From Prevotella sp. 10(H) (GTDB lineage: Bacteria > Bacteroidota > Bacteroidia > Bacteroidales > Dysgonomonadaceae): a stretch of 64,000 bases of DNA. The translations under genes were made by a program, and so were the position numbers. Shown here piece by piece: positions 1 through 64,000 of this stretch. Location: positions 124,001 through 188,000 of the forward strand of contig NZ_JOMI01000003.1 of NCBI RefSeq assembly GCF_000711235.1, read 5' to 3'. The notes below the pieces were generated by a model. It saw only the letters and a program-made list of their open reading frames with translations, was not told the origin of the DNA and did no database searches. Position 1 is the first letter of the stretch, and each line of letters starts with the position of its first letter.

Positions 1-1013
1 CAGGCTGTATCGTTGTATACGATAAAACCTCCCGAACCGAGCGATGAGCCTGTGACAAAGCCCCCATCGGCCAGCGATTCATATGATATGAGACGGTCTT
101 CACCGTTGGCTGTTTTAAATATGAGTTCAGGTGGAAGAATCGGAACGGATGCTCCTCCCGGAATAACGGCTTTCAACGGACGGTCATCCATCATACCGCC
201 GCAGTATTCATCCGAGTTGAAGAATTCGTCGATAGTTATACCCAGTTCCACTTCGTACACACCCGGATTTTTGATATGCCCTGATGCTGACATCAGTTTT
301 GTTCCGGTCGATTTTCCTACACCTATCTTAGCATATTCCTCACCGCCGTTGTTTACAATCCACGAAACGGCAGATATAGATTCCACATTATTTACTACCG
401 TAGGCTCTGCCCATAGACCGCTAACGGCAGGGAATGGCGGTTTGATGCGCGGATTACCGCGTTTGCCTTCCAGCGATTCGATAAGGGCGGTTTCTTCACC
501 GCATATATATGCACCCGCACCGCAGTGTACATACAGGTCGAGGTTATAGCCTGTTCCCAGTATATTCTTACCCAGCCATCCGTTGGCATAGGCTTCTTTT
601 ATTGCTTTTTCTAGAATTTTAAATATCCACATGTATTCGCCGCGGATATAGATGTAAGATAGATTAGCTTCCAGTGCGTAGCTTGCCACAATAGCCCCTT
701 CTATAAGCAGATGAGGTATTTTGTGCATCAGATAGCGGTCTTTGAATGTACCCGGCTCCGATTCGTCCGCATTAACTACCAGATGACGTGGTTTTCCTGA
801 TTTTTTGTCTATAAAACTCCATTTCAACCCCATAGGGAAACCTGCACCTCCACGACCTCGTAAGCCGGAAGTCTTCACCTGCTCCACAACATCGTCGGGA
901 GACATGGTTTTTAAGGCCTTTTCAACAGAGGCGTAGCCGCCGTTTTTGCGATAAACTTCATATTCCTGTATGCCGGGAATATCTATTTTTTCAAATAATA
1001 CTTTTCTAGCCAT
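1..1013 (-). CDS. nuoF: NADH-quinone oxidoreductase subunit F (partial, C-terminus off the left edge)
   Basis: This is the NADH-binding flavoprotein subunit of complex I; it oxidises NADH on FMN and passes electrons to Fe-S clusters in the peripheral arm. I translated the open frame from the ATG at 1013 (MARKVLFEKIDIPG); about 337 codons are in the window with no stop. Visible motifs are the glycine-rich GLRGRGGAGFPMG, the VNADESEPGTFKDR segment, the FMN-site GEETALIESLEGKRG and VVNNVESI. The C-terminal 4Fe-4S cysteine motif lies outside the window. It is the sixth gene of a nuoABCDEF series, 109 bases after nuoE. A plus-strand frame across 13-549 is only its shadow. Confidence 0.95.
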   Translation of the reverse strand, partial: MARKVLFEKIDIPGIQEYEVYRKNGGYASVEKALKTMSPDDVVEQVKTSGLRGRGGAGFPMGLKWSFIDKKSGKPRHLVVNADESEPGTFKDRYLMHKIPHLLIEGAIVASYALEANLSYIYIRGEYMWIFKILEKAIKEAYANGWLGKNILGTGYNLDLYVHCGAGAYICGEETALIESLEGKRGNPRIKPPFPAVSGLWAEPTVVNNVESISAVSWIVNNGGEEYAKIGVGKSTGTKLMSASGHIKNPGVYEVELGITIDEFFNSDEYCGGMMDDRPLKAVIPGGASVPILPPELIFKTANGEDRLISYESLADGGFVTGSSLGSGGFIVYNDTA

Positions 1014-1122
1014 CTTTTAGTTACAAGTTACAAGTTACGAGTTACATGTCAGTAGACAAGTAAACAAGATACGAGTAGACAAGTTATTATTTATTCTAAA
1101 TTTTTTACTTACTGTTAACTGT
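1014..1122. repeat. Degenerate short-word repeats in the nuoF-nuoE spacer
   Basis: The spacer is built from tandem, imperfect short words: GTTACAA/GTTACGA units at about 1019-1045, GTAGACAAGTAAACAAG-type units at about 1051-1086, and GTTAACTG/GTTCACTG/GTAAACTG units at about 1110-1137. They look like decayed copies of 7-8 base words and encode nothing. A related but different run fills the nuoE-nuoD spacer. Confidence 0.7.
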
Positions 1123-1650
1123 TCACTGTAAACTGATCTTGCCTTGTTTACAATCTTCTATCAGGGTATCTATCTTTTCCTTTGTCAGATTTTCGTGATA
1201 GTTGTCGCCCAACTGAAGCATCGGCCCAAAACCGCAGGCTCCGAGACATTCTACCCCTACCACACTGAACATGCCGTCGGGAGTTATCTCTCCGGGTTTT
1301 ACACCCAGTTTCTGACAGGTATAGTCCATCAGATTTTCGCCGCCACGTAGTCCACAACAGGCTGTACGGCAAAATTCCAGCATATATTTAGCTACCGGTT
1401 TTTCGTTGAACATAGTATAGAATGTTACAACTTCATAAACTTCGATAGGTGTTATCTCCAATATCTCGGCGACCTTATCCATCAGTTCAAGGCTCAGCCA
1501 GTTGTCGTGAGCATCTTGTACTGCATGAAGAACAGGAAGCAGTGCGGATTTTTTCTTATCGGCAGGGTAATGGCTCAACAGTTCGTTGATACGAGCCATC
1601 AGTTCGTCCGACATGTTTATTATTTGTTTGTAATCTCTTACTTGTTCCAT
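1123..1650 (-). CDS. nuoE: NADH-quinone oxidoreductase subunit E
   Basis: This 175-residue thioredoxin-fold [2Fe-2S] subunit partners NuoF in the NADH-oxidising module. The cluster ligands are visible as C94 and C99 (CRTACC, the family C-x4-C) and C135 and C139 (ECLGAC, C-x3-C). The helical N-terminus and the EVVTFYTMF segment are typical of the family. It lies between nuoD and nuoF, each spacer being about 100 bases. Having NuoE and NuoF is notable, because the Bacteroides complex I as generally described lacks the NuoEFG module. Assignment is firm. Confidence 0.95.
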   Translation of the reverse strand: MEQVRDYKQIINMSDELMARINELLSHYPADKKKSALLPVLHAVQDAHDNWLSLELMDKVAEILEITPIEVYEVVTFYTMFNEKPVAKYMLEFCRTACCGLRGGENLMDYTCQKLGVKPGEITPDGMFSVVGVECLGACGFGPMLQLGDNYHENLTKEKIDTLIEDCKQGKISLQ

Positions 1651-1753
1651 TATATTTAGCTGTTAGCTGTTAGCCTTTAGCTATTAGCTTTTTTGTATTA
1701 TATTTTCAAATTTGAATTGGCACATTTGCATATTTTCACATCAACACATTAGA
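1651..1753. repeat. Degenerate TTAGCTG-type repeats in the nuoE-nuoD spacer
   Basis: About five imperfect copies of a 7-8 base word (TTAGCTG, TTAGCCT, TTAGCTA) run through about 1656-1690. They are followed by an AT-rich stretch with CACATTTGCATATTTTCACA-like words near 1722-1752. No coding potential was seen. It is the same style of spacer as 1014-1122, with different words. Confidence 0.65.
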
Positions 1754-2989
1754 TTATGCATCTAATTCTCCGGCAATAACATTTATACTCGATAGCGTGG
1801 CGACAGCATCCGAAAACAACCCTCCTTTTATCATTTCAGGGAATGCCTGATAGTAGATAAAGCAAGGACGGCGGAAATGAACCCTGTAAGGTACACGCGA
1901 TCCGTCTGTAATCATATATATCCCCAGTTCGCCGTTAGCAGCCTCTACCGAGTGGTAAACTTCGGCAACGGGAACAGGAACTTCACCCATTACTATTTTA
2001 AAATGCTGGATAAGCGCCTCCATTTCGGTATATACTTCATTTTTCGGCGGCAGGTAATAATCCGGTACATCGGCATGATATGAACCTTCCGGCATATTAT
2101 CGCGTGCCTGACGGATTATCTTGAGGCTTTCCTTCACTTCGGCAGCACGTACGCACCAGCGGTCGTAAGTATCGCCCGATTCGCCTACTGGAACTATAAA
2201 ATCGAAATCTTCATACGAACTGTAAGGTTTTGCAACACGCACATCGTAATCGATACCTGTTGCACGCAGATTCGGCCCTGTAAATCCATAATCCATGGCT
2301 TTTTCTGCAGAGATAGTACCTACACCAACAATACGGTCCATGAATATACGGTTGCGGACAAACAGTCTTTCCAGTTGATCCCATGCTTTGGGAAAACCTT
2401 CGAGGAATTCGTCCAGCTTACGCCATGCTGTTTCGCTCCAGTCACGCTCGAATCCTCCGATACGTCCCATATTTGTTGTCATACGCGCCCCGCAGATTTC
2501 TTCATAGATTTCGTATGCGAGTTCGCGGTACTTCATTACATATAGGAAAGGGGTATAGGCACCGAGGTCGACACCTAATATAGAGTTACATATAAGATGA
2601 TCGGTAATACGGGCAAGTTCCATCACGATAACACGCATATACTGCGCGCGTTTGGGAACTTCCACCCCAAGTGCCTTTTCTACGGTCATCCACCATGCCA
2701 TATTATTTATGGGAGAGGAACAATAGTTAAGGCGGTCGGTAAGAGTAGTAATCTGATAGAAAGTGCGGTGTTCCGCTATCTTCTCAAATGCACGGTGAAT
2801 ATAGCCGAGGGTAGTATCCGCATCGAGGATACGCTCGCCGTTCATCAGCAGTATATTCTGGAATACACCGTGTGTAGACGGGTGGGTAGGGCCAAAGTTC
2901 AAGACATTCAGTTCCATTCCGTCTTCAAAATTCTGTTCTCTTACTATTTTCGCAAAGCGATGTTCGGGATTTATTAGCTGGTCTGACAT
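1754..2989 (-). CDS. nuoD: NADH-quinone oxidoreductase subunit D
   Basis: The 49-kDa-type subunit forms part of the quinone-binding cavity next to NuoB. The 411-residue product has the family hallmarks GPTHPSTHGVFQ near the N-terminus, RAFEKIAEHRTFYQ, MTTNMGRIGGFERD and the C-terminal SINVIAGELDA. Length is normal for a stand-alone NuoD, so nuoC and nuoD are separate here and not fused as in some bacteria. It starts 14 bases after nuoC in the same operon. Confidence 0.97.
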   Translation of the reverse strand: MSDQLINPEHRFAKIVREQNFEDGMELNVLNFGPTHPSTHGVFQNILLMNGERILDADTTLGYIHRAFEKIAEHRTFYQITTLTDRLNYCSSPINNMAWWMTVEKALGVEVPKRAQYMRVIVMELARITDHLICNSILGVDLGAYTPFLYVMKYRELAYEIYEEICGARMTTNMGRIGGFERDWSETAWRKLDEFLEGFPKAWDQLERLFVRNRIFMDRIVGVGTISAEKAMDYGFTGPNLRATGIDYDVRVAKPYSSYEDFDFIVPVGESGDTYDRWCVRAAEVKESLKIIRQARDNMPEGSYHADVPDYYLPPKNEVYTEMEALIQHFKIVMGEVPVPVAEVYHSVEAANGELGIYMITDGSRVPYRVHFRRPCFIYYQAFPEMIKGGLFSDAVATLSSINVIAGELDA

Positions 2990-3003
2990 TTCCTTACTTT
3001 GCT

Positions 3004-3537
3004 TTAGTTATTTGGTTCATAGTTACTCGGTGTTCTTCCGAAGAAGCGGTCATCCTTGTCGGTACGTCCCGGGTCTTCGAGCGGGAACTCTTTACGCATA
3101 GGGAATGATGTCATTCCATCGTCGTTGAGTATGCGTTTCAGGTTAGGATGCCCTTTAAATGTTACACCGTAGAAGTCATATGTTTCGCGTTCCATCCAGT
3201 TCGCAGCAGCAAAAACTCCTGTCATCGTATCCACTTCCGGTTTGTCGCCGTTGAGGAATGTTTTCACCCGCACGCGGATATTATCTATCCAGTTGTGAAG
3301 CAGGTAAACCACTGCAAATTGTGCATTCTTTTCATTATCGGGATAATGTACACCGCAGAGATCGGTCATAAAGTTGAAACTTAGTGTTTCGTCTTCTTTC
3401 ATAAAACGGATAACCTCTTTGATGACGGCAGGAGCAGCTTCGAATGTGAAGATGTCGCGTTCCATCCTGAAGTTTGAAACCTCCGCACCGAATTTTTCAC
3501 TTATTTTACTTTCAATAACTGTAGTTTCAAGTGCCAT
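3004..3537 (-). CDS. nuoC: NADH-quinone oxidoreductase subunit C
   Basis: The 177-residue NuoC (30-kDa subunit) is part of the hydrophilic connecting arm of complex I. The diagnostic C-terminal part reads ANWMERETYDFYGVTFKGHP followed by LKRILNDDGM and FPMRKEFPLEDPGR. It lies 9 bases downstream of nuoB and 14 bases upstream of nuoD, consistent with one transcript. It is a stand-alone subunit. Confidence 0.95.
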   Translation of the reverse strand: MALETTVIESKISEKFGAEVSNFRMERDIFTFEAAPAVIKEVIRFMKEDETLSFNFMTDLCGVHYPDNEKNAQFAVVYLLHNWIDNIRVRVKTFLNGDKPEVDTMTGVFAAANWMERETYDFYGVTFKGHPNLKRILNDDGMTSFPMRKEFPLEDPGRTDKDDRFFGRTPSNYEPNN

Positions 3538-3546
3538 TATTCCTGA

Positions 3547-4098
3547 TTATTCAAATTTATACGATTCAAGTAATTTATCATATCTGTCCGAACCTCTCCT
3601 ATTAATAGATTCATGTTTCACCAGTTCCTGCAGTTGTATTACACCGTCCAATATTTGTTCCGGGCGTGGCGGGCATCCGGGTACATATACGTCTACCGGG
3701 ATCACCTTGTCTATCCCCTGCAATACCGAGTAAGTATCAAAGATACCTCCCGAGCATGCGCAGGCTCCAACAGCAATAACCCATTTAGGCTCTGCCATCT
3801 GCTCGTATACATGACGGAGTACAGGTGCCATTTTCTTTGCGATGGTTCCCATTACCAATAGCATATCTGCCTGACGGGGAGAGAAGCTATTGCGCTCTGC
3901 TCCGAATCGTCCCATATCGTAAGTGGAAGCCATTGTCGCCATGAATTCTATACCGCAGCATGAAGTGGCAAATGGCAAAGGCCACAGGGAATTGGCGCGT
4001 GCCAGCCCTATGACGTAGTCGAATTTTGTAGCAAAGAATCCATGCCCTGTATAACCTTCGGGGGCAGGTACTACATTTATATCAGATGTCTTGCTCAT
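3547..4098 (-). CDS. nuoB: NADH-quinone oxidoreductase subunit B
   Basis: NuoB carries the terminal 4Fe-4S cluster N2, which donates electrons to quinone. In the 183-residue product the ligands are visible: adjacent C47-C48 in [10 protein letters not shown]113 in GACACSGG and C142 in VPGCPPRPE. The [19 protein letters not shown] segment is strongly conserved in the family. It is the second gene of the operon, 100 bases after nuoA. Confidence 0.97.
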
Positions 4099-4198
4099 AA
4101 TCTTAATTGTTTCTGTTTTCAGGTTGATAAATTCCTATAGAGAAAACAATAACTATCGGATAAGGTTTCGGCCTATAACTATAAATATATTCTTTTAG

Positions 4199-4567
4199 TT
4201 ATCTTTCCCATTCCAAAGCCTTTCTCTTAACAATATAAAGGTATCCTACCAGCAGCAATGCTATAAATCCGCCCATTTTTGCTAGCCCTTCCCAGCCGAT
4301 AGCTTCGAAGTTTACCGCCCATGGATACATGAATACGATTTCTATATCGAAAAGAACGAAAAGGATAGCTACAAGGAAGTATTTTATCGGAAAAGGCGAA
4401 CGTGCATTCCCTAAAGGATCGAGACCGCACTCGAAATTCTCAAGTTTTCGTGCATTTTTACGTTTAGGACCCAGCATCTTGGATGCAAATACTGTTGCAA
4501 ATACAAAAATGACAGAAAAAGCTATCTGCATCAATATGGGTAAAAAATCATACAGATTTGAACTCAT
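4199..4567 (-). CDS. nuoA: NADH-quinone oxidoreductase subunit A
   Basis: This small (122-residue) membrane subunit of complex I has three hydrophobic helices and the conserved loop NFECGLDPLGNARSPFPIKYF. It is the first gene of the nuo series here. A Bacteroidota -7 box lies 36 bases upstream at 4603-4610, so the operon promoter is probably in the gap before 4568. Assignment is firm from the conserved loop and the neighbours. Confidence 0.95.
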   Translation of the reverse strand: MSSNLYDFLPILMQIAFSVIFVFATVFASKMLGPKRKNARKLENFECGLDPLGNARSPFPIKYFLVAILFVLFDIEIVFMYPWAVNFEAIGWEGLAKMGGFIALLLVGYLYIVKRKALEWER

Positions 4568-4602
4568 AATTTCCTATTTAACATACTTTGTTTATACGGA
4601 CA

Positions 4603-4610
4603 CAAAGATA
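4603..4610 (-). promoter_or_regulatory. -7 promoter box for the nuo operon
   Basis: Read on the minus strand this is TATCTTTG, a full match to the Bacteroidota primary-sigma -7 consensus TAnnTTTG, 36 bases ahead of the nuoA ATG. No clear -33 TTTG at the usual spacing was seen. Confidence 0.6.
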
Positions 4611-5079
4611 CTTTTTTTATTTATCAAAAAACAATAAAAAAACTCATATATTTTTATCTGTTTCGTTATTTAAAGGCGCACTGGTACAAAAACATAGCAT
4701 TTTGCTTAGTGAGGATTGCAAATCGTAAATAATATGCTTTTCGGGCAACTTCGATATAGATAAATAGTATATCAATTTTTTTTGTATAGATGTTGTTTAT
4801 GGTTGCCGGGTGCTATTATGAAAAAACGAATCTAAGTGTTAAATTTTCTGCATATTTTCCTGTTCTAAATTAATATTAATGGCTAATTCTGAAGGTGTCT
4901 AATCATCTACCAGTAATTGCTTGATGAAGTCTTAATGTTAAAACATTCAGGAATGAAAAAAAGTTTTAGTAATTTATCATTTGTTTATTGCCTGTAATCT
5001 GTATCTTCGAATAAATAAAGCTGCAAGAAACGAGATTCGAAATCTTGAATAATTTATTCATTAATTCAAAAAAACTTTG
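4611..5079. other. Non-coding gap between the nuo and DUF177 promoters
   Basis: This is a very AT-rich intergenic stretch between two divergent promoters. I see no ORF with coding character, no tRNA and no convincing hairpin. The only paired words are GGCAAC near 4745 and GTTGCC near 4801, which are too short and too far apart to mean much. Confidence 0.5.
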
Positions 5080-5087
5080 TACATTTG
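5080..5087 (+). promoter_or_regulatory. -7 promoter box for the DUF177-rpmF-fabH operon
   Basis: TACATTTG matches TAnnTTTG exactly. Its TTG could be mistaken for an in-frame start codon of the next gene, but it lies in the promoter. The GTG at 5118, 30 bases downstream, fits as the start. Confidence 0.65.
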
Positions 5088-5117
5088 CAGCCGTTCTTTT
5101 TCAAGTTAATTACAGAC

Positions 5118-5693
5118 GTGGGAAAATTTAGCTTATATAATATCCCTCTCAGAAGTTTATCAGAGGGGAAGCATGAGTTCAAGTACGACTTGGACAAAGG
5201 TTTTTTTGCGCTTATCGATGATGGTACGGCCGACGTAAAGAGAGGTAATCTTAAGGTGGTGGTGTCTTTGAAGAAGACTTCCGTTACATTTGAGTTGAAC
5301 TTCGAAATAACAGGTTCGGTACACGTGCCTTGCGACAGGTGTCTCGACGATATTTCGATGGACGTTGATACAAAGAATAAGCTTATTGTGAAATTTGGAA
5401 AGGAATATTCCGAAGAAAGCGATGAGATCGTAATAATTCCGGAAGAAGACGGAGAGATCAATATTGCTTGGTTTCTTTACGAATTTATTGTACTCAGTCT
5501 GCCTACTAAAAAGGTACACCCTCCGGGCACGTGCAATAAAGCAATGTCTACCAAGTTAAATAAACACAGGGCAAAAAGCACTGATGATGAATCGGAGGAT
5601 GATATCGAAGATGATTCTATAGAAGAAGATGATTCTTCTTTCACCGATTCACGTTGGGATGCATTGAAAGACGTTCCTGTAGATGATGAATAA
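5118..5693 (+). CDS. DUF177/YceD family protein
   Basis: YceD/DUF177 proteins sit next to rpmF across bacteria and are linked to 23S rRNA accumulation or ribosome assembly. I place the start at GTG 5118 (GKFSLYNIPL follows) because an upstream in-frame TTG falls inside a consensus -7 box; this gives 191 residues. The family motif HVPCDRCLDDI lies near residues 65-75. The C-terminus is long and acidic (DDESEDDIEDDSIEEDDSS). It precedes rpmF by 64 bases and fabH follows, the usual operon order. Confidence 0.85.
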   Translation: MGKFSLYNIPLRSLSEGKHEFKYDLDKGFFALIDDGTADVKRGNLKVVVSLKKTSVTFELNFEITGSVHVPCDRCLDDISMDVDTKNKLIVKFGKEYSEESDEIVIIPEEDGEINIAWFLYEFIVLSLPTKKVHPPGTCNKAMSTKLNKHRAKSTDDESEDDIEDDSIEEDDSSFTDSRWDALKDVPVDDE

Positions 5694-5757
5694 AACTATA
5701 ACAGAAAACTGATTTTTCTAATTCAGATAAATAAAAATAACTAAATAAAACAAGAAA

Positions 5758-5943
5758 ATGGCACATCCGAAACGTAGACAATCGAAGTCTAGACAAGGTA
5801 AAAGAAGAACTCACGATAAGGCAGTAGCCCCTACACTGGCAGTATGTTCAAACTGTGGTTCGTGGCACGTATTCCATACTGTATGCTCTGAATGCGGACA
5901 TTACAGAGGAAAATTAGCTATCGAAAAAGGAGCAGCGGTTTAA
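5758..5943 (+). CDS. rpmF: 50S ribosomal protein L32
   Basis: This 61-residue basic protein has the L32 start AHPKRRQSKSRQGKRR and a zinc-binding pair of CxxC motifs (CSNC and CSEC). It binds near the peptide exit region of the large subunit. It is flanked by DUF177 and fabH, the canonical context, and is followed by a terminator-like hairpin at 5966 that may reduce read-through into fabH. Confidence 0.97.
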   Translation: MAHPKRRQSKSRQGKRRTHDKAVAPTLAVCSNCGSWHVFHTVCSECGHYRGKLAIEKGAAV

Positions 5944-5965
5944 TTCGATTATCCCGATACTCCAA

Positions 5966-5988
5966 GCCCTGAATAGGGCATTTTTTTT
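5966..5988 (+). terminator. Hairpin with T-run between rpmF and fabH
   Basis: GCCCT-GAAT-AGGGC is followed by A and eight T. The stem is only five base pairs, so it may be a partial terminator that lowers fabH expression relative to rpmF. Confidence 0.6.
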
Positions 5989-6017
5989 ATTTATTACTCA
6001 CAAAACCAGAAATAATA

Positions 6018-7001
6018 ATGATTCAAGCCGCGATTACCGCTGTTGGTGCATATATTCCTGAAGATATTCTGACAAATGAAGATTTGGCGAAGATAGTTGA
6101 TACTACCGACGAATGGATTATGACACGTGTGGGTATCAAAGAGCGCCATGTATTGAAAGGTGAGGGTAAGGGTACTTCATCGATGGGCGCCGAGGCCGTA
6201 AAGCAAATATTGGAAAAGACCAATACAAAACCGGAAGAAGTAGAAGTAATTATTTTTGCAACTACTACTCCCGACTTTATTTTCCCGTCGACAGCTGCTA
6301 TGACAGCCGAAGCATGCGGAATAAAAAATGCTTTGGGTTTCGATATTCAGGCTGCCTGCTCGGGTTTCATTTATGCATTGGAAATCGGCTCTAACTTTAT
6401 AAAGTCGGGTAAATACAAAAAAGTAGTTGTAGTTGCCGGTGATAAAATGACTGCAATAACCAATTATAAAGACCGTACTACCTGCCCTCTGTTTGGTGAC
6501 GCATGCGGCGCAGTGATGCTGGAACCTACCGAAGAAGAAGTGGGAGTGATGGATTCTATCCTACATGTCGATGGAGTGGGCATCAATCATTTGCATATGC
6601 GTGGAGGAGGTTCGGTTTATCCGGCTTCTCACGAAACTGTAGATAAGGATATGCATTATGTGTATCAGGAAGGTCAGGTTGTGTTCAAGCATGCTGTTTC
6701 ACGTATGGCTGATGTTTCAGTTGAAATAATGGAACGTAACAACCTTACGAAAGATACTATCGCATGGCTTGTTCCTCATCAGGCAAATATCCGTATTATC
6801 GAGGCTGTAGGTAACCGCATGGGACTTCCGAGTGATAAAGTGATGATAAATATACAGAAATACGGCAATTCTAGTGCAGGTACAATTCCTGTCTGCCTTT
6901 ACGAATGGGAATCTCAGTTGAAGAAAGGGGATAACCTTATCCTTACTGCTTTCGGCGGCGGATTTACATGGGGTGCTGTATATTTGAAATGGGCATATTA
7001 A
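6018..7001 (+). CDS. fabH: Beta-ketoacyl-ACP synthase III
   Basis: FabH condenses an acyl-CoA with malonyl-ACP to start fatty acid synthesis. The 327-residue protein has the Cys-His-Asn triad: C114 (QAACSGF), H254 (VPHQANIRI) and N284 (YGNSSAGT). The C-terminal GGGFTWGA is also typical. It follows DUF177 and rpmF, and a strong terminator begins 24 bases after its stop. Confidence 0.97.
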
Positions 7002-7024
7002 GATAGAATAATATATTATGATAG

Positions 7025-7060
7025 AAAGGGTAGCCGTTAAGCTACCCTTTTTATTTTTTA
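7025..7060 (+). terminator. Rho-independent terminator after fabH
   Basis: A perfect 10-bp stem (AAAGGGTAGC / GCTACCCTTT) with a CGTTAA loop is followed by a T-rich tail. Confidence 0.9.
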
Positions 7061-7096
7061 TGTTAACTTTATACATTGCAATCTAAAATCTGATCT

Positions 7097-9148
7097 ATGA
7101 AGTCTGCTTTGAAATCTTTTCTTTTCTGTTTATTAATAATAGTCTTGTTGTCTTCCTGTAATAAAGAAAAGCCAATTGCTCCGTATGGTGCTTTGCCCTC
7201 TGATCATCAGTATGAATGGCAGCAGCTGGAATATTATATGTTTGTCCATTTCGGCCCGAATACTTTTACCGATGTAGAATGGGGCGACGGTAAAGAAGAC
7301 CCGAAGGTTTTTAATCCTACCGATCTTGATTGCCGACAATGGGCATCAACGGCGAAGGCTGCAGGAATGAAAGGGATTATTATTACTGCAAAGCATCACG
7401 ATGGCTTTTGCCTGTGGCCGAGTAAATTCAGTACTCATACCGTTCGTGAAAGCCTGTGGAAAGGCGGAAAAGGTGATTTACTAAAAGAATTATCCGATGC
7501 TTGTAAAGAATACGGATTGAAATTCGGGGTATATCTGTCTCCATGGGATCAGAACCATCCGGCATACGGTACACCTGAATATAATCAGATATTTGCAAAT
7601 ACATTGAATGAAGTCTTGTCCGGTTACGGAGAAGTTTTCGAGCAATGGTTCGATGGAGCAAACGGAGAAGGGCATAATGGTAAAAAGCAGGTATATGATT
7701 GGGATTTATTCCACGAAACGGTATATCGAAATCAGCCGCAAGCTATTATATTCAGTGATGTAGGTCCCGGTTGCCGCTGGATGGGAAATGAGAGGGGAAT
7801 AGCCGGTGAAACCAACTGGGCGACTATGAATATAGAAGGTTTCGAGCCCGGACGCAATGCTCCCCCTATAAAAATATTAAATAGTGGCGAGCAGGGGGGC
7901 AAAGCATGGGTTCCGGCTGAGACGGATGTTTCTATCCGTCCGGGATGGTTTTATAGTCCGTCTACGGATGATAAAGTAAAAACAGTGGAAGAACTAATGG
8001 ATATATATTATACCTCTGTAGGACGAAACTCAAATTTATTGCTTAACGTGCCTCCCGACCGCAGAGGACGCATACATCCTGTCGATTCTTTACGACTGAT
8101 GGAATTTCGCAGAGCAATTGAAGAAGAGTTTAAAGAAAACCTGATAAAGGGTGCAAAATTAAGCTCATCCGATACAAGAACGGGGTATACTGTTTCTAAT
8201 ATGCAGGACGATGATTATGAAACTTATTGGTCATCTGACGAAAATAATTTATCACCTTCTATTGAAGTAGACTTTAAGGAAGAGAAAACTTTCAATCGTT
8301 TATTACTACAGGAATATCTTCCTTTAGGGCAGCGCGTATCTTCTTTCTCTGTCAGCTATTGGGATAAGAATAAAAACGACTGGCAATTACTGACGGAAGC
8401 TACGACTATAGGTTATAAACGGATTCTCCGTTTCCCTTTAGTTACTACAAATAAAATAAAAATCGAATTCAAAGCATTGGCTGCTCCTGTTATCAGTTCA
8501 ATAGGAGTGTACAAGGCTAAGGAACAATTGTCGGCACCTTCTGTCGAACGTGATAAGTCGGGGCTGGTGACGATAAAATGTAAGACTCCCGATCCTGTAA
8601 TATACTATTCTACCGACGGAACAGAACCAACCATAAATTCATTGCGATACGAGAAGACTTTTATACAGAAAGGTGCAGGAACGATAAAAGCGATAGCTGT
8701 AATCGATAAGGGTAATACAAAGAGCAATATTGTGACAATGGATTATGACATTGCTCCTGAAAAATGGAAGATCGTTTCTCCGTCGGGTGAAGAGGTTGGC
8801 AGAGTTATAGATAGTAATGCACATACTTATATTTATATCGCGGATAAAAAGCCTTTAATTATAGATTTAAATGAAAATTTGATATTAAAAGGTTTCACAT
8901 ATGTACCTCTTGGTAGGATGGATGCTCCCAATATATATCGATACAATTTCTATGTTAGTGATGATGGAATAGAGTGGCTGAAAGTGAAAGATAATGCGAC
9001 TTTCAACAATATAAAAAATAATCCGGTAATACAAAGTATTGCATTTGATAAGGAAGTAAGGGCACGTTATATAAAATTAACTCCCATAGAATTAGTTAAA
9101 GAAAGTGATAAATATGCTATCTCGGAAATCGAAGTTATAACCCGATAA
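7097..9148 (+). CDS. GH29 alpha-L-fucosidase lipoprotein with F5/8 C-type and chitobiase-like domains
   Basis: This probably removes alpha-linked L-fucose from host or plant glycans at the cell surface or in the periplasm. The N-terminus is a lipoprotein signal with lipobox LLSSC (C21). The GH29 catalytic barrel covers about residues 35-345, with AKHHDGFCLW (H100, H101), YLSPWDQN and the probable nucleophile D186 in QWFDGANGE. Next come a discoidin/CBM32-like domain (about 350-475), a chitobiase C-terminal-like module (IYYSTDGTEPT, about 490-560) and a second discoidin-like domain (about 565-683). There is no SusCD pair nearby, so this is an isolated glycosidase placed between fabH and der. 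Confidence 0.9.
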   Translation: MKSALKSFLFCLLIIVLLSSCNKEKPIAPYGALPSDHQYEWQQLEYYMFVHFGPNTFTDVEWGDGKEDPKVFNPTDLDCRQWASTAKAAGMKGIIITAKHHDGFCLWPSKFSTHTVRESLWKGGKGDLLKELSDACKEYGLKFGVYLSPWDQNHPAYGTPEYNQIFANTLNEVLSGYGEVFEQWFDGANGEGHNGKKQVYDWDLFHETVYRNQPQAIIFSDVGPGCRWMGNERGIAGETNWATMNIEGFEPGRNAPPIKILNSGEQGGKAWVPAETDVSIRPGWFYSPSTDDKVKTVEELMDIYYTSVGRNSNLLLNVPPDRRGRIHPVDSLRLMEFRRAIEEEFKENLIKGAKLSSSDTRTGYTVSNMQDDDYETYWSSDENNLSPSIEVDFKEEKTFNRLLLQEYLPLGQRVSSFSVSYWDKNKNDWQLLTEATTIGYKRILRFPLVTTNKIKIEFKALAAPVISSIGVYKAKEQLSAPSVERDKSGLVTIKCKTPDPVIYYSTDGTEPTINSLRYEKTFIQKGAGTIKAIAVIDKGNTKSNIVTMDYDIAPEKWKIVSPSGEEVGRVIDSNAHTYIYIADKKPLIIDLNENLILKGFTYVPLGRMDAPNIYRYNFYVSDDGIEWLKVKDNATFNNIKNNPVIQSIAFDKEVRARYIKLTPIELVKESDKYAISEIEVITR

Positions 9149-9192
9149 GGCAAAATTTTATTTATCTTTACAGCCGTAAAAAGAAAAAACGG

Positions 9193-9789
9193 ATGAAAAA
9201 GTTTTTATTTATAATTATACCTCTTATCATTGTCTTGGTTCGTTGTAGTAGCGGCGATGGTGTAAGTGCTGTAAAACGCTGGTCGGAGGCAAATGATATT
9301 TCCGACTTTCAGGTTTATACCCGTAATGATCAGGGAGCCTTGGAGCCTATGAAATATAAACCCGATATGAACGGTAGCACGGATAGTGCCTACAATGCTT
9401 TTTTTACACAAAAAATGGCTACCCCTTACGATGCGCAATTATTCAGATATTTTACGGCTGAATTTTATGAGGGAAAACTTACATTCGTTGATTCGGCGAG
9501 AACAGCAAAAATAGTGTCGGAATATTATTTCAAGGACGATTCTTTATTTATTATTAAATCGGGAAATAAAGATGCATTTGTGGCTATGGGTAATATGGAG
9601 GAACTGTACCGTACGAAGAGTTATGCCCGTTATTTAAGCCCTTATACCGGGAATGATACAGTTTCCAACTATGATGTACCACTAAACTTAGAAAAGGTTG
9701 CAGGCCTTGCCGGGTTTTCGGCATCGGAGATTATCCCCGATAGTAAGGATACGCTGATATGGCTGAATGCCAAATATGTATTTAAGTAA
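9193..9789 (+). CDS. Hypothetical lipoprotein
   Basis: I do not recognise a family. The 198-residue product starts with a hydrophobic signal ending in LVRCSS, a plausible lipobox with Cys18, so it is probably a periplasmic or outer-membrane lipoprotein. The rest is hydrophilic with no repeats or metal motifs. A variant -7 box TATCTTTA at 9163-9170 lies 22 bases upstream, and a strong terminator follows at 9811, so it is likely monocistronic. It has no functional link to the fucosidase that I can see. Confidence 0.7.
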   Translation: MKKFLFIIIPLIIVLVRCSSGDGVSAVKRWSEANDISDFQVYTRNDQGALEPMKYKPDMNGSTDSAYNAFFTQKMATPYDAQLFRYFTAEFYEGKLTFVDSARTAKIVSEYYFKDDSLFIIKSGNKDAFVAMGNMEELYRTKSYARYLSPYTGNDTVSNYDVPLNLEKVAGLAGFSASEIIPDSKDTLIWLNAKYVFK

Positions 9790-9810
9790 ATACTGATCTT
9801 ATATAGTTTT

Positions 9811-9843
9811 AACGGCTTGTCGATTGACAAGCCGTTTCTTATT
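9811..9843 (+). terminator. Rho-independent terminator before der
   Basis: An 11-bp perfect stem (AACGGCTTGTC / GACAAGCCGTT) with a GATT loop is followed by a T-rich tail. Confidence 0.9.
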
Positions 9844-9868
9844 TACATCAGAATCCGATAAAAATGCC

Positions 9869-9876
9869 TACCTTTG
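9869..9876 (+). promoter_or_regulatory. -7 promoter box for der
   Basis: TACCTTTG matches TAnnTTTG. It lies inside the 5' end of a longer open frame that starts at ATG 9864, which argues that translation really begins at ATG 9903. Confidence 0.6.
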
Positions 9877-9902
9877 CACAAATTTTAGAGAACAAGCAAA
9901 TT

Positions 9903-11216
9903 ATGGGAAATTTAGTAGCTATAGTCGGTCGCCCCAATGTGGGTAAATCAACACTGTTCAATCGTTTGACCGAAAGCCGGCAAGCTATTGTAGACGATAC
10001 TGCGGGTACTACACGCGATCGTCAGTATGGAAAAGTAGAGTGGGGAGGACAGGAGTTCTCGCTGGTAGATACAGGAGGATGGGTTGTCAATTCGGACGAT
10101 GTATTCGAAAGTGAAATAAACAAACAGGTATCGATAGCCTTAGAAGAGGCAGAAGTGATTCTTTTCCTAGTGGATGTAATGAATGGGCTTACCGATCTGG
10201 ATATGGGCGTAGCTAACATGCTCCGCCGTTCAAAAAAGCCGGTAATACTTGTATCGAATAAGGCGGATAACTTCAATCTTCATTATCAGGCTGCCGAGTT
10301 TTATGCCTTAGGTTTGGGCGATCCTGTCAATATATCGGCAATAAACGGTTCGGGTACGGGTGACTTACTCGATCTTATCCTGACAAAGTTTACTAAAAAA
10401 GCCGAAGATGAACCGTTAGAGGAGATTCCGCGTATAGCTATTGTCGGACGTCCTAATGCTGGGAAGTCTTCATTTGTAAACGCGTTAATGGATGAAGAAC
10501 GCAATATTGTAACCGATATAGCAGGTACTACACGCGATTCGATCTATACCCGTTTCGATAAATTCGGAATGGATTTTTACCTTGTGGATACTGCAGGTAT
10601 ACGTAAAAAGGGCAAAGTTATTGAAGATCTGGAATATTATTCGGTAATCCGTTCTATCAAGGCCATTGAGAATTCGGATGTGTGTGTATTGATGATCGAC
10701 GCAACTAAAGGAATCGAGAGTCAGGATATGAATATATTTTCACTGATACAGAAAAACCGTAAAGGATTGGTTGTCTGTGTTAATAAATGGGATTTGGTGG
10801 AAAATAAAGAGCAGATTGTTATCAAGACTTTTGAGAATGCGATTCGTGAGCGTCTGGCTCCTTTCACCGATTTTCCTATCATATTCGCTTCTGCCGTTAC
10901 AAAGCAGCGTATACTGAAAGTGCTTGAATTAGCAAAAGAAGTTTACGGCCGCCGCAAAACGAAGATACCTACACATAAACTAAATGAGGTATTGCTTCCT
11001 ATTATAGAGCGTACACCTCCTCCGGCAAATAAAGGGAAGTATATCAAGATAAAATATATTACTCAATTGCCCCATACGCAGGTGCCGACATTCGTGTTTT
11101 TCTGTAACCTGCCGCAATGGATAAAAGACCCTTACAAACGTTTCTTGGAGAACCGCATACGCGACAACTGGGATTTGTCGGGTACACCGATTAATATTAT
11201 TATCAGGGAAAAATAA
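9903..11216 (+). CDS. der: Ribosome-assembly GTPase Der (EngA)
   Basis: Der is a tandem double GTPase required for 50S ribosome maturation. With the ATG at 9903 the product is 437 residues. An upstream ATG at 9864 would add 13 residues, but that stretch overlaps a consensus -7 box. The first G domain shows [16 protein letters not shown] and DTGGW. The second shows [26 protein letters not shown] and NKWDLVE. The C-terminal KH-like domain includes [16 protein letters not shown]. In related genomes era commonly lies between fabH and der; here it is absent and the fucosidase and a lipoprotein occupy the gap. Confidence 0.97.
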
Positions 11217-11239
11217 AATAATATTTCTATATAATGGAA

Positions 11240-11268
11240 AAAGGGAAGGCCATCACGGCTTTCCCTTT
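11240..11268. terminator. Hairpin terminator between convergent der and the DUF6620-like gene
   Basis: The 12-bp stem (AAAGGGAAGGCC / GGCTTTCCCTTT, one G-T wobble) has an ATCAC loop. An A-run on its left gives a T-run on the minus strand, so it can serve the minus-strand operon as well as der. Confidence 0.8.
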
Positions 11269-11272
11269 CTCA

Positions 11273-11306
11273 GTTGTGTAAGACTAGTTGTTGTGTAAGA
11301 CTAGTT
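11273..11306. repeat. Perfect 17-bp tandem duplication
   Basis: The 17-base word GTTGTGTAAGACTAGTT occurs twice back to back (11273-11289 and 11290-11306), directly before the stop codon of the minus-strand gene. A second duplication with the same period is found after hisB at 49354. Confidence 0.9.
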
Positions 11307-11308
11307 TG

Positions 11309-12382
11309 TCAAAATTCGATGTCGTCGGCAATGTTACCGCCTTGCTCGGCAGCATATTTGTCGGCATATTCTTTCATTTTCCGGTCAAGCAGGCGGGCCC
11401 ACTTATCCATTTGTTCCATGTTGTTCCCGTCTATTTCCGAATAGTGTAACGCAATCTTGCTGATATCGCCAATATTCACGCCATATTTTTCGAAAGCTTG
11501 TTGAGCACCGTCGATACCATATTCATAGGCTGCATTCATTTCAGCTTGCACATCTGTAAAGAATTCGCGATCGGCTTTCATTCTTTCCAGTGTAGTTAAT
11601 CCGGTTTCGGAAATTTCAGGTTGTAGTGATGCACCAAGTTTTGGATGATCGTCTGCTTCTTTGAAATATTTGCCATATAGATTTACTACGGCAAAAGTCA
11701 GGTCTTCCTGCATACGTTTAGTCCACAGTACACTCGCTTCTTCCCATGCAGCTTTGTCGACTCCCAATGTTTTTAGCATGGTATCCATGTCCATTCCAGT
11801 GCCGATCTTTGACATGATAGCTGCATAATCCTGCAAAGTAACTCCGTGTATAGGCTGTAACAACGGATTATTCTCATCATGAGGAGTATTGCTGAATGAA
11901 TGTATTCCTGTTTGCTCGAACGAGTGTAAAGCCTCAAAGTCTATCATTTGCTGCGTACTTGCTTTATTCCATTGGATATATACAGCACGGCGATGTTCGA
12001 ATTTATAATCCTTAATATCGTGCTCGTCCGGTTCTTCTCCGTCTGCGATTTCTTCTTTTACCTGTTTCTGTACACGTCTTTCAACTTCGGCGTCGAACTC
12101 TTCTATTGTATAGTGTTTACCGTGAAGCGTTACGGGATCGAGATCTGTAGCGCCAGTGTTTTCACTCGGATCGGAATCCTGATACATCGGGTCGTTATCA
12201 TCGTCATCATCACTGTCGTCATTGTCTATATCATCATTATCTTCATCTTCATCTTCATCTTCATCATCCTCATCCACATCCGCTTGCGGATACGTCGGTT
12301 TGGGCTGTGTATATGAATTAGCGGCAGGTTTATCGTCTTCCTCCTTGCCAATCCCGAAAAGGGCTAATAATTTTTTTAGCAT
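11309..12382 (-). CDS. Acidic DUF6620-like protein
   Basis: This 357-residue protein of unknown function resembles the family I know as DUF6620, from memory only. The N-terminus (MLKKLLALFGIGKEE) is followed at about residues 35-70 by a run made almost only of Asp and Glu, encoded by GAT/GAA triplet repeats. The remaining 280 residues are mostly helical and hydrophilic with no membrane segment. It is the last gene of a four-gene minus-strand operon led by an SPFH protein, 38 bases after the coiled-coil zinc protein. Its role is probably tied to those partners. Confidence 0.65.
   Translation of the reverse strand: MLKKLLALFGIGKEEDDKPAANSYTQPKPTYPQADVDEDDEDEDEDEDNDDIDNDDSDDDDDNDPMYQDSDPSENTGATDLDPVTLHGKHYTIEEFDAEVERRVQKQVKEEIADGEEPDEHDIKDYKFEHRRAVYIQWNKASTQQMIDFEALHSFEQTGIHSFSNTPHDENNPLLQPIHGVTLQDYAAIMSKIGTGMDMDTMLKTLGVDKAAWEEASVLWTKRMQEDLTFAVVNLYGKYFKEADDHPKLGASLQPEISETGLTTLERMKADREFFTDVQAEMNAAYEYGIDGAQQAFEKYGVNIGDISKIALHYSEIDGNNMEQMDKWARLLDRKMKEYADKYAAEQGGNIADDIEF
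12196..12281 (-). repeat. Asp/Glu triplet microsatellite inside the DUF6620-like gene
   Basis: On the plus strand this is a run of TCA/TCT/TCG triplets, and on the coding strand GAT/GAA/GAC. Such a run can change length by slippage in multiples of three without breaking the frame, altering only the acidic tract. Confidence 0.7.
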
Positions 12383-12420
12383 ATTTGTTCAGTTTTTGTT
12401 ATTCTGTTTTCTAATTAAGG

Positions 12421-13374
12421 TTATTCTCCGCGTCTTTCATAGTCGGCGAGCCATCCTTCATAAACACGTTGGTTTTGCTCTGCAAGTTGAGGCACCAGCC
12501 TGATCCATTCGTCGAATGTGGCTTTCAGATATTTTTTATACAGAACAGGTATGTTTTCCTTGGTTGCTTTGTATTCAGCTTTCAGGGCTTTCATCTTTTC
12601 CTGTAGTTTCGCGTATTCTTTAGCATCGTCTTCCTCATCCAGTCCCATCATATCGCTTTCAAGATCGCTGATCTTATCATGGATTTCATCCAGACGGTCT
12701 TTTTCATCGTCATACTCTTTTTTCAGGTATTCGTTGCGTTGCTCTGCAAGTTCGCGCCCCACGAAATCGAGTTCACGGGCACGGCTGCTCGGTTCGAATG
12801 TATTTTGAGTCTGGCATGCAGTACATTCTACATAAGCGGTAGTAAGGAAAATATGAGGGATAGAGATAGGGCTACCGCATTGCTTACAGGCAAATTTATC
12901 TTTCAACTGTTCATATTCATCTATTATCGCCTGATATTTGGATTCTGTATTTTCGCCTTCGGTGTCTTTTACTTTCTTCGACCAGTCGTCCATAATCTTT
13001 TCAAACTTCTTGTAGCGCGGGTCACATACCTCAAAGTATGTGTCGGATGCGATATCTTCCAGTCCCTGAAGTTCATCTTCATCCGAACTGTTGAAATATT
13101 CGAATAAATAGTGATGATAATAGTCTTCTATTTCTTTCTCGTATACTTTTTCAGCTTTCTTGCGGACGCTCTCTATCTGTCCTTCTATGCTGTCGGCAAG
13201 GCGGCCATACGTTCTTTTGGCGGCATCTGTATCGTTTTTGTAGGCTTCCTGTAGTTCCGGTATGGATGCTTCGACAAACTCTTTTACCCGTTCTTCGAGC
13301 CTGTCAAGAAATACGAACCAGCGTTTTTCTATGCCGGCCATTTCGTCAATCCATTGTTGTCTGGTTTTTGTCAT
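12421..13374 (-). CDS. Coiled-coil protein with central zinc finger
   Basis: Function unknown. The 317-residue product is highly charged with long helices on both sides of a zinc-binding knuckle: C163-x2-C166 (CKQC) and C184-x2-C187 (CTAC). The second helical half (about 195-280) is rich in Glu, Lys and Asp with heptad character. There is no signal peptide or membrane helix, so it is probably cytosolic. It lies 22 bases after the small zinc-ribbon gene and 38 before the acidic protein, in the SPFH operon. Confidence 0.7.
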   Translation of the reverse strand: MTKTRQQWIDEMAGIEKRWFVFLDRLEERVKEFVEASIPELQEAYKNDTDAAKRTYGRLADSIEGQIESVRKKAEKVYEKEIEDYYHHYLFEYFNSSDEDELQGLEDIASDTYFEVCDPRYKKFEKIMDDWSKKVKDTEGENTESKYQAIIDEYEQLKDKFACKQCGSPISIPHIFLTTAYVECTACQTQNTFEPSSRARELDFVGRELAEQRNEYLKKEYDDEKDRLDEIHDKISDLESDMMGLDEEDDAKEYAKLQEKMKALKAEYKATKENIPVLYKKYLKATFDEWIRLVPQLAEQNQRVYEGWLADYERRGE

Positions 13375-13396
13375 AGTTGTTTTGTGTTTATTAAAG

Positions 13397-13639
13397 TTAG
13401 CGGGAGTTGTCCTCCTTTTTTATGTTTATGCCGTCTGTTAATGTTTGCTCGATAAAAACGAATCCGCAATATCCGCATTTTGTAAGACCATCTAATTTAG
13501 CCCGTCCGGCGCCACAGTTGGGGCAGGTAGTTGCATCCATTTTTGCTTCGGTTTCTTTAGCTTCTCCGCCGTATGGTGTTTGATTTTGTGTTTTTTGCTT
13601 CAATCTTTCCAGTAAAGATAAAGGCTTGTTTTCTTCCAT
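13397..13639 (-). CDS. Small zinc-ribbon protein
   Basis: The 80-residue protein has a disordered N-terminus and one zinc ribbon, C39-x2-C42 (CPNC) and C55-x2-C58 (CGYC). No enzyme domain is present. It lies 8 bases downstream of the SPFH gene, so the two are almost certainly co-translated. The paired zinc ribbons in this gene and the next recall the zinc-ribbon partners of SPFH proteins in other bacteria; this is inference. Confidence 0.75.
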   Translation of the reverse strand: MEENKPLSLLERLKQKTQNQTPYGGEAKETEAKMDATTCPNCGAGRAKLDGLTKCGYCGFVFIEQTLTDGINIKKEDNSR

Positions 13640-13647
13640 AGTTTTAT

Positions 13648-14616
13648 TTATAGTTTGCTTAATAATTCTGCTTTTTTCGCTTTGAATTCATCTTCATCCA
13701 AAAGACCCATATCGAACATATCCTTTAGTTTCTTCAATTTAGCTACAATATCTTCTTCAGCAGGAGCTGCCTGTTGATTGCTTTGCTGTTGTTGCATCAT
13801 CTGATTCATTTGTCCCATCATTGCACCCATCATGGCTGCAGCCTGTGTACCTTCGTTCATGGCAGTGCCCTGCTGGCCGATGGCCTGTGCGGTATTGAAC
13901 TGCTGGAATTTATTCATGTCTCCTACCATATTCATACTGGTTACCGTATCATAATGCTTGGTAACCTCTTCGGGGAGAGTAACACTGGTAATCTGGAATT
14001 TAAGAAGCTCGAGACCTAATTCGTTGAAGAAAGGTTGGAGTTGAGGCAATACTTTATTACTCAGTTCGGTAATATTTCCGGCCACATCCATAATGCTATA
14101 ACCGTGATTTGCCAGTACTTCTCCGAATTTAGGTGCAATGAAATCACGCATTTGTCTTTCCAGTTCGTAGATAGTTATAGTATCGGTCGTACCTGCATAC
14201 TGCCGGAAAAATCTGACAACATCGCATATACGTATATTATACGCTCCGAATGCCTTTATCCTTACCTGTCCGAATTTTGCATCCGGCATAATTATAGGAG
14301 CAGGTGTTCCCCACTTCAGGTTAACAAATTGATGTGTATTGAAATAGTATACGTCTACCATGAAAGGACTGTTGAACCCATGGTGCCAGTTTCGCAGATT
14401 TGTTAAAATAGGGATATTTTCAGTACTTAATTTGTGTAGTCCGGGAGGAAAGACGTCGGCCAATTGACCTCTGTCGAGTAACAATACATGCTGACTTTCT
14501 CTGACTGTGAGAGCGGCTCCGTTTTTTATTTCTTTCCCCGCGCCATCGTATTGCCACATGAGATAATCCTGATTCGGAGTAACCGATTCGATTACTTCGA
14601 TAAAAAGGTTTTTCAT
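13648..14616 (-). CDS. SPFH-domain protein with C-terminal SHOCT module (YdjI/virion-core-like)
   Basis: The 322-residue product has an SPFH (band 7-like) domain in about residues 1-215, of the type named virion core protein/YdjI. It then has a Gln- and Met-rich low-complexity linker (about 240-275). The end is a short SHOCT helical module (LKKLKDMFDMGLLDEDEF). No transmembrane segment is seen, so membrane association would be peripheral. It is the first gene of the operon, with a -7 box at 14660-14667. In Bacillus subtilis, YdjI is encoded with PspA and the YdjGH proteins, which act in envelope stress; a similar role here is inference. Confidence 0.85.
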   Translation of the reverse strand: MKNLFIEVIESVTPNQDYLMWQYDGAGKEIKNGAALTVRESQHVLLLDRGQLADVFPPGLHKLSTENIPILTNLRNWHHGFNSPFMVDVYYFNTHQFVNLKWGTPAPIIMPDAKFGQVRIKAFGAYNIRICDVVRFFRQYAGTTDTITIYELERQMRDFIAPKFGEVLANHGYSIMDVAGNITELSNKVLPQLQPFFNELGLELLKFQITSVTLPEEVTKHYDTVTSMNMVGDMNKFQQFNTAQAIGQQGTAMNEGTQAAAMMGAMMGQMNQMMQQQQSNQQAAPAEEDIVAKLKKLKDMFDMGLLDEDEFKAKKAELLSKL

Positions 14617-14659
14617 CTTGTATTACTGTGTTAGTCTGTTTATAGTTCGTTTGCAAAAG

Positions 14660-14667
14660 CAAATATA
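14660..14667 (-). promoter_or_regulatory. -7 promoter box for the SPFH operon
   Basis: On the minus strand this reads TATATTTG, a match to TAnnTTTG, 43 bases upstream of the SPFH start codon. A small TTTGC/GCAAA inverted repeat (14650-14663) overlaps it and could be an operator. Confidence 0.5.
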
Positions 14668-14828
14668 ATGAAATAAGGATATAATTCACCTTATGTTAAT
14701 TCTTTTTTTATTGCTTATGTAGAATTTTTTCTATGTTTTTCGAAAAAAGATTGATTAAAATCTATATAAAGATAATGAAAGAATGATGATTTAGATTGTT
14801 ATCAGACTCCATTAAGTTTAAAATTTCG

Positions 14829-14836
14829 TATTTTTG
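14829..14836 (+). promoter_or_regulatory. -7 promoter box for the first DUF6056-type gene
   Basis: TATTTTTG matches TAnnTTTG. Its TTG is an in-frame apparent start, but the ATG at 14861 is the likely true start. Confidence 0.6.
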
Positions 14837-14860
14837 CATACTTTTATTAATTCATTAAAT

Positions 14861-16324
14861 ATGATTTTGGGTAATACAATAGAAGGCACAGACGATAATA
14901 AAGAAAATAAATTACTGAAAATTACTTTTGGTGTCATTATCCTGATCATGTGGCTTTACATCTTCCTGTTAAATAAATTCTATCCTGTCTATCTCGATGA
15001 CTGGGGCTATGCTTTCAACTACTGTGACGGTAGCGAAATTACTTCAGTGTGGGATATTTTTCAAAGTCAGTATTGTCATTATATGACATGGGGGGGACGG
15101 GTAGTCGGACATTTTGTAGCCCAGTTCTTACTGTGGATAGGCAATATGGGTGCAGATATACTTAATTCGCTGGCATATATATTATTGGTAATGTGTATGT
15201 ATATTATCTCAAATAAAAGCAATAAAACGAATATAACTCTTTTCCTTTTTATCAATGTGTTCATCTGGTTTTCTTTACCCGAACCGTATCAGGATTTATT
15301 TTGGATAACAGGCAGTGCAAATTACCTATGGGGGATGCTGTTTATTATCCTGTTTCTATGTCCTTATATATTATATTATTTTTCGCCGGAGAAGAAAGAA
15401 GATAAAACATATAAAAATATCTTATTCCTATTCGCCGGCATTATAGCCGGATGGACGAACGAAAATACTACTTTGGCGCTTTGTTTCATGTTAGTGGTAC
15501 TTATATTAATAATGAAGATGCAAAAAATATCTATCCCTAAATGGATGATATTCGGCTTCGTTGGAGCTGTTATAGGTTGCCTCGTAATGCAATTATCACC
15601 CGGAAATGCGATAAGACGGGAATTCGATATAGCAGATGTACATGGGGCAACAAATGTCGATCTGTCGTTTTATTTTTATCGCTTCGTAACTGTTATGAAG
15701 TTTGCCTATACCAATCTCTTTACCCCTTTCAAAATATACTTGGTAATCTTGCTTTTATTCTTATGGAGAGGGCCTAAAGATAAAAACGAAAAAAAGAAGA
15801 AGCTGGTAGTTTCTCTTCTCTTTTTAGTTGCAGGTGCAGTGGCAACTGTTGTAATGTCAGGTGCTCCGATGTTTCCGAATCGCGCATGGTTCGGTATTCT
15901 TATATTTGTTATAATAAGTGCTATGATATTGTATGCAAATATCGATTTTTCTTTTTTACCCTTGAAAGTATTAAACTATACATTTGGTTTAGCATTATTA
16001 ATTGTGTGCCTTCTTTCGGCTAAAGAAACATATTCGGAAATGAAACAGTTCGATAAAATATATGCCGGATGGATGGTTGATATTAAGCAGCAAAAGGAAA
16101 AGGGAATAAAGGATATTATTATTTATGAGAATTTTGAATCGAAATGTTCCCCATTCGCCATCGTGAAATTAAAGCAGTTCTATATCGGGGAAAGTTTTTG
16201 GCCGGAACAATTCGGTAAATATATGGGAGTCAATTCTATTATAATACGGCGGATTCAGGACAAGAAATTGTTTGAAGGTAAAGGTTTTGCAAAAGATGAT
16301 ATCTCTAACCATGAGCAGGAATAG
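14861..16324 (+). CDS. DUF6056-type polytopic membrane protein, copy 1 (putative GT-C glycosyltransferase)
   Basis: The 487-residue protein has about ten or more hydrophobic helices. After the first helix comes YPVYLDDWGY (D46, D47, W48). An acidic pair in the first outside loop is the hallmark of GT-C glycosyltransferases such as ArnT or PMT, so a lipid-phosphosugar-dependent transferase is a reasonable inference. Motifs shared with three paralogues nearby: SQY-HY-WGGR-V-HF, WITGSANYLWG, GIIAGWTNEN and P-FP-RA-FG. It diverges from the SPFH operon. The start is ATG 14861, because an upstream TTG lies in the promoter. Copy 1 is the most divergent of the four (LDDW in place of ADDW/VDDW). Confidence 0.75.
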   Translation: MILGNTIEGTDDNKENKLLKITFGVIILIMWLYIFLLNKFYPVYLDDWGYAFNYCDGSEITSVWDIFQSQYCHYMTWGGRVVGHFVAQFLLWIGNMGADILNSLAYILLVMCMYIISNKSNKTNITLFLFINVFIWFSLPEPYQDLFWITGSANYLWGMLFIILFLCPYILYYFSPEKKEDKTYKNILFLFAGIIAGWTNENTTLALCFMLVVLILIMKMQKISIPKWMIFGFVGAVIGCLVMQLSPGNAIRREFDIADVHGATNVDLSFYFYRFVTVMKFAYTNLFTPFKIYLVILLLFLWRGPKDKNEKKKKLVVSLLFLVAGAVATVVMSGAPMFPNRAWFGILIFVIISAMILYANIDFSFLPLKVLNYTFGLALLIVCLLSAKETYSEMKQFDKIYAGWMVDIKQQKEKGIKDIIIYENFESKCSPFAIVKLKQFYIGESFWPEQFGKYMGVNSIIIRRIQDKKLFEGKGFAKDDISNHEQE

Positions 16325-16365
16325 ACTTTTCTTTACCTGTTTTCTTTAGCAGGTATATCTTGATG

Positions 16366-16393
16366 TAGATTTGCTTCGAAATAGCTATCTTTG
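16366..16393 (+). promoter_or_regulatory. Two -7 boxes 20 bp apart upstream of smpB
   Basis: TAGATTTG (16366-16373) and TATCTTTG (16386-16393) both match TAnnTTTG and are offset by exactly 20 bases, suggesting two alternative start points for smpB. The second box also supplies a false TTG start at 16391. Confidence 0.5.
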
Positions 16394-16432
16394 TACATTT
16401 TAAACTCAGGACAGAATATAAATTTAGCGACA

Positions 16433-16885
16433 GTGGATCAACCAAATATAAATATAAAGAATAAACGGGCAAGCTTCGATTATGAATTCATAGAAACCTA
16501 CACCGCCGGAATCGTACTTACAGGTACGGAAATAAAATCTATACGGTTTGGCAAAGCAAGTCTTGTAGATACCTTTTGCATCTTCGAAAAGAATGAGCTC
16601 TGGGTTCGTAACATGTATATTGCCGAATATTTCTACGGCTCTTATAATAATCATGCAGCCCGGCGTGACCGCAAATTGCTTCTTAACAAAAAGGAACTGA
16701 AAAAAATACAGCGTATGGTCAAAGAAACAGGCTATACGATTGTTCCTACCCGTATATTCTTAAATGAAAGAGGACTGGCTAAGGTAAATATAGCTGTAGC
16801 CCGCGGTAAAAAACAATACGATAAACGTCAGAGCCTTCGCGAAAAAGATGACAAGAGGGCAATGGACAGGGCAATGAAACAGTAA
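16433..16885 (+). CDS. smpB: SsrA-binding protein SmpB
   Basis: SmpB binds tmRNA and delivers it to stalled ribosomes in trans-translation. With GTG 16433 as start the product has 150 residues. A longer frame from TTG 16391 would begin inside a -7 promoter box. Family features are [20 protein letters not shown], the [14 protein letters not shown] segment and the basic C-terminus with [15 protein letters not shown]. smpB and metH are neighbours in Bacteroides as I recall; here two DUF6056-type genes lie between them. Confidence 0.95.
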
Positions 16886-16957
16886 TTCCTTGATCATATT
16901 CATTAACTTATAATAGGTTTATCCGGTTTATTTTGCAGGAAGCGAAAAAGAATATCA

Positions 16958-18343
16958 ATGATAATCAATGACATATTTCATAAAGTAACTGACAATAAGG
17001 TGCAAAAAGCTATCCTTATTGCCAGTAGCTTTGTACTTTTTATTATCATTTTTATTCTAAACAGATTATATCCGTTATATGCAGATGACTGGACTTATAT
17101 TTTTATTTTTGGAGAAAATCCTTCGACACGTGTCCATAATCTGTTTGATATTTTCACGAGCCAGTATAATCATTATGTGCTGTGGGGTGGCCGTTCGGTA
17201 GTTCATTTTATAGCTCAACTGTTATTATTGTTACCGGTATCAATGGCCGATATGATTAATTCTCTGGCATTTTTGGGTTATATATTGGTTATTTATAAAT
17301 TAGTGAACCAAGGCAATAATGCAAATGCGTTTGTTTTTATAATAACAGCTATACTGGCATGGCTTTGTTTACCGCTGTTCGCCGGTACAGTCCTTTGGAT
17401 AACAGGAAGTGCTAATTATCTTTGGGGAACACTCATCATGTTGTTATTTCTTTATCCCTATTATATTGATAATAAAGAAAAAGCTGTACCCAAAAATAGT
17501 ATATGGAAAGCCTCTGCTTTTCTTCTACTAGGTATTATTGCCGGATGGACAAATGAGAATATGTCCGTCGCAGCCATATTTATGATTTTTGTTTTTTGTA
17601 TATTTCAGAGAAAATACGGAAATATTAAACCATGGATGTTAACAGGACTTATCGGTCTGTGCATCGGCTGTGCTATAATGTTAATAGCTCCGGGGAATTA
17701 TCATAGGGCAGAAGTAATAAATGAATATCTTAATACTTCAAACGAACCTTTTCTTAAGGTTATTATGTTTAGGTTAAGTTTCTTCCCGGCTGTATATATG
17801 AAGCACTTATTAATATTGCTTGTCGTTTATATTATTTCGTTGATAGTTTTCTATAAAACATCCGGAGATCATTTAAATAAACGGGAAATAATATTCAAAT
17901 CACTGCTATTTGTTATTACGGCACACATTGCTTTTTTTGCTCTAATCGCAACACCTGTGTTTCCGGAGAGAGCTTTATTTTGCGTGGTTACTTTTATGAT
18001 AATAGGTATAATGATCCTATATGCAAATATGCGATTAGATACTTTATATTTGCAGGCTGGGAATTTATTAATAATTGTGCTGCTTTGCGGGGGGGGCTTT
18101 ATTGATTTTTACAGAAAATATCCATCTATACATTTGATGTCCAAAACGTTCAGAGCACGTGAAATATTTTTACAGGAACAAAAAGAAAAAGGTATTGAAG
18201 ATATTATATTCACGGGAAGGATCGGGCTTCATTCGAAATTCGGATTTACAGACTTGGAAGAAAATCCGGATGGCGAACTAAATAGGATCTATTCAAAGTA
18301 TTATAATGTACGTTCAGTCAGGGTTATTCCTGATAAAGAATGA
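16958..18343 (+). CDS. DUF6056-type polytopic membrane protein, copy 2 (putative GT-C glycosyltransferase)
   Basis: This is a 461-residue paralogue of copies 1, 3 and 4. The acidic motif YPLYADDWTYIF (D43, D44, W45) follows the first helix. SQYNHYVLWGGRSVVHF, WITGSANYLWG, IIAGWTNENMS and TPVFPERALF are conserved, and about ten further hydrophobic segments are present. It starts 72 bases after smpB; TATTTTGC, a near -7 box, lies near 16929. Copy 3 starts three bases after its stop, so copies 2 and 3 and metH form one tight unit. Sugar-transfer activity is inferred from the motif layout only. Confidence 0.75.
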   Translation: MIINDIFHKVTDNKVQKAILIASSFVLFIIIFILNRLYPLYADDWTYIFIFGENPSTRVHNLFDIFTSQYNHYVLWGGRSVVHFIAQLLLLLPVSMADMINSLAFLGYILVIYKLVNQGNNANAFVFIITAILAWLCLPLFAGTVLWITGSANYLWGTLIMLLFLYPYYIDNKEKAVPKNSIWKASAFLLLGIIAGWTNENMSVAAIFMIFVFCIFQRKYGNIKPWMLTGLIGLCIGCAIMLIAPGNYHRAEVINEYLNTSNEPFLKVIMFRLSFFPAVYMKHLLILLVVYIISLIVFYKTSGDHLNKREIIFKSLLFVITAHIAFFALIATPVFPERALFCVVTFMIIGIMILYANMRLDTLYLQAGNLLIIVLLCGGGFIDFYRKYPSIHLMSKTFRAREIFLQEQKEKGIEDIIFTGRIGLHSKFGFTDLEENPDGELNRIYSKYYNVRSVRVIPDKE

Positions 18344-18346
18344 GAT

Positions 18347-19726
18347 ATGATAGGATTATTAAATAAAATAACAGACTTTATTTATTCGGCGAAACCTCAA
18401 AAAGGTTTGCTGATACTTTTTCTGTGTGCTGTATCAGTTCTAATATTTATTTTCAATTATCTGTTTCCAAATTATGTTGACGATTGGATTTATTCTTTCG
18501 TATATGGAGAATATCCTTTAAGGCGAGTATCTTCATTATCTGATATTTTTATCGGGCAATACAACCATTACTTTAAGTGGGGGGGGCGCTCGGTTGTACA
18601 TGTGATTGCCCAGATACTGCTTGTTTTACCACCATTTTTACAAGATGTTCTGAATACGATTGTTTTTCTTCTTTTCATCTTTGCAATATATCGTATTGCA
18701 AACTATAATAATAAGATCAATGCATATTTATTTATATTTATAACCATTCTCTTATGGTTTTATACACCTGTTCTAACGCATGATATATTGTGGATAACCG
18801 GTAGTGCGAATTACCTTTGGAGCTGTCTATTGCTCCTCGCCTTTATTTACCCTTACTATCTGACTTACAGAACGGAGCATAATAAAGGAAAAAATAAGTC
18901 ATTGAAATTTATCGGATTTCTATTTTTAGGAATTCTGGCCGGATGGACGAACGAGAATATGGCTGCCGCCATGATCTTTATGACGGGCGTATTTTGTATT
19001 TATTTCTGGAAAAAAAACATTATGCAAAAATGGGCTGTTTCCGGACTTGTAGGACTTTGTATCGGATTTATAATAATGGTGGCTGCTCCGGGTAATTATG
19101 TGCGTATGGAAGGATTGAATGTGGTTCAGAATTCTTTTGCTGATATGATTATATCCCGTTTGCAATTATTGGTAGTAATGTATCATCATTGCATGTATCA
19201 AGTGTTTATATTATATGTTGTAATGCTTCTCATAGCTATATGGCAATATAAAAAAGGATTGGTCAACAGGAAGAATATTGATATATCGGTTTTGTTTGTT
19301 GTTACTGCTCATATAGCTATGCTGGCATTTATCGGTACACCTGTTTTCCCTTTAAGGGCTATGTTTGGCGTCGTTGCTTTTATGATTGTTGCAATTGCCA
19401 TATTATATGCAAATATCAGTTTTGTATCTATTTCTAGCAGATTAGCAAATCTGTGTGTTGTGCTTTTGATCAGCGTGGCGTTTATATATAATTACTATAG
19501 GATATATCCTTCTATTTCTTTAATTTCTGAGACTTTTAGCGAAAGAGAAAAGTTCTTAAAAGAGCAGCAGGAAGAAGGAATAGAAGATATTGTTTTTAAA
19601 GGCAAAATAGGGATACATTATAAATTTGAATTTCAGGATTTAAGTGAAGATGTAAACGATCCGGTAAATGTATATTATGCTGCATTTTACGGAGTTAGAA
19701 CCGTTAAGGTTATACCAAATAAATAA
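18347..19726 (+). CDS. DUF6056-type polytopic membrane protein, copy 3 (putative GT-C glycosyltransferase)
   Basis: The 459-residue paralogue most resembles copy 2, including the C-terminal EQQEEGIEDIVFKGKIG segment, which suggests a tandem duplication. The acidic motif is PNYVDDWIYS (D45, D46, W47); it also has GQYNHYFKWGGRSVVH, WITGSANYLWS, LAGWTNENMA and TPVFPLRAMFG. It is preceded by copy 2 (three-base gap) and followed by metH (six-base gap). The motifs that differ between copies lie mainly in the outside loops, as expected if the copies differ in acceptor or donor sugar; this is inference. Confidence 0.75.
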   Translation: MIGLLNKITDFIYSAKPQKGLLILFLCAVSVLIFIFNYLFPNYVDDWIYSFVYGEYPLRRVSSLSDIFIGQYNHYFKWGGRSVVHVIAQILLVLPPFLQDVLNTIVFLLFIFAIYRIANYNNKINAYLFIFITILLWFYTPVLTHDILWITGSANYLWSCLLLLAFIYPYYLTYRTEHNKGKNKSLKFIGFLFLGILAGWTNENMAAAMIFMTGVFCIYFWKKNIMQKWAVSGLVGLCIGFIIMVAAPGNYVRMEGLNVVQNSFADMIISRLQLLVVMYHHCMYQVFILYVVMLLIAIWQYKKGLVNRKNIDISVLFVVTAHIAMLAFIGTPVFPLRAMFGVVAFMIVAIAILYANISFVSISSRLANLCVVLLISVAFIYNYYRIYPSISLISETFSEREKFLKEQQEEGIEDIVFKGKIGIHYKFEFQDLSEDVNDPVNVYYAAFYGVRTVKVIPNK

Positions 19727-19732
19727 GTTTAA

Positions 19733-22700
19733 ATGAATAAGATTCAAAATATACTAAAGGAACGTATACTTATCCTCGACGGTGCTATGGGAAGCCTTAT
19801 ACAAGAATATAAACTGACCGAAGAGGATTTTCGTGGTGAGCGTTTTCGTGATGCTATTATATTACAAAAAGGGAATAACGAGTTACTCAATCTTACAAGG
19901 CCCGATATAATAGAGGAAATTCATCGCAAATATCTGGATGCGGGAGCAGATATCATAGAGACCAATACTTTTAATGGCACTACCATATCGCTCGAAGATT
20001 ATGATATGGCACCACTGGCCAGAGAGATAAACCGTGAAGCTGCAAGAATAGCAAAGAAAGCAGCATCGGATTATACAAAACAGAACCCTGATAAACCGCG
20101 CTTTGTAGCAGGTTCGATAGGCCCTACAAACAAAACAGCATCGATGAGTCCGAAGGTAGAAAATCCTATCTTCCGTGCCGTGACTTTCGATGACCTGTAT
20201 ATTGCCTATAAAGAACAGATAGAGGGGCTGGCAGACGGCGGTGTGGATTTACTACTGATAGAAACTATATTTGATACCTTAAATGCTAAGGCTGCTTTAT
20301 TCGCTGCCGATGAAGTACGTAAAGAAAGAAATATAGACTTACCGATAATGATATCCGTAACTTTATCCGATAAGGCAGGACGTACATTGTCGGGTCAAAC
20401 TGTCGGCGCATTTATGGCATCTGTTAGTCATCTCGATTACCTGTCGGTAGGACTTAACTGTTCATTCGGGGCATCGGATATGAAACCATTCTTAAAGGAA
20501 CTGGTACGGATTGCTCCCGGCTTTATTTCGGCGCATCCAAATGCGGGATTACCAAACCAGTTTGGAGAATATGACCAAACGCCTGAGATAATGGCAGGAC
20601 AGATAAAAGAGTTTATCGATGACGGCCTTGTAAATATTGTCGGTGGCTGTTGCGGTACAACTCCCGCACATATAGCTAAATATGCCGATTTGGTGAAAGG
20701 TGCTTTACCTCACAAATCTGCCGAAAAACCTAAATATATGTGGCTGTCAGGATTGGAACTACTAGAAGCCAAGCCTGAGATCAACTTTATTAATATCGGT
20801 GAGCGGCTTAATGTAGCCGGCTCACGCAAATTTCTCCGCCTGATAAAGGAGCAGAAGTACGAAGAAGCCCTTACTATTGCCCACAAGCAAGTCGAAGACG
20901 GAGCACAGGTACTCGATGTGAATATGGACGAAGGATTACTCGACGGAGTTAAAGAAATGACTACTTTCCTCAATATGATGGCATCCGACCCTGATGTATC
21001 GCGTGTTCCGGTAATGATAGACTCTTCGAAATGGGAGGTATTGGAGGCCGGACTGAAATGTGTACAAGGCAAACCGATTGTAAACTCTATTTCACTCAAA
21101 GGAGGCGAAGAAGAATTTCTTCGTCAGGCACGGCTTATTCATCGGTATGGGGCCGCTGTTATTGTCATGGCTTTTGATGAAACGGGGCAAGCTGATACGT
21201 ATGCCCGTAGAATAGAAATTTGCGAAAGGGCATATAATTTACTGGTAAATGACGGATTCAATCCATTAGATATAATCTTTGACCCGAACGTTTTAGCCAT
21301 AGCTACAGGCATTGAAGAGCATCGCAACTATGCGGTTGATTTTTTGGAAACAATCACTTGGATTAAGAAAAACTTACCACACGCTAAAATAAGCGGGGGA
21401 GTAAGCAACCTTTCATTCTCTTTTCGTGGCAACGATTATGTGCGGGAAGCCATGCATGCAGTATTCCTGTATTATGCTATTCAGCGCGGTATGGATATGG
21501 GTATTGTGAATCCGGGTCAATCGGTTGTTTACGACGACATTCCGCTCGAATTGAGGAATTTGGTTGAGGATGTTATTTTCAACCGCAGACCCGAGGCAAC
21601 AGACGAACTTATCGAATATGCCGAAAGGATAAAGAATGAAAATACAGGACAAACAGAGCAAAAGGTCGAAGAATGGCGGTCTTTTCCGCTCGATGAACGT
21701 ATACAGTATGCCTTAATAAAAGGTATTAGTGATTATCTGGAAGAAGACCTGATCGAAGCGCTTAAAGTGTATCCGAAAGCTGTTGATATTATTGACAAGC
21801 CCCTAATGGATGGAATGAATAGAGTCGGTGACCTTTTTGGCGCAGGAAAAATGTTTCTTCCACAAGTAGTAAAGACAGCCCGTACCATGAAGCGCGCTGT
21901 GGCTATTCTACAACCGACACTGGAAGCTCAGAAAGCATCTTCTGCAGGAAGCAACAAGGCTGGAAAACTTATTATTGCGACGGTTAAAGGCGATGTACAC
22001 GATATCGGCAAGAATATAGTTTCTATTATCCTTGCCTGTAATAATTATGAAGTGATTGATCTCGGTGTGATGACTCCGCCGGAAGTGATTATTCAGAGGG
22101 TTAAAGAAGAACAGCCGGACATCCTTTGTCTTAGTGGTTTGATTACTCCATCACTAGAAGAAATGACTATAGTTGCCAATGAAATGGAAAAGGCCGGATT
22201 TACCATTCCATTGATGATTGGCGGGGCAACTACATCTAAACTCCATACCGCTATAAAAATAGACCCTAAATATAACAACGGGTCGGTGGTATATGTTAAA
22301 GATGCTTCGCAAGCTCCGGCAGCAGTTGGTAAGCTTATAAATCCGAACACAAAGGATGACTATATAAAAGAAATACGTGAACAGTATGCTTTATTAAGGG
22401 ATTCAGCCGGAGATAAAAAAGCTGACCTTTTACCTTTATCAGAAGTATTGGATAAGGGGATGAAGATTGACTGGAATAATTATCAATCACCTGAACCGAA
22501 AGTGAAAGGACGGCAGATATTGAAGCATATTCCTATAGAAAATATAATTCCATTCGTAGATTGGAAATTCTTCTTCCATTCATGGAATCTATCGGCGCGT
22601 TATGCTACTGTGCAGAATATCGATGATTGTCCGTCATGTAAAGCGACGTGGTTAAACTCTTTCCCCGAACAGGAACGGGAAAAAGCCGCTGAAGGTATGC

Positions 22701-23425
22701 AACTCTATAAGGATGCAAAATCATTATTAGACCAGCTTGCATTTAGTAAAGCCGATTATATCAATGCGGTATTCGGCATATTTGATGCATATAGCGAAAA
22801 TGAAAATCTCTATATCAATGATATTCGTTTCCCTATGCTGCGTCAGCAAAAGAAAAACGATAAAGGTGAATATCTTTCCCTTTGCGACTTTGTAGCACCG
22901 AAATCTTCTGGAAAGCAAGATTATGTCGGTGGCTTTACCGTAACGGCAGGAGTAGGCGCAAATGAATTGATGAGCGAGTATGAACGTCAGGGCGATGAAT
23001 ATAAAGTATTGCTTCTTAAATCGGTGCTCGACCGTCTGGCAGAAGCCACAACAGAATGGTTGCATTCCGAAATAAGAAAAAAATACTGGGGATTTGCTCT
23101 CGATGAAAATATTACGGTCAATGAGATGTTTACACTTAAATATCAGGGTATTCGTCCGGCGGTAGGCTATCCGTCTATTCCCGACCAATCGATTAATTTC
23201 CTGTTGAATGATGATCTTTTGCAATCGAAAGAGATAGGAGTAGAACTCACTGAAAATGGCGTAATGTTGCCAAATGCAACCGTTAGCGGAATTATTATAT
23301 CACATCCAAAGTCAAAGTATTTCAATATCGGAAATATACTCGACGACCAACTTGAAGCCTATATAGAAAGACGAGGAGAAGATGCAGAATTGATTCGTAA
23401 ATTTTTGAGTGCGAACCTGATATAA
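19733..23425 (+). CDS. metH: Cobalamin-dependent methionine synthase
   Basis: MetH transfers a methyl group from 5-methyltetrahydrofolate to homocysteine through cobalamin. The 1230-residue protein has all four modules. The homocysteine domain (about 1-320) has zinc ligands in LNCSFGAS and GGCCGTTP. The pterin domain (about 345-615) contains [14 protein letters not shown]. The cobalamin cap and binding domains (about 650-890) carry [10 protein letters not shown], the Asp-x-His-x-x-Gly lower ligand. The AdoMet reactivation domain (about 920-1225) has [11 protein letters not shown]. It is flanked on both sides by DUF6056-type genes at gaps of six bases. No cobalamin riboswitch was seen directly before it. 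Confidence 0.97.
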
Positions 23426-23431
23426 AATGAA

Positions 23432-24814
23432 ATGACAAATACGGGTATTCAAAAAGAAAATAGCAGACTGAATATAGTATGTATGGTGCTTGCCGTACTT
23501 ACTGTATTTATCCTGATATATATTCAGAATTATCTTTACCCGCTGTATGCCGACGACTGGAACTACAGTTTTGTACATGGGGAAGAAGCAACCCGTATCC
23601 GGTCATTTTCGCATATTTTTACTTCTCAATATAATCATTATATGACATGGGGCGGGCGTAGTGTTGTCCATTTTATTGCCGAATCCATGCTAATGACAGG
23701 CTTCTTCTGGGCGTGTGTTATTAATTCGCTCGGCTATGTGCTTTTTGTCTATGTCCTCTATAGAATAGCGAATAAAGGTAATAAAACGAACCCTGTATTA
23801 TTCTTTCTGTTTAGTTTGCTTATCTGGTTTGCACAACCTGCCTATTTTGCGACTATATTATGGAAAACAGGTGCGGCAAATTATCTTTGGGGAACATTAA
23901 TTATACTTCTTTTCCTGTACTCATACTATTCCTGTTATCGTTCTCGAAAAACGGAAAACAGTGCAGTTAGAACAGTATTGTTTTTTCTTTTCGGTATTAT
24001 TGCCGGATGGACAAATGAGAATATGTCCGTAGCATTGATTTTCTATATTATTGCTTCTTTAGCTCTTTATAAGTATGAAAAGATAAAGATTCCGGCATGG
24101 GCAATTACCGGTCTTATCGGAACAATCGTCGGTTGCATAATGATGCTGGTAGCTCCCGGCAATTATGTGAGATTGGAGGATGTTACTACTTCGTTCGGGC
24201 AAACAGAGATAATGTACAAAGATATCTTCCTTATGGGAGTCAATTATATTCTCACGCATACGTGGAATCATTTACTTATACCGTTTATCGTATATTTGTT
24301 TTTGGTCTTTATTTACATTAAATATCCGAAGAATGAGAATGATAAGCAAACTATAATACGCAGTTCAATAATGTTTATACTGATGGCTGCAGTAGCGCTT
24401 GCTGCAATGGTAGTATCGCCTATTTTTCCAGAGAGGGCTTTATTCGGTATCATTATACTGCTGTTGATAGCTATTGGTATTATAATTGCGAATATCGATT
24501 TCAGCCTTAAGCAACTGAAATATCCAGCAATTACTGTTTTCTTTGCATTAGCTGTTATATATGCATTTCAGTACAAGACAGTATTTAATAACCTATCATA
24601 TATTACTGCTGTCTGGGATGAAAGAGAAATCTATATGGCAGAGCAAAAACGAATGGGGAATGATTCTATAACATTCACAAAGAAATTTGAATTACCGCCA
24701 GAATATTATATATCCGACCTGTCGGATGACCCTGAATACTGGGAGAATAAATGCTATGTACGGTTTTACGGATTAAAGCAAGTGAGGCTTATTGTCAGTA
24801 AACCTGCTGAATAA
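23432..24814 (+). CDS. DUF6056-type polytopic membrane protein, copy 4 (putative GT-C glycosyltransferase)
   Basis: The 460-residue fourth paralogue begins six bases after metH. The acidic motif is YPLYADDWNYSF (D41, D42, W43). It has SQYNHYMTWGGRSVVHF, LWKTGAANYLWG (Lys and Ala replace the Thr-Gly-Ser of the others), GIIAGWTNENMS and SPIFPERALFG. The ATG at 23432 is chosen because a slightly earlier ATG (23427) stops at once. The metal permease follows after 14 bases, so the transcript probably continues. Function as in the other copies is inferred. Confidence 0.75.
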   Translation: MTNTGIQKENSRLNIVCMVLAVLTVFILIYIQNYLYPLYADDWNYSFVHGEEATRIRSFSHIFTSQYNHYMTWGGRSVVHFIAESMLMTGFFWACVINSLGYVLFVYVLYRIANKGNKTNPVLFFLFSLLIWFAQPAYFATILWKTGAANYLWGTLIILLFLYSYYSCYRSRKTENSAVRTVLFFLFGIIAGWTNENMSVALIFYIIASLALYKYEKIKIPAWAITGLIGTIVGCIMMLVAPGNYVRLEDVTTSFGQTEIMYKDIFLMGVNYILTHTWNHLLIPFIVYLFLVFIYIKYPKNENDKQTIIRSSIMFILMAAVALAAMVVSPIFPERALFGIIILLLIAIGIIIANIDFSLKQLKYPAITVFFALAVIYAFQYKTVFNNLSYITAVWDEREIYMAEQKRMGNDSITFTKKFELPPEYYISDLSDDPEYWENKCYVRFYGLKQVRLIVSKPAE

Positions 24815-24828
24815 ATATATACTTACAA

Positions 24829-25665
24829 ATGGAATTTTTGGATTTACTATCATATACATTTTTTCAGAATGCCTTGCTGGGTAGTCTGTTTGCAAGTATT
24901 GCCTGCGGCATTATCGGTACGTATGTTGTTGTCCGTCGTCTTGTATTCATCAGTGGTGGGATAACACATGCTTCGCTCGGAGGCATCGGTATGGGCTTTT
25001 ATTTCGGATGGAATCCTATTTTTGCAGCAATGATCTTTTCTATTCTTTCGGCTTTTGGTATCGAATGGCTTTCGTCGCGGCAGGGTGTGAGGGAAGATTC
25101 GGCAATAGGTTCTTTTTGGTCGTTGGGAATGGCTATTGGAATTATCTTTATTTATCTAAAACCGGGATTTGCACCTAACTTATCCGATTATCTGTTCGGG
25201 AATATCCTCACCATTACAACACCCGATATAATTTATCTGGCTGTATTATCTTTGGTTTTGATTATTGTTTTCCTGCTTTTCGGGCGTCAGATATTATTTG
25301 CAGCTTTTGATACGGATTTTGCTAAGACACGGAATTTACCAGTCAATCTGATTAAATATGCAATGATGATGGGGATTGCCATTACTATAGTCTTATCAAT
25401 CCGTTTGGTAGGTATTGTACTGCTTATGTCGATCCTTACTGTTCCCCAAATGACAGCAAATCTGTTCACGTCCAACTTTGTAAAAATGATACTACTATCC
25501 GTTATTATCGGCTTCTTCGGCTGTATAGTGGGATTATTTCTCTCTGCTGTATTGGATGTTCCTTCGGGTGTATTTATAATCTTTACACAGATAATTGTAT
25601 TTCTTGCATCCCGATTAATTGTAAAGATGAATCAGAGAAAGAAACGGCAGAAGTTGGCAGTTTAA
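24829..25665 (+). CDS. znuB: Metal ABC transporter permease (ABC-3 family)
   Basis: The 278-residue integral membrane permease is of the zinc/manganese importer type. Family segments are LLGSLFASIACGIIGTYVVV, RRLVFISGGITHASLGGIG and the C-terminal LSAVLDVPSGVFIIF; eight to nine helices are expected. No ATPase or solute-binding gene is adjacent, so its partners must be encoded elsewhere. It follows DUF6056 copy 4 by 14 bases, and its stop overlaps the stop of the convergent exporter gene by four bases. The metal specificity (zinc, manganese or iron) cannot be read from the sequence. Confidence 0.85.
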   Translation: MEFLDLLSYTFFQNALLGSLFASIACGIIGTYVVVRRLVFISGGITHASLGGIGMGFYFGWNPIFAAMIFSILSAFGIEWLSSRQGVREDSAIGSFWSLGMAIGIIFIYLKPGFAPNLSDYLFGNILTITTPDIIYLAVLSLVLIIVFLLFGRQILFAAFDTDFAKTRNLPVNLIKYAMMMGIAITIVLSIRLVGIVLLMSILTVPQMTANLFTSNFVKMILLSVIIGFFGCIVGLFLSAVLDVPSGVFIIFTQIIVFLASRLIVKMNQRKKRQKLAV

Positions 25666-26171
25666 CCCTTCCCGATTACATCCTTAAACGATATATTTTT
25701 TACGCTCGATTTGCGGAAAAGCAATGCGCCTATACATATACCTATTGCCAATGTGAATAATAGAGACATTGTAAGCATAAGGTTATGTGACATTTCGATT
25801 AATAGATGCGGATTTTGTTCCACAGTCGGTAAGTCTGTTACCTTTATGCCAGCAAGCATCGTTTTGTAGGCAAACATTCCCGGTATCATAGTTATACAAG
25901 CCGGCATAGTGAATACTACAGGCGGACTGTCTACCTTATGCGCGGCAAATATACCTACAAGCCCAATAAGAACCGAACCTGCAAGAGTAGCGGTAATCAA
26001 TCCGAAATCAAGTTGGATAAGAATGAACCGTACAGCATGACCCATACCGCCCAATAAGCCTGCTACCCATAATAAGCGCTTAGGTGAACCGAACAGTATT
26101 GCCCAGCAAAAGCCTACAATGAATGCAATTATAAAGTCGCGGAATATATTTATTACAGACAGTTCTTCCAT
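25662..26171 (-). CDS. Threonine/serine exporter family protein, small subunit (ThrE_2/YjjB-like)
   Basis: The 169-residue protein has four to five hydrophobic segments and the DUF3815/ThrE_2 signatures GGMGHAVRFIL and PACITMIPGMFAYKTM. Such short proteins pair with a DUF1212 partner to make a split ThrE exporter, for threonine and serine in Corynebacterium or succinate for E. coli YjjPB. The partner lies ten bases upstream. In a Bacteroidales anaerobe succinate export would make sense, but the substrate is not known. Confidence 0.85.
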   Translation of the reverse strand: MEELSVINIFRDFIIAFIVGFCWAILFGSPKRLLWVAGLLGGMGHAVRFILIQLDFGLITATLAGSVLIGLVGIFAAHKVDSPPVVFTMPACITMIPGMFAYKTMLAGIKVTDLPTVEQNPHLLIEMSHNLMLTMSLLFTLAIGICIGALLFRKSSVKNISFKDVIGKG

Positions 26172-26181
26172 TCTGTTTCAA

Positions 26182-26976
26182 TTAAAAATTATTTATACCC
26201 AGCAGCGTGATACATAATGTCATACCCGCAGCAATACACAATAGTATAAACCCTCCGAAAAGCGCCCTGTTTATTGCCGATGACAGATAACCCTCGATTA
26301 AGTCAATAACGCAATTGATAAGAGGTACTCCCGGTATGAGATATAGCACGGCTGTTGCCATAGCAGCTTCGGGATGTTCTCCGAAGTTATAGAGCCGCCC
26401 CGCACCGGTTATCAGGGTTGTAATAAATGCTGCTATACTTATGCATATCATCGGATTGAAATTCTTTTTGCTAAAAAATACCCTTACCATGTAACCAATA
26501 AAAGCTGCTATGAAAGTCAGTAATGCATTCTTTTCGTCTCCTGCCGAGAAGAGGCATAATCCTGCGCATGAAAAACCTACAGCCACAGCCACGACTAAGT
26601 CGCTATAGTTTTGCTGGCTCTTAATCTTAGCGAACTCTTTTTCTACATATGAAATAGATAAATTCTCTTCCTGTACTTTCCACGACATATGCGAAACTGC
26701 TGTCAATATCGCCAGATGCACATTATGTGACGGCGAAGTTTTATAGCAAGTAATAGAATTGGCAGGATCGTTTTTATCTTTCACCGTTACTAGTAACCCT
26801 TTGAAGGTGGGGTTCATATTTATATCGAATTCCCATGTGGAGGCCAGACGTCCAATATTACTGTTCAGACGCCCGCAATGAGCGCCTGATGCCAACAGGA
26901 ATGTACCGATATCCAATATGAGATCGGCAAAACGTTGTGCCGGAATCTTTTCTTTTATATATCTTTCTTCTGCCAT
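26182..26976 (-). CDS. Threonine/serine exporter family protein, large subunit (ThrE/YjjP-like)
   Basis: The 264-residue DUF1212/ThrE protein has a soluble N-terminal half with the family motif LLASGAHCGRLNSNIGR (about residues 27-43). It has five hydrophobic segments from about residue 120, including VPLINCVIDLIEGY. It is the first gene of the two-gene exporter unit, with a -7 box 25 bases upstream at 27001-27008. Confidence 0.88.
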   Translation of the reverse strand: MAEERYIKEKIPAQRFADLILDIGTFLLASGAHCGRLNSNIGRLASTWEFDINMNPTFKGLLVTVKDKNDPANSITCYKTSPSHNVHLAILTAVSHMSWKVQEENLSISYVEKEFAKIKSQQNYSDLVVAVAVGFSCAGLCLFSAGDEKNALLTFIAAFIGYMVRVFFSKKNFNPMICISIAAFITTLITGAGRLYNFGEHPEAAMATAVLYLIPGVPLINCVIDLIEGYLSSAINRALFGGFILLCIAAGMTLCITLLGINNF

Positions 26977-27000
26977 TTAATATATATTGCAGTTTATTTG

Positions 27001-27008
27001 CAAAGATA
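27001..27008 (-). promoter_or_regulatory. -7 promoter box for the ThrE-like pair
   Basis: It reads TATCTTTG on the minus strand, a match to TAnnTTTG, 25 bases upstream of the start codon at 26976. Confidence 0.6.
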
Positions 27009-27102
27009 ATTATTTTAATCAGGAGTGATTATCCTGCACTCGTATGCAATTCATTTTATTAAAAAATAAACCACTTATATTATATACTTGTTTATTAATT
27101 TG

Positions 27103-27110
27103 TAGATTTG
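27103..27110 (+). promoter_or_regulatory. -7 promoter box for malQ
   Basis: TAGATTTG lies within a longer open frame that could start at 27044. Its position supports a malQ start at 27158, or alternatively 27128. Confidence 0.55.
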
Positions 27111-27157
27111 TTTTGAGGCATCTTAATATGCCGTACGGAATCATTAAAAAAAATGTA

Positions 27158-29833
27158 ATGAATATAAGACTACTTATAGACTACCATGCCGAATGGGGGC
27201 AAACTCTTTGTGTAAGCGGTTCAATTCCTTCTTTGGGTGACTGGAATGAAAAAAAAGCCATAGTAATGGATAATCTATCCGCATCTAAATGGATGCTTGA
27301 GATAGAAGTTGATAATGTAAAAGAATTTGAATATAGATATCTTGTCAAATATCAGGATGAAATAATAGACAGGGAGTGGGGCACTCCACACATACTCAGG
27401 ATAGAACCTGATAAGTTTTTCGATGTTCAGGATTTATGGCGGATGACACCTCAGCAAAAATTCCTGTATACATCCGGCTTTTCAGATAGCTTTTTCTATC
27501 ATGAAAACAGGGCAAAGATTAAATACTATAAGGAAACAATGCTGTTGAATGTTTGTTGTCCTTATGTAAAAAAGGATCAGTCGCTTGTGTTGTGTGGGGC
27601 ATCGGAATTGCTGGGTGATTGGAAACATCAGGATGCATTGCATTTTATTCCTGTAAAATACGGTGTATGGCAATTAGCCTTGGATGCATCAAAAATCGAG
27701 ATGCCGCTCGAATATAAACTTGCTATCTATGATCATGCATCTGAAAAGATTCAGCATTGGGAAGAGGGAAATAATCGTATACTATCGCCGCTGTCTGTTA
27801 ATGCAGAAAAGAATGTAGTCAGAGTGGAAACACTTAATTACTGGTATGCATGGCTGGATTGGAAAGCTGCCGGTGTTGCAATTCCCGTATTCTCATTACG
27901 TACCGAAGGTAGCTTTGGTATCGGGGAATTTTCCGACCTGAAAAAAATGATAGACTGGGCTTCTCTTACCGGACAGAAAGTAATACAGCTGCTTCCGGTC
28001 AATGATACCACAATCACTCACACATGGGCTGACTCTTACCCTTATAATGCGATTTCCATTTACGCACTTCATCCTATGTACTTAGGGCTGAATGCTCACC
28101 CGTTGAAAGATCAGAAATTAAACAAGGAATATAGGAAAGAGGCAGCGGAACTGAATACATTGAAAGGTGTCGATTATGATAAGGTACTGGATTTGAAGCA
28201 GAGATATCTCAAAGACCTTTTTGACGAATCAGGTAGAAATACACTAAGAAGCAAAGATTATCAGTCTTTTTACAATCATAACGAAGAATGGCTATTTCCA
28301 TACGCGTGTTTTTCTTATCTCCGCGATAAATATGAAACTGCTGATTTTACAAAGTGGAAGACGCAAAGTAAGTTTAATAAAAAGAGATTAGAAAAGTTTG
28401 TAGAAACAGATAAAGAAGCAAAAGCCAGTATCGATTTATTATGCTTTACTCAATACTTACTCCATAAGCAGCTTGTAGATGTAAAAGAATATGCGCATCA
28501 GCATAATGTAATACTCAAAGGTGATATCCCTATCGGTATCAGCCGCAATAGTGTCGAAGCATGGGTCGAGCCTCATTTATTTAATCTGGATGTGCAGACA
28601 GGAGCGCCACCTGATGGTTTTTCTTTCTTCGGACAGAACTGGAGATTTCCGACATATAACTGGGAAGAAATGGCAAAAGACGGCTATCACTGGTGGATAA
28701 AGCGTTTCCGTAAGATGGCAGATTATTTCGATGCTTACCGTATCGATCATATCCTTGGCTTTTTCCGTATTTGGGAGATTCCTATGACATCTGTGCAGGG
28801 GCTGCTGGGATATTTTAGTCCGGCTCTTCCTCTTACAGTGGATGAAATACGATCTTATGGAATATGGTTTGATGAAGCGCGTATGCTGACTCCTTATATA
28901 CATGAACATTTTCTCGGTAATATTTTCGGTGTCTATATGCCCGAAGTAATAGAAAAATATCTTGAGCCTGCAGGCTGGCAGATATTTAAACTGAAAGATG
29001 AATTCAACACCCAAGCCAAAATAAAAGAATCTTTTGCAGGCTATGAAGATGATAAGGCAAATCATATACGCGATGGTCTTTACAGCCTTTGCAATGAAGT
29101 TCTATTTGTAAGAGATAAACGTGAACCGGAAAAATTTCATCCGCGTATTACTGCACAATATAGTTATTCATTCAAAGATCTTGATCAGGGAACACAGAAT
29201 GCATTCAACAGAATGTACGATGATTTCTTTTTCCGTAGGCATTCGCAATTCTGGCGCGAGCAGGCTATGATCAAGTTGCCGCCTTTAATTAAATCCACGG
29301 ATATGTTAGTCTGTGGTGAAGATTTGGGGATGGTTCCGGAATCTGTTCCATCGGTAATGAATGAATTGCAAATTCTTAGTCTCGAAATAGAGCGTATGCC
29401 TAAAGCGATGAATCTATTGTTCAATGATTTGCATACTTTGCCATATATGAGTGTGTGCACCACTTCTACGCACGATATGTCGCCTATTAGGCTGTGGTGG
29501 GAAGAAGACAGGGTAAACATTCAGAAATATTATAATCAGATATTAGGCAGAGATGGAATTGCTCCCGAAGAGTGTACGGCAGACATTTGTTCTCAGATTG
29601 TTTCCAATCATCTCAATTCTCCTTCAATGCTTGCTGTTCTGCCGCTTCAAGACTGGCTGTCGATAGATGATACTCTGAGAAGACCGGAAGCCGATGAAGA
29701 AAGAATAAATATTCCGGCTGTACCAATGCATTACTGGCGATACAGAATGCACCTCACATTGGAGGAACTGATAAAGGCTACGGAATATAACGAACGACTT
29801 AAAAAGATGATTCAGGCATCGGGGCGGGAATAA
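27158..29833 (+). CDS. malQ: 4-alpha-glucanotransferase with two N-terminal starch-binding domains
   Basis: This GH77 amylomaltase disproportionates malto-oligosaccharides in the cytosol. I start it at ATG 27158 (MNIRLLIDYH), giving 891 residues; the 38 codons upstream contain a -7 box and are not family-like. Two CBM20-type domains (about 1-110 and 125-230) show SGSIPSLGDWNE and CGASELLGDWKH. The catalytic domain from about 245 has FSLRTEGSFGIGEFSDLK, VEPHLFNLDVQTGAPPD, YRIDHILGFFRIWEIP (nucleophile Asp), CGEDLGMVPESV and TTSTHDMSPIRLWW. It is monocistronic and closed by a terminator at 29867. Confidence 0.95.
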   Translation: MNIRLLIDYHAEWGQTLCVSGSIPSLGDWNEKKAIVMDNLSASKWMLEIEVDNVKEFEYRYLVKYQDEIIDREWGTPHILRIEPDKFFDVQDLWRMTPQQKFLYTSGFSDSFFYHENRAKIKYYKETMLLNVCCPYVKKDQSLVLCGASELLGDWKHQDALHFIPVKYGVWQLALDASKIEMPLEYKLAIYDHASEKIQHWEEGNNRILSPLSVNAEKNVVRVETLNYWYAWLDWKAAGVAIPVFSLRTEGSFGIGEFSDLKKMIDWASLTGQKVIQLLPVNDTTITHTWADSYPYNAISIYALHPMYLGLNAHPLKDQKLNKEYRKEAAELNTLKGVDYDKVLDLKQRYLKDLFDESGRNTLRSKDYQSFYNHNEEWLFPYACFSYLRDKYETADFTKWKTQSKFNKKRLEKFVETDKEAKASIDLLCFTQYLLHKQLVDVKEYAHQHNVILKGDIPIGISRNSVEAWVEPHLFNLDVQTGAPPDGFSFFGQNWRFPTYNWEEMAKDGYHWWIKRFRKMADYFDAYRIDHILGFFRIWEIPMTSVQGLLGYFSPALPLTVDEIRSYGIWFDEARMLTPYIHEHFLGNIFGVYMPEVIEKYLEPAGWQIFKLKDEFNTQAKIKESFAGYEDDKANHIRDGLYSLCNEVLFVRDKREPEKFHPRITAQYSYSFKDLDQGTQNAFNRMYDDFFFRRHSQFWREQAMIKLPPLIKSTDMLVCGEDLGMVPESVPSVMNELQILSLEIERMPKAMNLLFNDLHTLPYMSVCTTSTHDMSPIRLWWEEDRVNIQKYYNQILGRDGIAPEECTADICSQIVSNHLNSPSMLAVLPLQDWLSIDDTLRRPEADEERINIPAVPMHYWRYRMHLTLEELIKATEYNERLKKMIQASGRE

Positions 29834-29866
29834 TTAGGAAAAGGCTTTATAGGTTTATTATATGTA

Positions 29867-29900
29867 CAAAGGGCGCTCATAGAAGCGCCCTTTGTATTTT
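29867..29900. terminator. Bidirectional terminator between malQ and mdaB
   Basis: A perfect 11-bp stem (CAAAGGGCGCT / AGCGCCCTTTG) lies between the convergent genes, with a T-rich tail on the plus side. Confidence 0.88.
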
Positions 29901-29906
29901 TATAAC

Positions 29907-30500
29907 TTATATAGACTTTGATATTTGTTCGAGATGTTCCAGATACTTCTTTTCCCAATACCCGATTTTCGGATTCTTCGATACATCATGAAAATGAAAA
30001 CTCTCGATAGGCGATAGTCCGATGAAGGCATTCATTTGATGAAAACCATACATCACATCATCTTCGTTGTGTAGTTTGAAAAATTCATCTTCGATAGTGA
30101 ATGCTTCCTGAGGAGCATTCCATGTAGTTGTCAGCATATATTTTCGTCCTTGCAATAGTCCTCCCGTTCCATAGTTTCGTGTCGGGTTAGCAGACCTTCT
30201 TCCGTCACTGAAGTAGATACCGTTTTGATGCCCGGATGTAAGGACTTCATCTATGTATTTTTTGAAATCATTCGGGATCTGGAACCACCATACAGGGGTG
30301 TGGTATATAATAATATCTGCCCAGACAAATTTCTTCACTTCTTCTTCCGGATCATATACATCATTTATATTGGTATATTCTATTTCGTAATTGTCTTTCC
30401 CGCGAAAGAAGTTTATTGTCCAGCCTGCTAGTGTCTTATTGAATTCTCCACCCGAATGTGCAAATTTCGGCGCTCCGTTTATTACAAATATTTTTTTCAT
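29907..30500 (-). CDS. mdaB: NAD(P)H-dependent quinone oxidoreductase, MdaB-like
   Basis: The 197-residue flavodoxin-like protein of the NQO/MdaB family probably reduces quinones by two electrons with FAD or FMN, protecting against redox cycling. Visible features: the N-terminal VINGAPKFAHSGGEFN, HTPVWWFQIPNDFKKYIDEV, the NYGTGGLLQGRKY loop and TTTWNAPQEAF. It is transcribed alone toward the terminator at 29867. Its upstream region has no TAnnTTTG box but contains three overlapping inverted repeats (30514-30565), suggesting a dedicated regulator. Confidence 0.88.
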   Translation of the reverse strand: MKKIFVINGAPKFAHSGGEFNKTLAGWTINFFRGKDNYEIEYTNINDVYDPEEEVKKFVWADIIIYHTPVWWFQIPNDFKKYIDEVLTSGHQNGIYFSDGRRSANPTRNYGTGGLLQGRKYMLTTTWNAPQEAFTIEDEFFKLHNEDDVMYGFHQMNAFIGLSPIESFHFHDVSKNPKIGYWEKKYLEHLEQISKSI

Positions 30501-30513
30501 AATGTATTTATTT

Positions 30514-30565
30514 TTCTGTTAATTTTATAACAGAACCAATAGGAAAAGGTTCTCTTTATAAAGAG
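30514..30565 (-). promoter_or_regulatory. Three overlapping inverted repeats upstream of mdaB
   Basis: These are TTCTGTTA-N6-TAACAGAA (30514-30535), AGAACC-N10-GGTTCT (30532-30553) and the perfect 14-bp palindrome CTCTTTATAAAGAG (30552-30565). They share bases at their edges and lie 14 to 65 bases before the mdaB ATG. They are candidate operators for a redox-sensing repressor or activator, or mutually exclusive leader hairpins. Confidence 0.5.
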
Positions 30566-30572
30566 TTATTAA

Positions 30573-30606
30573 TAAAAAAGCGCTGCAGAATATTTCCTGC
30601 AGCGCC
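30573..30606 (-). terminator. Rho-independent terminator of the methylmalonyl-CoA operon
   Basis: On the minus strand a 9-bp stem (GCGCTGCAG / CTGCAGCGC) is followed by a run of T, 19 bases after the biotin carrier stop. It separates that operon from mdaB. Confidence 0.85.
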
Positions 30607-30624
30607 TTTAATATATAGAAGTTC

Positions 30625-31077
30625 TTATGCGATAGTCAACAGAGCCACTCCTTCAAGAACGGAGTCACCTTGGTTCACATATATTTCAGTTACCTTACCA
30701 TCTATTGGAGCCTGTATGGCATTTTCCATCTTCATGGCCTCTAGCATAGCAACTGTTTGTCCTTTTTTCACTTCGTCGCCTACATTTACCTGTATTCCGA
30801 TAACGATACCCGGTAGCGGTGATTTTACAACACCCATACCGCTTCCGGCAGGTTTGTTAGCAGTTGGTGCGGAAGCTGTCGCTTTAGGTGCGCTGGCAGC
30901 AGGTGCAGGCGCGGCTTTAGCAGCCGGACGAGTAGTAAGGCTTACTTCCTCCTCACTATTAACAAGTTCTACCTTGTAGTTAGTACCGTTTACAGCTACT
31001 TCTGCAAGGTCGCCTTCCATTTTATTTACGGCAACGATATATTCCTGGCCGTTGATTCTGTATATGAATTGTTTCAT
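30625..31077 (-). CDS. Biotin carboxyl carrier protein of methylmalonyl-CoA decarboxylase / propionyl-CoA carboxylase
   Basis: The 150-residue carrier has an N-terminal segment related to OadA/PycA linkers, an Ala-Pro-rich flexible hinge (about 50-80) and a lipoyl/biotinyl domain. The biotin site is EAMKMEN, K116. It carries CO2 between the carboxyltransferase and a partner subunit. It is the last gene of the mce-mmdA-small ORF-BCCP operon, with a terminator 19 bases beyond. No membrane decarboxylase beta subunit (OadB/MmdB) follows, which is unlike the Bacteroides order I remember. Confidence 0.92.
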   Translation of the reverse strand: MKQFIYRINGQEYIVAVNKMEGDLAEVAVNGTNYKVELVNSEEEVSLTTRPAAKAAPAPAASAPKATASAPTANKPAGSGMGVVKSPLPGIVIGIQVNVGDEVKKGQTVAMLEAMKMENAIQAPIDGKVTEIYVNQGDSVLEGVALLTIA

Positions 31078-31093
31078 GATGTTTTTTCGAATT

Positions 31094-31270
31094 TTATTTT
31101 CTTACTGGCATTTGAAGCATAGCCTCCCTTTTGTCGGCCCAAGGCAAATAATCTTTCGATACATGTTTTATAGTCAGCACATTGCTTTCTATATCATGCT
31201 GATGCTGTACATCATATATAGCCAATGCTATAGCTGCCAATACTTCTTTTGATATATTCTGATCGCTCAT
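31094..31270 (-). CDS. Small 58-residue protein between mmdA and the biotin carrier
   Basis: Found by translating the 214-base gap: ATG at 31270, stop TAA at 31094-31096, starting MSDQNISKEVLAAIALAIYD and ending in a basic tail. It lies 21 bases after mmdA and 16 bases before the carrier gene, the spacing of a real operon member. It contains LAAIALAIYDVQ, resembling the C-terminal part of OadG/MmdD-type subunits, but has no membrane helix. A soluble assembly or stabilising subunit of the carboxylase is a reasonable guess. Homology is unproven. Confidence 0.75.
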   Translation of the reverse strand: MSDQNISKEVLAAIALAIYDVQHQHDIESNVLTIKHVSKDYLPWADKREAMLQMPVRK

Positions 31271-31291
31271 TGTTATATTTATTTTGAAGGA

Positions 31292-32842
31292 TTACAGAGG
31301 CAGGTTGTCGTGCTTCTTGGCAGGATTAACCTGCTTTTTAGTTCTCAGTTGTTCCAAAGCGCGGATGACACGGAAACGTGTATTGCGCGGTTCGATAACA
31401 TCGTCGATATAACCGTAACGTGCAGCATTGAAAGGGTTGCAGAACAATTTGTTATACTCTTCTTTCTTAGCAGCAAGTGCTTCAGCGGGATTTTCAGCAT
31501 CTTTAATTTCTTTTGCATACAATACTTCGGCAGCACCGTCAGCACCCATAACTGCGATTTCTGCAGTTGGCCATGCATAGTTGATGTCTCCGCGAAGTTG
31601 TTTACAACTCATCACAATGTGAGAACCACCGTAAGATTTACGCAGTGTAACTGTTACTTTAGGTACAGTAGCTTCACCATAAGCATAAAGCAATTTAGCA
31701 CCATGAGTGATTACGCCGCCGTATTCCTGTCCTGTTCCCGGAAGGAATCCCGGTACGTCTACCAACGTTACCAACGGAATGTTGAAAGCGTCGCAGAAGC
31801 GTACGAAACGGGCAGCTTTGCGTGATGCATTGATATCAAGTACTCCGGCAAGGTATTTAGGCTGGTTGGCTACAACACCTACCGACTGGCCGTTCATGCG
31901 GGCAAAACCGATGATTATATTTTTAGCATAATTAGCATGCACTTCAAGGAATTCGCCATTGTCGATAACAGCACCGATCACCTCAACCATATCATATGGC
32001 TTGTTCGGATTGTCAGGGATAATTTCATTCAGTGAATCTTCCATTCTGGCGATAGGGTCGGTACACTCTTTGCGAGGAGCCTCTTCCATATTGTTCTGAG
32101 GAAGGAAACTGTACAAATGACGGATAAGAGATATCCCGTCGTCTTCGTTAGCTACAGAGAAGTGAGCCACACCCGATTTAGTAGTGTGTACGCTTGCGCC
32201 TCCAAGATCTTCCTGAGTAACATCTTCGCCGGTTACAGTCTTCACTACTTTAGGACCAGTAAGGAACATGTAAGATGTGCCTTCTGTCATCAACGTAAAG
32301 TCGGTAAGAGCAGGAGAATATACAGCACCACCGGCACAAGGTCCGAAGATACCCGAAATCTGCGGTACAACTCCCGAAGCAAGTATATTGCGCTGGAATA
32401 TTTCAGCATATCCGGCTAGGGCGTTCACACCTTCCTGTATACGCGCACCACCCGAGTCGTTGATTCCGATTACAGGGGCCCCTACTTTCATCGCCATATC
32501 CATAACTTTGCATATTTTCAATGCCATGGTTTCTGACAACGAACCGCCGATTACAGTGAAGTCCTGTGCGAAAATATAAACCAGACGACCTTCGATAGTA
32601 CCGCAACCTGTTACAACGCCGTCCCCGAGGAATTTCTGTTTGTCCATACCAAAGTTTGTACTGCGGTGCTCTACGAACATGTCGAATTCTTCGAAGCTGC
32701 CTTCGTCGAGTAGCAGCGCTATACGCTCACGTGCTGTGTATTTGCCTTTTGCGTGCTGAGAGTCGATTCTTTTCTGACCCCCGCCCAAACGGGCTTTAGC
32801 ACGAAGTTCCATTAGCTCTTTTACCTTTTCAAGTTGGCTCAT
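31292..32842 (-). CDS. mmdA: Methylmalonyl-CoA decarboxylase alpha / propionyl-CoA carboxylase beta (carboxyltransferase)
   Basis: The 516-residue acyl-CoA carboxyltransferase transfers carboxyl between methylmalonyl-CoA and biotin in the succinate-propionate pathway. Family marks are [20 protein letters not shown] near the N-terminus, [44 protein letters not shown] and [14 protein letters not shown]. It is operonic with the epimerase upstream (88-base gap containing a hairpin) and the small ORF and biotin carrier downstream. Whether it works as a decarboxylase or a carboxylase depends on the missing partner subunit. Confidence 0.95.
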
Positions 32843-32887
32843 GTTTTAATATTTTAGATTCTGATAAATTAATCTGTTTTACATAAA

Positions 32888-32924
32888 AATGACTTTACAT
32901 CATCATTTAGTGAGTAAAGTCATT
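32888..32924 (-). terminator. Intercistronic hairpin between mce and mmdA
   Basis: A perfect 11-bp inverted repeat (AATGACTTTAC / GTAAAGTCATT, 15-base loop) lies in the 88-base gap and on the minus strand is followed by five T. It looks like a partial terminator, or an RNA-stabilising structure that sets the mce to mmdA ratio. Confidence 0.6.
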
Positions 32925-32930
32925 CTTACT

Positions 32931-33344
32931 TTATTTGTTTGGATTTTCACACAATTCGGTGAGGACGCTTCCTGTTGATTTAGGATGGAGGAATGCAATG
33001 TTGAGGCCTTCTGCTCCTGCGCGTGGTGCCTTGTCTATCAGCTGTACACCTTTCGATTCCATTTCGGCAAGGGCGTTAGCTACTCCATCGGCTACGCTGA
33101 ATGCGATGTGGTGGATGCCTTCTCCTTTTTTCTCGATAAATTTAGCTATTGTGCTGTCAGGGCTGGTTGGCTCGAGAAGCTCAATTTTTGTTTGTCCTAC
33201 CTTGAAGAATGCAGTCTTTACCTTCTGGTCTTCCACAACTTCAATGTTATAACATTTCAGACCTAAAACTCCTTCATAGTAAGGTAGTTGTTCTTCGATG
33301 CTTTTTACAGCAATACCTAAATGTTCAATGTGCGAAATATTCAT
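32931..33344 (-). CDS. mce: Methylmalonyl-CoA epimerase
   Basis: The 137-residue VOC-fold metalloenzyme interconverts the R and S forms of methylmalonyl-CoA. Motifs HIEHLGIAV (His ligand), IHHIAFSV and the C-terminal GSVLTEL (Glu ligand) are present. It is the first gene of the methylmalonyl-CoA operon, with a -7 box 39 bases upstream. Confidence 0.93.
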   Translation of the reverse strand: MNISHIEHLGIAVKSIEEQLPYYEGVLGLKCYNIEVVEDQKVKTAFFKVGQTKIELLEPTSPDSTIAKFIEKKGEGIHHIAFSVADGVANALAEMESKGVQLIDKAPRAGAEGLNIAFLHPKSTGSVLTELCENPNK

Positions 33345-33382
33345 GATTTTATCTGAATAAAAAGTTATTATTTAGTTCCGCG

Positions 33383-33390
33383 CAAAGGTA
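33383..33390 (-). promoter_or_regulatory. -7 promoter box for the mce-mmdA operon
   Basis: It reads TACCTTTG on the minus strand, a match to TAnnTTTG, 39 bases upstream of the mce start. Confidence 0.6.
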
Positions 33391-33838
33391 CTATTAAAAT
33401 ATAGAATGACGAAATTAAAAACATAAAAAAACATTGTTTATGCACATAATTCTCAAAAGTGTGCATTTTATATTTATATTTTGTTTAAGTATCTGTAAAT
33501 TAGATTTTTATATTTTTGCAATTATAATGATTGATAAGTCTTATAATCCGAATAGTAACAAAAGTAGTAGCAATTGAGTTATTTTAACCACTGGCTTATG
33601 AACATAAAATTATCCCGTTTGTTCTAATTTTTTTGGAGCGATATATAACAGATAAATCCGGAATTATATCACAAATATGCGATTGGTTTATTTTAACTAT
33701 TTGGTTAAAATATCTTTTATTATCATTGTTTTTGATATAAAATTGTGTTAAATACACACATTGAGTGAACAATTTATATATCTTTCTCCTTTAAACTATT
33801 ACACCACTTTTGTTTCATCTTTTAAAGTGAAGACTACT
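33391..33838 (+). other. Long AT-rich leader region upstream of the 87-residue gene
   Basis: There is no conventional gene. A -7 box TATTTTTG lies at 33511-33518, followed at 33527 by a 16-codon ORF (MIDKSYNPNSNKSSSN). The word TTATTTTAAC occurs near 33571 and again at 33688. An inverted repeat ATTTTAAC-TATTTG-GTTAAAAT lies at 33690-33711. Together this could be a leader or small-RNA region, but each element alone is weak in such AT-rich sequence. Confidence 0.35.
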
Positions 33839-34102
33839 ATGAGAATAAAAGGAGCTTTAAAAGCAGGGGATATTTTATATAGAGTTGATCCCCGTAAATT
33901 GTCAGTCAAGGTATTTAGAATCGGATATTCCGATGAGAGAAAACAAGCTGAGACCACTCATGAAAATTTCTTTTTAGATAAGAATGAGAGGAAGCAGTTG
34001 CAGATGCCTATAGAAAAATTTCCGTTTGAGTTTAAAGGATTATTGTATTTCCTTACAGAAGATGAAGCGAATAATTTTATAAAAACCCAAATTGGAATGT
34101 AG
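33839..34102 (+). CDS. Hypothetical protein, 87 residues
   Basis: I do not recognise this protein. From ATG 33839 it reads MRIKGALKAGDILYRVDPRK, soluble and basic, with no cysteine or signal peptide; the ending TEDEANNFIKTQIGM resembles a short ligand-binding or structural domain. The frame stays open upstream to TTG 33761, which would add 26 hydrophobic and polar residues of doubtful coding character. It is preceded by an almost 500-base non-coding region and followed by a strong bidirectional terminator, so it is transcribed alone. Confidence 0.55.
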   Translation: MRIKGALKAGDILYRVDPRKLSVKVFRIGYSDERKQAETTHENFFLDKNERKQLQMPIEKFPFEFKGLLYFLTEDEANNFIKTQIGM

Positions 34103-34117
34103 AAGTTAATAAAAAAA

Positions 34118-34157
34118 CAAAGCCCTGAAAAGTGATTTTTCAGGGCTTTGTTTTTTT
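34118..34157. terminator. Strong bidirectional terminator
   Basis: A 14-bp stem (CAAAGCCCTGAAAA / TTTTCAGGGCTTTG) has an A-run on the left and a T-run on the right, serving the 87-residue gene and the convergent head-GIN gene. Confidence 0.92.
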
Positions 34158-34171
34158 ATCGAGAAAGATTG

Positions 34172-34891
34172 TTATTCCACCTTTATTACTTTACCTGCTC
34201 CCGAAATGGATTGGTCTACCTGAGCATTTCCTTTATATCTGACATTTCCGCTACCCGAAACTTTTACATTCAGTATCTTTTCGGCATATACGCTGAAGTT
34301 TCCGCTACCCGATACAGAGCATTGTACTGTATCAGCTATTAATCCTAATGTTTCGGTTTTTCCGCTTCCTGAAATAGTACTTTCCAGTTGGTTGACTTTT
34401 CCGCCTAAAACGTTGAGGCTGGCCGATCCCGATGCTTTATATTTAATACTGTGAGCTGTAAGGCTATCAATGGTGAAGTTCCCGCTTCCTGATACTGACA
34501 ATTTCAGGTCTGTTGTTTCAAGTTTGCCTTTTATGTGTGCTTTCATGGCACCGCTGGCACTTATTCTGGTCAGGCCGGTGGAGTTAGTATAAATATCACA
34601 TTTTGTAGGATTAATATTTTCCTTACTTCCTATCGATAATTTTCCGTCTTTGGATTCGATAGTCAGCAGCGGATAAATGTTTTCATCTGTTTCGATACGC
34701 AGATAGGGTGCTGCATCAGTATTCTGTTCGTAAACCATGTTGCAACCACCGCTAAATTCTATTTCTTTATATTCGGCAATATTCACTTCATTTACTGTAA
34801 TATTTCCGTTGCCTTTAATTGCATTGAATGAGCAGCTTTGCATCCCCATTATCAAAAGGGTAATACCGATTGTGTAAAAAAATGTTTTCAT
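34172..34891 (-). CDS. Head-GIN domain lipoprotein (DUF2807)
   Basis: The 239-residue lipoprotein has signal and lipobox MQSC (Cys20). It is built of a repetitive beta-helix-like head-GIN domain with many Ser-Gly-Ser-Gly turns (VSGSGNF, ISGSGK, VSGSGN, ISGAGK) spaced about 20-25 residues apart. Such proteins are common in Bacteroidota and poorly characterised, often beside PspC or anti-sigma genes, which are not seen here. It is transcribed alone between a terminator and a 176-base gap. Confidence 0.85.
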   Translation of the reverse strand: MKTFFYTIGITLLIMGMQSCSFNAIKGNGNITVNEVNIAEYKEIEFSGGCNMVYEQNTDAAPYLRIETDENIYPLLTIESKDGKLSIGSKENINPTKCDIYTNSTGLTRISASGAMKAHIKGKLETTDLKLSVSGSGNFTIDSLTAHSIKYKASGSASLNVLGGKVNQLESTISGSGKTETLGLIADTVQCSVSGSGNFSVYAEKILNVKVSGSGNVRYKGNAQVDQSISGAGKVIKVE

Positions 34892-35067
34892 AATAAATAT
34901 TCTTTTTGAAGTTATAAGTTATAAGTATGACGGGAGAATATATAATCTGGTTACAAATAAATTGAAAAAAAATTAAAAATTGTATTTTCAGGCAAATTAT
35001 ATTAAAACCAAATATTAATTGTCCTTCTCAATAAATTAAGAAATTGGTCGGATACTCCAATAATTTA

Positions 35068-36429
35068 TTATTCCCGTTCGTTTATAGGCTTATACTCTTT
35101 TAATTCAGCTGCATTCTTATATGCCGGACGGATAATCCGTTTCTGTCTGAAATTCAATTCTTCGATACGGTGGGCACACCAACCTACAATGCGCGCCATG
35201 GCAAACAGAGGCGTATATATTTCCTGCGGAAGCCCGATCATGTCGTAAATAAATCCCGAATAAAAGTCCACATTCGCGCATACCTGCTTATTTACGTTCT
35301 TTCCTTTCATTTCCATGAAGTTGAGGATTGCGCGTTCTTCCAACAGTCTATAGAAGTTGTATTCAGCTTCACGCCCTTTTTCTACAGCAAGATCATGAGC
35401 CATTTCTTTAAGCAGCATTGTGCGCGGGTCGGAAATTGTATAAATAGCATGGCCGATTCCATATATTAAACCGGACTTGTCGTACGCTTCTTTATTGAGT
35501 ATTTTCAACAGATAACGGTCTACTTCTTCAACGCTAGTCCAGTTCTTTACATTTGCTTTGATATTTTTCATCATATCAATGACTTTCAAGTTGGCGCCTC
35601 CGTGTAATGGCCCTTTAAGTGAGCCGATACCGGCAGCAATTGCAGAATAGGTATCTGTTCCGGCAGAACTTGTCACACGTACTGTGAATGTAGAGTTATT
35701 TCCTCCTCCGTGGTCGGCATGCACCATAAGGGCAAGGTCGAGTATCTTAACATCCAAAGGGGTATAGTGATGTCCTTTCATCATGTAAAGGAAGTTTTCA
35801 GCCAGTGAAAGATTTGGCTGCGGATGCCTGATATGCAAAGATTTTCCGCAGCTATGCCGTAATGCATTGTGCGCATAGGCTATGATAGTAGGGAATGTGG
35901 CTATCAGGTTCAATGACTGTTTTATGAGGTTATCGGGTGAGATATCATCCGGCTTTTCATCGAATGTGTATAATTCGAGTACGCAACGCGAAAGATAATT
36001 CATAATGTCATTTCCTACCAGGTCTAGGATATGCATAACGATTTTGGGCTTCAAATCCATGATACAGCTCATCAGTTCCGAAAAATCGCTTAGTTCTTCT
36101 TTTGTGGGCAGGTTTCCTGAAAGGATGAGATATACTACTTCCTCAAAACCCAACCTGTTTTCTTTCTGGGCGCCTTTTACAATATCTTCCAGACTGATTC
36201 CCCTGTATAACAGTTTACCCGGAATAGGAGTCAGTTTCCCGTCTTCGCCGCGCTCGTATCCGACTACATCGCCTACTTTGGTAAGCCCGACGATTACACC
36301 TGTATGATCTTCGTTGCGGAGTCCGCGCTTTACACCCATTTTTTTAAATTGTTCGGGATCGAAATTACTGGTAGTGCATACTGTTCCCGATATTTTGTCA
36401 ACTATTCTTTTACCGAGTAATCTGTCCAT
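35068..36429 (-). CDS. gltA: Citrate synthase
   Basis: The 453-residue citrate synthase family enzyme condenses oxaloacetate and acetyl-CoA. The C-terminal two thirds contain the active-site regions HADHGGGNNSTFTVRV, GPLHGGANLKVIDMM and GIGHAIYTISDPR. It is the last gene of an acn-DJ-1-GNAT-gltA unit on the minus strand, 27 bases after the GNAT gene. In Bacteroides the aconitase-citrate synthase cluster contains isocitrate dehydrogenase at this place, as I recall; that gene is not here. Confidence 0.93.
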   Translation of the reverse strand: MDRLLGKRIVDKISGTVCTTSNFDPEQFKKMGVKRGLRNEDHTGVIVGLTKVGDVVGYERGEDGKLTPIPGKLLYRGISLEDIVKGAQKENRLGFEEVVYLILSGNLPTKEELSDFSELMSCIMDLKPKIVMHILDLVGNDIMNYLSRCVLELYTFDEKPDDISPDNLIKQSLNLIATFPTIIAYAHNALRHSCGKSLHIRHPQPNLSLAENFLYMMKGHHYTPLDVKILDLALMVHADHGGGNNSTFTVRVTSSAGTDTYSAIAAGIGSLKGPLHGGANLKVIDMMKNIKANVKNWTSVEEVDRYLLKILNKEAYDKSGLIYGIGHAIYTISDPRTMLLKEMAHDLAVEKGREAEYNFYRLLEERAILNFMEMKGKNVNKQVCANVDFYSGFIYDMIGLPQEIYTPLFAMARIVGWCAHRIEELNFRQKRIIRPAYKNAAELKEYKPINERE

Positions 36430-36456
36430 AATATTTTATATATGAGTTATACATTT

Positions 36457-36897
36457 TCAGAATATTAAATCGCAATTACGCTCTATATCATTAATTTTTG
36501 CACCGAGGCTTTTATAAAATGTGATAGCGGGGTGATTCCATTCGGATACCTGCCACCGCAGCCCGTTACAATTTTCTTCTTTGGCTTTGTCAATAACCTT
36601 ATTTATCAGCAAAGTACCTATTCCTTTGCCTCTGTACTCTTGCCTGACATACAGGTCGTCCATATACATGGATTTTCCGGTCCATGTATAATATGCAAAG
36701 AAAAAGTTAACGTAGCCAACAATTATACCATCCTCATTTCGAGCGACAAAGCCATGTATATATTCTTTCTCTCTTTTCATTCTTTCGGCCGTATTGACCA
36801 TATTCTCGGGTAATTTCTCGAAAGCGGCAAATTCATGAAAAAGAGAGATAAGCTCTTCGAAATCGGATTCTTGTATGGGTTCTGTTTTTATATTCAT
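36457..36897 (-). CDS. GNAT N-acetyltransferase, diamine acetyltransferase-like
   Basis: The 146-residue GNAT protein has acetyl-CoA loop motif VRQEYRGKGIGTLL (about residues 87-100), preceded by MYMDDLYV and followed by LRWQVSEWNHPAITFYKSLGA. This pattern resembles spermidine/spermine or thialysine acetyltransferases. It lies between the DJ-1/PfpI gene (nine-base gap) and citrate synthase (27-base gap), so it is expressed with TCA-cycle genes. The substrate is not known. Confidence 0.85.
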   Translation of the reverse strand: MNIKTEPIQESDFEELISLFHEFAAFEKLPENMVNTAERMKREKEYIHGFVARNEDGIIVGYVNFFFAYYTWTGKSMYMDDLYVRQEYRGKGIGTLLINKVIDKAKEENCNGLRWQVSEWNHPAITFYKSLGAKINDIERNCDLIF

Positions 36898-36906
36898 ATT
36901 ATTAGA

Positions 36907-37500
36907 TTATTGTTTATAAAAATTGTCGATACTTTCATTTTCCTGCCAGTTATATTCTATTCTGAAAGCAATCCTGCGGGCTTCTTCGAGTCCAAAAATA
37001 TCCCGGATAAATCCGAGTGCCATATCCATGCCAGCACTGATTCCCGAAGAAGTATAATATTTTCCGTCTTTTACCCAGCGCGCCTCTCTTATCCATAAGA
37101 CATTTGCTGAACTTTCCTTTACCCAATCGAAAGAGCGTTTATTCGACGTCGCTTTTCTACTGTCCAGAAGGCCGGTTTTGGCAATTAGTGCACTACCTGT
37201 ACAGACAGTCAATACATATTCGCTTTTCGACGCTAGCAGTTTTATTTTTTCAATGAATATCTTGTTGTTTATTTCAGTTCTTGTACCTAAACCTCCGGGG
37301 ATAAATAATACGTCATTTTTGTCGATAATAAGAGAGTCCAGTGGGTCGGTTATAATTTCAACATTATCTGTATTTTTTATGATTCCGCCTTTTTCAGAGA
37401 AATACCGTAATGTACAATCTCCTATTTTGCCAAATATTTCAACAGGGCCGAAGATATCCAGTGTTTCGAAATCAGGAAATAGAATAACATTAAAAATCAT
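36907..37500 (-). CDS. DJ-1/PfpI family protein (isonitrile-hydratase-like)
   Basis: The 197-residue class I glutamine amidotransferase-like protein has a nucleophile elbow at LTVCTGSALIAKTGLL (C100) and upstream FETLDIFGPVEIFG, the pattern of isonitrile hydratase and PfpI-like members. It starts four bases after aconitase, so it is translationally coupled. Possible roles include removal of a damaged or reactive metabolite; this is inference. A second, differently built DJ-1 gene is embedded in the his operon at 46532. Confidence 0.85.
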   Translation of the reverse strand: MIFNVILFPDFETLDIFGPVEIFGKIGDCTLRYFSEKGGIIKNTDNVEIITDPLDSLIIDKNDVLFIPGGLGTRTEINNKIFIEKIKLLASKSEYVLTVCTGSALIAKTGLLDSRKATSNKRSFDWVKESSANVLWIREARWVKDGKYYTSSGISAGMDMALGFIRDIFGLEEARRIAFRIEYNWQENESIDNFYKQ

Positions 37501-37504
37501 ATTA

Positions 37505-39778
37505 TCATATCTGTTTTGATTTCATGTAATTCAATGCACTGCCGGCTTTGAACCATTCTATCTGTATATCATTATATGTATGGGCGACTTCAAATGATTC
37601 TTTAGTTCCGTCTGAATGTTCCAGTTCTACAACAAGATTTTTGCCCGGTTTGAAATGTGTTAATCCGAGTATGCTTATCTTATCGTCTTCACGTATTTTG
37701 TTATAATCGTCTTTATTAATAAATGTCAGTGCCAGCATACCCTGCTTTTTCAGATTTGTTTCGTGGATACGGGCAAAGGATTTTACCAAAATGGCTTTTA
37801 CATTCAAAAATCGTGGTTCCATAGCTGCATGTTCGCGAGACGAACCCTCGCCGTAGTTTTCTTCAGCTACAACTATAGAGCCTAAGCCTGCAGCTTTGAA
37901 TTGTCGGGCAAGTTTTGGTACAGAGATATATTCGCCCGTTTCAGTATCCAAAACTGCATTTGTCTTATCATTAAAAGCATTGACTGCCCCAATCAGCATA
38001 TTGTCAGATATATTATCGAGGTGTCCGCGAAAACGCAGCCAAGGCCCTGCCATAGATATATGGTCGGTAGTACATTTCCCTTTTGCCTTTATCAATAAAG
38101 GTTGTTCGATAATATCTTTGTCATCCCATGCAGAGAAAGGTTTGAGTTCCTGTAAGCGTTGAGAATCGGGTGCAATCTTTATCTCTCTTTCGGAGCCATC
38201 CGCAGAAGGGGCAACGAAACCATTATCATCATTCTCATAGCCTTTAGGCGGCAGTTCATATCCTTTCGGTTCCTGCAATTTTACCATTTCTCCTTTTTCG
38301 TTTGACAGAGTATCGGTCATCGGATTGAAGCACAAGTTCCCAGCAATACTCAATACTGCTACTATTTCGGGAGAGGTAACAAAAGCATGTGTATTCGGAT
38401 TGCCGTCATTACGCTTGGCAAAGTTGCGATTGAAAGATGTCACTATTGAATTCGGACGGTCAGGATTCTCTGTTTCCCGCTTCCATTGGCCAATACAAGG
38501 TCCGCAGGCATTTGCCATAATAGTTGCTCCGGCTTCTTCGAATGTTGATAATATACCGTCTCTTTCCGCTGTATACCGCACCTGTTCCGATCCGGGATTG
38601 ATAATAAATTGTGCTTTTACCTTTATGTTTTTATCTTTAGCATCGGCAATAACAGATGCAGCACGCGACATATCTTCATACGATGAGTTTGTACATGAGC
38701 CTATCAGACCTACTTCCATCCTTTGCGGATAGCCTTTCTCTCTTACTACTTTTGCAAACTCCGAAATAGGATGTGCTGCATCAGGTGTAAACGGCCCGTT
38801 GATATATGGCTCGAGGGTAGATAAATCGATTTCAATCACTTGGTCGAAATATTTCTGCGGATCACTGACGACTTCTACATCCGGTTGCAGATATTCTATT
38901 ATTTTATCAGCCATTGCGGCAACATCTGCTCTGCCTGTAGCTTTCAGATATTCCGACGCTTTTTGATCGTATGGAAAAATAGATGTGGTAGCGCCGACTT
39001 CTGCGCCCATATTGCATATAGTAGCTTTACCTGTTGCCGAAAGTGAAGCCGTTCCCTCGCCAAAATATTCGATGACTGTATTTGTTCCACCTTTCACGGT
39101 CAGTATTCCTGCTAGTTTCAGGATCACATCTTTCGGTGAAGCCCATCCTGAAAGCTTTCCTGTAAGCTTTACACCTATAATTTTCGGCATTTTCAATTCC
39201 CATGGCATTCCGGCCATTACATCTACCGCATCTGCTCCTCCGACACCGATTGCAATCATGCCGAGGCCTCCGGCATTAGGAGTATGTGAGTCCGTGCCTA
39301 TCATCATTCCACCGGGAAATGCATAATTCTCTAGCACTACCTGATGGATTATTCCTGCTCCGGGTTTCCAGAAACCGATTCCGTATTTATCAGATACGGC
39401 ACTGAGAAAATCGTATACTTCTTTATTGGTTATTTCCGCAGTATGCAGGTCTTCCTTTGCTGACTTAAATGCCTGTATAAGATGGTCGCAGTGCACAGTA
39501 GATGGCACAGCAACACGTGTACGTCCTGAGTTCATCAACTGAAGCAATGCCATCTGTGCAGTTGCATCCTGCATGGCAACCCTGTCGGGTGAGAAGTTCA
39601 CATAATCTGTTGCCCGTGCAAAATCCTTAATATTATTGACTTCTGACAGATGGGCATAGAGTATTTTTTCACTTAAAGTCAGCGGGCGGTTCAGAAATCT
39701 TTTAGCATCATTGGTTTTCTGTGCATAAGATTTATAAAAAGCCTGAATCATATTTATGTCAAAAGTGTTACTTGCCAT
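37505..39778 (-). CDS. acn: Aconitate hydratase
   Basis: The 757-residue aconitase interconverts citrate and isocitrate; it is of the mitochondrial-like type described in Bacteroides. Start is ATG 39778 ([10 protein letters not shown]); the 20 codons upstream contain a -7 box. 4Fe-4S ligands lie in [11 protein letters not shown] and [24 protein letters not shown] and the swivel-domain [17 protein letters not shown] are also visible. It is the first gene of the operon with DJ-1, GNAT and gltA. Confidence 0.96.
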
Positions 39779-39826
39779 TACAGATTGATATTTTTTGTGG
39801 TAATTATTTTTCGTTTCGTCAGAATA

Positions 39827-39834
39827 CAAAGATA
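39827..39834 (-). promoter_or_regulatory. -7 promoter box for the acn-gltA unit
   Basis: It reads TATCTTTG on the minus strand, a match to TAnnTTTG, 49 bases upstream of the chosen aconitase ATG. Confidence 0.6.
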
Positions 39835-40123
39835 ACAAAATATCTGTTAGTTCTTAGTTCCTATCATGTATACAGGGGTTAGTCTTTAATACAAAATGAT
39901 AAAAAATATCTGCTTAATGTGTATATGATGACTTTTAATTTTATGTATTCTTTTGCGGGAACAGGCTATTTTAAGAAAGACATTAAATCGTGAGAGATTT
40001 TATTTATCATTGATAAAAAAATAAGATGAGAAACAAAGTTTATTTTAATGTGATAATTTATTCTTTTCCATATTAAAAATGTCAAAGAATCTGAATTGAA
40101 GATATACTTAAAGAGTATTTTCT
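39835..40123. other. AT-rich divergent intergenic region
   Basis: This stretch lies between the acn promoter and the TPR-gene promoter. It has only very short chance ORFs, such as 16 codons from about 40026, and no hairpin of note. Confidence 0.4.
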
Positions 40124-40131
40124 TACTTTTG
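40124..40131 (+). promoter_or_regulatory. -7 promoter box for the TPR-sigma operon
   Basis: TACTTTTG matches TAnnTTTG, 22 bases upstream of the TPR gene ATG. Confidence 0.55.
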
Positions 40132-40153
40132 TATTTCAAAAAAGAAATCTTGC

Positions 40154-41200
40154 ATGAAAAATGGCTTTATTATAATATTATTTTTATTATTCACAACTTT
40201 AACAATATATGCACAACCCTCTTCTGAAAGACTGATCCGGCAAGGAGTTTCTTTGCACGACAAAGGACGTTATAAGGAAGCGATTGCATGTTACGAGGAG
40301 GCATTGAAAGTTAATCCGACCTCCATGTCGGCTGTTTATGAAATGTCTTTGTCGTACTTACAGCTGAAAGACTATGATAAGGCTTTACGGAATAGCGGAA
40401 AGGTTATTGCTGCTAATTTCCAGCCTTTATTAATGGATGCATACATTGTGAAAGGAACGGCATTAGCTAATCAGGATAAGATGAACGAGGCGCTCAGAAC
40501 ATTGAATGAGGCACTCGAAAAATGTGGGGATGAATATCTTTTACATTTCAATCTGGGACTTTGTTATTTCAACAATAAGGACAACCGTATGGCAGTGCAG
40601 CATTTGCGAAAAGCAATTGAGATAGATGCGACACATGCCAGTGCATTTTTGTTATATGCTTATGCTTTGAACGATTTGGGAAGATGGGTTCAGAGCTTTT
40701 ATTCGTTCCACTTTTTCCTTCTGCTCGAACCTAATACCGGGAGATCAAGTGATGCTTTCGGCGAAATGTATGACATAATAAATGCACAACTCGACGCAGG
40801 TTCAGATAAACTTTTGCCGGAAGACGGTATCGACAGGAATATTCTTTATAATGCTATACAGCAGAAGAAAACAGGAGCGACGGACGAGATATCACAGTAT
40901 GATTTTTTCGTAGAATCATCTAAATTGATTTTCTTTACATTGTCGCAGATGCAAAATGATACACAAAACGGTCTGATGTGGTATTTCTTTGTGCCTACTT
41001 ATGAAGAGATATTGGGTTCGGGGCATTTCGATACCTATTGCCGTTATGTAAGTGTTGCATATTTTCCGGAATCACTCACATGGTGGGAGAATAATAAGAC
41101 CCATGTGGATAATTTTATAGAATGGTTCGAGAACGGACAAGGCGGAGTAGACGAGGAAGCAGATTACGGGGATGATTCGGATCTTGATGAAGCCCTTTGA
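40154..41200 (+). CDS. Tetratricopeptide-repeat periplasmic protein
   Basis: The 348-residue protein has a classical signal peptide (cleavage likely after IYAQ, about residue 21) followed by four to five TPR units (about 25-200; GRYKEAIACYEEALKVNPTS, LHFNLGLCYFNNKDNRMAV). The remainder has no recognised domain and an acidic tail. It begins an operon with a sigma factor (18-base gap), a probable anti-sigma protein and a Spy-like protein, so it may take part in sensing envelope load; this is inference. Confidence 0.8.
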   Translation: MKNGFIIILFLLFTTLTIYAQPSSERLIRQGVSLHDKGRYKEAIACYEEALKVNPTSMSAVYEMSLSYLQLKDYDKALRNSGKVIAANFQPLLMDAYIVKGTALANQDKMNEALRTLNEALEKCGDEYLLHFNLGLCYFNNKDNRMAVQHLRKAIEIDATHASAFLLYAYALNDLGRWVQSFYSFHFFLLLEPNTGRSSDAFGEMYDIINAQLDAGSDKLLPEDGIDRNILYNAIQQKKTGATDEISQYDFFVESSKLIFFTLSQMQNDTQNGLMWYFFVPTYEEILGSGHFDTYCRYVSVAYFPESLTWWENNKTHVDNFIEWFENGQGGVDEEADYGDDSDLDEAL

Positions 41201-41218
41201 GAGAATGATTAAGAATAA

Positions 41219-41770
41219 ATGTTACAGGAAGCAGAGAATAGATTAATAGAGCGGCTCCATGACCCTAAGACCCAGCAGTCCGCCTTTTCTGAACTGGTAA
41301 AAGAGTTCAGCGAAGTATTGTATTGGCAGATTCGTAAAATAGTATTGAGTCACGATGATGCCAATGATGTTTTGCAGAATACATTTATTAAAGTCTGGAC
41401 AAGCATCGACAATTTCAGAAGCGAATCTAAGATATCCACATGGTTGTATCGTATAGCAATAAATGAAGCTATAACATTCTTGAATAAGCAACGCACACAA
41501 AATAATGTATCGATGGACGATGCGGATACATTTTTATTATCCCGCCTCGAAAGCGATGAATATTTCGATGGCGACGAGGCCCAGATCAAATTACAAAAAG
41601 CAATATTGACACTACCCGAAAAACAACGCATCGTTTTTAATATGAAATATTTTGATGAGATGAAATACGAGGAGATGTCAGAGATTCTTGAAACCTCTGT
41701 GGGAGCCTTGAAAGCATCATATCATCATGCTGTGAAAAAAATTGAGGAATTTTTATCGGTTGACGATTAA
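41219..41770 (+). CDS. RNA polymerase sigma-70 family (ECF-type) factor
   Basis: The 183-residue ECF-type sigma has region 2 (DDANDVLQNTFIKVW, then KISTWLYRIAINEA, about 45-90) and region 4 (LPEKQRIVFNMKYFDEMKYEEMSEIL plus a helix-turn-helix, about 130-178). It is followed after 59 bases by a one-helix membrane protein whose layout fits a cognate anti-sigma, and then a Spy/CpxP-like gene. It would direct transcription of an envelope-stress set, probably including itself; no autoregulatory promoter motif was identified. Confidence 0.92.
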   Translation: MLQEAENRLIERLHDPKTQQSAFSELVKEFSEVLYWQIRKIVLSHDDANDVLQNTFIKVWTSIDNFRSESKISTWLYRIAINEAITFLNKQRTQNNVSMDDADTFLLSRLESDEYFDGDEAQIKLQKAILTLPEKQRIVFNMKYFDEMKYEEMSEILETSVGALKASYHHAVKKIEEFLSVDD

Positions 41771-41829
41771 ACCTTTTTGTGTTACCTTAGTCTATAATAT
41801 AGATAGAGTTTGTTAAAGAATTAAGTATT

Positions 41830-42174
41830 ATGTTGGATAAAATCGACAAAAGTAAGACACCGTTTAAGATTCCCGAAAATTATTTCGAGAATTTTAATGC
41901 CGAAATGATGGACAAGCTTCCTTCCAAGCAAACGGAAAAAGCGAAGATTGTTCCATTGTGGAAAAAGGTGCTGCCTTGGTCGGCTGCAGCTGCAATGCTA
42001 TGCGGAATTGTGTTTTCTACGGGAGTATTTAAACAAAATGCTACCGAAGATCCCGAGCCCGTAATATCGTCGGCAGTGGCTTCTTCTGTGGATGAAGATG
42101 ATTATTATCATTTCCTGGAAGACGAGGTTGCAAGAGCTAACAGATTTGACGACACTTTTTATAGTAATAATTAA
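41830..42174 (+). CDS. Probable anti-sigma membrane protein
   Basis: The 114-residue protein has an N-terminal cytosolic part (LDKIDKSKTPFKIPENYFENF), one transmembrane helix at about 48-67 (VLPWSAAAAMLCGIVFSTGV) and an acidic periplasmic tail (EDDYYHFLEDEVARANRF). The start PF-IPENYFE-F is typical of small proteins found directly after ECF sigma genes in Bacteroidota. The anti-sigma role is inferred from position and topology, as no ZAS zinc motif is present. Confidence 0.7.
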   Translation: MLDKIDKSKTPFKIPENYFENFNAEMMDKLPSKQTEKAKIVPLWKKVLPWSAAAAMLCGIVFSTGVFKQNATEDPEPVISSAVASSVDEDDYYHFLEDEVARANRFDDTFYSNN

Positions 42175-42191
42175 ACCTAAATACGTTTTAT

Positions 42192-42674
42192 ATGAAGTTT
42201 AAAAGTATTCTGGCCGTGTTGATACTTATTATGAGTTCGACACTTTCAGTAAGCGGTCAGGGTCTGAAGAGAAGCGGTTTTGACATAGAAACAATAAAGA
42301 AGGAGAAAGCAGCATTCCTTATAAAGGAGCTTGAACTTACCGACGCCGAAGCCAAAGCATTTATTCCTTTGGAGTCGGAATTTGTGTCAAAAAAATTTGA
42401 AGTAAACAGAGAAGCGCGCTACGAAACTCGTGCGCTACAAGAGAAGCCAAATAAAACAGAAGAGGATTATGAACGGATTACCCGTCTGAATCTGGAGTCG
42501 GAGAAAAGAGAAGCTGAGCTTCAAATAGAGTATTACAAAAAATTTGCAGACGTTCTCTCCGCTCAAAAAATAGAAAAATACCGGGGAGTAGACCTGAAGT
42601 TTAAGGAACATATGCTGCAGAAACTTGGCGAACACAGAAAATCAAGGCCGCATCGCCACAGACAAGGAAAATAA
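42192..42674 (+). CDS. Spy/CpxP-like periplasmic protein
   Basis: The 160-residue protein has a signal peptide (about 1-22, ending VSGQG) and a helical, highly charged body. LELTDAEAKAFIPLESEF resembles the LTxxQ-type motif of Spy/CpxP and heavy-metal-resistance proteins. The C-terminus is basic and His-rich (HRKSRPHRHRQGK), which might bind metal. It is the last gene of the sigma operon, so it is a plausible periplasmic chaperone or sensor under the sigma factor; this is inference. Confidence 0.7.
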   Translation: MKFKSILAVLILIMSSTLSVSGQGLKRSGFDIETIKKEKAAFLIKELELTDAEAKAFIPLESEFVSKKFEVNREARYETRALQEKPNKTEEDYERITRLNLESEKREAELQIEYYKKFADVLSAQKIEKYRGVDLKFKEHMLQKLGEHRKSRPHRHRQGK

Positions 42675-42686
42675 ATTGACAAAAAG

Positions 42687-42717
42687 TTTGTTTTATTATA
42701 AAATATATATACTTTTG
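42687..42717 (+). promoter_or_regulatory. Full -33/-7 promoter of the his operon
   Basis: TTTG at 42687-42690, a 19-base spacer and TACTTTTG at 42710-42717 fit the full Bacteroidota consensus TTTG-N19-TAnnTTTG. Transcription would start near 42724, just before the leader peptide. Confidence 0.75.
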
Positions 42718-42736
42718 TTCCAATAAAGAATATATT

Positions 42737-42781
42737 ATGTATAATAAAGCACATCATCATCATTTGTTATTACTGCCATAA
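42737..42781 (+). CDS. hisL: his operon leader peptide with four consecutive histidines
   Basis: A 14-codon ORF, MYNKAHHHHLLLLP, lies 20 bases after the -7 box and 108 bases before hisG. Four CAT codons in a row (42752-42763) make it a sensor of charged tRNA-His. The stop codon (42779-42781) touches the AGGTGAG segment that can pair with the left arm of the terminator at 42826, so a ribosome reaching the stop would favour termination and one stalled on the histidines would not. Classic attenuation; not experimentally shown here. Confidence 0.85.
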   Translation: MYNKAHHHHLLLLP

Positions 42782-42862
42782 GGTGAGTAACATATATTGA
42801 TGTGATGATGTTTACAAAAATATAGAAAGAGCTTACCTGATGAGGGTAGGCTCTTTTTTTTG
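42781..42862 (+). promoter_or_regulatory. his attenuator: antiterminator and terminator arms
   Basis: The terminator is a 12-bp stem (42826-42837 with 42845-42856, one wobble, loop 42838-42844) followed by a T-run to about 42861. The competing antiterminator is AGGTGAG (42781-42787) pairing with CTTACCT (42832-42838). A third pairing joins the histidine codons (ACATCATCA, 42751-42759) to TGATGATGT (42803-42811). Confidence 0.8.
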
Positions 42863-42889
42863 TTGAAATAAATATAAAACAAATATACT

Positions 42890-43744
42890 ATGGTATTAAG
42901 AATTGCAGTACAGTCGAAAGGACGTTTATTTGAAGAAACAATGGAGCTTCTACAGGAAGCCGGTGTAAAACTGAATAATATTAAGCGTACATTACTCGTT
43001 CCCGCGAAAGGTTTTCCGGTAGAAATACTTTTTCTACGTGATGATGATATACCGCAGGCAGTTGCAACCGGTGTAGCTGATATCGGTGTGGTAGGAGAAA
43101 ATGAGTTTGTAGAAAAGAACGAGGCTGCTGAAGTTATAAAGCGACTCGGTTTTAGCAAATGTCGCCTGTCGCTGGCTATACCTAAAGACGAAAAATATGA
43201 AGGTATAAAATGGTTTGAAGGGAAAAAGATAGCAACATCTTATCCTTTCATCCTGAATAAATATATGAAAGAACATAATATCAATTCTGATATTCATATC
43301 ATTAGCGGGTCTGTAGAAATTTCGCCGAGTATAGGCTTGTCGGATGCTATTTTTGATATTGTTAGTTCGGGAGGTACACTTGTGAGCAACCGTCTGAAAG
43401 AAGTAGAAGTTGTAATGCAATCCGAGGCTTTACTTATTGCTACAAAAAATCTTTCGCAGGAAAAGAAAGATATTCTAGATGAACTGATATTCAGAATCGA
43501 AGCAGTACAGACTGCAACTGATAAAAAATATGTACTTTTGAATGCGCCCGAAGATAAACTTGATGAAATAATTGATATCCTTCCCGGAATGCGCAGCCCT
43601 ACTGTTACACCATTAGCAACAAAAGGCTGGTGCTCGGTGCAGTCGGTAGTCGACGATAAACGTTTCTGGGAAGTAATCAGCAGGTTAAAATCATTGGGAG
43701 CAGAAGGAATATTAGTTTTACCAATCGAAAAAATGATATTATGA
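42890..43744 (+). CDS. hisG: ATP phosphoribosyltransferase, long form
   Basis: HisG catalyses the first step of histidine synthesis, joining ATP and PRPP, and is normally feedback-inhibited by histidine. The 284-residue length is the long form with a C-terminal regulatory domain (about 210-284), so no HisZ is needed. Motifs: the LRIAVQSKGRL start, GVADIGVVGENEF and the PRPP loop DIVSSGGTLVSNRL. It is the first structural gene after the attenuator; the next gene overlaps its stop by four bases. Confidence 0.97.
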   Translation: MVLRIAVQSKGRLFEETMELLQEAGVKLNNIKRTLLVPAKGFPVEILFLRDDDIPQAVATGVADIGVVGENEFVEKNEAAEVIKRLGFSKCRLSLAIPKDEKYEGIKWFEGKKIATSYPFILNKYMKEHNINSDIHIISGSVEISPSIGLSDAIFDIVSSGGTLVSNRLKEVEVVMQSEALLIATKNLSQEKKDILDELIFRIEAVQTATDKKYVLLNAPEDKLDEIIDILPGMRSPTVTPLATKGWCSVQSVVDDKRFWEVISRLKSLGAEGILVLPIEKMIL

Positions 43745-44268
43745 TTCAGGTTTCAGATGATATTGTATTATATCCTTTGTCGGTGGACGACATTTTCAAG
43801 ATTTTCAATACTTTGAATGACGAACGTGAATATATGCGTGAGTGGCTACCCTTTGTAGACACAACAAAAGAGGTGGAAGATACAGCCAGTTTTGTAAACC
43901 ACGTGCTGGAAACGACCGATCAGCAATTCACTATCTATTATCAGGAGAAGTTTGTAGGTCTTGTAGGATTCAAAGATACGGACAATGCCAACAAAAAGAT
44001 AGAGATTGGTTATTGGCTTTCTCAATACGCACAGGGCAAAGGCATCATGGTGCACTCGGTACTTAAACTTATACAACATGCTTTTTCCGAAATGGATATG
44101 AACCGTATACAGATAAGAGTTGCAGTCGGAAATCATAAAAGTCGACGAATTCCTGAAAAGTTGGGTTTTCAGTTCGAAGGAGTTGAGCGCGACGGCGAAT
44201 TACTTGTAGATAACGTTTATACCGATATTGCCGTATATAGTTTGTTGAAGAGAGAATTTAAAGGATAA
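43741..44268 (+). CDS. GNAT N-acetyltransferase (RimJ/RimL-like) in the his operon
   Basis: The 175-residue RimJ/RimL/SpeG-like acetyltransferase shows IEIGYWLSQYAQGKGIMVHSV and the NRIQIRVAVGNHKSRRIPEKLGF segment typical of this group. Its ATG overlaps the hisG stop in an ATGA junction, and hisD follows after four bases, so it is tightly coupled to histidine synthesis. A ribosomal-protein or small-molecule target is possible. It is not part of the known pathway. Confidence 0.85.
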   Translation: MIQVSDDIVLYPLSVDDIFKIFNTLNDEREYMREWLPFVDTTKEVEDTASFVNHVLETTDQQFTIYYQEKFVGLVGFKDTDNANKKIEIGYWLSQYAQGKGIMVHSVLKLIQHAFSEMDMNRIQIRVAVGNHKSRRIPEKLGFQFEGVERDGELLVDNVYTDIAVYSLLKREFKG

Positions 44269-44272
44269 AACG

Positions 44273-45550
44273 ATGCAGATTATAAAATATCCCGAACGTT
44301 CCGAATGGGCTTCTATACTTGCCCGCCCGCAGTTTGATACATCTTCGTTGAATGATACGGTAAGTACAGTGCTATCTGATATTAAGAAAAGAGGAGATGA
44401 AGCGGTTATGGAATATGAGGAAAAGTTTGACAAAATAAGACTTACATCCTTACTTGTAGACTCAGCCGAGATAGAAGAATCTGAATATTTAGTTTCGGAA
44501 GAATTAAAAGCTGCAATCTGTCTGGCTAAAAAGAATATAGACTCTTTTCACCGTAGCCAGATTTTTGAAAGTAAGAAAATAGAAACAACCGAAGGTGTCA
44601 CATGCTGGCAAAAGGCAGTAGCTATCGACAAGGTCGGCTTATATGTTCCCGGAGGAACAGCGCCTCTATTTTCAACCGTATTGATGCTTGCCGTTCCGGC
44701 AAAAATAGCGGGTTGTAAAGGAATAATTCTTTGTTCACCACCGAATAGAGAAGGAAAAATACATCCGGCAATTCTTTTTGCAGCAAAAGAGGCCGGAGTA
44801 GATAAAATATTCAAGATTGGAGGTATACAGGCTATAGGCGCAATGGCTTATGGTACCGAATCAGTTCCTAAGGTTTATAAGATATACGGGCCGGGCAACC
44901 AGTATGTTATGGCAGCAAAACAACTGGTCAGCCTACGCGATGTGGCGATAGATATGCCTGCCGGGCCATCGGAAGTGCAGGTAATAGCAGACGATTCGGC
45001 AAACGCGGCATTTGTTGCAGCCGATTTACTATCACAGGCGGAACATGGGGCGGATAGTCAGGTAATACTGACAACTACCAGTGAATCGTTTATTTCGGAT
45101 GTATTACAGGAAATAGAACTGCAATTGTTTGAACTACCCCGTCGTGAAATTGCTGAAAAGGCTTTACAGAATAGTAAATTAATCTTGTTGAGGAGTAATA
45201 GTGAAATAATCGACATGACAAATCAGTATGCTCCCGAACATCTGATAATAGAAACCTCCGACTATATGGATATAGCCGATAAAATTGTTAATGCAGGCTC
45301 GGTATTTCTCGGGCATCATACGCCTGAAAGTGCAGGGGACTATGCATCAGGAACGAATCATACGTTACCTACCAACGGGTATGCGACGGCATATAGCGGT
45401 GTCAATCTGGATAGTTTTGTGAAGAAAATTACCTTTCAGAAAATCACTAAAAAGGGTATCCGAAATCTCGGGCCAGCAATAGAAATAATGGCTGAGAGTG
45501 AGGAATTATTTGCACATAAGAATGCGGTAACTTTAAGGTTGAAAGAATGA
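44273..45550 (+). CDS. hisD: Histidinol dehydrogenase
   Basis: HisD carries out the last two oxidations of histidine synthesis, histidinol to histidine, with NAD and zinc. The 425-residue protein shows GLYVPGGTAPLFSTVLM, GPGNQYVMAAKQLV, LLSQAEHGADSQVIL (Gln and His ligands), NQYAPEHLII and SAGDYASGTNHTLPT. It sits between two GNAT-containing genes; the next gene overlaps its stop by four bases. Confidence 0.97.
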   Translation: MQIIKYPERSEWASILARPQFDTSSLNDTVSTVLSDIKKRGDEAVMEYEEKFDKIRLTSLLVDSAEIEESEYLVSEELKAAICLAKKNIDSFHRSQIFESKKIETTEGVTCWQKAVAIDKVGLYVPGGTAPLFSTVLMLAVPAKIAGCKGIILCSPPNREGKIHPAILFAAKEAGVDKIFKIGGIQAIGAMAYGTESVPKVYKIYGPGNQYVMAAKQLVSLRDVAIDMPAGPSEVQVIADDSANAAFVAADLLSQAEHGADSQVILTTTSESFISDVLQEIELQLFELPRREIAEKALQNSKLILLRSNSEIIDMTNQYAPEHLIIETSDYMDIADKIVNAGSVFLGHHTPESAGDYASGTNHTLPTNGYATAYSGVNLDSFVKKITFQKITKKGIRNLGPAIEIMAESEELFAHKNAVTLRLKE

Positions 45551-46434
45551 TAATACCTCTGATTCTTGAATATAAGACTAAAGGCTATGAGGATATGCTG
45601 GTATTGCGTCACAAGATATTGCGCGAACCGCTTGGCTTGACTTTTTCAGAGAAAGATATTGAAAAAGATAAGGGCGATATTCTGATGGCGCTTGTCTTAC
45701 CTAAAGAGCAGAAGATGCTGGCCTGCTGTATTTTTACCCGTGTAGATGAACACACGGTTAAGCTTCGTCAAATGGCTGTAGATAGAGAACAACAAAAGAG
45801 CGGATTAGGAACCAGCATGCTCTCTTTTGCCGAATATGTAGCCGAGAGAGAAGGTTTCGAAAAGATTGTGTTGAATGCCCGTAAAGTAGCCGTGGCTTTT
45901 TATCAGAAGTATGATTATAAAATTATTGGAGAAGAATTTACAGAAGTGGGTATTCCTCATTTCAGAATGGAAAAACGAATAAAAATGGAAAAGGAAAAAC
46001 AACAGGTAGTCGACGAAGTATTGAAATATATCGATATTACTCTTACTCCTTTCGGCAAACCGCAACGCGGAGTTATCGATGTGGAGAAACGCGATCCGAT
46101 GTACGACGGCAACGGAGTCGTATATATGCTTTCGATATTCGAAAAAGGAGAGTTAGTAAATAACCGTATCGGTACTTATATGGTATTGCTGAATAAAGGC
46201 GACCAGGCTGGATTTCATGAACATGGTACTAAAAAGGAACAGGAACTGTATGTGCTTGTACATGGCGAAGGGGAGTATATCGAACGTCAAGGCTTGGATA
46301 AGATAACAAGGAAGTTCAATCTGAAAAAGGGTAATGTAACCTCGATACAAGGCGACAATAATTACCATTCCATTATCAATACAGGCGATGAACCATTGAT
46401 TATATTTGTGGTAACGACCTATGAAAAGGCCTGA
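45547..46434 (+). CDS. GNAT acetyltransferase fused to a cupin-like domain
   Basis: This is a 295-residue two-domain protein. The N-terminal GNAT domain (about 1-148) has VKLRQMAVDREQQKSGLGTS and RKVAVAFYQKYDYKIIG. The C-terminal domain (about 160-295) is cupin-like: FHEHGTKKEQELYVLVHGEG supplies possible metal ligands, followed by FNLKKGNVTSIQG and HSIINTGDEPLIIF. The junction is in frame, with no sign of a frameshift. It overlaps hisD by four bases. The domain pairing in a his operon is unusual, and its substrate is unknown. Confidence 0.8.
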   Translation: MIIPLILEYKTKGYEDMLVLRHKILREPLGLTFSEKDIEKDKGDILMALVLPKEQKMLACCIFTRVDEHTVKLRQMAVDREQQKSGLGTSMLSFAEYVAEREGFEKIVLNARKVAVAFYQKYDYKIIGEEFTEVGIPHFRMEKRIKMEKEKQQVVDEVLKYIDITLTPFGKPQRGVIDVEKRDPMYDGNGVVYMLSIFEKGELVNNRIGTYMVLLNKGDQAGFHEHGTKKEQELYVLVHGEGEYIERQGLDKITRKFNLKKGNVTSIQGDNNYHSIINTGDEPLIIFVVTTYEKA

Positions 46435-46450
46435 TTAATTATTTTTTACT

Positions 46451-46490
46451 ATCGGTAAGTATCCGATTTTAACAATTATCATTACATTTA
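46451..46490 (+). promoter_or_regulatory. Small hairpin and -7-like box before the DJ-1 gene
   Basis: ATCGG-N7-CCGAT (46451-46467) is followed by TTTT, and TACATTTA (46483-46490) differs from the -7 consensus by one base. It may allow partial termination and re-initiation inside the his operon. Confidence 0.35.
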
Positions 46491-46531
46491 GGCAGGTAAA
46501 TAAATTGTCGAATTTCTAAATCTATTTTATT

Positions 46532-47110
46532 ATGGGTAAAAGAATATTAATGCTGGCCGGTGATTTTGTTGAAGATTACGAATTGATGGTACCATATCAG
46601 GCTCTTTGCAGTGTAGGATTCCATGTTGACGTGGTTTGTCCGGGTAAAAAAGCCGGTGATCAGTTAGCAACGGCTATACACGATTTTGTGGGATTTCAGA
46701 CCTATGTGGAACTTCGGGGACATAATTTTACGCTTAATAAAAGTTTAGACAGTGTAAAACTTGAAGATTATGCAGGGTTGTATATTACAGGGGGGCGCGC
46801 TCCCGAATATATCCGGCTCGACCCTAAAGTGATAGAATACACCCGGTATTTCTTCGAAAAGAATCTTCCCGTAGCAGCTATCTGCCATGGAATACAAATT
46901 CTTACGGCTGCAAATGTTGTAAAAGGTCGTACATTAACTTGCTATGTGGCTGTAGGGCCGGAAGTAACACTTGCGGGCGGTAATTACAAAGATATCCCTG
47001 CAACGGAAGCTATAACCGACGGTAATCTGACTACTTCTCCTGCATGGCCGGGACATCCTGCTATTTTGAGAGAGTTTTATAAATTGCTGGGAGTAAAAAT
47101 AGAATTGTAA
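46532..47110 (+). CDS. DJ-1/PfpI family protein in the his operon
   Basis: The 192-residue DJ-1/PfpI protein (YhbO/DUF-like deglycase or protease group) has the active-site elbow VAAICHGIQIL (C118, H119) and an acidic residue in FVEDYELMVP (E14). It lies between the GNAT/cupin gene and hisC, with gaps of 97 and 92 bases, both holding small hairpins. It is not a known histidine pathway enzyme. Protection against reactive carbonyl or damaged intermediates is a reasonable but unproven idea. Confidence 0.85.
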   Translation: MGKRILMLAGDFVEDYELMVPYQALCSVGFHVDVVCPGKKAGDQLATAIHDFVGFQTYVELRGHNFTLNKSLDSVKLEDYAGLYITGGRAPEYIRLDPKVIEYTRYFFEKNLPVAAICHGIQILTAANVVKGRTLTCYVAVGPEVTLAGGNYKDIPATEAITDGNLTTSPAWPGHPAILREFYKLLGVKIEL

Positions 47111-47134
47111 ATCAGATAAATTAAAGAACTATTG

Positions 47135-47179
47135 AATGTCCTTTGTGTAAATCTGAAAGTGAAATATGCAAAGGACATT
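47135..47179 (+). repeat. 11-bp perfect inverted repeat upstream of hisC
   Basis: AATGTCCTTTG (47135-47145) and CAAAGGACATT (47169-47179) are separated by 23 bases and end 23 bases before the hisC ATG. No T-run follows, so an intercistronic stem or an operator is more likely than a terminator. Confidence 0.75.
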
Positions 47180-47202
47180 AATTTAATGACAATAATATAA
47201 CA

Positions 47203-48270
47203 ATGAATCTGCAACAACTGGTACGCAAAAACGTATGGAATATGAAGCCGTATTCCTCGGCACGCAATGAATTTAAAGGGGAGGCTTCTGTTTTTTTAGA
47301 TGCGAACGAGAATCCTTTGAATGATAAATACAACCGTTATCCCGATCCTTTACAATGGGCATTGAAAGAGAAAATAGCTAACGTAAAAGGTACTGTACCT
47401 GAAAAAATGTTTCTTGGTAACGGAAGTGATGAGCCGATAGACTTTGTAATACGTATATTCTGTGAACCGCGTATAGATAATATTGTTGCAATCGATCCTA
47501 CATATGGCATGTATCAAGTCTGTGCCAATGTGAATGATGTGGAGTATCGCAAAGTATTGCTTGACGAAAATTTTGACCTCGATGCACAGAGATTATTAGA
47601 TAAAACAGATAATAATACCAAACTGATTTACCTCTGTTCTCCGAATAATCCGACAGGAAATCTTCTGAACAGAGAAGAAATAAAGAAAGTATTGGATACA
47701 TTTCAGGGAATTGTGGTTATAGATGAGGCATATATCGATTTTGCATCTGAAACCTCATGGATAAACGAATTGGATAAATATCCGAATCTCATTGTCTTTC
47801 AAACATTCTCCAAAGCATGGGGATTAGCTGCTGTTCGTTTGGGAATGGCATTTGCTTCGATTGAGATTATCGGACTTTTCAATAAAATTAAATATCCCTA
47901 TAATGTGAATATCCTTACCCAGGAGTATGTAAGTGCCGAACTTGATAAACTCGAAATGAGGAAAGAATGGGTGAGGGAATTGCTGAAAGGACGTGATTTC
48001 TTGAAACAGGAGTTATCCAATCTGCCATTTGTAGAAAAGATATATCCTACCGATGCCAACTTTATTTTGGTAAAGGTTACCGATGCTAACGGTCTGTATA
48101 AGCAACTTGCCGATAAAGGTGTTATTGTCCGCAATCGTAATTCCATTTCTCTTTGTGCCGGATGCTTGCGGGTAACAGTGGGAACGGAGGAAGAGAATAA
48201 GACGTTATTAAAGGTTTTAAATACATTTGGTATAAAAGATGAAAAAACGAGCATTATTTATCGACCGTGA
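47203..48270 (+). CDS. hisC: Histidinol-phosphate aminotransferase
   Basis: The 355-residue class I/II PLP aminotransferase makes histidinol phosphate. Features are [39 protein letters not shown], the PLP lysine K204 in [15 protein letters not shown], and [19 protein letters not shown]. Its last 32 bases overlap the start of hisB in another frame. Confidence 0.96.
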
Positions 48271-49354
48271 CGGAACAATAGTCATCGAACCGCCTACAGA
48301 TTATCAATTAGATAGTCTTGAAAAACTGGAATTTTATCCAAAAGTTATCCGTAACCTTTACTTTATCCGTAAGAACCTCGACTTTGAGTTTGTGATGGTA
48401 ACTAATCAGGACGGATTAGGTACTTCATCTTTTCCAGAACATACATTTTGGCCACCCCACAATCTAATGCTGAAAACTTTGCAGGGAGAAGGCATTACGT
48501 TCGACGATATACTTATCGACCGTAGTTTCCCTGAAGATAGCCTTCCTACGCGCAAGCCCGGAACAGGCATGCTCGGAAAATATACCTCAGGGGAATATGA
48601 CTTGGAGCATTCTTTCGTTATCGGCGACCGTATGACGGATGTAGAATTGGCAAAGAATTTGGGAGCGAAGGCAATCTTTTTGCGGGATGATATGGACATT
48701 CCGGAAGAATTACAGGATATATGCGCCTTGCAGACTGCCGACTGGGACATGGTGACCGAGTTCCTTTTTGCCGGAGAACGCAAAGCCGAGGTAAAACGTA
48801 CTACCAAAGAAACGGATATTTATGTTTCCCTGAATCTCGATGGTAAAGGAAATTGCGACATCACTACCGGACTTGGTTTTTTCGATCATATGCTGGAACA
48901 GATAGGTAAGCATTCTGGAATGGATCTGACTATAAAAGTAAAAGGTGACCTCGATGTAGACGAACATCATACAATTGAAGATACAGCCATTGCTCTCGGT
49001 GAAGCGCTTTATAAAGCTTTCGGCGATAAGCGGGGTATCGAGCGTTACGGGTATTATCTTCCGATGGACGATTGTTTGTGCTCGGTTGCCCTTGATTTCG
49101 GAGGGCGTGCATGGCTAATATGGGATGCCGATTTTCAGCGCGAACGGGTAGGGGATATGCCTACTGAAATGTTTATGCACTTTTTCAAATCATTGAGTGA
49201 TTCTGCCAGGATGAATCTGAATATGAAAGCCGAAGGTAAAAACGAACATCACAAAATAGAAGGTATATTCAAAGCCTTTGCCCGAGCACTTAAAATGGCA
49301 AAGAAAAGGGATATATTTAATTATGAGCTTCCATCTACCAAAGGAGTAATCTGA
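48239..49354 (+). CDS. hisB: Bifunctional histidinol-phosphatase / imidazoleglycerol-phosphate dehydratase
   Basis: The 371-residue fusion catalyses two pathway steps. The N-terminal HAD phosphatase (about 1-165) has FIDRDGTIV (two catalytic Asp), MVTNQDGLG and [13 protein letters not shown]. The C-terminal dehydratase (about 180-371) has [32 protein letters not shown] and [17 protein letters not shown]. The start MKKRALF overlaps the hisC tail by 32 bases. It is the last his gene in this cluster; hisA, hisF, hisH and hisI are not in the window. Confidence 0.97.
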
Positions 49355-49387
49355 ATATTTAGATAATCTTAATATTTAGATAATCTT
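49354..49387. repeat. Perfect 17-bp tandem duplication after hisB
   Basis: AATATTTAGATAATCTT occurs twice back to back (49354-49370 and 49371-49387), beginning at the last base of the hisB stop codon. It has the same period as the duplication at 11273. Confidence 0.9.
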
Positions 49388-49455
49388 AATACAATAAATA
49401 GAGGTAAATATCTGTTTTTATGGAAACATTAACGCCTCATTTTTCATTTTTTGTG

Positions 49456-49463
49456 TAAGTTTG
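49456..49463 (+). promoter_or_regulatory. -7 promoter box immediately before the porin gene
   Basis: TAAGTTTG ends only five bases before the ATG at 49469. At the usual distance to the start point, transcription would begin at or next to the ATG. Confidence 0.6.
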
Positions 49464-49468
49464 CACCG

Positions 49469-51562
49469 ATGAAAAAATATATAATTACAGTATTTCTGTT
49501 ACTTGCCGTTTTTTCTGCACTGAGCGCTCAGAGTAACAGGCGTAGATCTGCAAACCGGCCTGCTGCTGTCAGACAGACAAAAGAGGTGAAGACAGATTCT
49601 GTACCTTCTGTTCCTGTAGCCTTACCGGTCGACAGTATTAAGACAGATACTGCTAAAGTTGCAACTCCGTCTATGTATGTATGGAAAATTACACCTCGTT
49701 TGGGTGAGCGTATCTTTTTGCCAATGGATACGGCCACTTTAGATTTTCATCAAAGTTTGCTTGTCGACGGGCTCGATGTAACAATGGGATATTTAGGAAA
49801 TGTGGGGTCGCCCTTACAGTCAAAAATATTCTTTAATCGTCCTGATCCTTCCCGTTTTGTATTTCTTGATGCTATGTATCATTGGCGTAAGAACCCTGAA
49901 GATAAATACTTCATGAATACTAAGATACCTTATTCAAATGTAACTTACCAGACCGGAGGAGGAGGTGAAAGTTCGGAACACCGTTTGCAGACCGAAGTTT
50001 CAATTAATGCAGGAAAGAAACTGAATGTTGGCTTTGACTTTGATTACGTTTATTCGCGGGGGTATTATACATCCTTGTCAAACAAGCAGATGAGTTATGA
50101 TTTTTATGCCAGCTACATAGGCGATAAATATAAGATGCATGCATTCTTACACAACAATAATTTCAATAATATTGAAAATGGAGGGATAACTAATTCTCTT
50201 TATATAACCAATCCTAATTCGGACGAAATAAGGCAGACGGAATTCCGCGGCAATTCTCTCGATATTCCGATCAGGATGCAGCATACATGGAATAAAATGC
50301 GTGGTCGACACTTATATGTAACTAATCGCTACGATCTGGGTAATGATGAGGAAGAATACATGGTGAATGATACAACAAAGGCTTGGCGAAAGAAGGAAAA
50401 TTACGTGTCTCCTGCCAGTGTTATACTAACAACTCATTATACCGATCAAAAACGCCGTTTTGTTTCCGAATTCAATCAAATGGATGAGTTATATCCTTAT
50501 TATACAGGTATTAACGGAGATGTAGTGAACGGGCCGAAATATAGCAATAATGCGAACGATTTTATGTCCTATTATTCCTTCAAAAATACGCTCGCTCTGG
50601 CTATGAATGAAGGCTTTCGCAAGTGGACAAAGTTTGGTCTCACTGCTTTTGCCGAATATGATATGCGAAAATATTCGATACCCGGAGCGCTGCCCGGATT
50701 ACATGAACGTGAAGGAGAAAATGCTCTTACTATAGGTGGCGTTTTATCGAAAGAGAAAGGTAAATATTTAAAATACAGGGCTTCGGGTGAATTTAATATT
50801 CTTGACGGAAAAGACTCCAAGCTAGAAGGGGAAATAACTACCATGTTGAAGATATTTGGAAAAGATGTATCTGCAAAGGCTCATGCGTATGTAAAGAACA
50901 TAAGCCCGAGTTATTTCCAGAAGAATTTTTCTACCAAATATTGGAACTGGACAAGTGAAAATACTGACTTTAGCAATACTAACAGGGTTTTTGTCGGCGG
51001 AGAAATTTCTTTTCCTGAATTGTCTTTTTCCAAGACACGTATCAGCGGAGGGGTTGAGAATATAAAGAATTACATATATTATAATTCAGATAGGCTGGTT
51101 GCTCAGGAATCAGGCAATGTGCAAGTGATTTCCCTTCAACTCAACCAGGATCTGAAAGCTGGCGTTTTTCACTGGGATAATCAAATAGTATACCAAAAAA
51201 CGAGTAATGATAAAGTAATTCCTTTACCCGATCTTAGCGTTTATACTAATATTTACTTGTTGACTAAAATAGCAAAAGTATTGACTTTTCAATTGGGGGT
51301 TGATGCGCATTTCCACACAAAATATTATGCGCCCGGATACGAGCCGTTGACGATGCAGTTTTATAATCAAAGGAATGAAGAAATCGGAAATTTTCCTATT
51401 GCGACAGCTTATGTAAATCTGCATCTTAAATATACCCGATTCTATATAATGATGTATAATCTGGCCGATGGAATGGGCAATGGCCAGTCGTTCTCTCTCT
51501 ATCGTTATCCTGTGAATCCGAGGATGTTGAAATTAGGACTATCGTGGCGTTTCAATAATTAA
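49469..51562 (+). CDS. Putative outer-membrane porin (Porin_10-like)
   Basis: The 697-residue protein has a signal peptide (MKKYIITVFLLLAVFSALSA, about 20-22 residues), a Ser/Thr/Lys-rich linker, then a large region of alternating aromatic/hydrophobic and polar residues ending in LGLSWRFNN. That end gives the C-terminal beta-barrel signature, with the terminal Asn after Phe-Asn being typical of Bacteroidota barrels. It matches the putative porin family widespread in Bacteroidales. The start is ATG 49469, six codons inside the longest frame, because the upstream TTG precedes the -7 box. It is coupled to a solute-binding protein gene eight bases downstream. Confidence 0.8.
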   Translation: MKKYIITVFLLLAVFSALSAQSNRRRSANRPAAVRQTKEVKTDSVPSVPVALPVDSIKTDTAKVATPSMYVWKITPRLGERIFLPMDTATLDFHQSLLVDGLDVTMGYLGNVGSPLQSKIFFNRPDPSRFVFLDAMYHWRKNPEDKYFMNTKIPYSNVTYQTGGGGESSEHRLQTEVSINAGKKLNVGFDFDYVYSRGYYTSLSNKQMSYDFYASYIGDKYKMHAFLHNNNFNNIENGGITNSLYITNPNSDEIRQTEFRGNSLDIPIRMQHTWNKMRGRHLYVTNRYDLGNDEEEYMVNDTTKAWRKKENYVSPASVILTTHYTDQKRRFVSEFNQMDELYPYYTGINGDVVNGPKYSNNANDFMSYYSFKNTLALAMNEGFRKWTKFGLTAFAEYDMRKYSIPGALPGLHEREGENALTIGGVLSKEKGKYLKYRASGEFNILDGKDSKLEGEITTMLKIFGKDVSAKAHAYVKNISPSYFQKNFSTKYWNWTSENTDFSNTNRVFVGGEISFPELSFSKTRISGGVENIKNYIYYNSDRLVAQESGNVQVISLQLNQDLKAGVFHWDNQIVYQKTSNDKVIPLPDLSVYTNIYLLTKIAKVLTFQLGVDAHFHTKYYAPGYEPLTMQFYNQRNEEIGNFPIATAYVNLHLKYTRFYIMMYNLADGMGNGQSFSLYRYPVNPRMLKLGLSWRFNN

Positions 51563-51570
51563 TCCGGCTT

Positions 51571-52380
51571 ATGACAAAGACAAAGAAACTCATATCTGCT
51601 ACCGGAGTGATAATTGTCTTGGCAGTTATCTCCCTTTTCCTTTTTAGTGATAATGGAAAGCCTAAGGATTTTGAGGAAATAAAGAATGTGGGTGTTCTTC
51701 GTATTGTAACGGATTATAATTCTGTCGGTTATTTTGTATCCGGGGATACGATTGCCGGTTTCAATTACGATCTTATCCAGCTGCTAAAACAATATATACC
51801 ACTGAAAATAGAAATAAAGCTTGAGTCCGGGCTGGATAAGAGCATAGAAGGTCTTAAATATGGGAAATACGATGTTATGGCGCGTAATATTCCAATCACA
51901 TCCGAACTTCGGGGAAGTTTGATATTTACAGAACCTGTAGCCCAGAACAGACAGGTACTCGTTCAACGCAAAAAAGAATATAACGACGGGGTTGAACCGT
52001 TAAGAAGTCATCTTGCTTTGGCAAAAAAAACATTGTACGTTGCTGCCGATTCCCCTGCCATATTAAGAATACGCAATCTTTCACACGAAATAGGAGATAC
52101 TATTTACATTAAAGAAGATCCTCTTTACAGTGCAGAACAGTTGGCTATGCAGGTAGCATCCGGAGAGATAGACTATGCCGTTTGCGACGAAAAGAGGGCG
52201 GCAAAGGTGGCTGAATCTTTGCCCGAAATAGATTATTCGACACTTATAGGATTTACACATATAGAAGCATGGGTGGTAAGTGAAAAATCTCCGGTTTTGC
52301 TGGATTCATTAAACCAATGGATAAGGCAGGTGAAAAATACGAAAGAATACGACAGGATATATCAAAAATATTATAATTAA
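51571..52380 (+). CDS. Transporter substrate-binding domain protein (SBP_bac_3, MltF-N-like)
   Basis: The 269-residue protein has an N-terminal hydrophobic anchor (about 8-25) and a family 3 solute-binding fold: GVLRIVTDYNSVGYF, IAGFNYDLIQLLKQY, YGKYDVMARNIP and a C-terminal WIRQVKNTKEYDRIYQKYY. This is the layout of the MltF N-terminal domain without the lytic transglycosylase. It is eight bases after the porin and probably co-transcribed with it. It may bind peptidoglycan fragments or amino acids in the periplasm; the ligand is unknown. Confidence 0.8.
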   Translation: MTKTKKLISATGVIIVLAVISLFLFSDNGKPKDFEEIKNVGVLRIVTDYNSVGYFVSGDTIAGFNYDLIQLLKQYIPLKIEIKLESGLDKSIEGLKYGKYDVMARNIPITSELRGSLIFTEPVAQNRQVLVQRKKEYNDGVEPLRSHLALAKKTLYVAADSPAILRIRNLSHEIGDTIYIKEDPLYSAEQLAMQVASGEIDYAVCDEKRAAKVAESLPEIDYSTLIGFTHIEAWVVSEKSPVLLDSLNQWIRQVKNTKEYDRIYQKYYN

Positions 52381-52386
52381 CATACG

Positions 52387-52417
52387 GTTCTGTCGGTTTG
52401 TTATTTACTTACAGAAC
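52387..52417 (+). repeat. Short inverted repeat after the solute-binding gene
   Basis: GTTCTGT (52387-52393) and ACAGAAC (52411-52417) form a 7-bp stem with a 17-base loop but no T-run. It is a weak candidate for a terminator or operator before the erythromycin-esterase-like gene. Confidence 0.35.
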
Positions 52418-52459
52418 ACCTCAAACCTGTTTAATTGCTCATTCATTATTGATCAGACA

Positions 52460-54214
52460 ATGAAAAGGTCATTTTCTACCTTATTTATAATTATCTCTAT
52501 ATTATCAGCATGTACTTTGGAACCTGATTCGAAAAGACCGTTTTTAAATCTTGGATTCGAATATTCAGTGCCTGATAATGATATTCCTCTGAGATGGAAT
52601 ATGTGGAATCCCGAGTATGATTTTAAACTAGTGGATAGGCGCGAGGAATCGGGTAAATGTTTTAAAATAGAAAGTAAGCATTTATATAGTAAAGAATTCC
52701 GTTTTTTTGGAACATTGCCTCTTGATCTTGTACTAGGTAAAGAAGTGGAACTAAGGGGAAAAATAAGAGTTCATTCGGTCAATGACGGATTTTCAGGGTT
52801 ATGGTGTAGTGTATCACAATGCGATAGTACCCTGTTCTTTGATGATATGAAAGATCGGGGTATAAAAGGTACCACTGATTGGCAATTGGTTTCACTGAAA
52901 GTTAATGTCGATACGCAAGCAACAGATATTAACTTCGGTGGAATTTTGTCAGGAAGCGGTACAGCATGGTTCGACGATTTTGAGATTTTTATCGATGGAA
53001 TCAAACTCATTGAATCTGACCCTTCAGTGCTTGAACCGAAAAAAGAAGAAATTTCATCGTTACAGAAATATATACATCCATTAGAGACACTCGATCCTGA
53101 TGTAAAATCAAATAATGATCTTGAAGTATTAGATAAGATGATTCAGCATGCAAAAGTGATAGGGCTAGGTGAATCTTCGCATGGTACAAGTGAGATATTT
53201 CAGATGAAGCATAGGATAATCAGATACCTTGCAGAAAAACATGGCTTTGATATTTTTTCAATAGAGGCCAATATGCCGGAAGCATGCGAAATAAACAATT
53301 ATATCAAAGGTCTTGGAAGCCAAGAAATTAATCCCATAAAAAATATGTATTATGGCGTATGGAGCACACACGAAGTGAGGAATATGATAGAATGGATGAA
53401 AACTTATAATTCTGCGGTCGATAGAATGCAATTTACAGGATTTGATATGCAGTTTTGTGATGAATCAGTTAAAGTATTAGAATCAGCTTTTATCAGGAAC
53501 AAAAATGTCAAATCACACATAAAAGAGTTGAAAAATAAGTTAACCGAAAGAAAGGATTATACTAAACCCTTATCAGAGGAGGAGTCGAAACTTATTAAAG
53601 AAAAAATAAATATAAAGTTAAGCCTTATCAGAGAAGGAATAGATCAGTCTTCTATGGATACGAAAAAAAAGGCATGGCTGCATCAGAATATAAGAATATT
53701 AGAACAATACCTGAACTTATCCCCTGCTAAGAGGGATGAATTTATGGCCGAAAATCTTTTATGGATAAAAGATCAGAATCCACAGTCTAAGATTGCAGTG
53801 TGGGCTCATAACGGGCATATTAAAAAAAGTGGATATAGTATGGGAAGCCATTTATCGAAAGCACTTGATGAAGAATATCTATCTATCGGATTTGCTTTTT
53901 ATCATGGTAAGCACACGGCAGCAACAGGCGTGAATTATACATTGTCAGGTCAGAAATCAAAGGAAGCTTATCCGGGAACTTATGAATATTTGTTTAATGC
54001 GATAGAGGAACCTCTTTTTATACTTGATTTACGCGAAGCAAAAAAAGATAGTTCAATGAATGGCAAATGGCTTTCTGGCGATATGGAATTTCGCAATGCA
54101 GGCCTTACCAAGCAAAAGTGTGAATTTTTCCGAACTTATCTGGTGGATGATTTTGACCTTATTATATTTATAAAGGAATCTACACCAACTAAGCTATTAT
54201 CCCCATCGGAGTAA
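52460..54214 (+). CDS. Erythromycin-esterase family lipoprotein
   Basis: The 584-residue lipoprotein has lipobox LSAC (Cys18). Residues about 25-190 form a beta-sandwich, carbohydrate-binding-like domain. From about 205 it has the erythromycin-esterase superfamily signatures VIGLGESSHGTSE, IFSIEANMPEACE, YYGVWSTHEVRNM and AVWAHNGHIKKSG. Members of this superfamily are hydrolases, only some of which inactivate macrolides. Envelope location and the extra N-terminal domain argue for another substrate, so resistance should not be assumed. It is transcribed alone. Confidence 0.85.
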   Translation: MKRSFSTLFIIISILSACTLEPDSKRPFLNLGFEYSVPDNDIPLRWNMWNPEYDFKLVDRREESGKCFKIESKHLYSKEFRFFGTLPLDLVLGKEVELRGKIRVHSVNDGFSGLWCSVSQCDSTLFFDDMKDRGIKGTTDWQLVSLKVNVDTQATDINFGGILSGSGTAWFDDFEIFIDGIKLIESDPSVLEPKKEEISSLQKYIHPLETLDPDVKSNNDLEVLDKMIQHAKVIGLGESSHGTSEIFQMKHRIIRYLAEKHGFDIFSIEANMPEACEINNYIKGLGSQEINPIKNMYYGVWSTHEVRNMIEWMKTYNSAVDRMQFTGFDMQFCDESVKVLESAFIRNKNVKSHIKELKNKLTERKDYTKPLSEEESKLIKEKINIKLSLIREGIDQSSMDTKKKAWLHQNIRILEQYLNLSPAKRDEFMAENLLWIKDQNPQSKIAVWAHNGHIKKSGYSMGSHLSKALDEEYLSIGFAFYHGKHTAATGVNYTLSGQKSKEAYPGTYEYLFNAIEEPLFILDLREAKKDSSMNGKWLSGDMEFRNAGLTKQKCEFFRTYLVDDFDLIIFIKESTPTKLLSPSE

Positions 54215-54311
54215 TTATATACTATTTAATCACTTATTTTAAGTTATAAGTGTCAATCCGACTTATAGTATTGTTTTTTTGATAAAAAATGATTAAAATT
54301 GCTATCTTGAC

Positions 54312-54342
54312 TTTGCAATGACGTAAAAAAAAAGTACCTTCG
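54312..54342 (+). promoter_or_regulatory. -33/-7 promoter for the AAA_14-type gene
   Basis: TTTG (54312-54315), a 19-base spacer and TACCTTCG (54335-54342, one mismatch to TAnnTTTG) give the expected spacing, 24 bases before the GTG start at 54367. Confidence 0.6.
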
Positions 54343-54366
54343 TCGGATTTTAATTTAGTTTATTAA

Positions 54367-55557
54367 GTGGAATCATTCTTTCGTACACATAGATATTTAG
54401 TGGAACATCTGGATGGTGTTATTCCGAGGTTGTTGATGAAGCAGATTGACTGGTCGCAAAGGCTTATAGGAATAAAAGGAACCCGAGGAGTAGGTAAAAC
54501 TACGTTTCTGCTCCAGTATGCGAAAGAGTTTTTCGATATAAGCAAAAGGGATTGTCTTTATATAAATTTGAACCAATTCTATTTTACCATAAGGACAATT
54601 ACCAGTTTTGCCCGTGAGTTTGTCGACAGAGGCGGCAAAACACTCTTGCTCGATCAGGTATACAAATATCCAGACTGGGCAAAGGAATTGAAAGAATGTT
54701 ACGAACTGTATCCTCAGTTGAAGATTGTCTTTACAGGTTCTACTGTAATGAAGCTTCACGAGGATGAAGGTCTATCACCAATAGTTCAGGTGTACAATCT
54801 GAGAGGATTTTCGTATAGGGAGTTTCTTAATATTCAGTTCAAGAAGAGTTTTTCGGCATATAGGCTTGAGGAGATTATAAACAATCATCAGAAGATTGCT
54901 GCTGAAGTTTCTTCTCAGATAAGGCCTCTCGATAATTTCTGGTCTTATATGCATCATGGTTATTACCCGTTTTTTCTGGAGAAAAGGAATTTCTCTGAAA
55001 ACCTGTTGAAGACGGTGAATATGATGCTGGAAGTAGATGTTTTGTCTATCAGGCAGATTGAGTTAAGTTATTTGCCTAAACTCAGAAAGTTGCTATATCT
55101 GATAGCACAGTCGGCACCCGGCAAACCTAATATAAGCCAGTTGAGCATCGATTGTGAGATATCGAGAGCTACTGTAACTAATTATATGGAATATTTGCGA
55201 AGTGCCCGATTGATAAACATGCTATACAGCGAAGGGGAAGAATTTCCTAAAAAACCTGATTTGGTATATATGCACAATACAAATCTGATATTTCCACTGA
55301 AAATGTCCCAGATAGAAGATCAGTCTTTGCGCGAAACATTTTTTTACAATCAGGTGCATCATAGCGACAGTAAGCTGAAAAAGGGTGTGAAAAGCGGAAT
55401 GTTTATTGTGGAAAACGACGGAAAGAAATATAAATTTAAGATAGAAGGACAAAAAAGTAGGGGTAAGAATAAGTCGGAACTATTCTATGCGGTAGGAAGC
55501 CTTGAAGCCGGCGATAAAAATGTAATCCCTCTTTGGCTGTTCGGTTTTTTATATTAG
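54367..55557 (+). CDS. AAA_14-type ATP-binding protein
   Basis: The 396-residue ATPase is of the AAA_14/DUF4143-like group common in Bacteroidales and of unknown role. Walker A is GIKGTRGVGKTTF (about 35-47). The Walker B region reads KTLLLDQVYKYPDW, with Gln where most relatives carry the catalytic Glu. A sensor-like IVFTGSTVMKL follows. The C-terminal half contains a winged-helix-like segment (ISQLSIDCEISRATVTNYMEYL) and a positively charged end. Start is GTG 54367, supported by the family-like opening MESFFRTHRYLVEH and the promoter upstream. It is monocistronic. Confidence 0.8.
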   Translation: MESFFRTHRYLVEHLDGVIPRLLMKQIDWSQRLIGIKGTRGVGKTTFLLQYAKEFFDISKRDCLYINLNQFYFTIRTITSFAREFVDRGGKTLLLDQVYKYPDWAKELKECYELYPQLKIVFTGSTVMKLHEDEGLSPIVQVYNLRGFSYREFLNIQFKKSFSAYRLEEIINNHQKIAAEVSSQIRPLDNFWSYMHHGYYPFFLEKRNFSENLLKTVNMMLEVDVLSIRQIELSYLPKLRKLLYLIAQSAPGKPNISQLSIDCEISRATVTNYMEYLRSARLINMLYSEGEEFPKKPDLVYMHNTNLIFPLKMSQIEDQSLRETFFYNQVHHSDSKLKKGVKSGMFIVENDGKKYKFKIEGQKSRGKNKSELFYAVGSLEAGDKNVIPLWLFGFLY

Positions 55558-55635
55558 TGTGTATGTGATTTGGCAGGGATGCAAATCAACTAATTATAAC
55601 GTAAATCAATTAAGATAATCAACTATTACAAAGGT

Positions 55636-58600
55636 ATGGCTAAACAAAAAAGATTCCTAACATGTGATGGTAATCAGGCTGCAGCGCATATTTCATATAT
55701 GTTCAGCGAGGTAGCTTCGATTTATCCGATCACACCGTCATCGACAATGGCAGAATATGTCGATGAATGGGCGGCAGCAGGCCGCAAGAACATATTCGGC
55801 GAAGTATTGAAAGTACAGGAAATGCAATCCGAAGCAGGTGCAGCCGGTGCAGTACACGGTTCACTGCAGGCGGGTGCATTGACAACTACATATACAGCTT
55901 CTCAGGGTCTGTTGTTGATGATCCCGAATATGTATAAAATTGCAGGTGAACTTCTTCCAAGTGTGTTCCATATTTCGGCTCGTGCTCTTGCAGCGCAGGC
56001 TCTTTCTATTTTCGGTGACCATCAGGACGTAATGGCAGCACGCCAGACCGGTTTTGCCATGTTCTTCTCGGGTTCCGTACAGGAAGTAATGGATCTTTCG
56101 GCAGTTCCCCATCTGGCAACGTTGGAGTCCCGTATTCCGTTCATGAATATATTTGACGGATTCCGTACATCGCACGAAATACAGAAAGTGGAAGAAATGG
56201 ATCAGGAAGACCTGATTCCGCTTATCGATCAGAAAGCTTTGGCTGAATTCCGCGAAAGGGCTCTCAATCCTGAAAACCCTGTAACGCGTGGTACTGCTCA
56301 GAATGATGATATTTACTTCCAGTCTCGCGAAGCTGCTAATAAATTCTATGATGCAGTTCCTGAAATCGTAGAAAAATATCTGGCAGAGATATCCAAAATC
56401 ACAGGCCGTAAATATGGTTTGTTCGATTACTACGGTGCAGAAGATGCAGACCGCGTAATTATCGCAATGGGTTCTGTAACGGAAGCTATCAAGGAAACAG
56501 TAGACTACCTGAATGCCAAAGGCGAGAAGGTCGGTCTTGTTGCCGTTCACTTATATCGTCCGTTCAAAGTAGAAGCTTTCCTTTCGGCTATTCCTAAGAC
56601 AGCTAAAAGAATCGCAGTTCTCGACCGTACAAAAGAACCGGGAGCTCCGGGTCAACCATTGTATATGGATACAAAAGACTGTTTCTACGGAAAAGAAGAT
56701 GCTCCGACTATTGTTGGCGGTATCTACGGTCTTTCATCTAAAGATACTACTCCGGCACAGATCATGTCAGTATATGAAAATCTGGCTATGCCTATGCCGA
56801 AGAACGATTTCACTATCGGTATCGTGGATGACGTGACTTTCAAGTCACTTCCATTGAAAGAAGAAGTCTCGGTAGATGAAACTGCATATGAAGCAAAATT
56901 CTACGGATTAGGTTCTGACGGTACGGTAGGAGCTAATAAGAATACTGTTAAGATTATCGGCGATAATACAAATAAATATTGTCAGGCATATTTCGCCTAC
57001 GACTCTAAGAAATCGGGAGGTTTTACAGCTTCTCACCTTCGTTTCGGTGACAATCCTATACGTTCTACTTATTTGGTAAATACACCGAACTTCGTGGCAT
57101 GTCACGTTCCGGCTTATCTTCATCTTTATGATGTAACCAAAGGTTTGAAAAAGAATGGAACATTCCTGCTTAACTCTGTTTGGAGTAAGGAAGATGTTGG
57201 TAATTACCTGCCTGACCATGTGAAGAAATATCTGGCTGAAAACAATATCAATTTCTACATTATCAATGCAACTAAGATTGCTACAGAAATTGGTCTTGGT
57301 GGCCGTACAAATACGATCCTTCAGTCTGCATTCTTCAAAATTTCTAATGTGATCCCTTATGATCTTGCCGTAGAGCAGATGAAGAAATTCATTGTGAAGT
57401 CTTATGGCCGTAAAGGAGAAGATGTTGTAAACAAAAACTATGCTGCCGTAGACCGCGGTATCGAGATAGAGAAAGTAGAAGTTCCTGCAGAATGGGCTAA
57501 CATTGTTGTTGGCAAAGCGGAAGAAGACAATGCTCCTGAATTTATCAAGAAAGTTGTTCGTCCGGTAAATGCGCAACGTGGCTCTGACTTGCCAGTGTCT
57601 GTATTCGTTGGCCGTGAAGACGGTACATGGGATAACGGTACTACTGAGTATGAAAAACGCGGTGTAGCTGCTTTCGTTCCTGTATGGGAAGCTGAAAACT
57701 GTATACAGTGTAACCAGTGTGCATATGTTTGTCCTCATGCTACTATCCGTCCATTTATGTTGGATGCTACAGAGCAGACTCATGCTCCGGCCGGTATCGA
57801 ACTTCTCAAAGCTCAGGGCAAACAATTCGATGGTATGGCATTCCGCATTCAGGTAGACGTATTAGACTGTCTTGGTTGTGGTAACTGTGCCGATATCTGT
57901 CCGGGCAAAAAAGGCAATTCAGCCCTTAAAATGGTTGAAATCGGTACACAATTCCCTGAACAGAACAACTGGGATTTCATGATCAAAAATGTAACCAGCA
58001 AGGCTCACCTTGTGGATACAAAACTGAATGTGAAAAACTCTCAGTTTGCAACTCCATTGTTTGAGTTCTCAGGCGCATGTTCAGGTTGCGGTGAAACTCC
58101 ATATGTAAAACTTGTTACTCAGCTGTTCGGAGACCGTATGCTGATTGCCAATGCTACAGGTTGTTCTTCAATCTATGGCGGTTCTGCACCTTCTACTCCT
58201 TATCGTAGGAATGAGGAAGGAAAAGGTCCGGCTTGGGCAAATTCATTGTTTGAAGATAATGCCGAATTCGGTCTTGGTTATGCATTGGCAAATATAACAA
58301 TGCGCGACAGGCTGGTTAAGCTGATGACGCAGGCTCAGGATTGCGACCAGTGTTCTCCTGAGATCAAAGCTATTTACAAAGAATGGATCGAGAATAAAGA
58401 CGAGGCTGAAAAGACAAAGGAAATTCATGCAAGAATGATGCCTTTGCTTGAAGTGGAAAAAGACAAATGCGAATATTGCAAGGAAATCTATTCTCTGAAA
58501 CAATATATTATCAAGCGTTCTATCTGGATATTCGGAGGTGACGGTTGGGCTTACGATATAGGTTTCGGTGGTCTCGACCATGTAATTGCTTCGGGTGAAG

Positions 58601-59184
58601 ATGTAAATATCCTTGTACTCGATACGGAAGTTTATTCTAATACGGGAGGTCAGTCTTCCAAATCTACACCTGTGGCTGCTGTAGCTAAATTTGCTGCTGC
58701 CGGTAAGAAAATACGTAAGAAAGACCTTGGTATGATAGCGACTACTTACGGTTATGTATATGTTGCTCAGGTAGCAATGGGTGCTAATCAGGGACAATGC
58801 CTTAAAGCAATCAAGGAAGCTGAGGAATATAAAGGACCGTCACTTGTAATTGCATATTCTCCATGTATCAGCCACGGGTTGCGTAAAGGAATGGGGCATG
58901 CTCAGGATGAAGAGAAAGCAGCTGTGGCCTGCGGATACTGGCATCTATGGCGTTACAACCCGATGTTGGAAGACGAAGGCAAGAATCCGTTTATCATGGA
59001 TAGCAAAGAGCCGGACTGGACTAAATTCCAGGATTATCTGAAAGGCGAGGTTCGTTATACATCGCTTCAGAAATCGAATCCGACAGAATCGGAAGAATTG
59101 TACCAGGCTGCTCAAAGCAATGCTATGTGGCGCTATAAGAGCTATATGCGTCTTGCAGCTGAATCTTCTGATAAGCCAGAATAA
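55636..59184 (+). CDS. nifJ: Pyruvate:ferredoxin (flavodoxin) oxidoreductase
   Basis: This large single-chain PFOR converts pyruvate and CoA to acetyl-CoA and CO2 with reduction of ferredoxin. The 1182-residue protein has the order of the homodimeric enzyme: the N-terminal pyruvate-binding domain (YPITPSSTMAEYVDEWA), the gamma domain, then two 4Fe-4S motifs (CIQCNQCAYVCP near 688-700 and CLGCGNCADICP near 745-756). A third cluster cysteine pair lies in GACSGCGETPY near 812, and the TPP site GDGWAYDIGFGG near 968 is followed by NTGGQSSKSTP. It is monocistronic with a terminator downstream. Two long antisense frames across it are shadows. Confidence 0.97.
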   Translation: MAKQKRFLTCDGNQAAAHISYMFSEVASIYPITPSSTMAEYVDEWAAAGRKNIFGEVLKVQEMQSEAGAAGAVHGSLQAGALTTTYTASQGLLLMIPNMYKIAGELLPSVFHISARALAAQALSIFGDHQDVMAARQTGFAMFFSGSVQEVMDLSAVPHLATLESRIPFMNIFDGFRTSHEIQKVEEMDQEDLIPLIDQKALAEFRERALNPENPVTRGTAQNDDIYFQSREAANKFYDAVPEIVEKYLAEISKITGRKYGLFDYYGAEDADRVIIAMGSVTEAIKETVDYLNAKGEKVGLVAVHLYRPFKVEAFLSAIPKTAKRIAVLDRTKEPGAPGQPLYMDTKDCFYGKEDAPTIVGGIYGLSSKDTTPAQIMSVYENLAMPMPKNDFTIGIVDDVTFKSLPLKEEVSVDETAYEAKFYGLGSDGTVGANKNTVKIIGDNTNKYCQAYFAYDSKKSGGFTASHLRFGDNPIRSTYLVNTPNFVACHVPAYLHLYDVTKGLKKNGTFLLNSVWSKEDVGNYLPDHVKKYLAENNINFYIINATKIATEIGLGGRTNTILQSAFFKISNVIPYDLAVEQMKKFIVKSYGRKGEDVVNKNYAAVDRGIEIEKVEVPAEWANIVVGKAEEDNAPEFIKKVVRPVNAQRGSDLPVSVFVGREDGTWDNGTTEYEKRGVAAFVPVWEAENCIQCNQCAYVCPHATIRPFMLDATEQTHAPAGIELLKAQGKQFDGMAFRIQVDVLDCLGCGNCADICPGKKGNSALKMVEIGTQFPEQNNWDFMIKNVTSKAHLVDTKLNVKNSQFATPLFEFSGACSGCGETPYVKLVTQLFGDRMLIANATGCSSIYGGSAPSTPYRRNEEGKGPAWANSLFEDNAEFGLGYALANITMRDRLVKLMTQAQDCDQCSPEIKAIYKEWIENKDEAEKTKEIHARMMPLLEVEKDKCEYCKEIYSLKQYIIKRSIWIFGGDGWAYDIGFGGLDHVIASGEDVNILVLDTEVYSNTGGQSSKSTPVAAVAKFAAAGKKIRKKDLGMIATTYGYVYVAQVAMGANQGQCLKAIKEAEEYKGPSLVIAYSPCISHGLRKGMGHAQDEEKAAVACGYWHLWRYNPMLEDEGKNPFIMDSKEPDWTKFQDYLKGEVRYTSLQKSNPTESEELYQAAQSNAMWRYKSYMRLAAESSDKPE

Positions 59185-59228
59185 GATTTAATATATAACT
59201 ATATTAATTAATAAATATTAGCGTTTAG

Positions 59229-59264
59229 GCGGGGTGAATTTTGATAATTCACCCTGCTTTTTTG
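59229..59264 (+). terminator. Rho-independent terminator after nifJ
   Basis: A 12-bp stem (GCGGGGTGAATT / AATTCACCCTGC, one wobble) with a TTGAT loop is followed by seven T. Confidence 0.9.
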
Positions 59265-59350
59265 TTAAAAGCCTTATCTCTACGGGATTATTCATTGTAA
59301 ACTTTGATATTTTTAGTACTCAAATAAATTATAATTTGAAAAATATGTAT

Positions 59351-59358
59351 TATCTTTG
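59351..59358 (+). promoter_or_regulatory. -7 promoter box for the gldKLM operon
   Basis: TATCTTTG matches TAnnTTTG, 40 bases upstream of the gldK ATG. Confidence 0.6.
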
Positions 59359-59398
59359 CCAAACCTGATATATAGTTATTATAACTGATACAAAACAT

Positions 59399-61561
59399 AT
59401 GAACAAAAAGACTTTACTAACTTCACTACTATTGCTCTGTGTGTCAATAGTATCCTTAGCACAGACTAATCGTACTGAGCAGTATTCGGTTCCTAGCCGA
59501 AATGAATACCTTCTCAAAGATCCTCTCTGGTTTATCTCAATAGGGGCCGGGGCGCAGGTTTATTTTGGAGAAGATGACAATGGAGTTCCGGGCAATCGCA
59601 TTGGTCTGGACAAAAGAGCTACATTCGCACCGACTTTAACTATCGGCCGCCGGATGAGTAATATAATCACGCTTCGTCTGCAATTATCAGGAGGTAGCTT
59701 GCATGGTTTTAACGATGGTTGGAATGGAACCTATACAAGATGGTGGAAAGACGGTTCTAACGGAGACGATTTTATGAAAATATCCAAAGACCCACAATGG
59801 GACTATATGGGATGGGAAGAAGGCAAGGATTACATGTATGGTGTTGTAGACCACACTGGAGTGCCTGTATACCATGCAGCGTGGGGTGAGAATGAAAAAT
59901 ACTACATGCAGCATATGCGTTATTTCAGTGCTACAGGAGACGTGTCGCTGAATCTTATCAATCTGATAAAAGGATATCAACCTAACCGTAAGTTTGAAAT
60001 ATGGCCGTTCGCAGGTGTGGGCTGGTATCAACGTTTTGCTCATATGGGTACACTGAACAATACGTTTTTTGGAGGCAGCTTCGGTTTGAATCTGGGATAT
60101 AATATTACAAGAAAATTCCAGGTGTTTGCGGAAGGTAGAGGCGTAATTGTAAGCGACGGATTTGACGGACAAAAAGGAGACATGAGTAACAATGGTATTG
60201 TACAGGCTACAATGGGTATTGCTTACAAATTCGGAGACCCTAAATATATCGACCCTGCTATCGAAACACGTTTGCTTATGCCGTATAATATTGCCCGCGG
60301 TTGTGACAAGATGGTACTTGTTCCGGGGGGTAATATCGAGATGGGTACTGGTGTAGACCCTCTTTGGGGTGATTCTGTTCCTCGCAAATTAGTTGCTGTT
60401 AGTCCGTTCTGGATGGATGAAACAGAAGTAACGAACAAACAATATCGCGAATTTGTTTATTGGGTACGCGATTCGATAATAAGAGAACGTTTGGCAGACC
60501 CGGCTTATGGTGGAGACCCTACATTTAAAGTATTGGTAAGACCGAAAGATGATTTGAGCGCACCGGTCGGTCAGCGTCTTAACTGGACAAAATCCATTCC
60601 TTGGAAGAATCCTACAAGCAGAGAATCAGCTGCTATAGCCAGCGTTGTCGGAGGTAATCCGTTCGGTGCAGATAAAGGTGGCTTGGTATCATCAGCAATG
60701 AATTATAAATACGACTGGTTCGATTCGAAAAGCTACTATGCATTTTTAAGTAAATTGCAGGAGGGAGAAGCTTCTTCTATAGCAATTACTAAAGATACTG
60801 CATACGTGAACATGAGAGGAGATATTGTTCGCGAAACATTGTCGAGATTATCACATGGCGACAGAATCGATTTTACAAATACTTATATAGTAAATATATA
60901 TCCCGATGTAATGAGTTGGATGACAGACTTCGCCAATGCAAAGAGCGAACGTTATGTAGAAAGCTATTTTACATCTAAGGCTTACGATAATTTCCCTGTG
61001 GTTGGTGTATCATGGGAAGCAGCCGATGCATACTGTGCATGGCGTACCGATCGTTATGTTTACGATAGTAATTGTAGTCTGGCTGGTTTTGAAGGTTACA
61101 GACTCCCTACAGAAGCAGAATGGGAATTTGCAGCAAGAAACGGACGTTCGGAACTGGACTATCCGTGGTATTCTAACGAAACTCATACTACAGACGGCTT
61201 AGCGCATGCTAATTTCCGTGCATCCAAAGACCTGAAAGATCTAGTGTCGCCGGTTGCCACATTCCTGCCAAACCGGTTCGGTTTGTATGATATGGCCGGA
61301 AATGTTTCTGAATGGACAACTACTACATTTACCGAATCTGTTGACCGTATGGCTGACGAGGCAAACCCTGATTTCAGTTACAGGGCTGTTCTTGCCGATC
61401 CGGCGATTCTGAAACGCAAAATCGTGAAAGGCGGATCTTGGAAAGATGCTACAGTAAGATCAGGAGAAAGATCAGTAGAATTTCAGGATAAAGGACGCTC
61501 TTTCATCGGATTCAGATGTGTCAGATCGTGGGGTGTTGACGAAAAAGGTAGATTTAGATAA
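59399..61561 (+). CDS. gldK: GldK/PorK type IX secretion protein fused to an N-terminal outer-membrane beta-barrel
   Basis: GldK/PorK forms the periplasmic ring of the type IX secretion system with GldN, usually anchored as a lipoprotein of about 450-490 residues. Here the product has 720 residues. It starts with a cleavable signal peptide (ending SLAQ, about residue 21) without a lipobox. Residues about 40-290 look like an OmpA-type barrel (FISIGAGAQVYFGEDD, FEIWPFAGVGWYQRF, FGLNLGYNITRKFQVFAEG). Residues about 310-720 are the FGE-sulfatase-like GldK domain (MVLVPGGNIEMGTG, DETEVTNKQYREFV, RLPTEAEWEFAARNG, MAGNVSEW, FIGFRCVRS). The FGE catalytic cysteine pair is absent, as expected for GldK. 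gldL follows. Confidence 0.88.
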   Translation: MNKKTLLTSLLLLCVSIVSLAQTNRTEQYSVPSRNEYLLKDPLWFISIGAGAQVYFGEDDNGVPGNRIGLDKRATFAPTLTIGRRMSNIITLRLQLSGGSLHGFNDGWNGTYTRWWKDGSNGDDFMKISKDPQWDYMGWEEGKDYMYGVVDHTGVPVYHAAWGENEKYYMQHMRYFSATGDVSLNLINLIKGYQPNRKFEIWPFAGVGWYQRFAHMGTLNNTFFGGSFGLNLGYNITRKFQVFAEGRGVIVSDGFDGQKGDMSNNGIVQATMGIAYKFGDPKYIDPAIETRLLMPYNIARGCDKMVLVPGGNIEMGTGVDPLWGDSVPRKLVAVSPFWMDETEVTNKQYREFVYWVRDSIIRERLADPAYGGDPTFKVLVRPKDDLSAPVGQRLNWTKSIPWKNPTSRESAAIASVVGGNPFGADKGGLVSSAMNYKYDWFDSKSYYAFLSKLQEGEASSIAITKDTAYVNMRGDIVRETLSRLSHGDRIDFTNTYIVNIYPDVMSWMTDFANAKSERYVESYFTSKAYDNFPVVGVSWEAADAYCAWRTDRYVYDSNCSLAGFEGYRLPTEAEWEFAARNGRSELDYPWYSNETHTTDGLAHANFRASKDLKDLVSPVATFLPNRFGLYDMAGNVSEWTTTTFTESVDRMADEANPDFSYRAVLADPAILKRKIVKGGSWKDATVRSGERSVEFQDKGRSFIGFRCVRSWGVDEKGRFR

Positions 61562-61616
61562 TAAATCGACAAAATATAAGTTATATACTTATATATAATA
61601 TTTATAGGTGAACAAG

Positions 61617-62531
61617 ATGGCAAAGAGAGATAATATTAAACATTTCATATCCAGTAGAAAAGGACAGATAATATTCAACTATTTATATAGCTGGGGGGCT
61701 GCAGTTGTGATCATTGGAGCCATGTTTAAGATTATTCATCTTCCTTTTGCCGATTACATACTAATGGCGGGAATGATTACAGAAGCTATAGTGTTTTTCA
61801 TTTCCGCATTTGATTACATTTCACCGACTCCGGCTACAGAAACCCCTGCAAATGCAGGTGTTTTTGTCGGTAGCAGTGTTACCGGTGGTACCGTAGTAGC
61901 ACCTCCGGGAGCAGCAAGAGCCTCAACAGAATCAGGAAAAGGTAAAGTCGAGGGTTCAGGCTCGGTTGTTATTATAGGAGGTGGCGGAAATGCAGGTAGT
62001 GGAAGTTATGCCGGATCTTCGGGCATGTCAAATGCTCAGGGTTCAGGTGGTACATCAGTTGGCTCTCCGTCTGTGGCATCAGGAAATACTGCAGGTGGAA
62101 GCAAAAATGTTTCTCCGGAATATGCTCAAAGTCTAAATGACACAGCTCAAAATCTGGAAGAGTTCTCTACTACAATACAATCATTGAATGAAGCATCCCA
62201 GAAGTTGCTGGGTGCGTATAAACATGTGACCGAAACTCAGGGTTTTGTAGATAATCTGGCAACATTAAACGAGAATGTAAGTGGACTGAATGATGTTTTC
62301 AATACACAATTGCAAACAATAAACGAACAGATGTCTGCTATCAGATATATCAATGATAGCCTGATCAGGATGAAAGGCCTGTATGACGGCGCTATCGGAG
62401 ATAGTTATATGTTCAGGGAAGAATCTGCAAAAATGACTAAGCATATCGAAGCATTGAATAATGTATATGCTCGCTTATTACAGGCTATGACAACAAATAA
62501 CAACAATAATATGAACCCAACTAATTTCTAA
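61617..62531 (+). CDS. gldL: Type IX secretion / gliding motor protein GldL (PorL)
   Basis: GldL forms with GldM the proton-driven inner-membrane motor of type IX secretion. From ATG 61617 the product has 304 residues; GTG 61608 would add three. Two transmembrane helices (about 19-38 and 46-65) flank a short loop, and the second contains E56, matching the motor glutamate of GldL. Residues about 85-165 are an unusually Gly/Ser-rich linker. A coiled-coil region (about 170-290, TIQSLNEASQKLLGAYKHV) follows. gldM begins 42 bases later. Confidence 0.92.
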   Translation: MAKRDNIKHFISSRKGQIIFNYLYSWGAAVVIIGAMFKIIHLPFADYILMAGMITEAIVFFISAFDYISPTPATETPANAGVFVGSSVTGGTVVAPPGAARASTESGKGKVEGSGSVVIIGGGGNAGSGSYAGSSGMSNAQGSGGTSVGSPSVASGNTAGGSKNVSPEYAQSLNDTAQNLEEFSTTIQSLNEASQKLLGAYKHVTETQGFVDNLATLNENVSGLNDVFNTQLQTINEQMSAIRYINDSLIRMKGLYDGAIGDSYMFREESAKMTKHIEALNNVYARLLQAMTTNNNNNMNPTNF

Positions 62532-62573
62532 CAGAGTTGTATCTGAATCTGGAAATTATAAAGAAGATAACTG

Positions 62574-64000
62574 ATGGCATTGAGTAGAGGGCAAATGACG
62601 CGACAGAAGATGATAAATCTGATGTATCTGGTTTTCATTGCTATGCTTGCTTTAAATGTATCCACAGAGGTTCTGGACGGGTTTGTATTAGTTAACGATA
62701 ACCTTCAGGAGAATATAGAGGTTACAAACGCACGTAATAAACAGATATATACCGATATCGATGAAGCATATACTTCTAATCCTGAGAAAGCAAAAACAGG
62801 ATACGATATATCGCAGGATATAAGACGTAAGACCGATTCGCTCTTTAACTATATACAGTACTTAAAACAGGAGATAGCTAAGAAGAGTGATGGTGCGGAT
62901 GCCGATATCGATAACCTGAAATCGAAAGATAATCTCGATGCTTCTTCGGAAGTAATGATATCACCCGTCGGCGGACAGGGGAATAAATTGAAAGGGTTGA
63001 TTGACGAATACCGTGACGGAATATTGGTCTTGATCTCGGATAATGCGAAGAAAGATGTCGTGAGCAAGACTTTATCTACTGAGCCGAACGAAAGGGCCAG
63101 AAAAGACGGTAAGAGTTGGTTGCAAGCATCTTTTGACAGGATGCCGAGTATAGCAGCAATAACCTTTTTGTCTGAATTGCAGGTAAATGTGAGACAAGCT
63201 GAAGGCGAAGTCCTCAACAACCTTATTCAGAATATAGATATAAAAGATTTGCGTGTAAATCAATTGAGCGCATTTGTTGTACCGCAATCTAATATGGTAA
63301 TGAGAGGAACTAACTATTCAGCTCAGATTATCATGGCGGCAGTAGATACAACACAGCGTCCGACGATAGTAGTCAATGGCAAAGAGTTGCCAAAAGAGAA
63401 GAATGGCTTATACGAATTTAATGCTACAGGAACAGGAAAGCAAAGCTTCAACGGATACATTGAAATGATGGATAGGAGCGGGCTTCCTCTTAGGCGTGAG
63501 TTTAAGCAGGAGTATACGGTCATGGAACCGATGGCTACTGTTGCTCCGTTGCTGATGGATGTACTTTATTCAGGTATTCCTAATCAGGTCAGTATATCTG
63601 TTCCGGGAGTAGCCGTCAGTGATGTGTCAGCTTCCGCTTTAGATGGCGGAACATTGACTTCATCCGGTAATGGGCTATGGGTTGCAACACCGTCTTCGGC
63701 GAAAATTGGGCAAAAATTTGTTATAGCCGTTACTGCTAAAGTGAACGGAGTATCACAAATAGTAGCAAGAAAAGAATTCAGGATACGTCCTTTGCCTCCG
63801 GCATTAGCATACATCGAATATAACGATGCTAACGGTAGTCCGAGGAAGTTTAGAAAAGGAGCCTTGTCGAGGGCAGTTATTTTAAATTCTCCGGGAATTA
63901 AGGCATCTATTGACGATGGTATTCTTGACATACAGTTTACAGTGCTAAGTTTTAGAACATATTCTTTCGACGCTATGGGAAATACTACTCCGGAACTATC
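62574..64000 (+). CDS. gldM: Type IX secretion / gliding motor protein GldM (PorM), partial
   Basis: I translated this open frame to the right edge; about 475 codons are visible with no stop. The product opens MALSRGQMTRQKMINLMYLV, with a single N-terminal transmembrane helix (about 13-32) followed by ALNVSTEVLDGF, the GldM/PorM hallmark. A helical domain (about 40-200, SWLQASFDRMPSIAAITFL) and beta-rich periplasmic domains (VVPQSNMVMRGTNYSAQI, SVPGVAVSDV) follow. GldM spans the periplasm to touch the GldK/GldN ring. The C-terminus lies outside the window, as gldN probably does. Confidence 0.95.
   Translation, partial: MALSRGQMTRQKMINLMYLVFIAMLALNVSTEVLDGFVLVNDNLQENIEVTNARNKQIYTDIDEAYTSNPEKAKTGYDISQDIRRKTDSLFNYIQYLKQEIAKKSDGADADIDNLKSKDNLDASSEVMISPVGGQGNKLKGLIDEYRDGILVLISDNAKKDVVSKTLSTEPNERARKDGKSWLQASFDRMPSIAAITFLSELQVNVRQAEGEVLNNLIQNIDIKDLRVNQLSAFVVPQSNMVMRGTNYSAQIIMAAVDTTQRPTIVVNGKELPKEKNGLYEFNATGTGKQSFNGYIEMMDRSGLPLRREFKQEYTVMEPMATVAPLLMDVLYSGIPNQVSISVPGVAVSDVSASALDGGTLTSSGNGLWVATPSSAKIGQKFVIAVTAKVNGVSQIVARKEFRIRPLPPALAYIEYNDANGSPRKFRKGALSRAVILNSPGIKASIDDGILDIQFTVLSFRTYSFDAMGNTTPEL

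Follow-up and report, generated by a model that had tools for sequence, protein, structure and literature searches.

How would a GldK protein be built into the type IX secretion system (T9SS) if it begins not with a lipid anchor but with a beta-barrel? The question is raised by a gene at positions 59399..61561 (+ strand) of the 64,000-nucleotide stretch of DNA analysed here (the window), which comes from a genome deposited as Prevotella sp. 10(H). The gene, which we call gldK2, is intact and consists of one open frame of 720 codons with an ATG start, and its product of 720 aa joins a barrel to a GldK domain. In F. johnsoniae, Cys343 of GldK forms disulfides with the C-tails of two barrels, SprF and PorG (Liu et al. 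2025, PMC12635249), and Cys356 of P. gingivalis PorK is the equivalent residue (PMC12635249). Through the GldK-barrel disulfide the barrels are linked to the track as it moves, and such disulfide tethering of membrane proteins had, as of 2025, no known analogy in another biological mechanical system (PMC12635249). This disulfide tether of PorG and SprF to GldK suggests the most likely meaning of the fusion: a peptide-bond tether in place of a disulfide tether is the best explanation for GldK2. Searches of the open-licence literature found neither a GldK-barrel fusion nor the Dysgonomonas locus described here; the domains themselves are known, and what is new is their meaningful combination.

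GldK2 carries an OmpA-family barrel in place of the lipid anchor

The N-terminus of GldK2, MNKKTLLTSLLLLCVSIVSLAQ, reads as a signal peptide of the signal-peptidase-I type without a usable lipobox (residues 1-21, 59399..59461, + strand). The cysteine at position 14 lies within the hydrophobic stretch, has no G, A or S before it, and one of the 20 orthologues carries Ser there instead. A lipobox is missing from all 20 orthologous fusions, and the aligned lipobox Cys is present in 50 of 51 proteins of the lipoprotein type, GldK1. The signal peptide is followed by a predicted eight-stranded beta-barrel of the OmpA family (residues 44-278, 59528..60232, + strand), for which structure prediction, structural comparison and profile alignment agree. 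AlphaFold2 modelling of the mature fragment gave eight long strands (23-35, 58-64, 69-82, 150-163, 178-192, 198-214, 219-230 and 244-257) with pLDDT of ~70-91, block values within the strands being mostly ~75-91. The top Foldseek matches of the barrel model were OmpA, Ail, OmpX and NspA, with target-length TM-scores mostly between 0.56 and 0.76, and hhalign aligned the N-terminal part with the genome's own OmpA barrels at a probability of 100 (E 2e-54). The full-length model, built on an alignment of nine sequences (pLDDT 44), is informative for the barrel only; its GldK half is poor due to the shallow alignment, and that half is assigned by sequence homology.

Residues 305-710 (60311..61528, + strand) constitute a full FGE-like GldK/PorK domain, which matched the GldK model TIGR03525 over residues 304-710 with an E-value of 1.1e-110 and 370.7 bits, above the curated cut-off of 350, and the solved P. 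gingivalis PorK chains at ~1e-107. GldJ, which is a track-associated paralogue of GldK and also has an FGE-like domain, differs in being a lipoprotein, and GldK2 scored only 89.6 and 86.8 bits against the GldJ models TIGR03524 and TIGR03530, below their cut-offs of 458 and 383. When the entire protein was searched against Pfam, FGE-sulfatase was the sole match and no domain was found in residues 22-290; likewise, no NCBIfam model matched residues 1-304. An initial annotation, made from the letters of the window, had correctly described a signal peptide without lipobox, an N-terminal OmpA-type barrel occupying the place of the lipid anchor, and a full GldK domain. Its claim of a fusion stands as well, and only its boundary has moved: the barrel, which it had extended to about residue 290, ends at ~278, and the GldK domain starts at ~304. 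The possibility that a barrel is simply the normal N-terminus of GldK was ruled out, all other sampled Bacteroidia GldKs being lipoproteins without a barrel.

Between the two halves lies a linker (residues 279-304, 60233..60310, + strand) comparable in length to the N-terminal arm of the lipoprotein GldK1. It contains C302 (60302-60304, + strand), which together with C559 in the GldK domain (61073..61075, + strand) is present in 16 of the 20 fusions, both residues being absent from the remaining four; the pair is specific to the fusion. This co-occurrence suggests that C302 and C559 may form an extra disulfide that pins the linker.

The predicted barrel would be located in the outer membrane, and its origin lies with the OmpA family. 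The genome encodes three OmpA-family proteins. GldK2 is homologous to Bacteroidota OmpA proteins over its eight-stranded N-terminal part, but has the GldK domain where OmpA proteins have a C-terminal peptidoglycan-binding domain: PF00691, the model for the latter, is present in an OmpA paralogue (L005) and missing from the fusion. PF19573 (DUF6089), the PorG barrel family, an identification that the Cys-bearing C-tails also fit, did not match the fusion, and PorG is encoded by a separate gene. A derivation of the barrel from PorG with concomitant loss of PorG was ruled out, since PorG is present with its Cys tail.

gldL and gldM occur once and share the operon of the fusion gene

The gene order at the locus is gldK2-gldL-gldM-gldN2. 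A stem-loop resembling an intrinsic terminator (59227..59259, + strand; a 14-pair stem followed by TTTTTG) lies between an upstream pyruvate-ferredoxin oxidoreductase-like gene and gldK2, and a similar stem follows gldN2, both being pattern matches only. The element TATCTTTG (59351..59358, + strand) is found 48 nt upstream of the gldK2 ATG, and 19 of 20 orthologues have a TAnnTTTG element (TATCTTTG or TACCTTTG) at a distance of 44-50 nt before the start codon. TAnnTTTG is the Bacteroidota -7 promoter consensus. Downstream of gldK2, gldL (61608..62531, + strand, probable start ATG at 61617; TIGR03513, 1.3e-40) and gldM (62574..64000, + strand, cut by the end of the window; TIGR03517, 4e-140) are the genome's only copies; the gldL search returned two match pieces, which belong to one single gene. 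The gene for GldN2 follows gldM beyond the window (G000 C3:188167-189027).

The fusion is not the only GldK of this genome. A second GldK, GldK1, of 474 aa with the lipobox LLVSC, is encoded at C3:273 kb, some ~85-88 kb from the fusion, in a porP-gldK-gldN cluster (C3:271.9-275.7 kb; L009 7103-10603) that contains neither gldL nor gldM. The fusion therefore does not replace the genome's GldK, and a reading of it as the sole GldK was ruled out. The canonical porP-gldK-gldN cluster of Dysgonomonas has lost gldL and gldM, which are now sited with the fusion. Tethering of PorP at the GldK1 locus was considered and ruled out, the PorP tails there being without Cys. Other T9SS parts found in the genome were one SprA, C-terminal secretion signals of both type A and type B, and PorG.

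GldK2 and GldN2 arose once and have been conserved together

The nearest named relatives of the source genome are Dysgonomonas. A search for the same fusion among GldK homologues, which had been proposed as a check, found it in 20 of 25 Dysgonomonas genomes, and in none of the other genera of the family. The frame is common to all 20 orthologues, with dN/dS of ~0.03-0.12 in both the barrel half and the GldK half, indicating that the fusion is maintained and that it is neither a chance open reading frame nor a product of a frameshift or an assembly join. GldN2 is present in exactly the 20 genomes with GldK2, and both proteins are under strong purifying selection.

In the tree, all K2 sequences fall into one clade (SH-aLRT 100) that is nested among the GldKs of the family (98) and has a long stem branch of 1.04 substitutions per site. 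N2 also forms one clade, and the same two genomes (G021 and G023) are outermost in both the K2 and N2 trees. Read from these trees, K2 is the product of one duplication within the family, followed by barrel capture and fast divergence, and then by constraint. Two Dysgonomonas genomes, G005 and G016, have gldLM at a separate locus and neither K2 nor N2, and they form deep branches in the tree of lipoprotein GldKs. At the G016 locus (L083 1726-4796) the oxidoreductase gene is separated from gldL by several lipoprotein-like genes; the G005 locus is L053. In a third genome (G006) K2 and N2 are present and K1 and N1 were not found, in an assembly that is 88% complete.

Two entries from this survey deserve comment. 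A record labelled Prevotella sp. (L046, JAISSD010000106.1) contains the fusion locus of Dysgonomonas and falls among the Dysgonomonas sequences, so its label is probably wrong. One genome (G101, L061 3126-5162) encodes a long GldK of 678 aa, which was considered as a further Bacteroidia fusion and ruled out: this lipoprotein owes its length to insertions within its GldK domain and has kept the tether Cys.

The tether cysteine is lost specifically in the fusion

In the alignment of GldKs, the position of the barrel-tethering cysteine (PorK C356, GldK C343) corresponds to Leu601 of GldK2 (61199..61201, + strand); PorK C356 was placed in this column by letter-by-letter numbering from the PorK chain. 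All 20 fusions have Leu at this position. By contrast, all 51 lipoprotein GldKs sampled at the levels of genus, family and order have the Cys, as do 19 of 20 from the wider class. In total, the tether Cys occurs in 70 of 71 lipoprotein GldKs from Bacteroidia, as against 0 of the 27 barrel-fused GldKs sampled, seven of which belong to the second lineage described below; these figures count sequences, not independent events. The lone Bacteroidia lipoprotein GldK without it (L163, from G062) has Lys in an otherwise unusual stretch.

In Dysgonomonas, GldK1 retains both the lipobox and the tether Cys, and PorG has two Cys in its C-tail in 21 of 21 genomes. The loss of the Cys is therefore specific to the fusion, and the disulfide system is intact for GldK1. 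Since PorG and GldK1 persist, the fusion is an addition to the disulfide system in Dysgonomonas, not a replacement of it. That GldK2 has gained a barrel and lost both lipid anchor and tether Cys suggests an evolutionary exchange of the disulfide for a direct protein fusion.

Ring contacts are remodelled and GldN contacts are largely kept

The initial annotation had proposed that the fusion imposes a fixed 1:1 ratio of barrel to ring subunit in a variant T9SS ring. We examined this using the contact residues of the PorKN ring (PMC12421860). The mapping uses the numbering of the mature PorK protein, which the landmarks A168, T236, C237, V239 and W47 fit, and in which F264 reads P. At the listed contact sites, GldK1 has the PorK residue in 20 of 31 cases and GldK2 in 9 of 31. 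All 20 fusions retain the PorN-anchoring residues D198, Y398, N244, K419 and W47, and two other PorN-binding residues, E342 and F334, are lost. The PorK-PorK contact loop 181-184 is deleted in all 20 fusions, Y406 and R170 are replaced in nearly all of them, and other PorK-PorK contacts are replaced as well. Binding of GldN by GldK2 thus looks retained, and GldK2 self-association must use other contacts or be absent, which makes a PorKN-like ring uncertain. The remodelling of the PorK-PorK contacts is the main reason why the 1:1 ring model was not adopted here.

Other readings of GldK2 were weighed as well. GldK2-GldN2 could be a dock or bearing that is fixed in the outer membrane and serves the GldM arm, its barrel being a static anchor and not part of a moving track that drags a client barrel. 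The operon with the only gldLM and the altered self-association surface would agree with such a dock, and loss of the client Cys would fit a part that carries no separate client. However, in known systems GldK-GldN is the moving part (PMC12635249), and two of the genomes without K2 (G005 and G016), which encode GldLM at a locus of its own, seem to be complete without it. We consider a static dock rather unlikely. A further possibility is that GldK2 is a minority subunit in a mixed PorKN-type ring with GldK1, to which it would add occasional barrel anchors. Nearly all of these genomes do have both paralogues and one motor, and the five retained GldN-binding residues would allow it, but the divergence of the PorK-PorK contacts and the loop deletion in every fusion speak against joint assembly, the perfect co-occurrence of GldK2 with a dedicated GldN2 points to a separate pair, and G006 has that pair with no K1 or N1 found in its incomplete assembly; a mixed ring is, in our view, unlikely. 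Finally, GldK2 might no longer belong to the T9SS and instead be an unrelated protein of the surface or periplasm that has an FGE-like domain, as the long stem branch and the changed contact residues might suggest. We regard this as very improbable: wherever gldK2 occurs, it shares an operon with gldN2 and the sole gldL and gldM; the TIGR03525 score lies above the curated cut-off; and the GldN-contact residues are kept.

A second lineage of probable barrel-GldK proteins

Outside the class Bacteroidia, seven genomes from three families encode a GldK-like protein of 601-673 residues beside GldL- and GldM-like genes (L135 5830-7812, L136 6287-8272, L137 2383-4377, L140 6064-8085, L141 5717-7525, L142 6319-8124 and L145 6113-7933). 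These proteins share with GldK2 the layout of a signal peptide, a beta-rich probable barrel and a GldK-like FGE domain. At the tether position they have R, N, T or K, and none of the seven has Cys. They differ from GldK2 in scoring far below the TIGR03525 cut-off and in the sequence of the barrel, which in one group is weakly similar to that of K2 (E 7e-5, probability 62) and in the other shows no similarity to it. OMP_b-brl matched two of the seven proteins, with E-values of 0.003-0.007. A search for PorG in the seven genomes gave no match above the cut-off, though PorG could be too diverged to be seen, and no Cys-bearing GldK was found in them. The recurrence, beside GldL- and GldM-like genes, of a probable barrel without tether Cys or detected PorG speaks in favour of the peptide-tether reading. 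The short lipoprotein FGE paralogues of this lineage are also without the tether Cys, and the absence of the Cys may simply predate the disulfide. Judged from these sequences, the second lineage looks like an independent or a much older fusion.

A proposed peptide-tethered barrel on the GldK-GldN track

Our findings lead us to favour the following mechanism. In ordinary T9SS and gliding machines, barrels such as PorG or SprF are held on GldK/PorK by a disulfide at a single exposed Cys. The GldLM motor drives the track of GldK and GldN and thereby pulls the barrels along in the membrane. GldK2 is a duplicated GldK whose lipid-anchored N-terminus has been replaced by an OmpA-family barrel. With the barrel held permanently by the peptide chain, lipid anchor and tether Cys would both become dispensable, and both are gone. 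GldK2 would pair with its own GldN2; the genes of both form an operon with the genome's single copies of gldL and gldM, and one motor would presumably serve two outer-membrane assemblies: the lipoprotein GldK1-GldN1 with disulfide-linked PorG, and the barrel-anchored GldK2-GldN2. We thus regard it as reasonably probable that GldK2 is a track-side subunit with a peptide-tethered barrel, acting with GldN2 and the only GldLM alongside GldK1-GldN1-PorG. Driving of GldK2 by GldM, as well as the pushing of a load by the barrel, would follow from this arrangement.

Such a protein resembles PorK and GldK of P. gingivalis and F. johnsoniae in its GldK domain, in its operon with GldL, GldM and GldN, and in the largely kept PorN-binding residues, but differs from them in the 280-residue N-terminal barrel without a lipobox, in the change of the tether Cys to Leu, in the changed PorK-PorK contact residues, and in its coexistence with a normal GldK. 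It resembles the PorG and SprF systems in that an outer-membrane barrel is covalently attached to GldK (PMC12635249), and PorG is also predicted to be eight-stranded. Unlike these, the barrel of GldK2 is attached by the peptide chain and not by a disulfide, belongs to the OmpA family with no match to the PorG family, and runs directly into the GldK domain without a free periplasmic Cys C-tail.

It is tempting to go further and suppose that disulfide and peptide fusion are two interchangeable covalent couplings of barrel to track, that fusion has at least two origins, all in proteins lacking the tether Cys, and that the Dysgonomonas GldLM drives both couplings side by side; we offer this broader view tentatively, as a possibility that falls somewhat short of even chances. 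A barrel-track fusion in which every orthologue is without the tether Cys provides independent evolutionary support for the principle of covalent coupling. The fusion would be its non-reversible version, and it poses the question of whether T9SS export or surface motion needs bond making and breaking, or attachment alone. Having a single motor and both types of GldK, Dysgonomonas offers a natural setting for that comparison.
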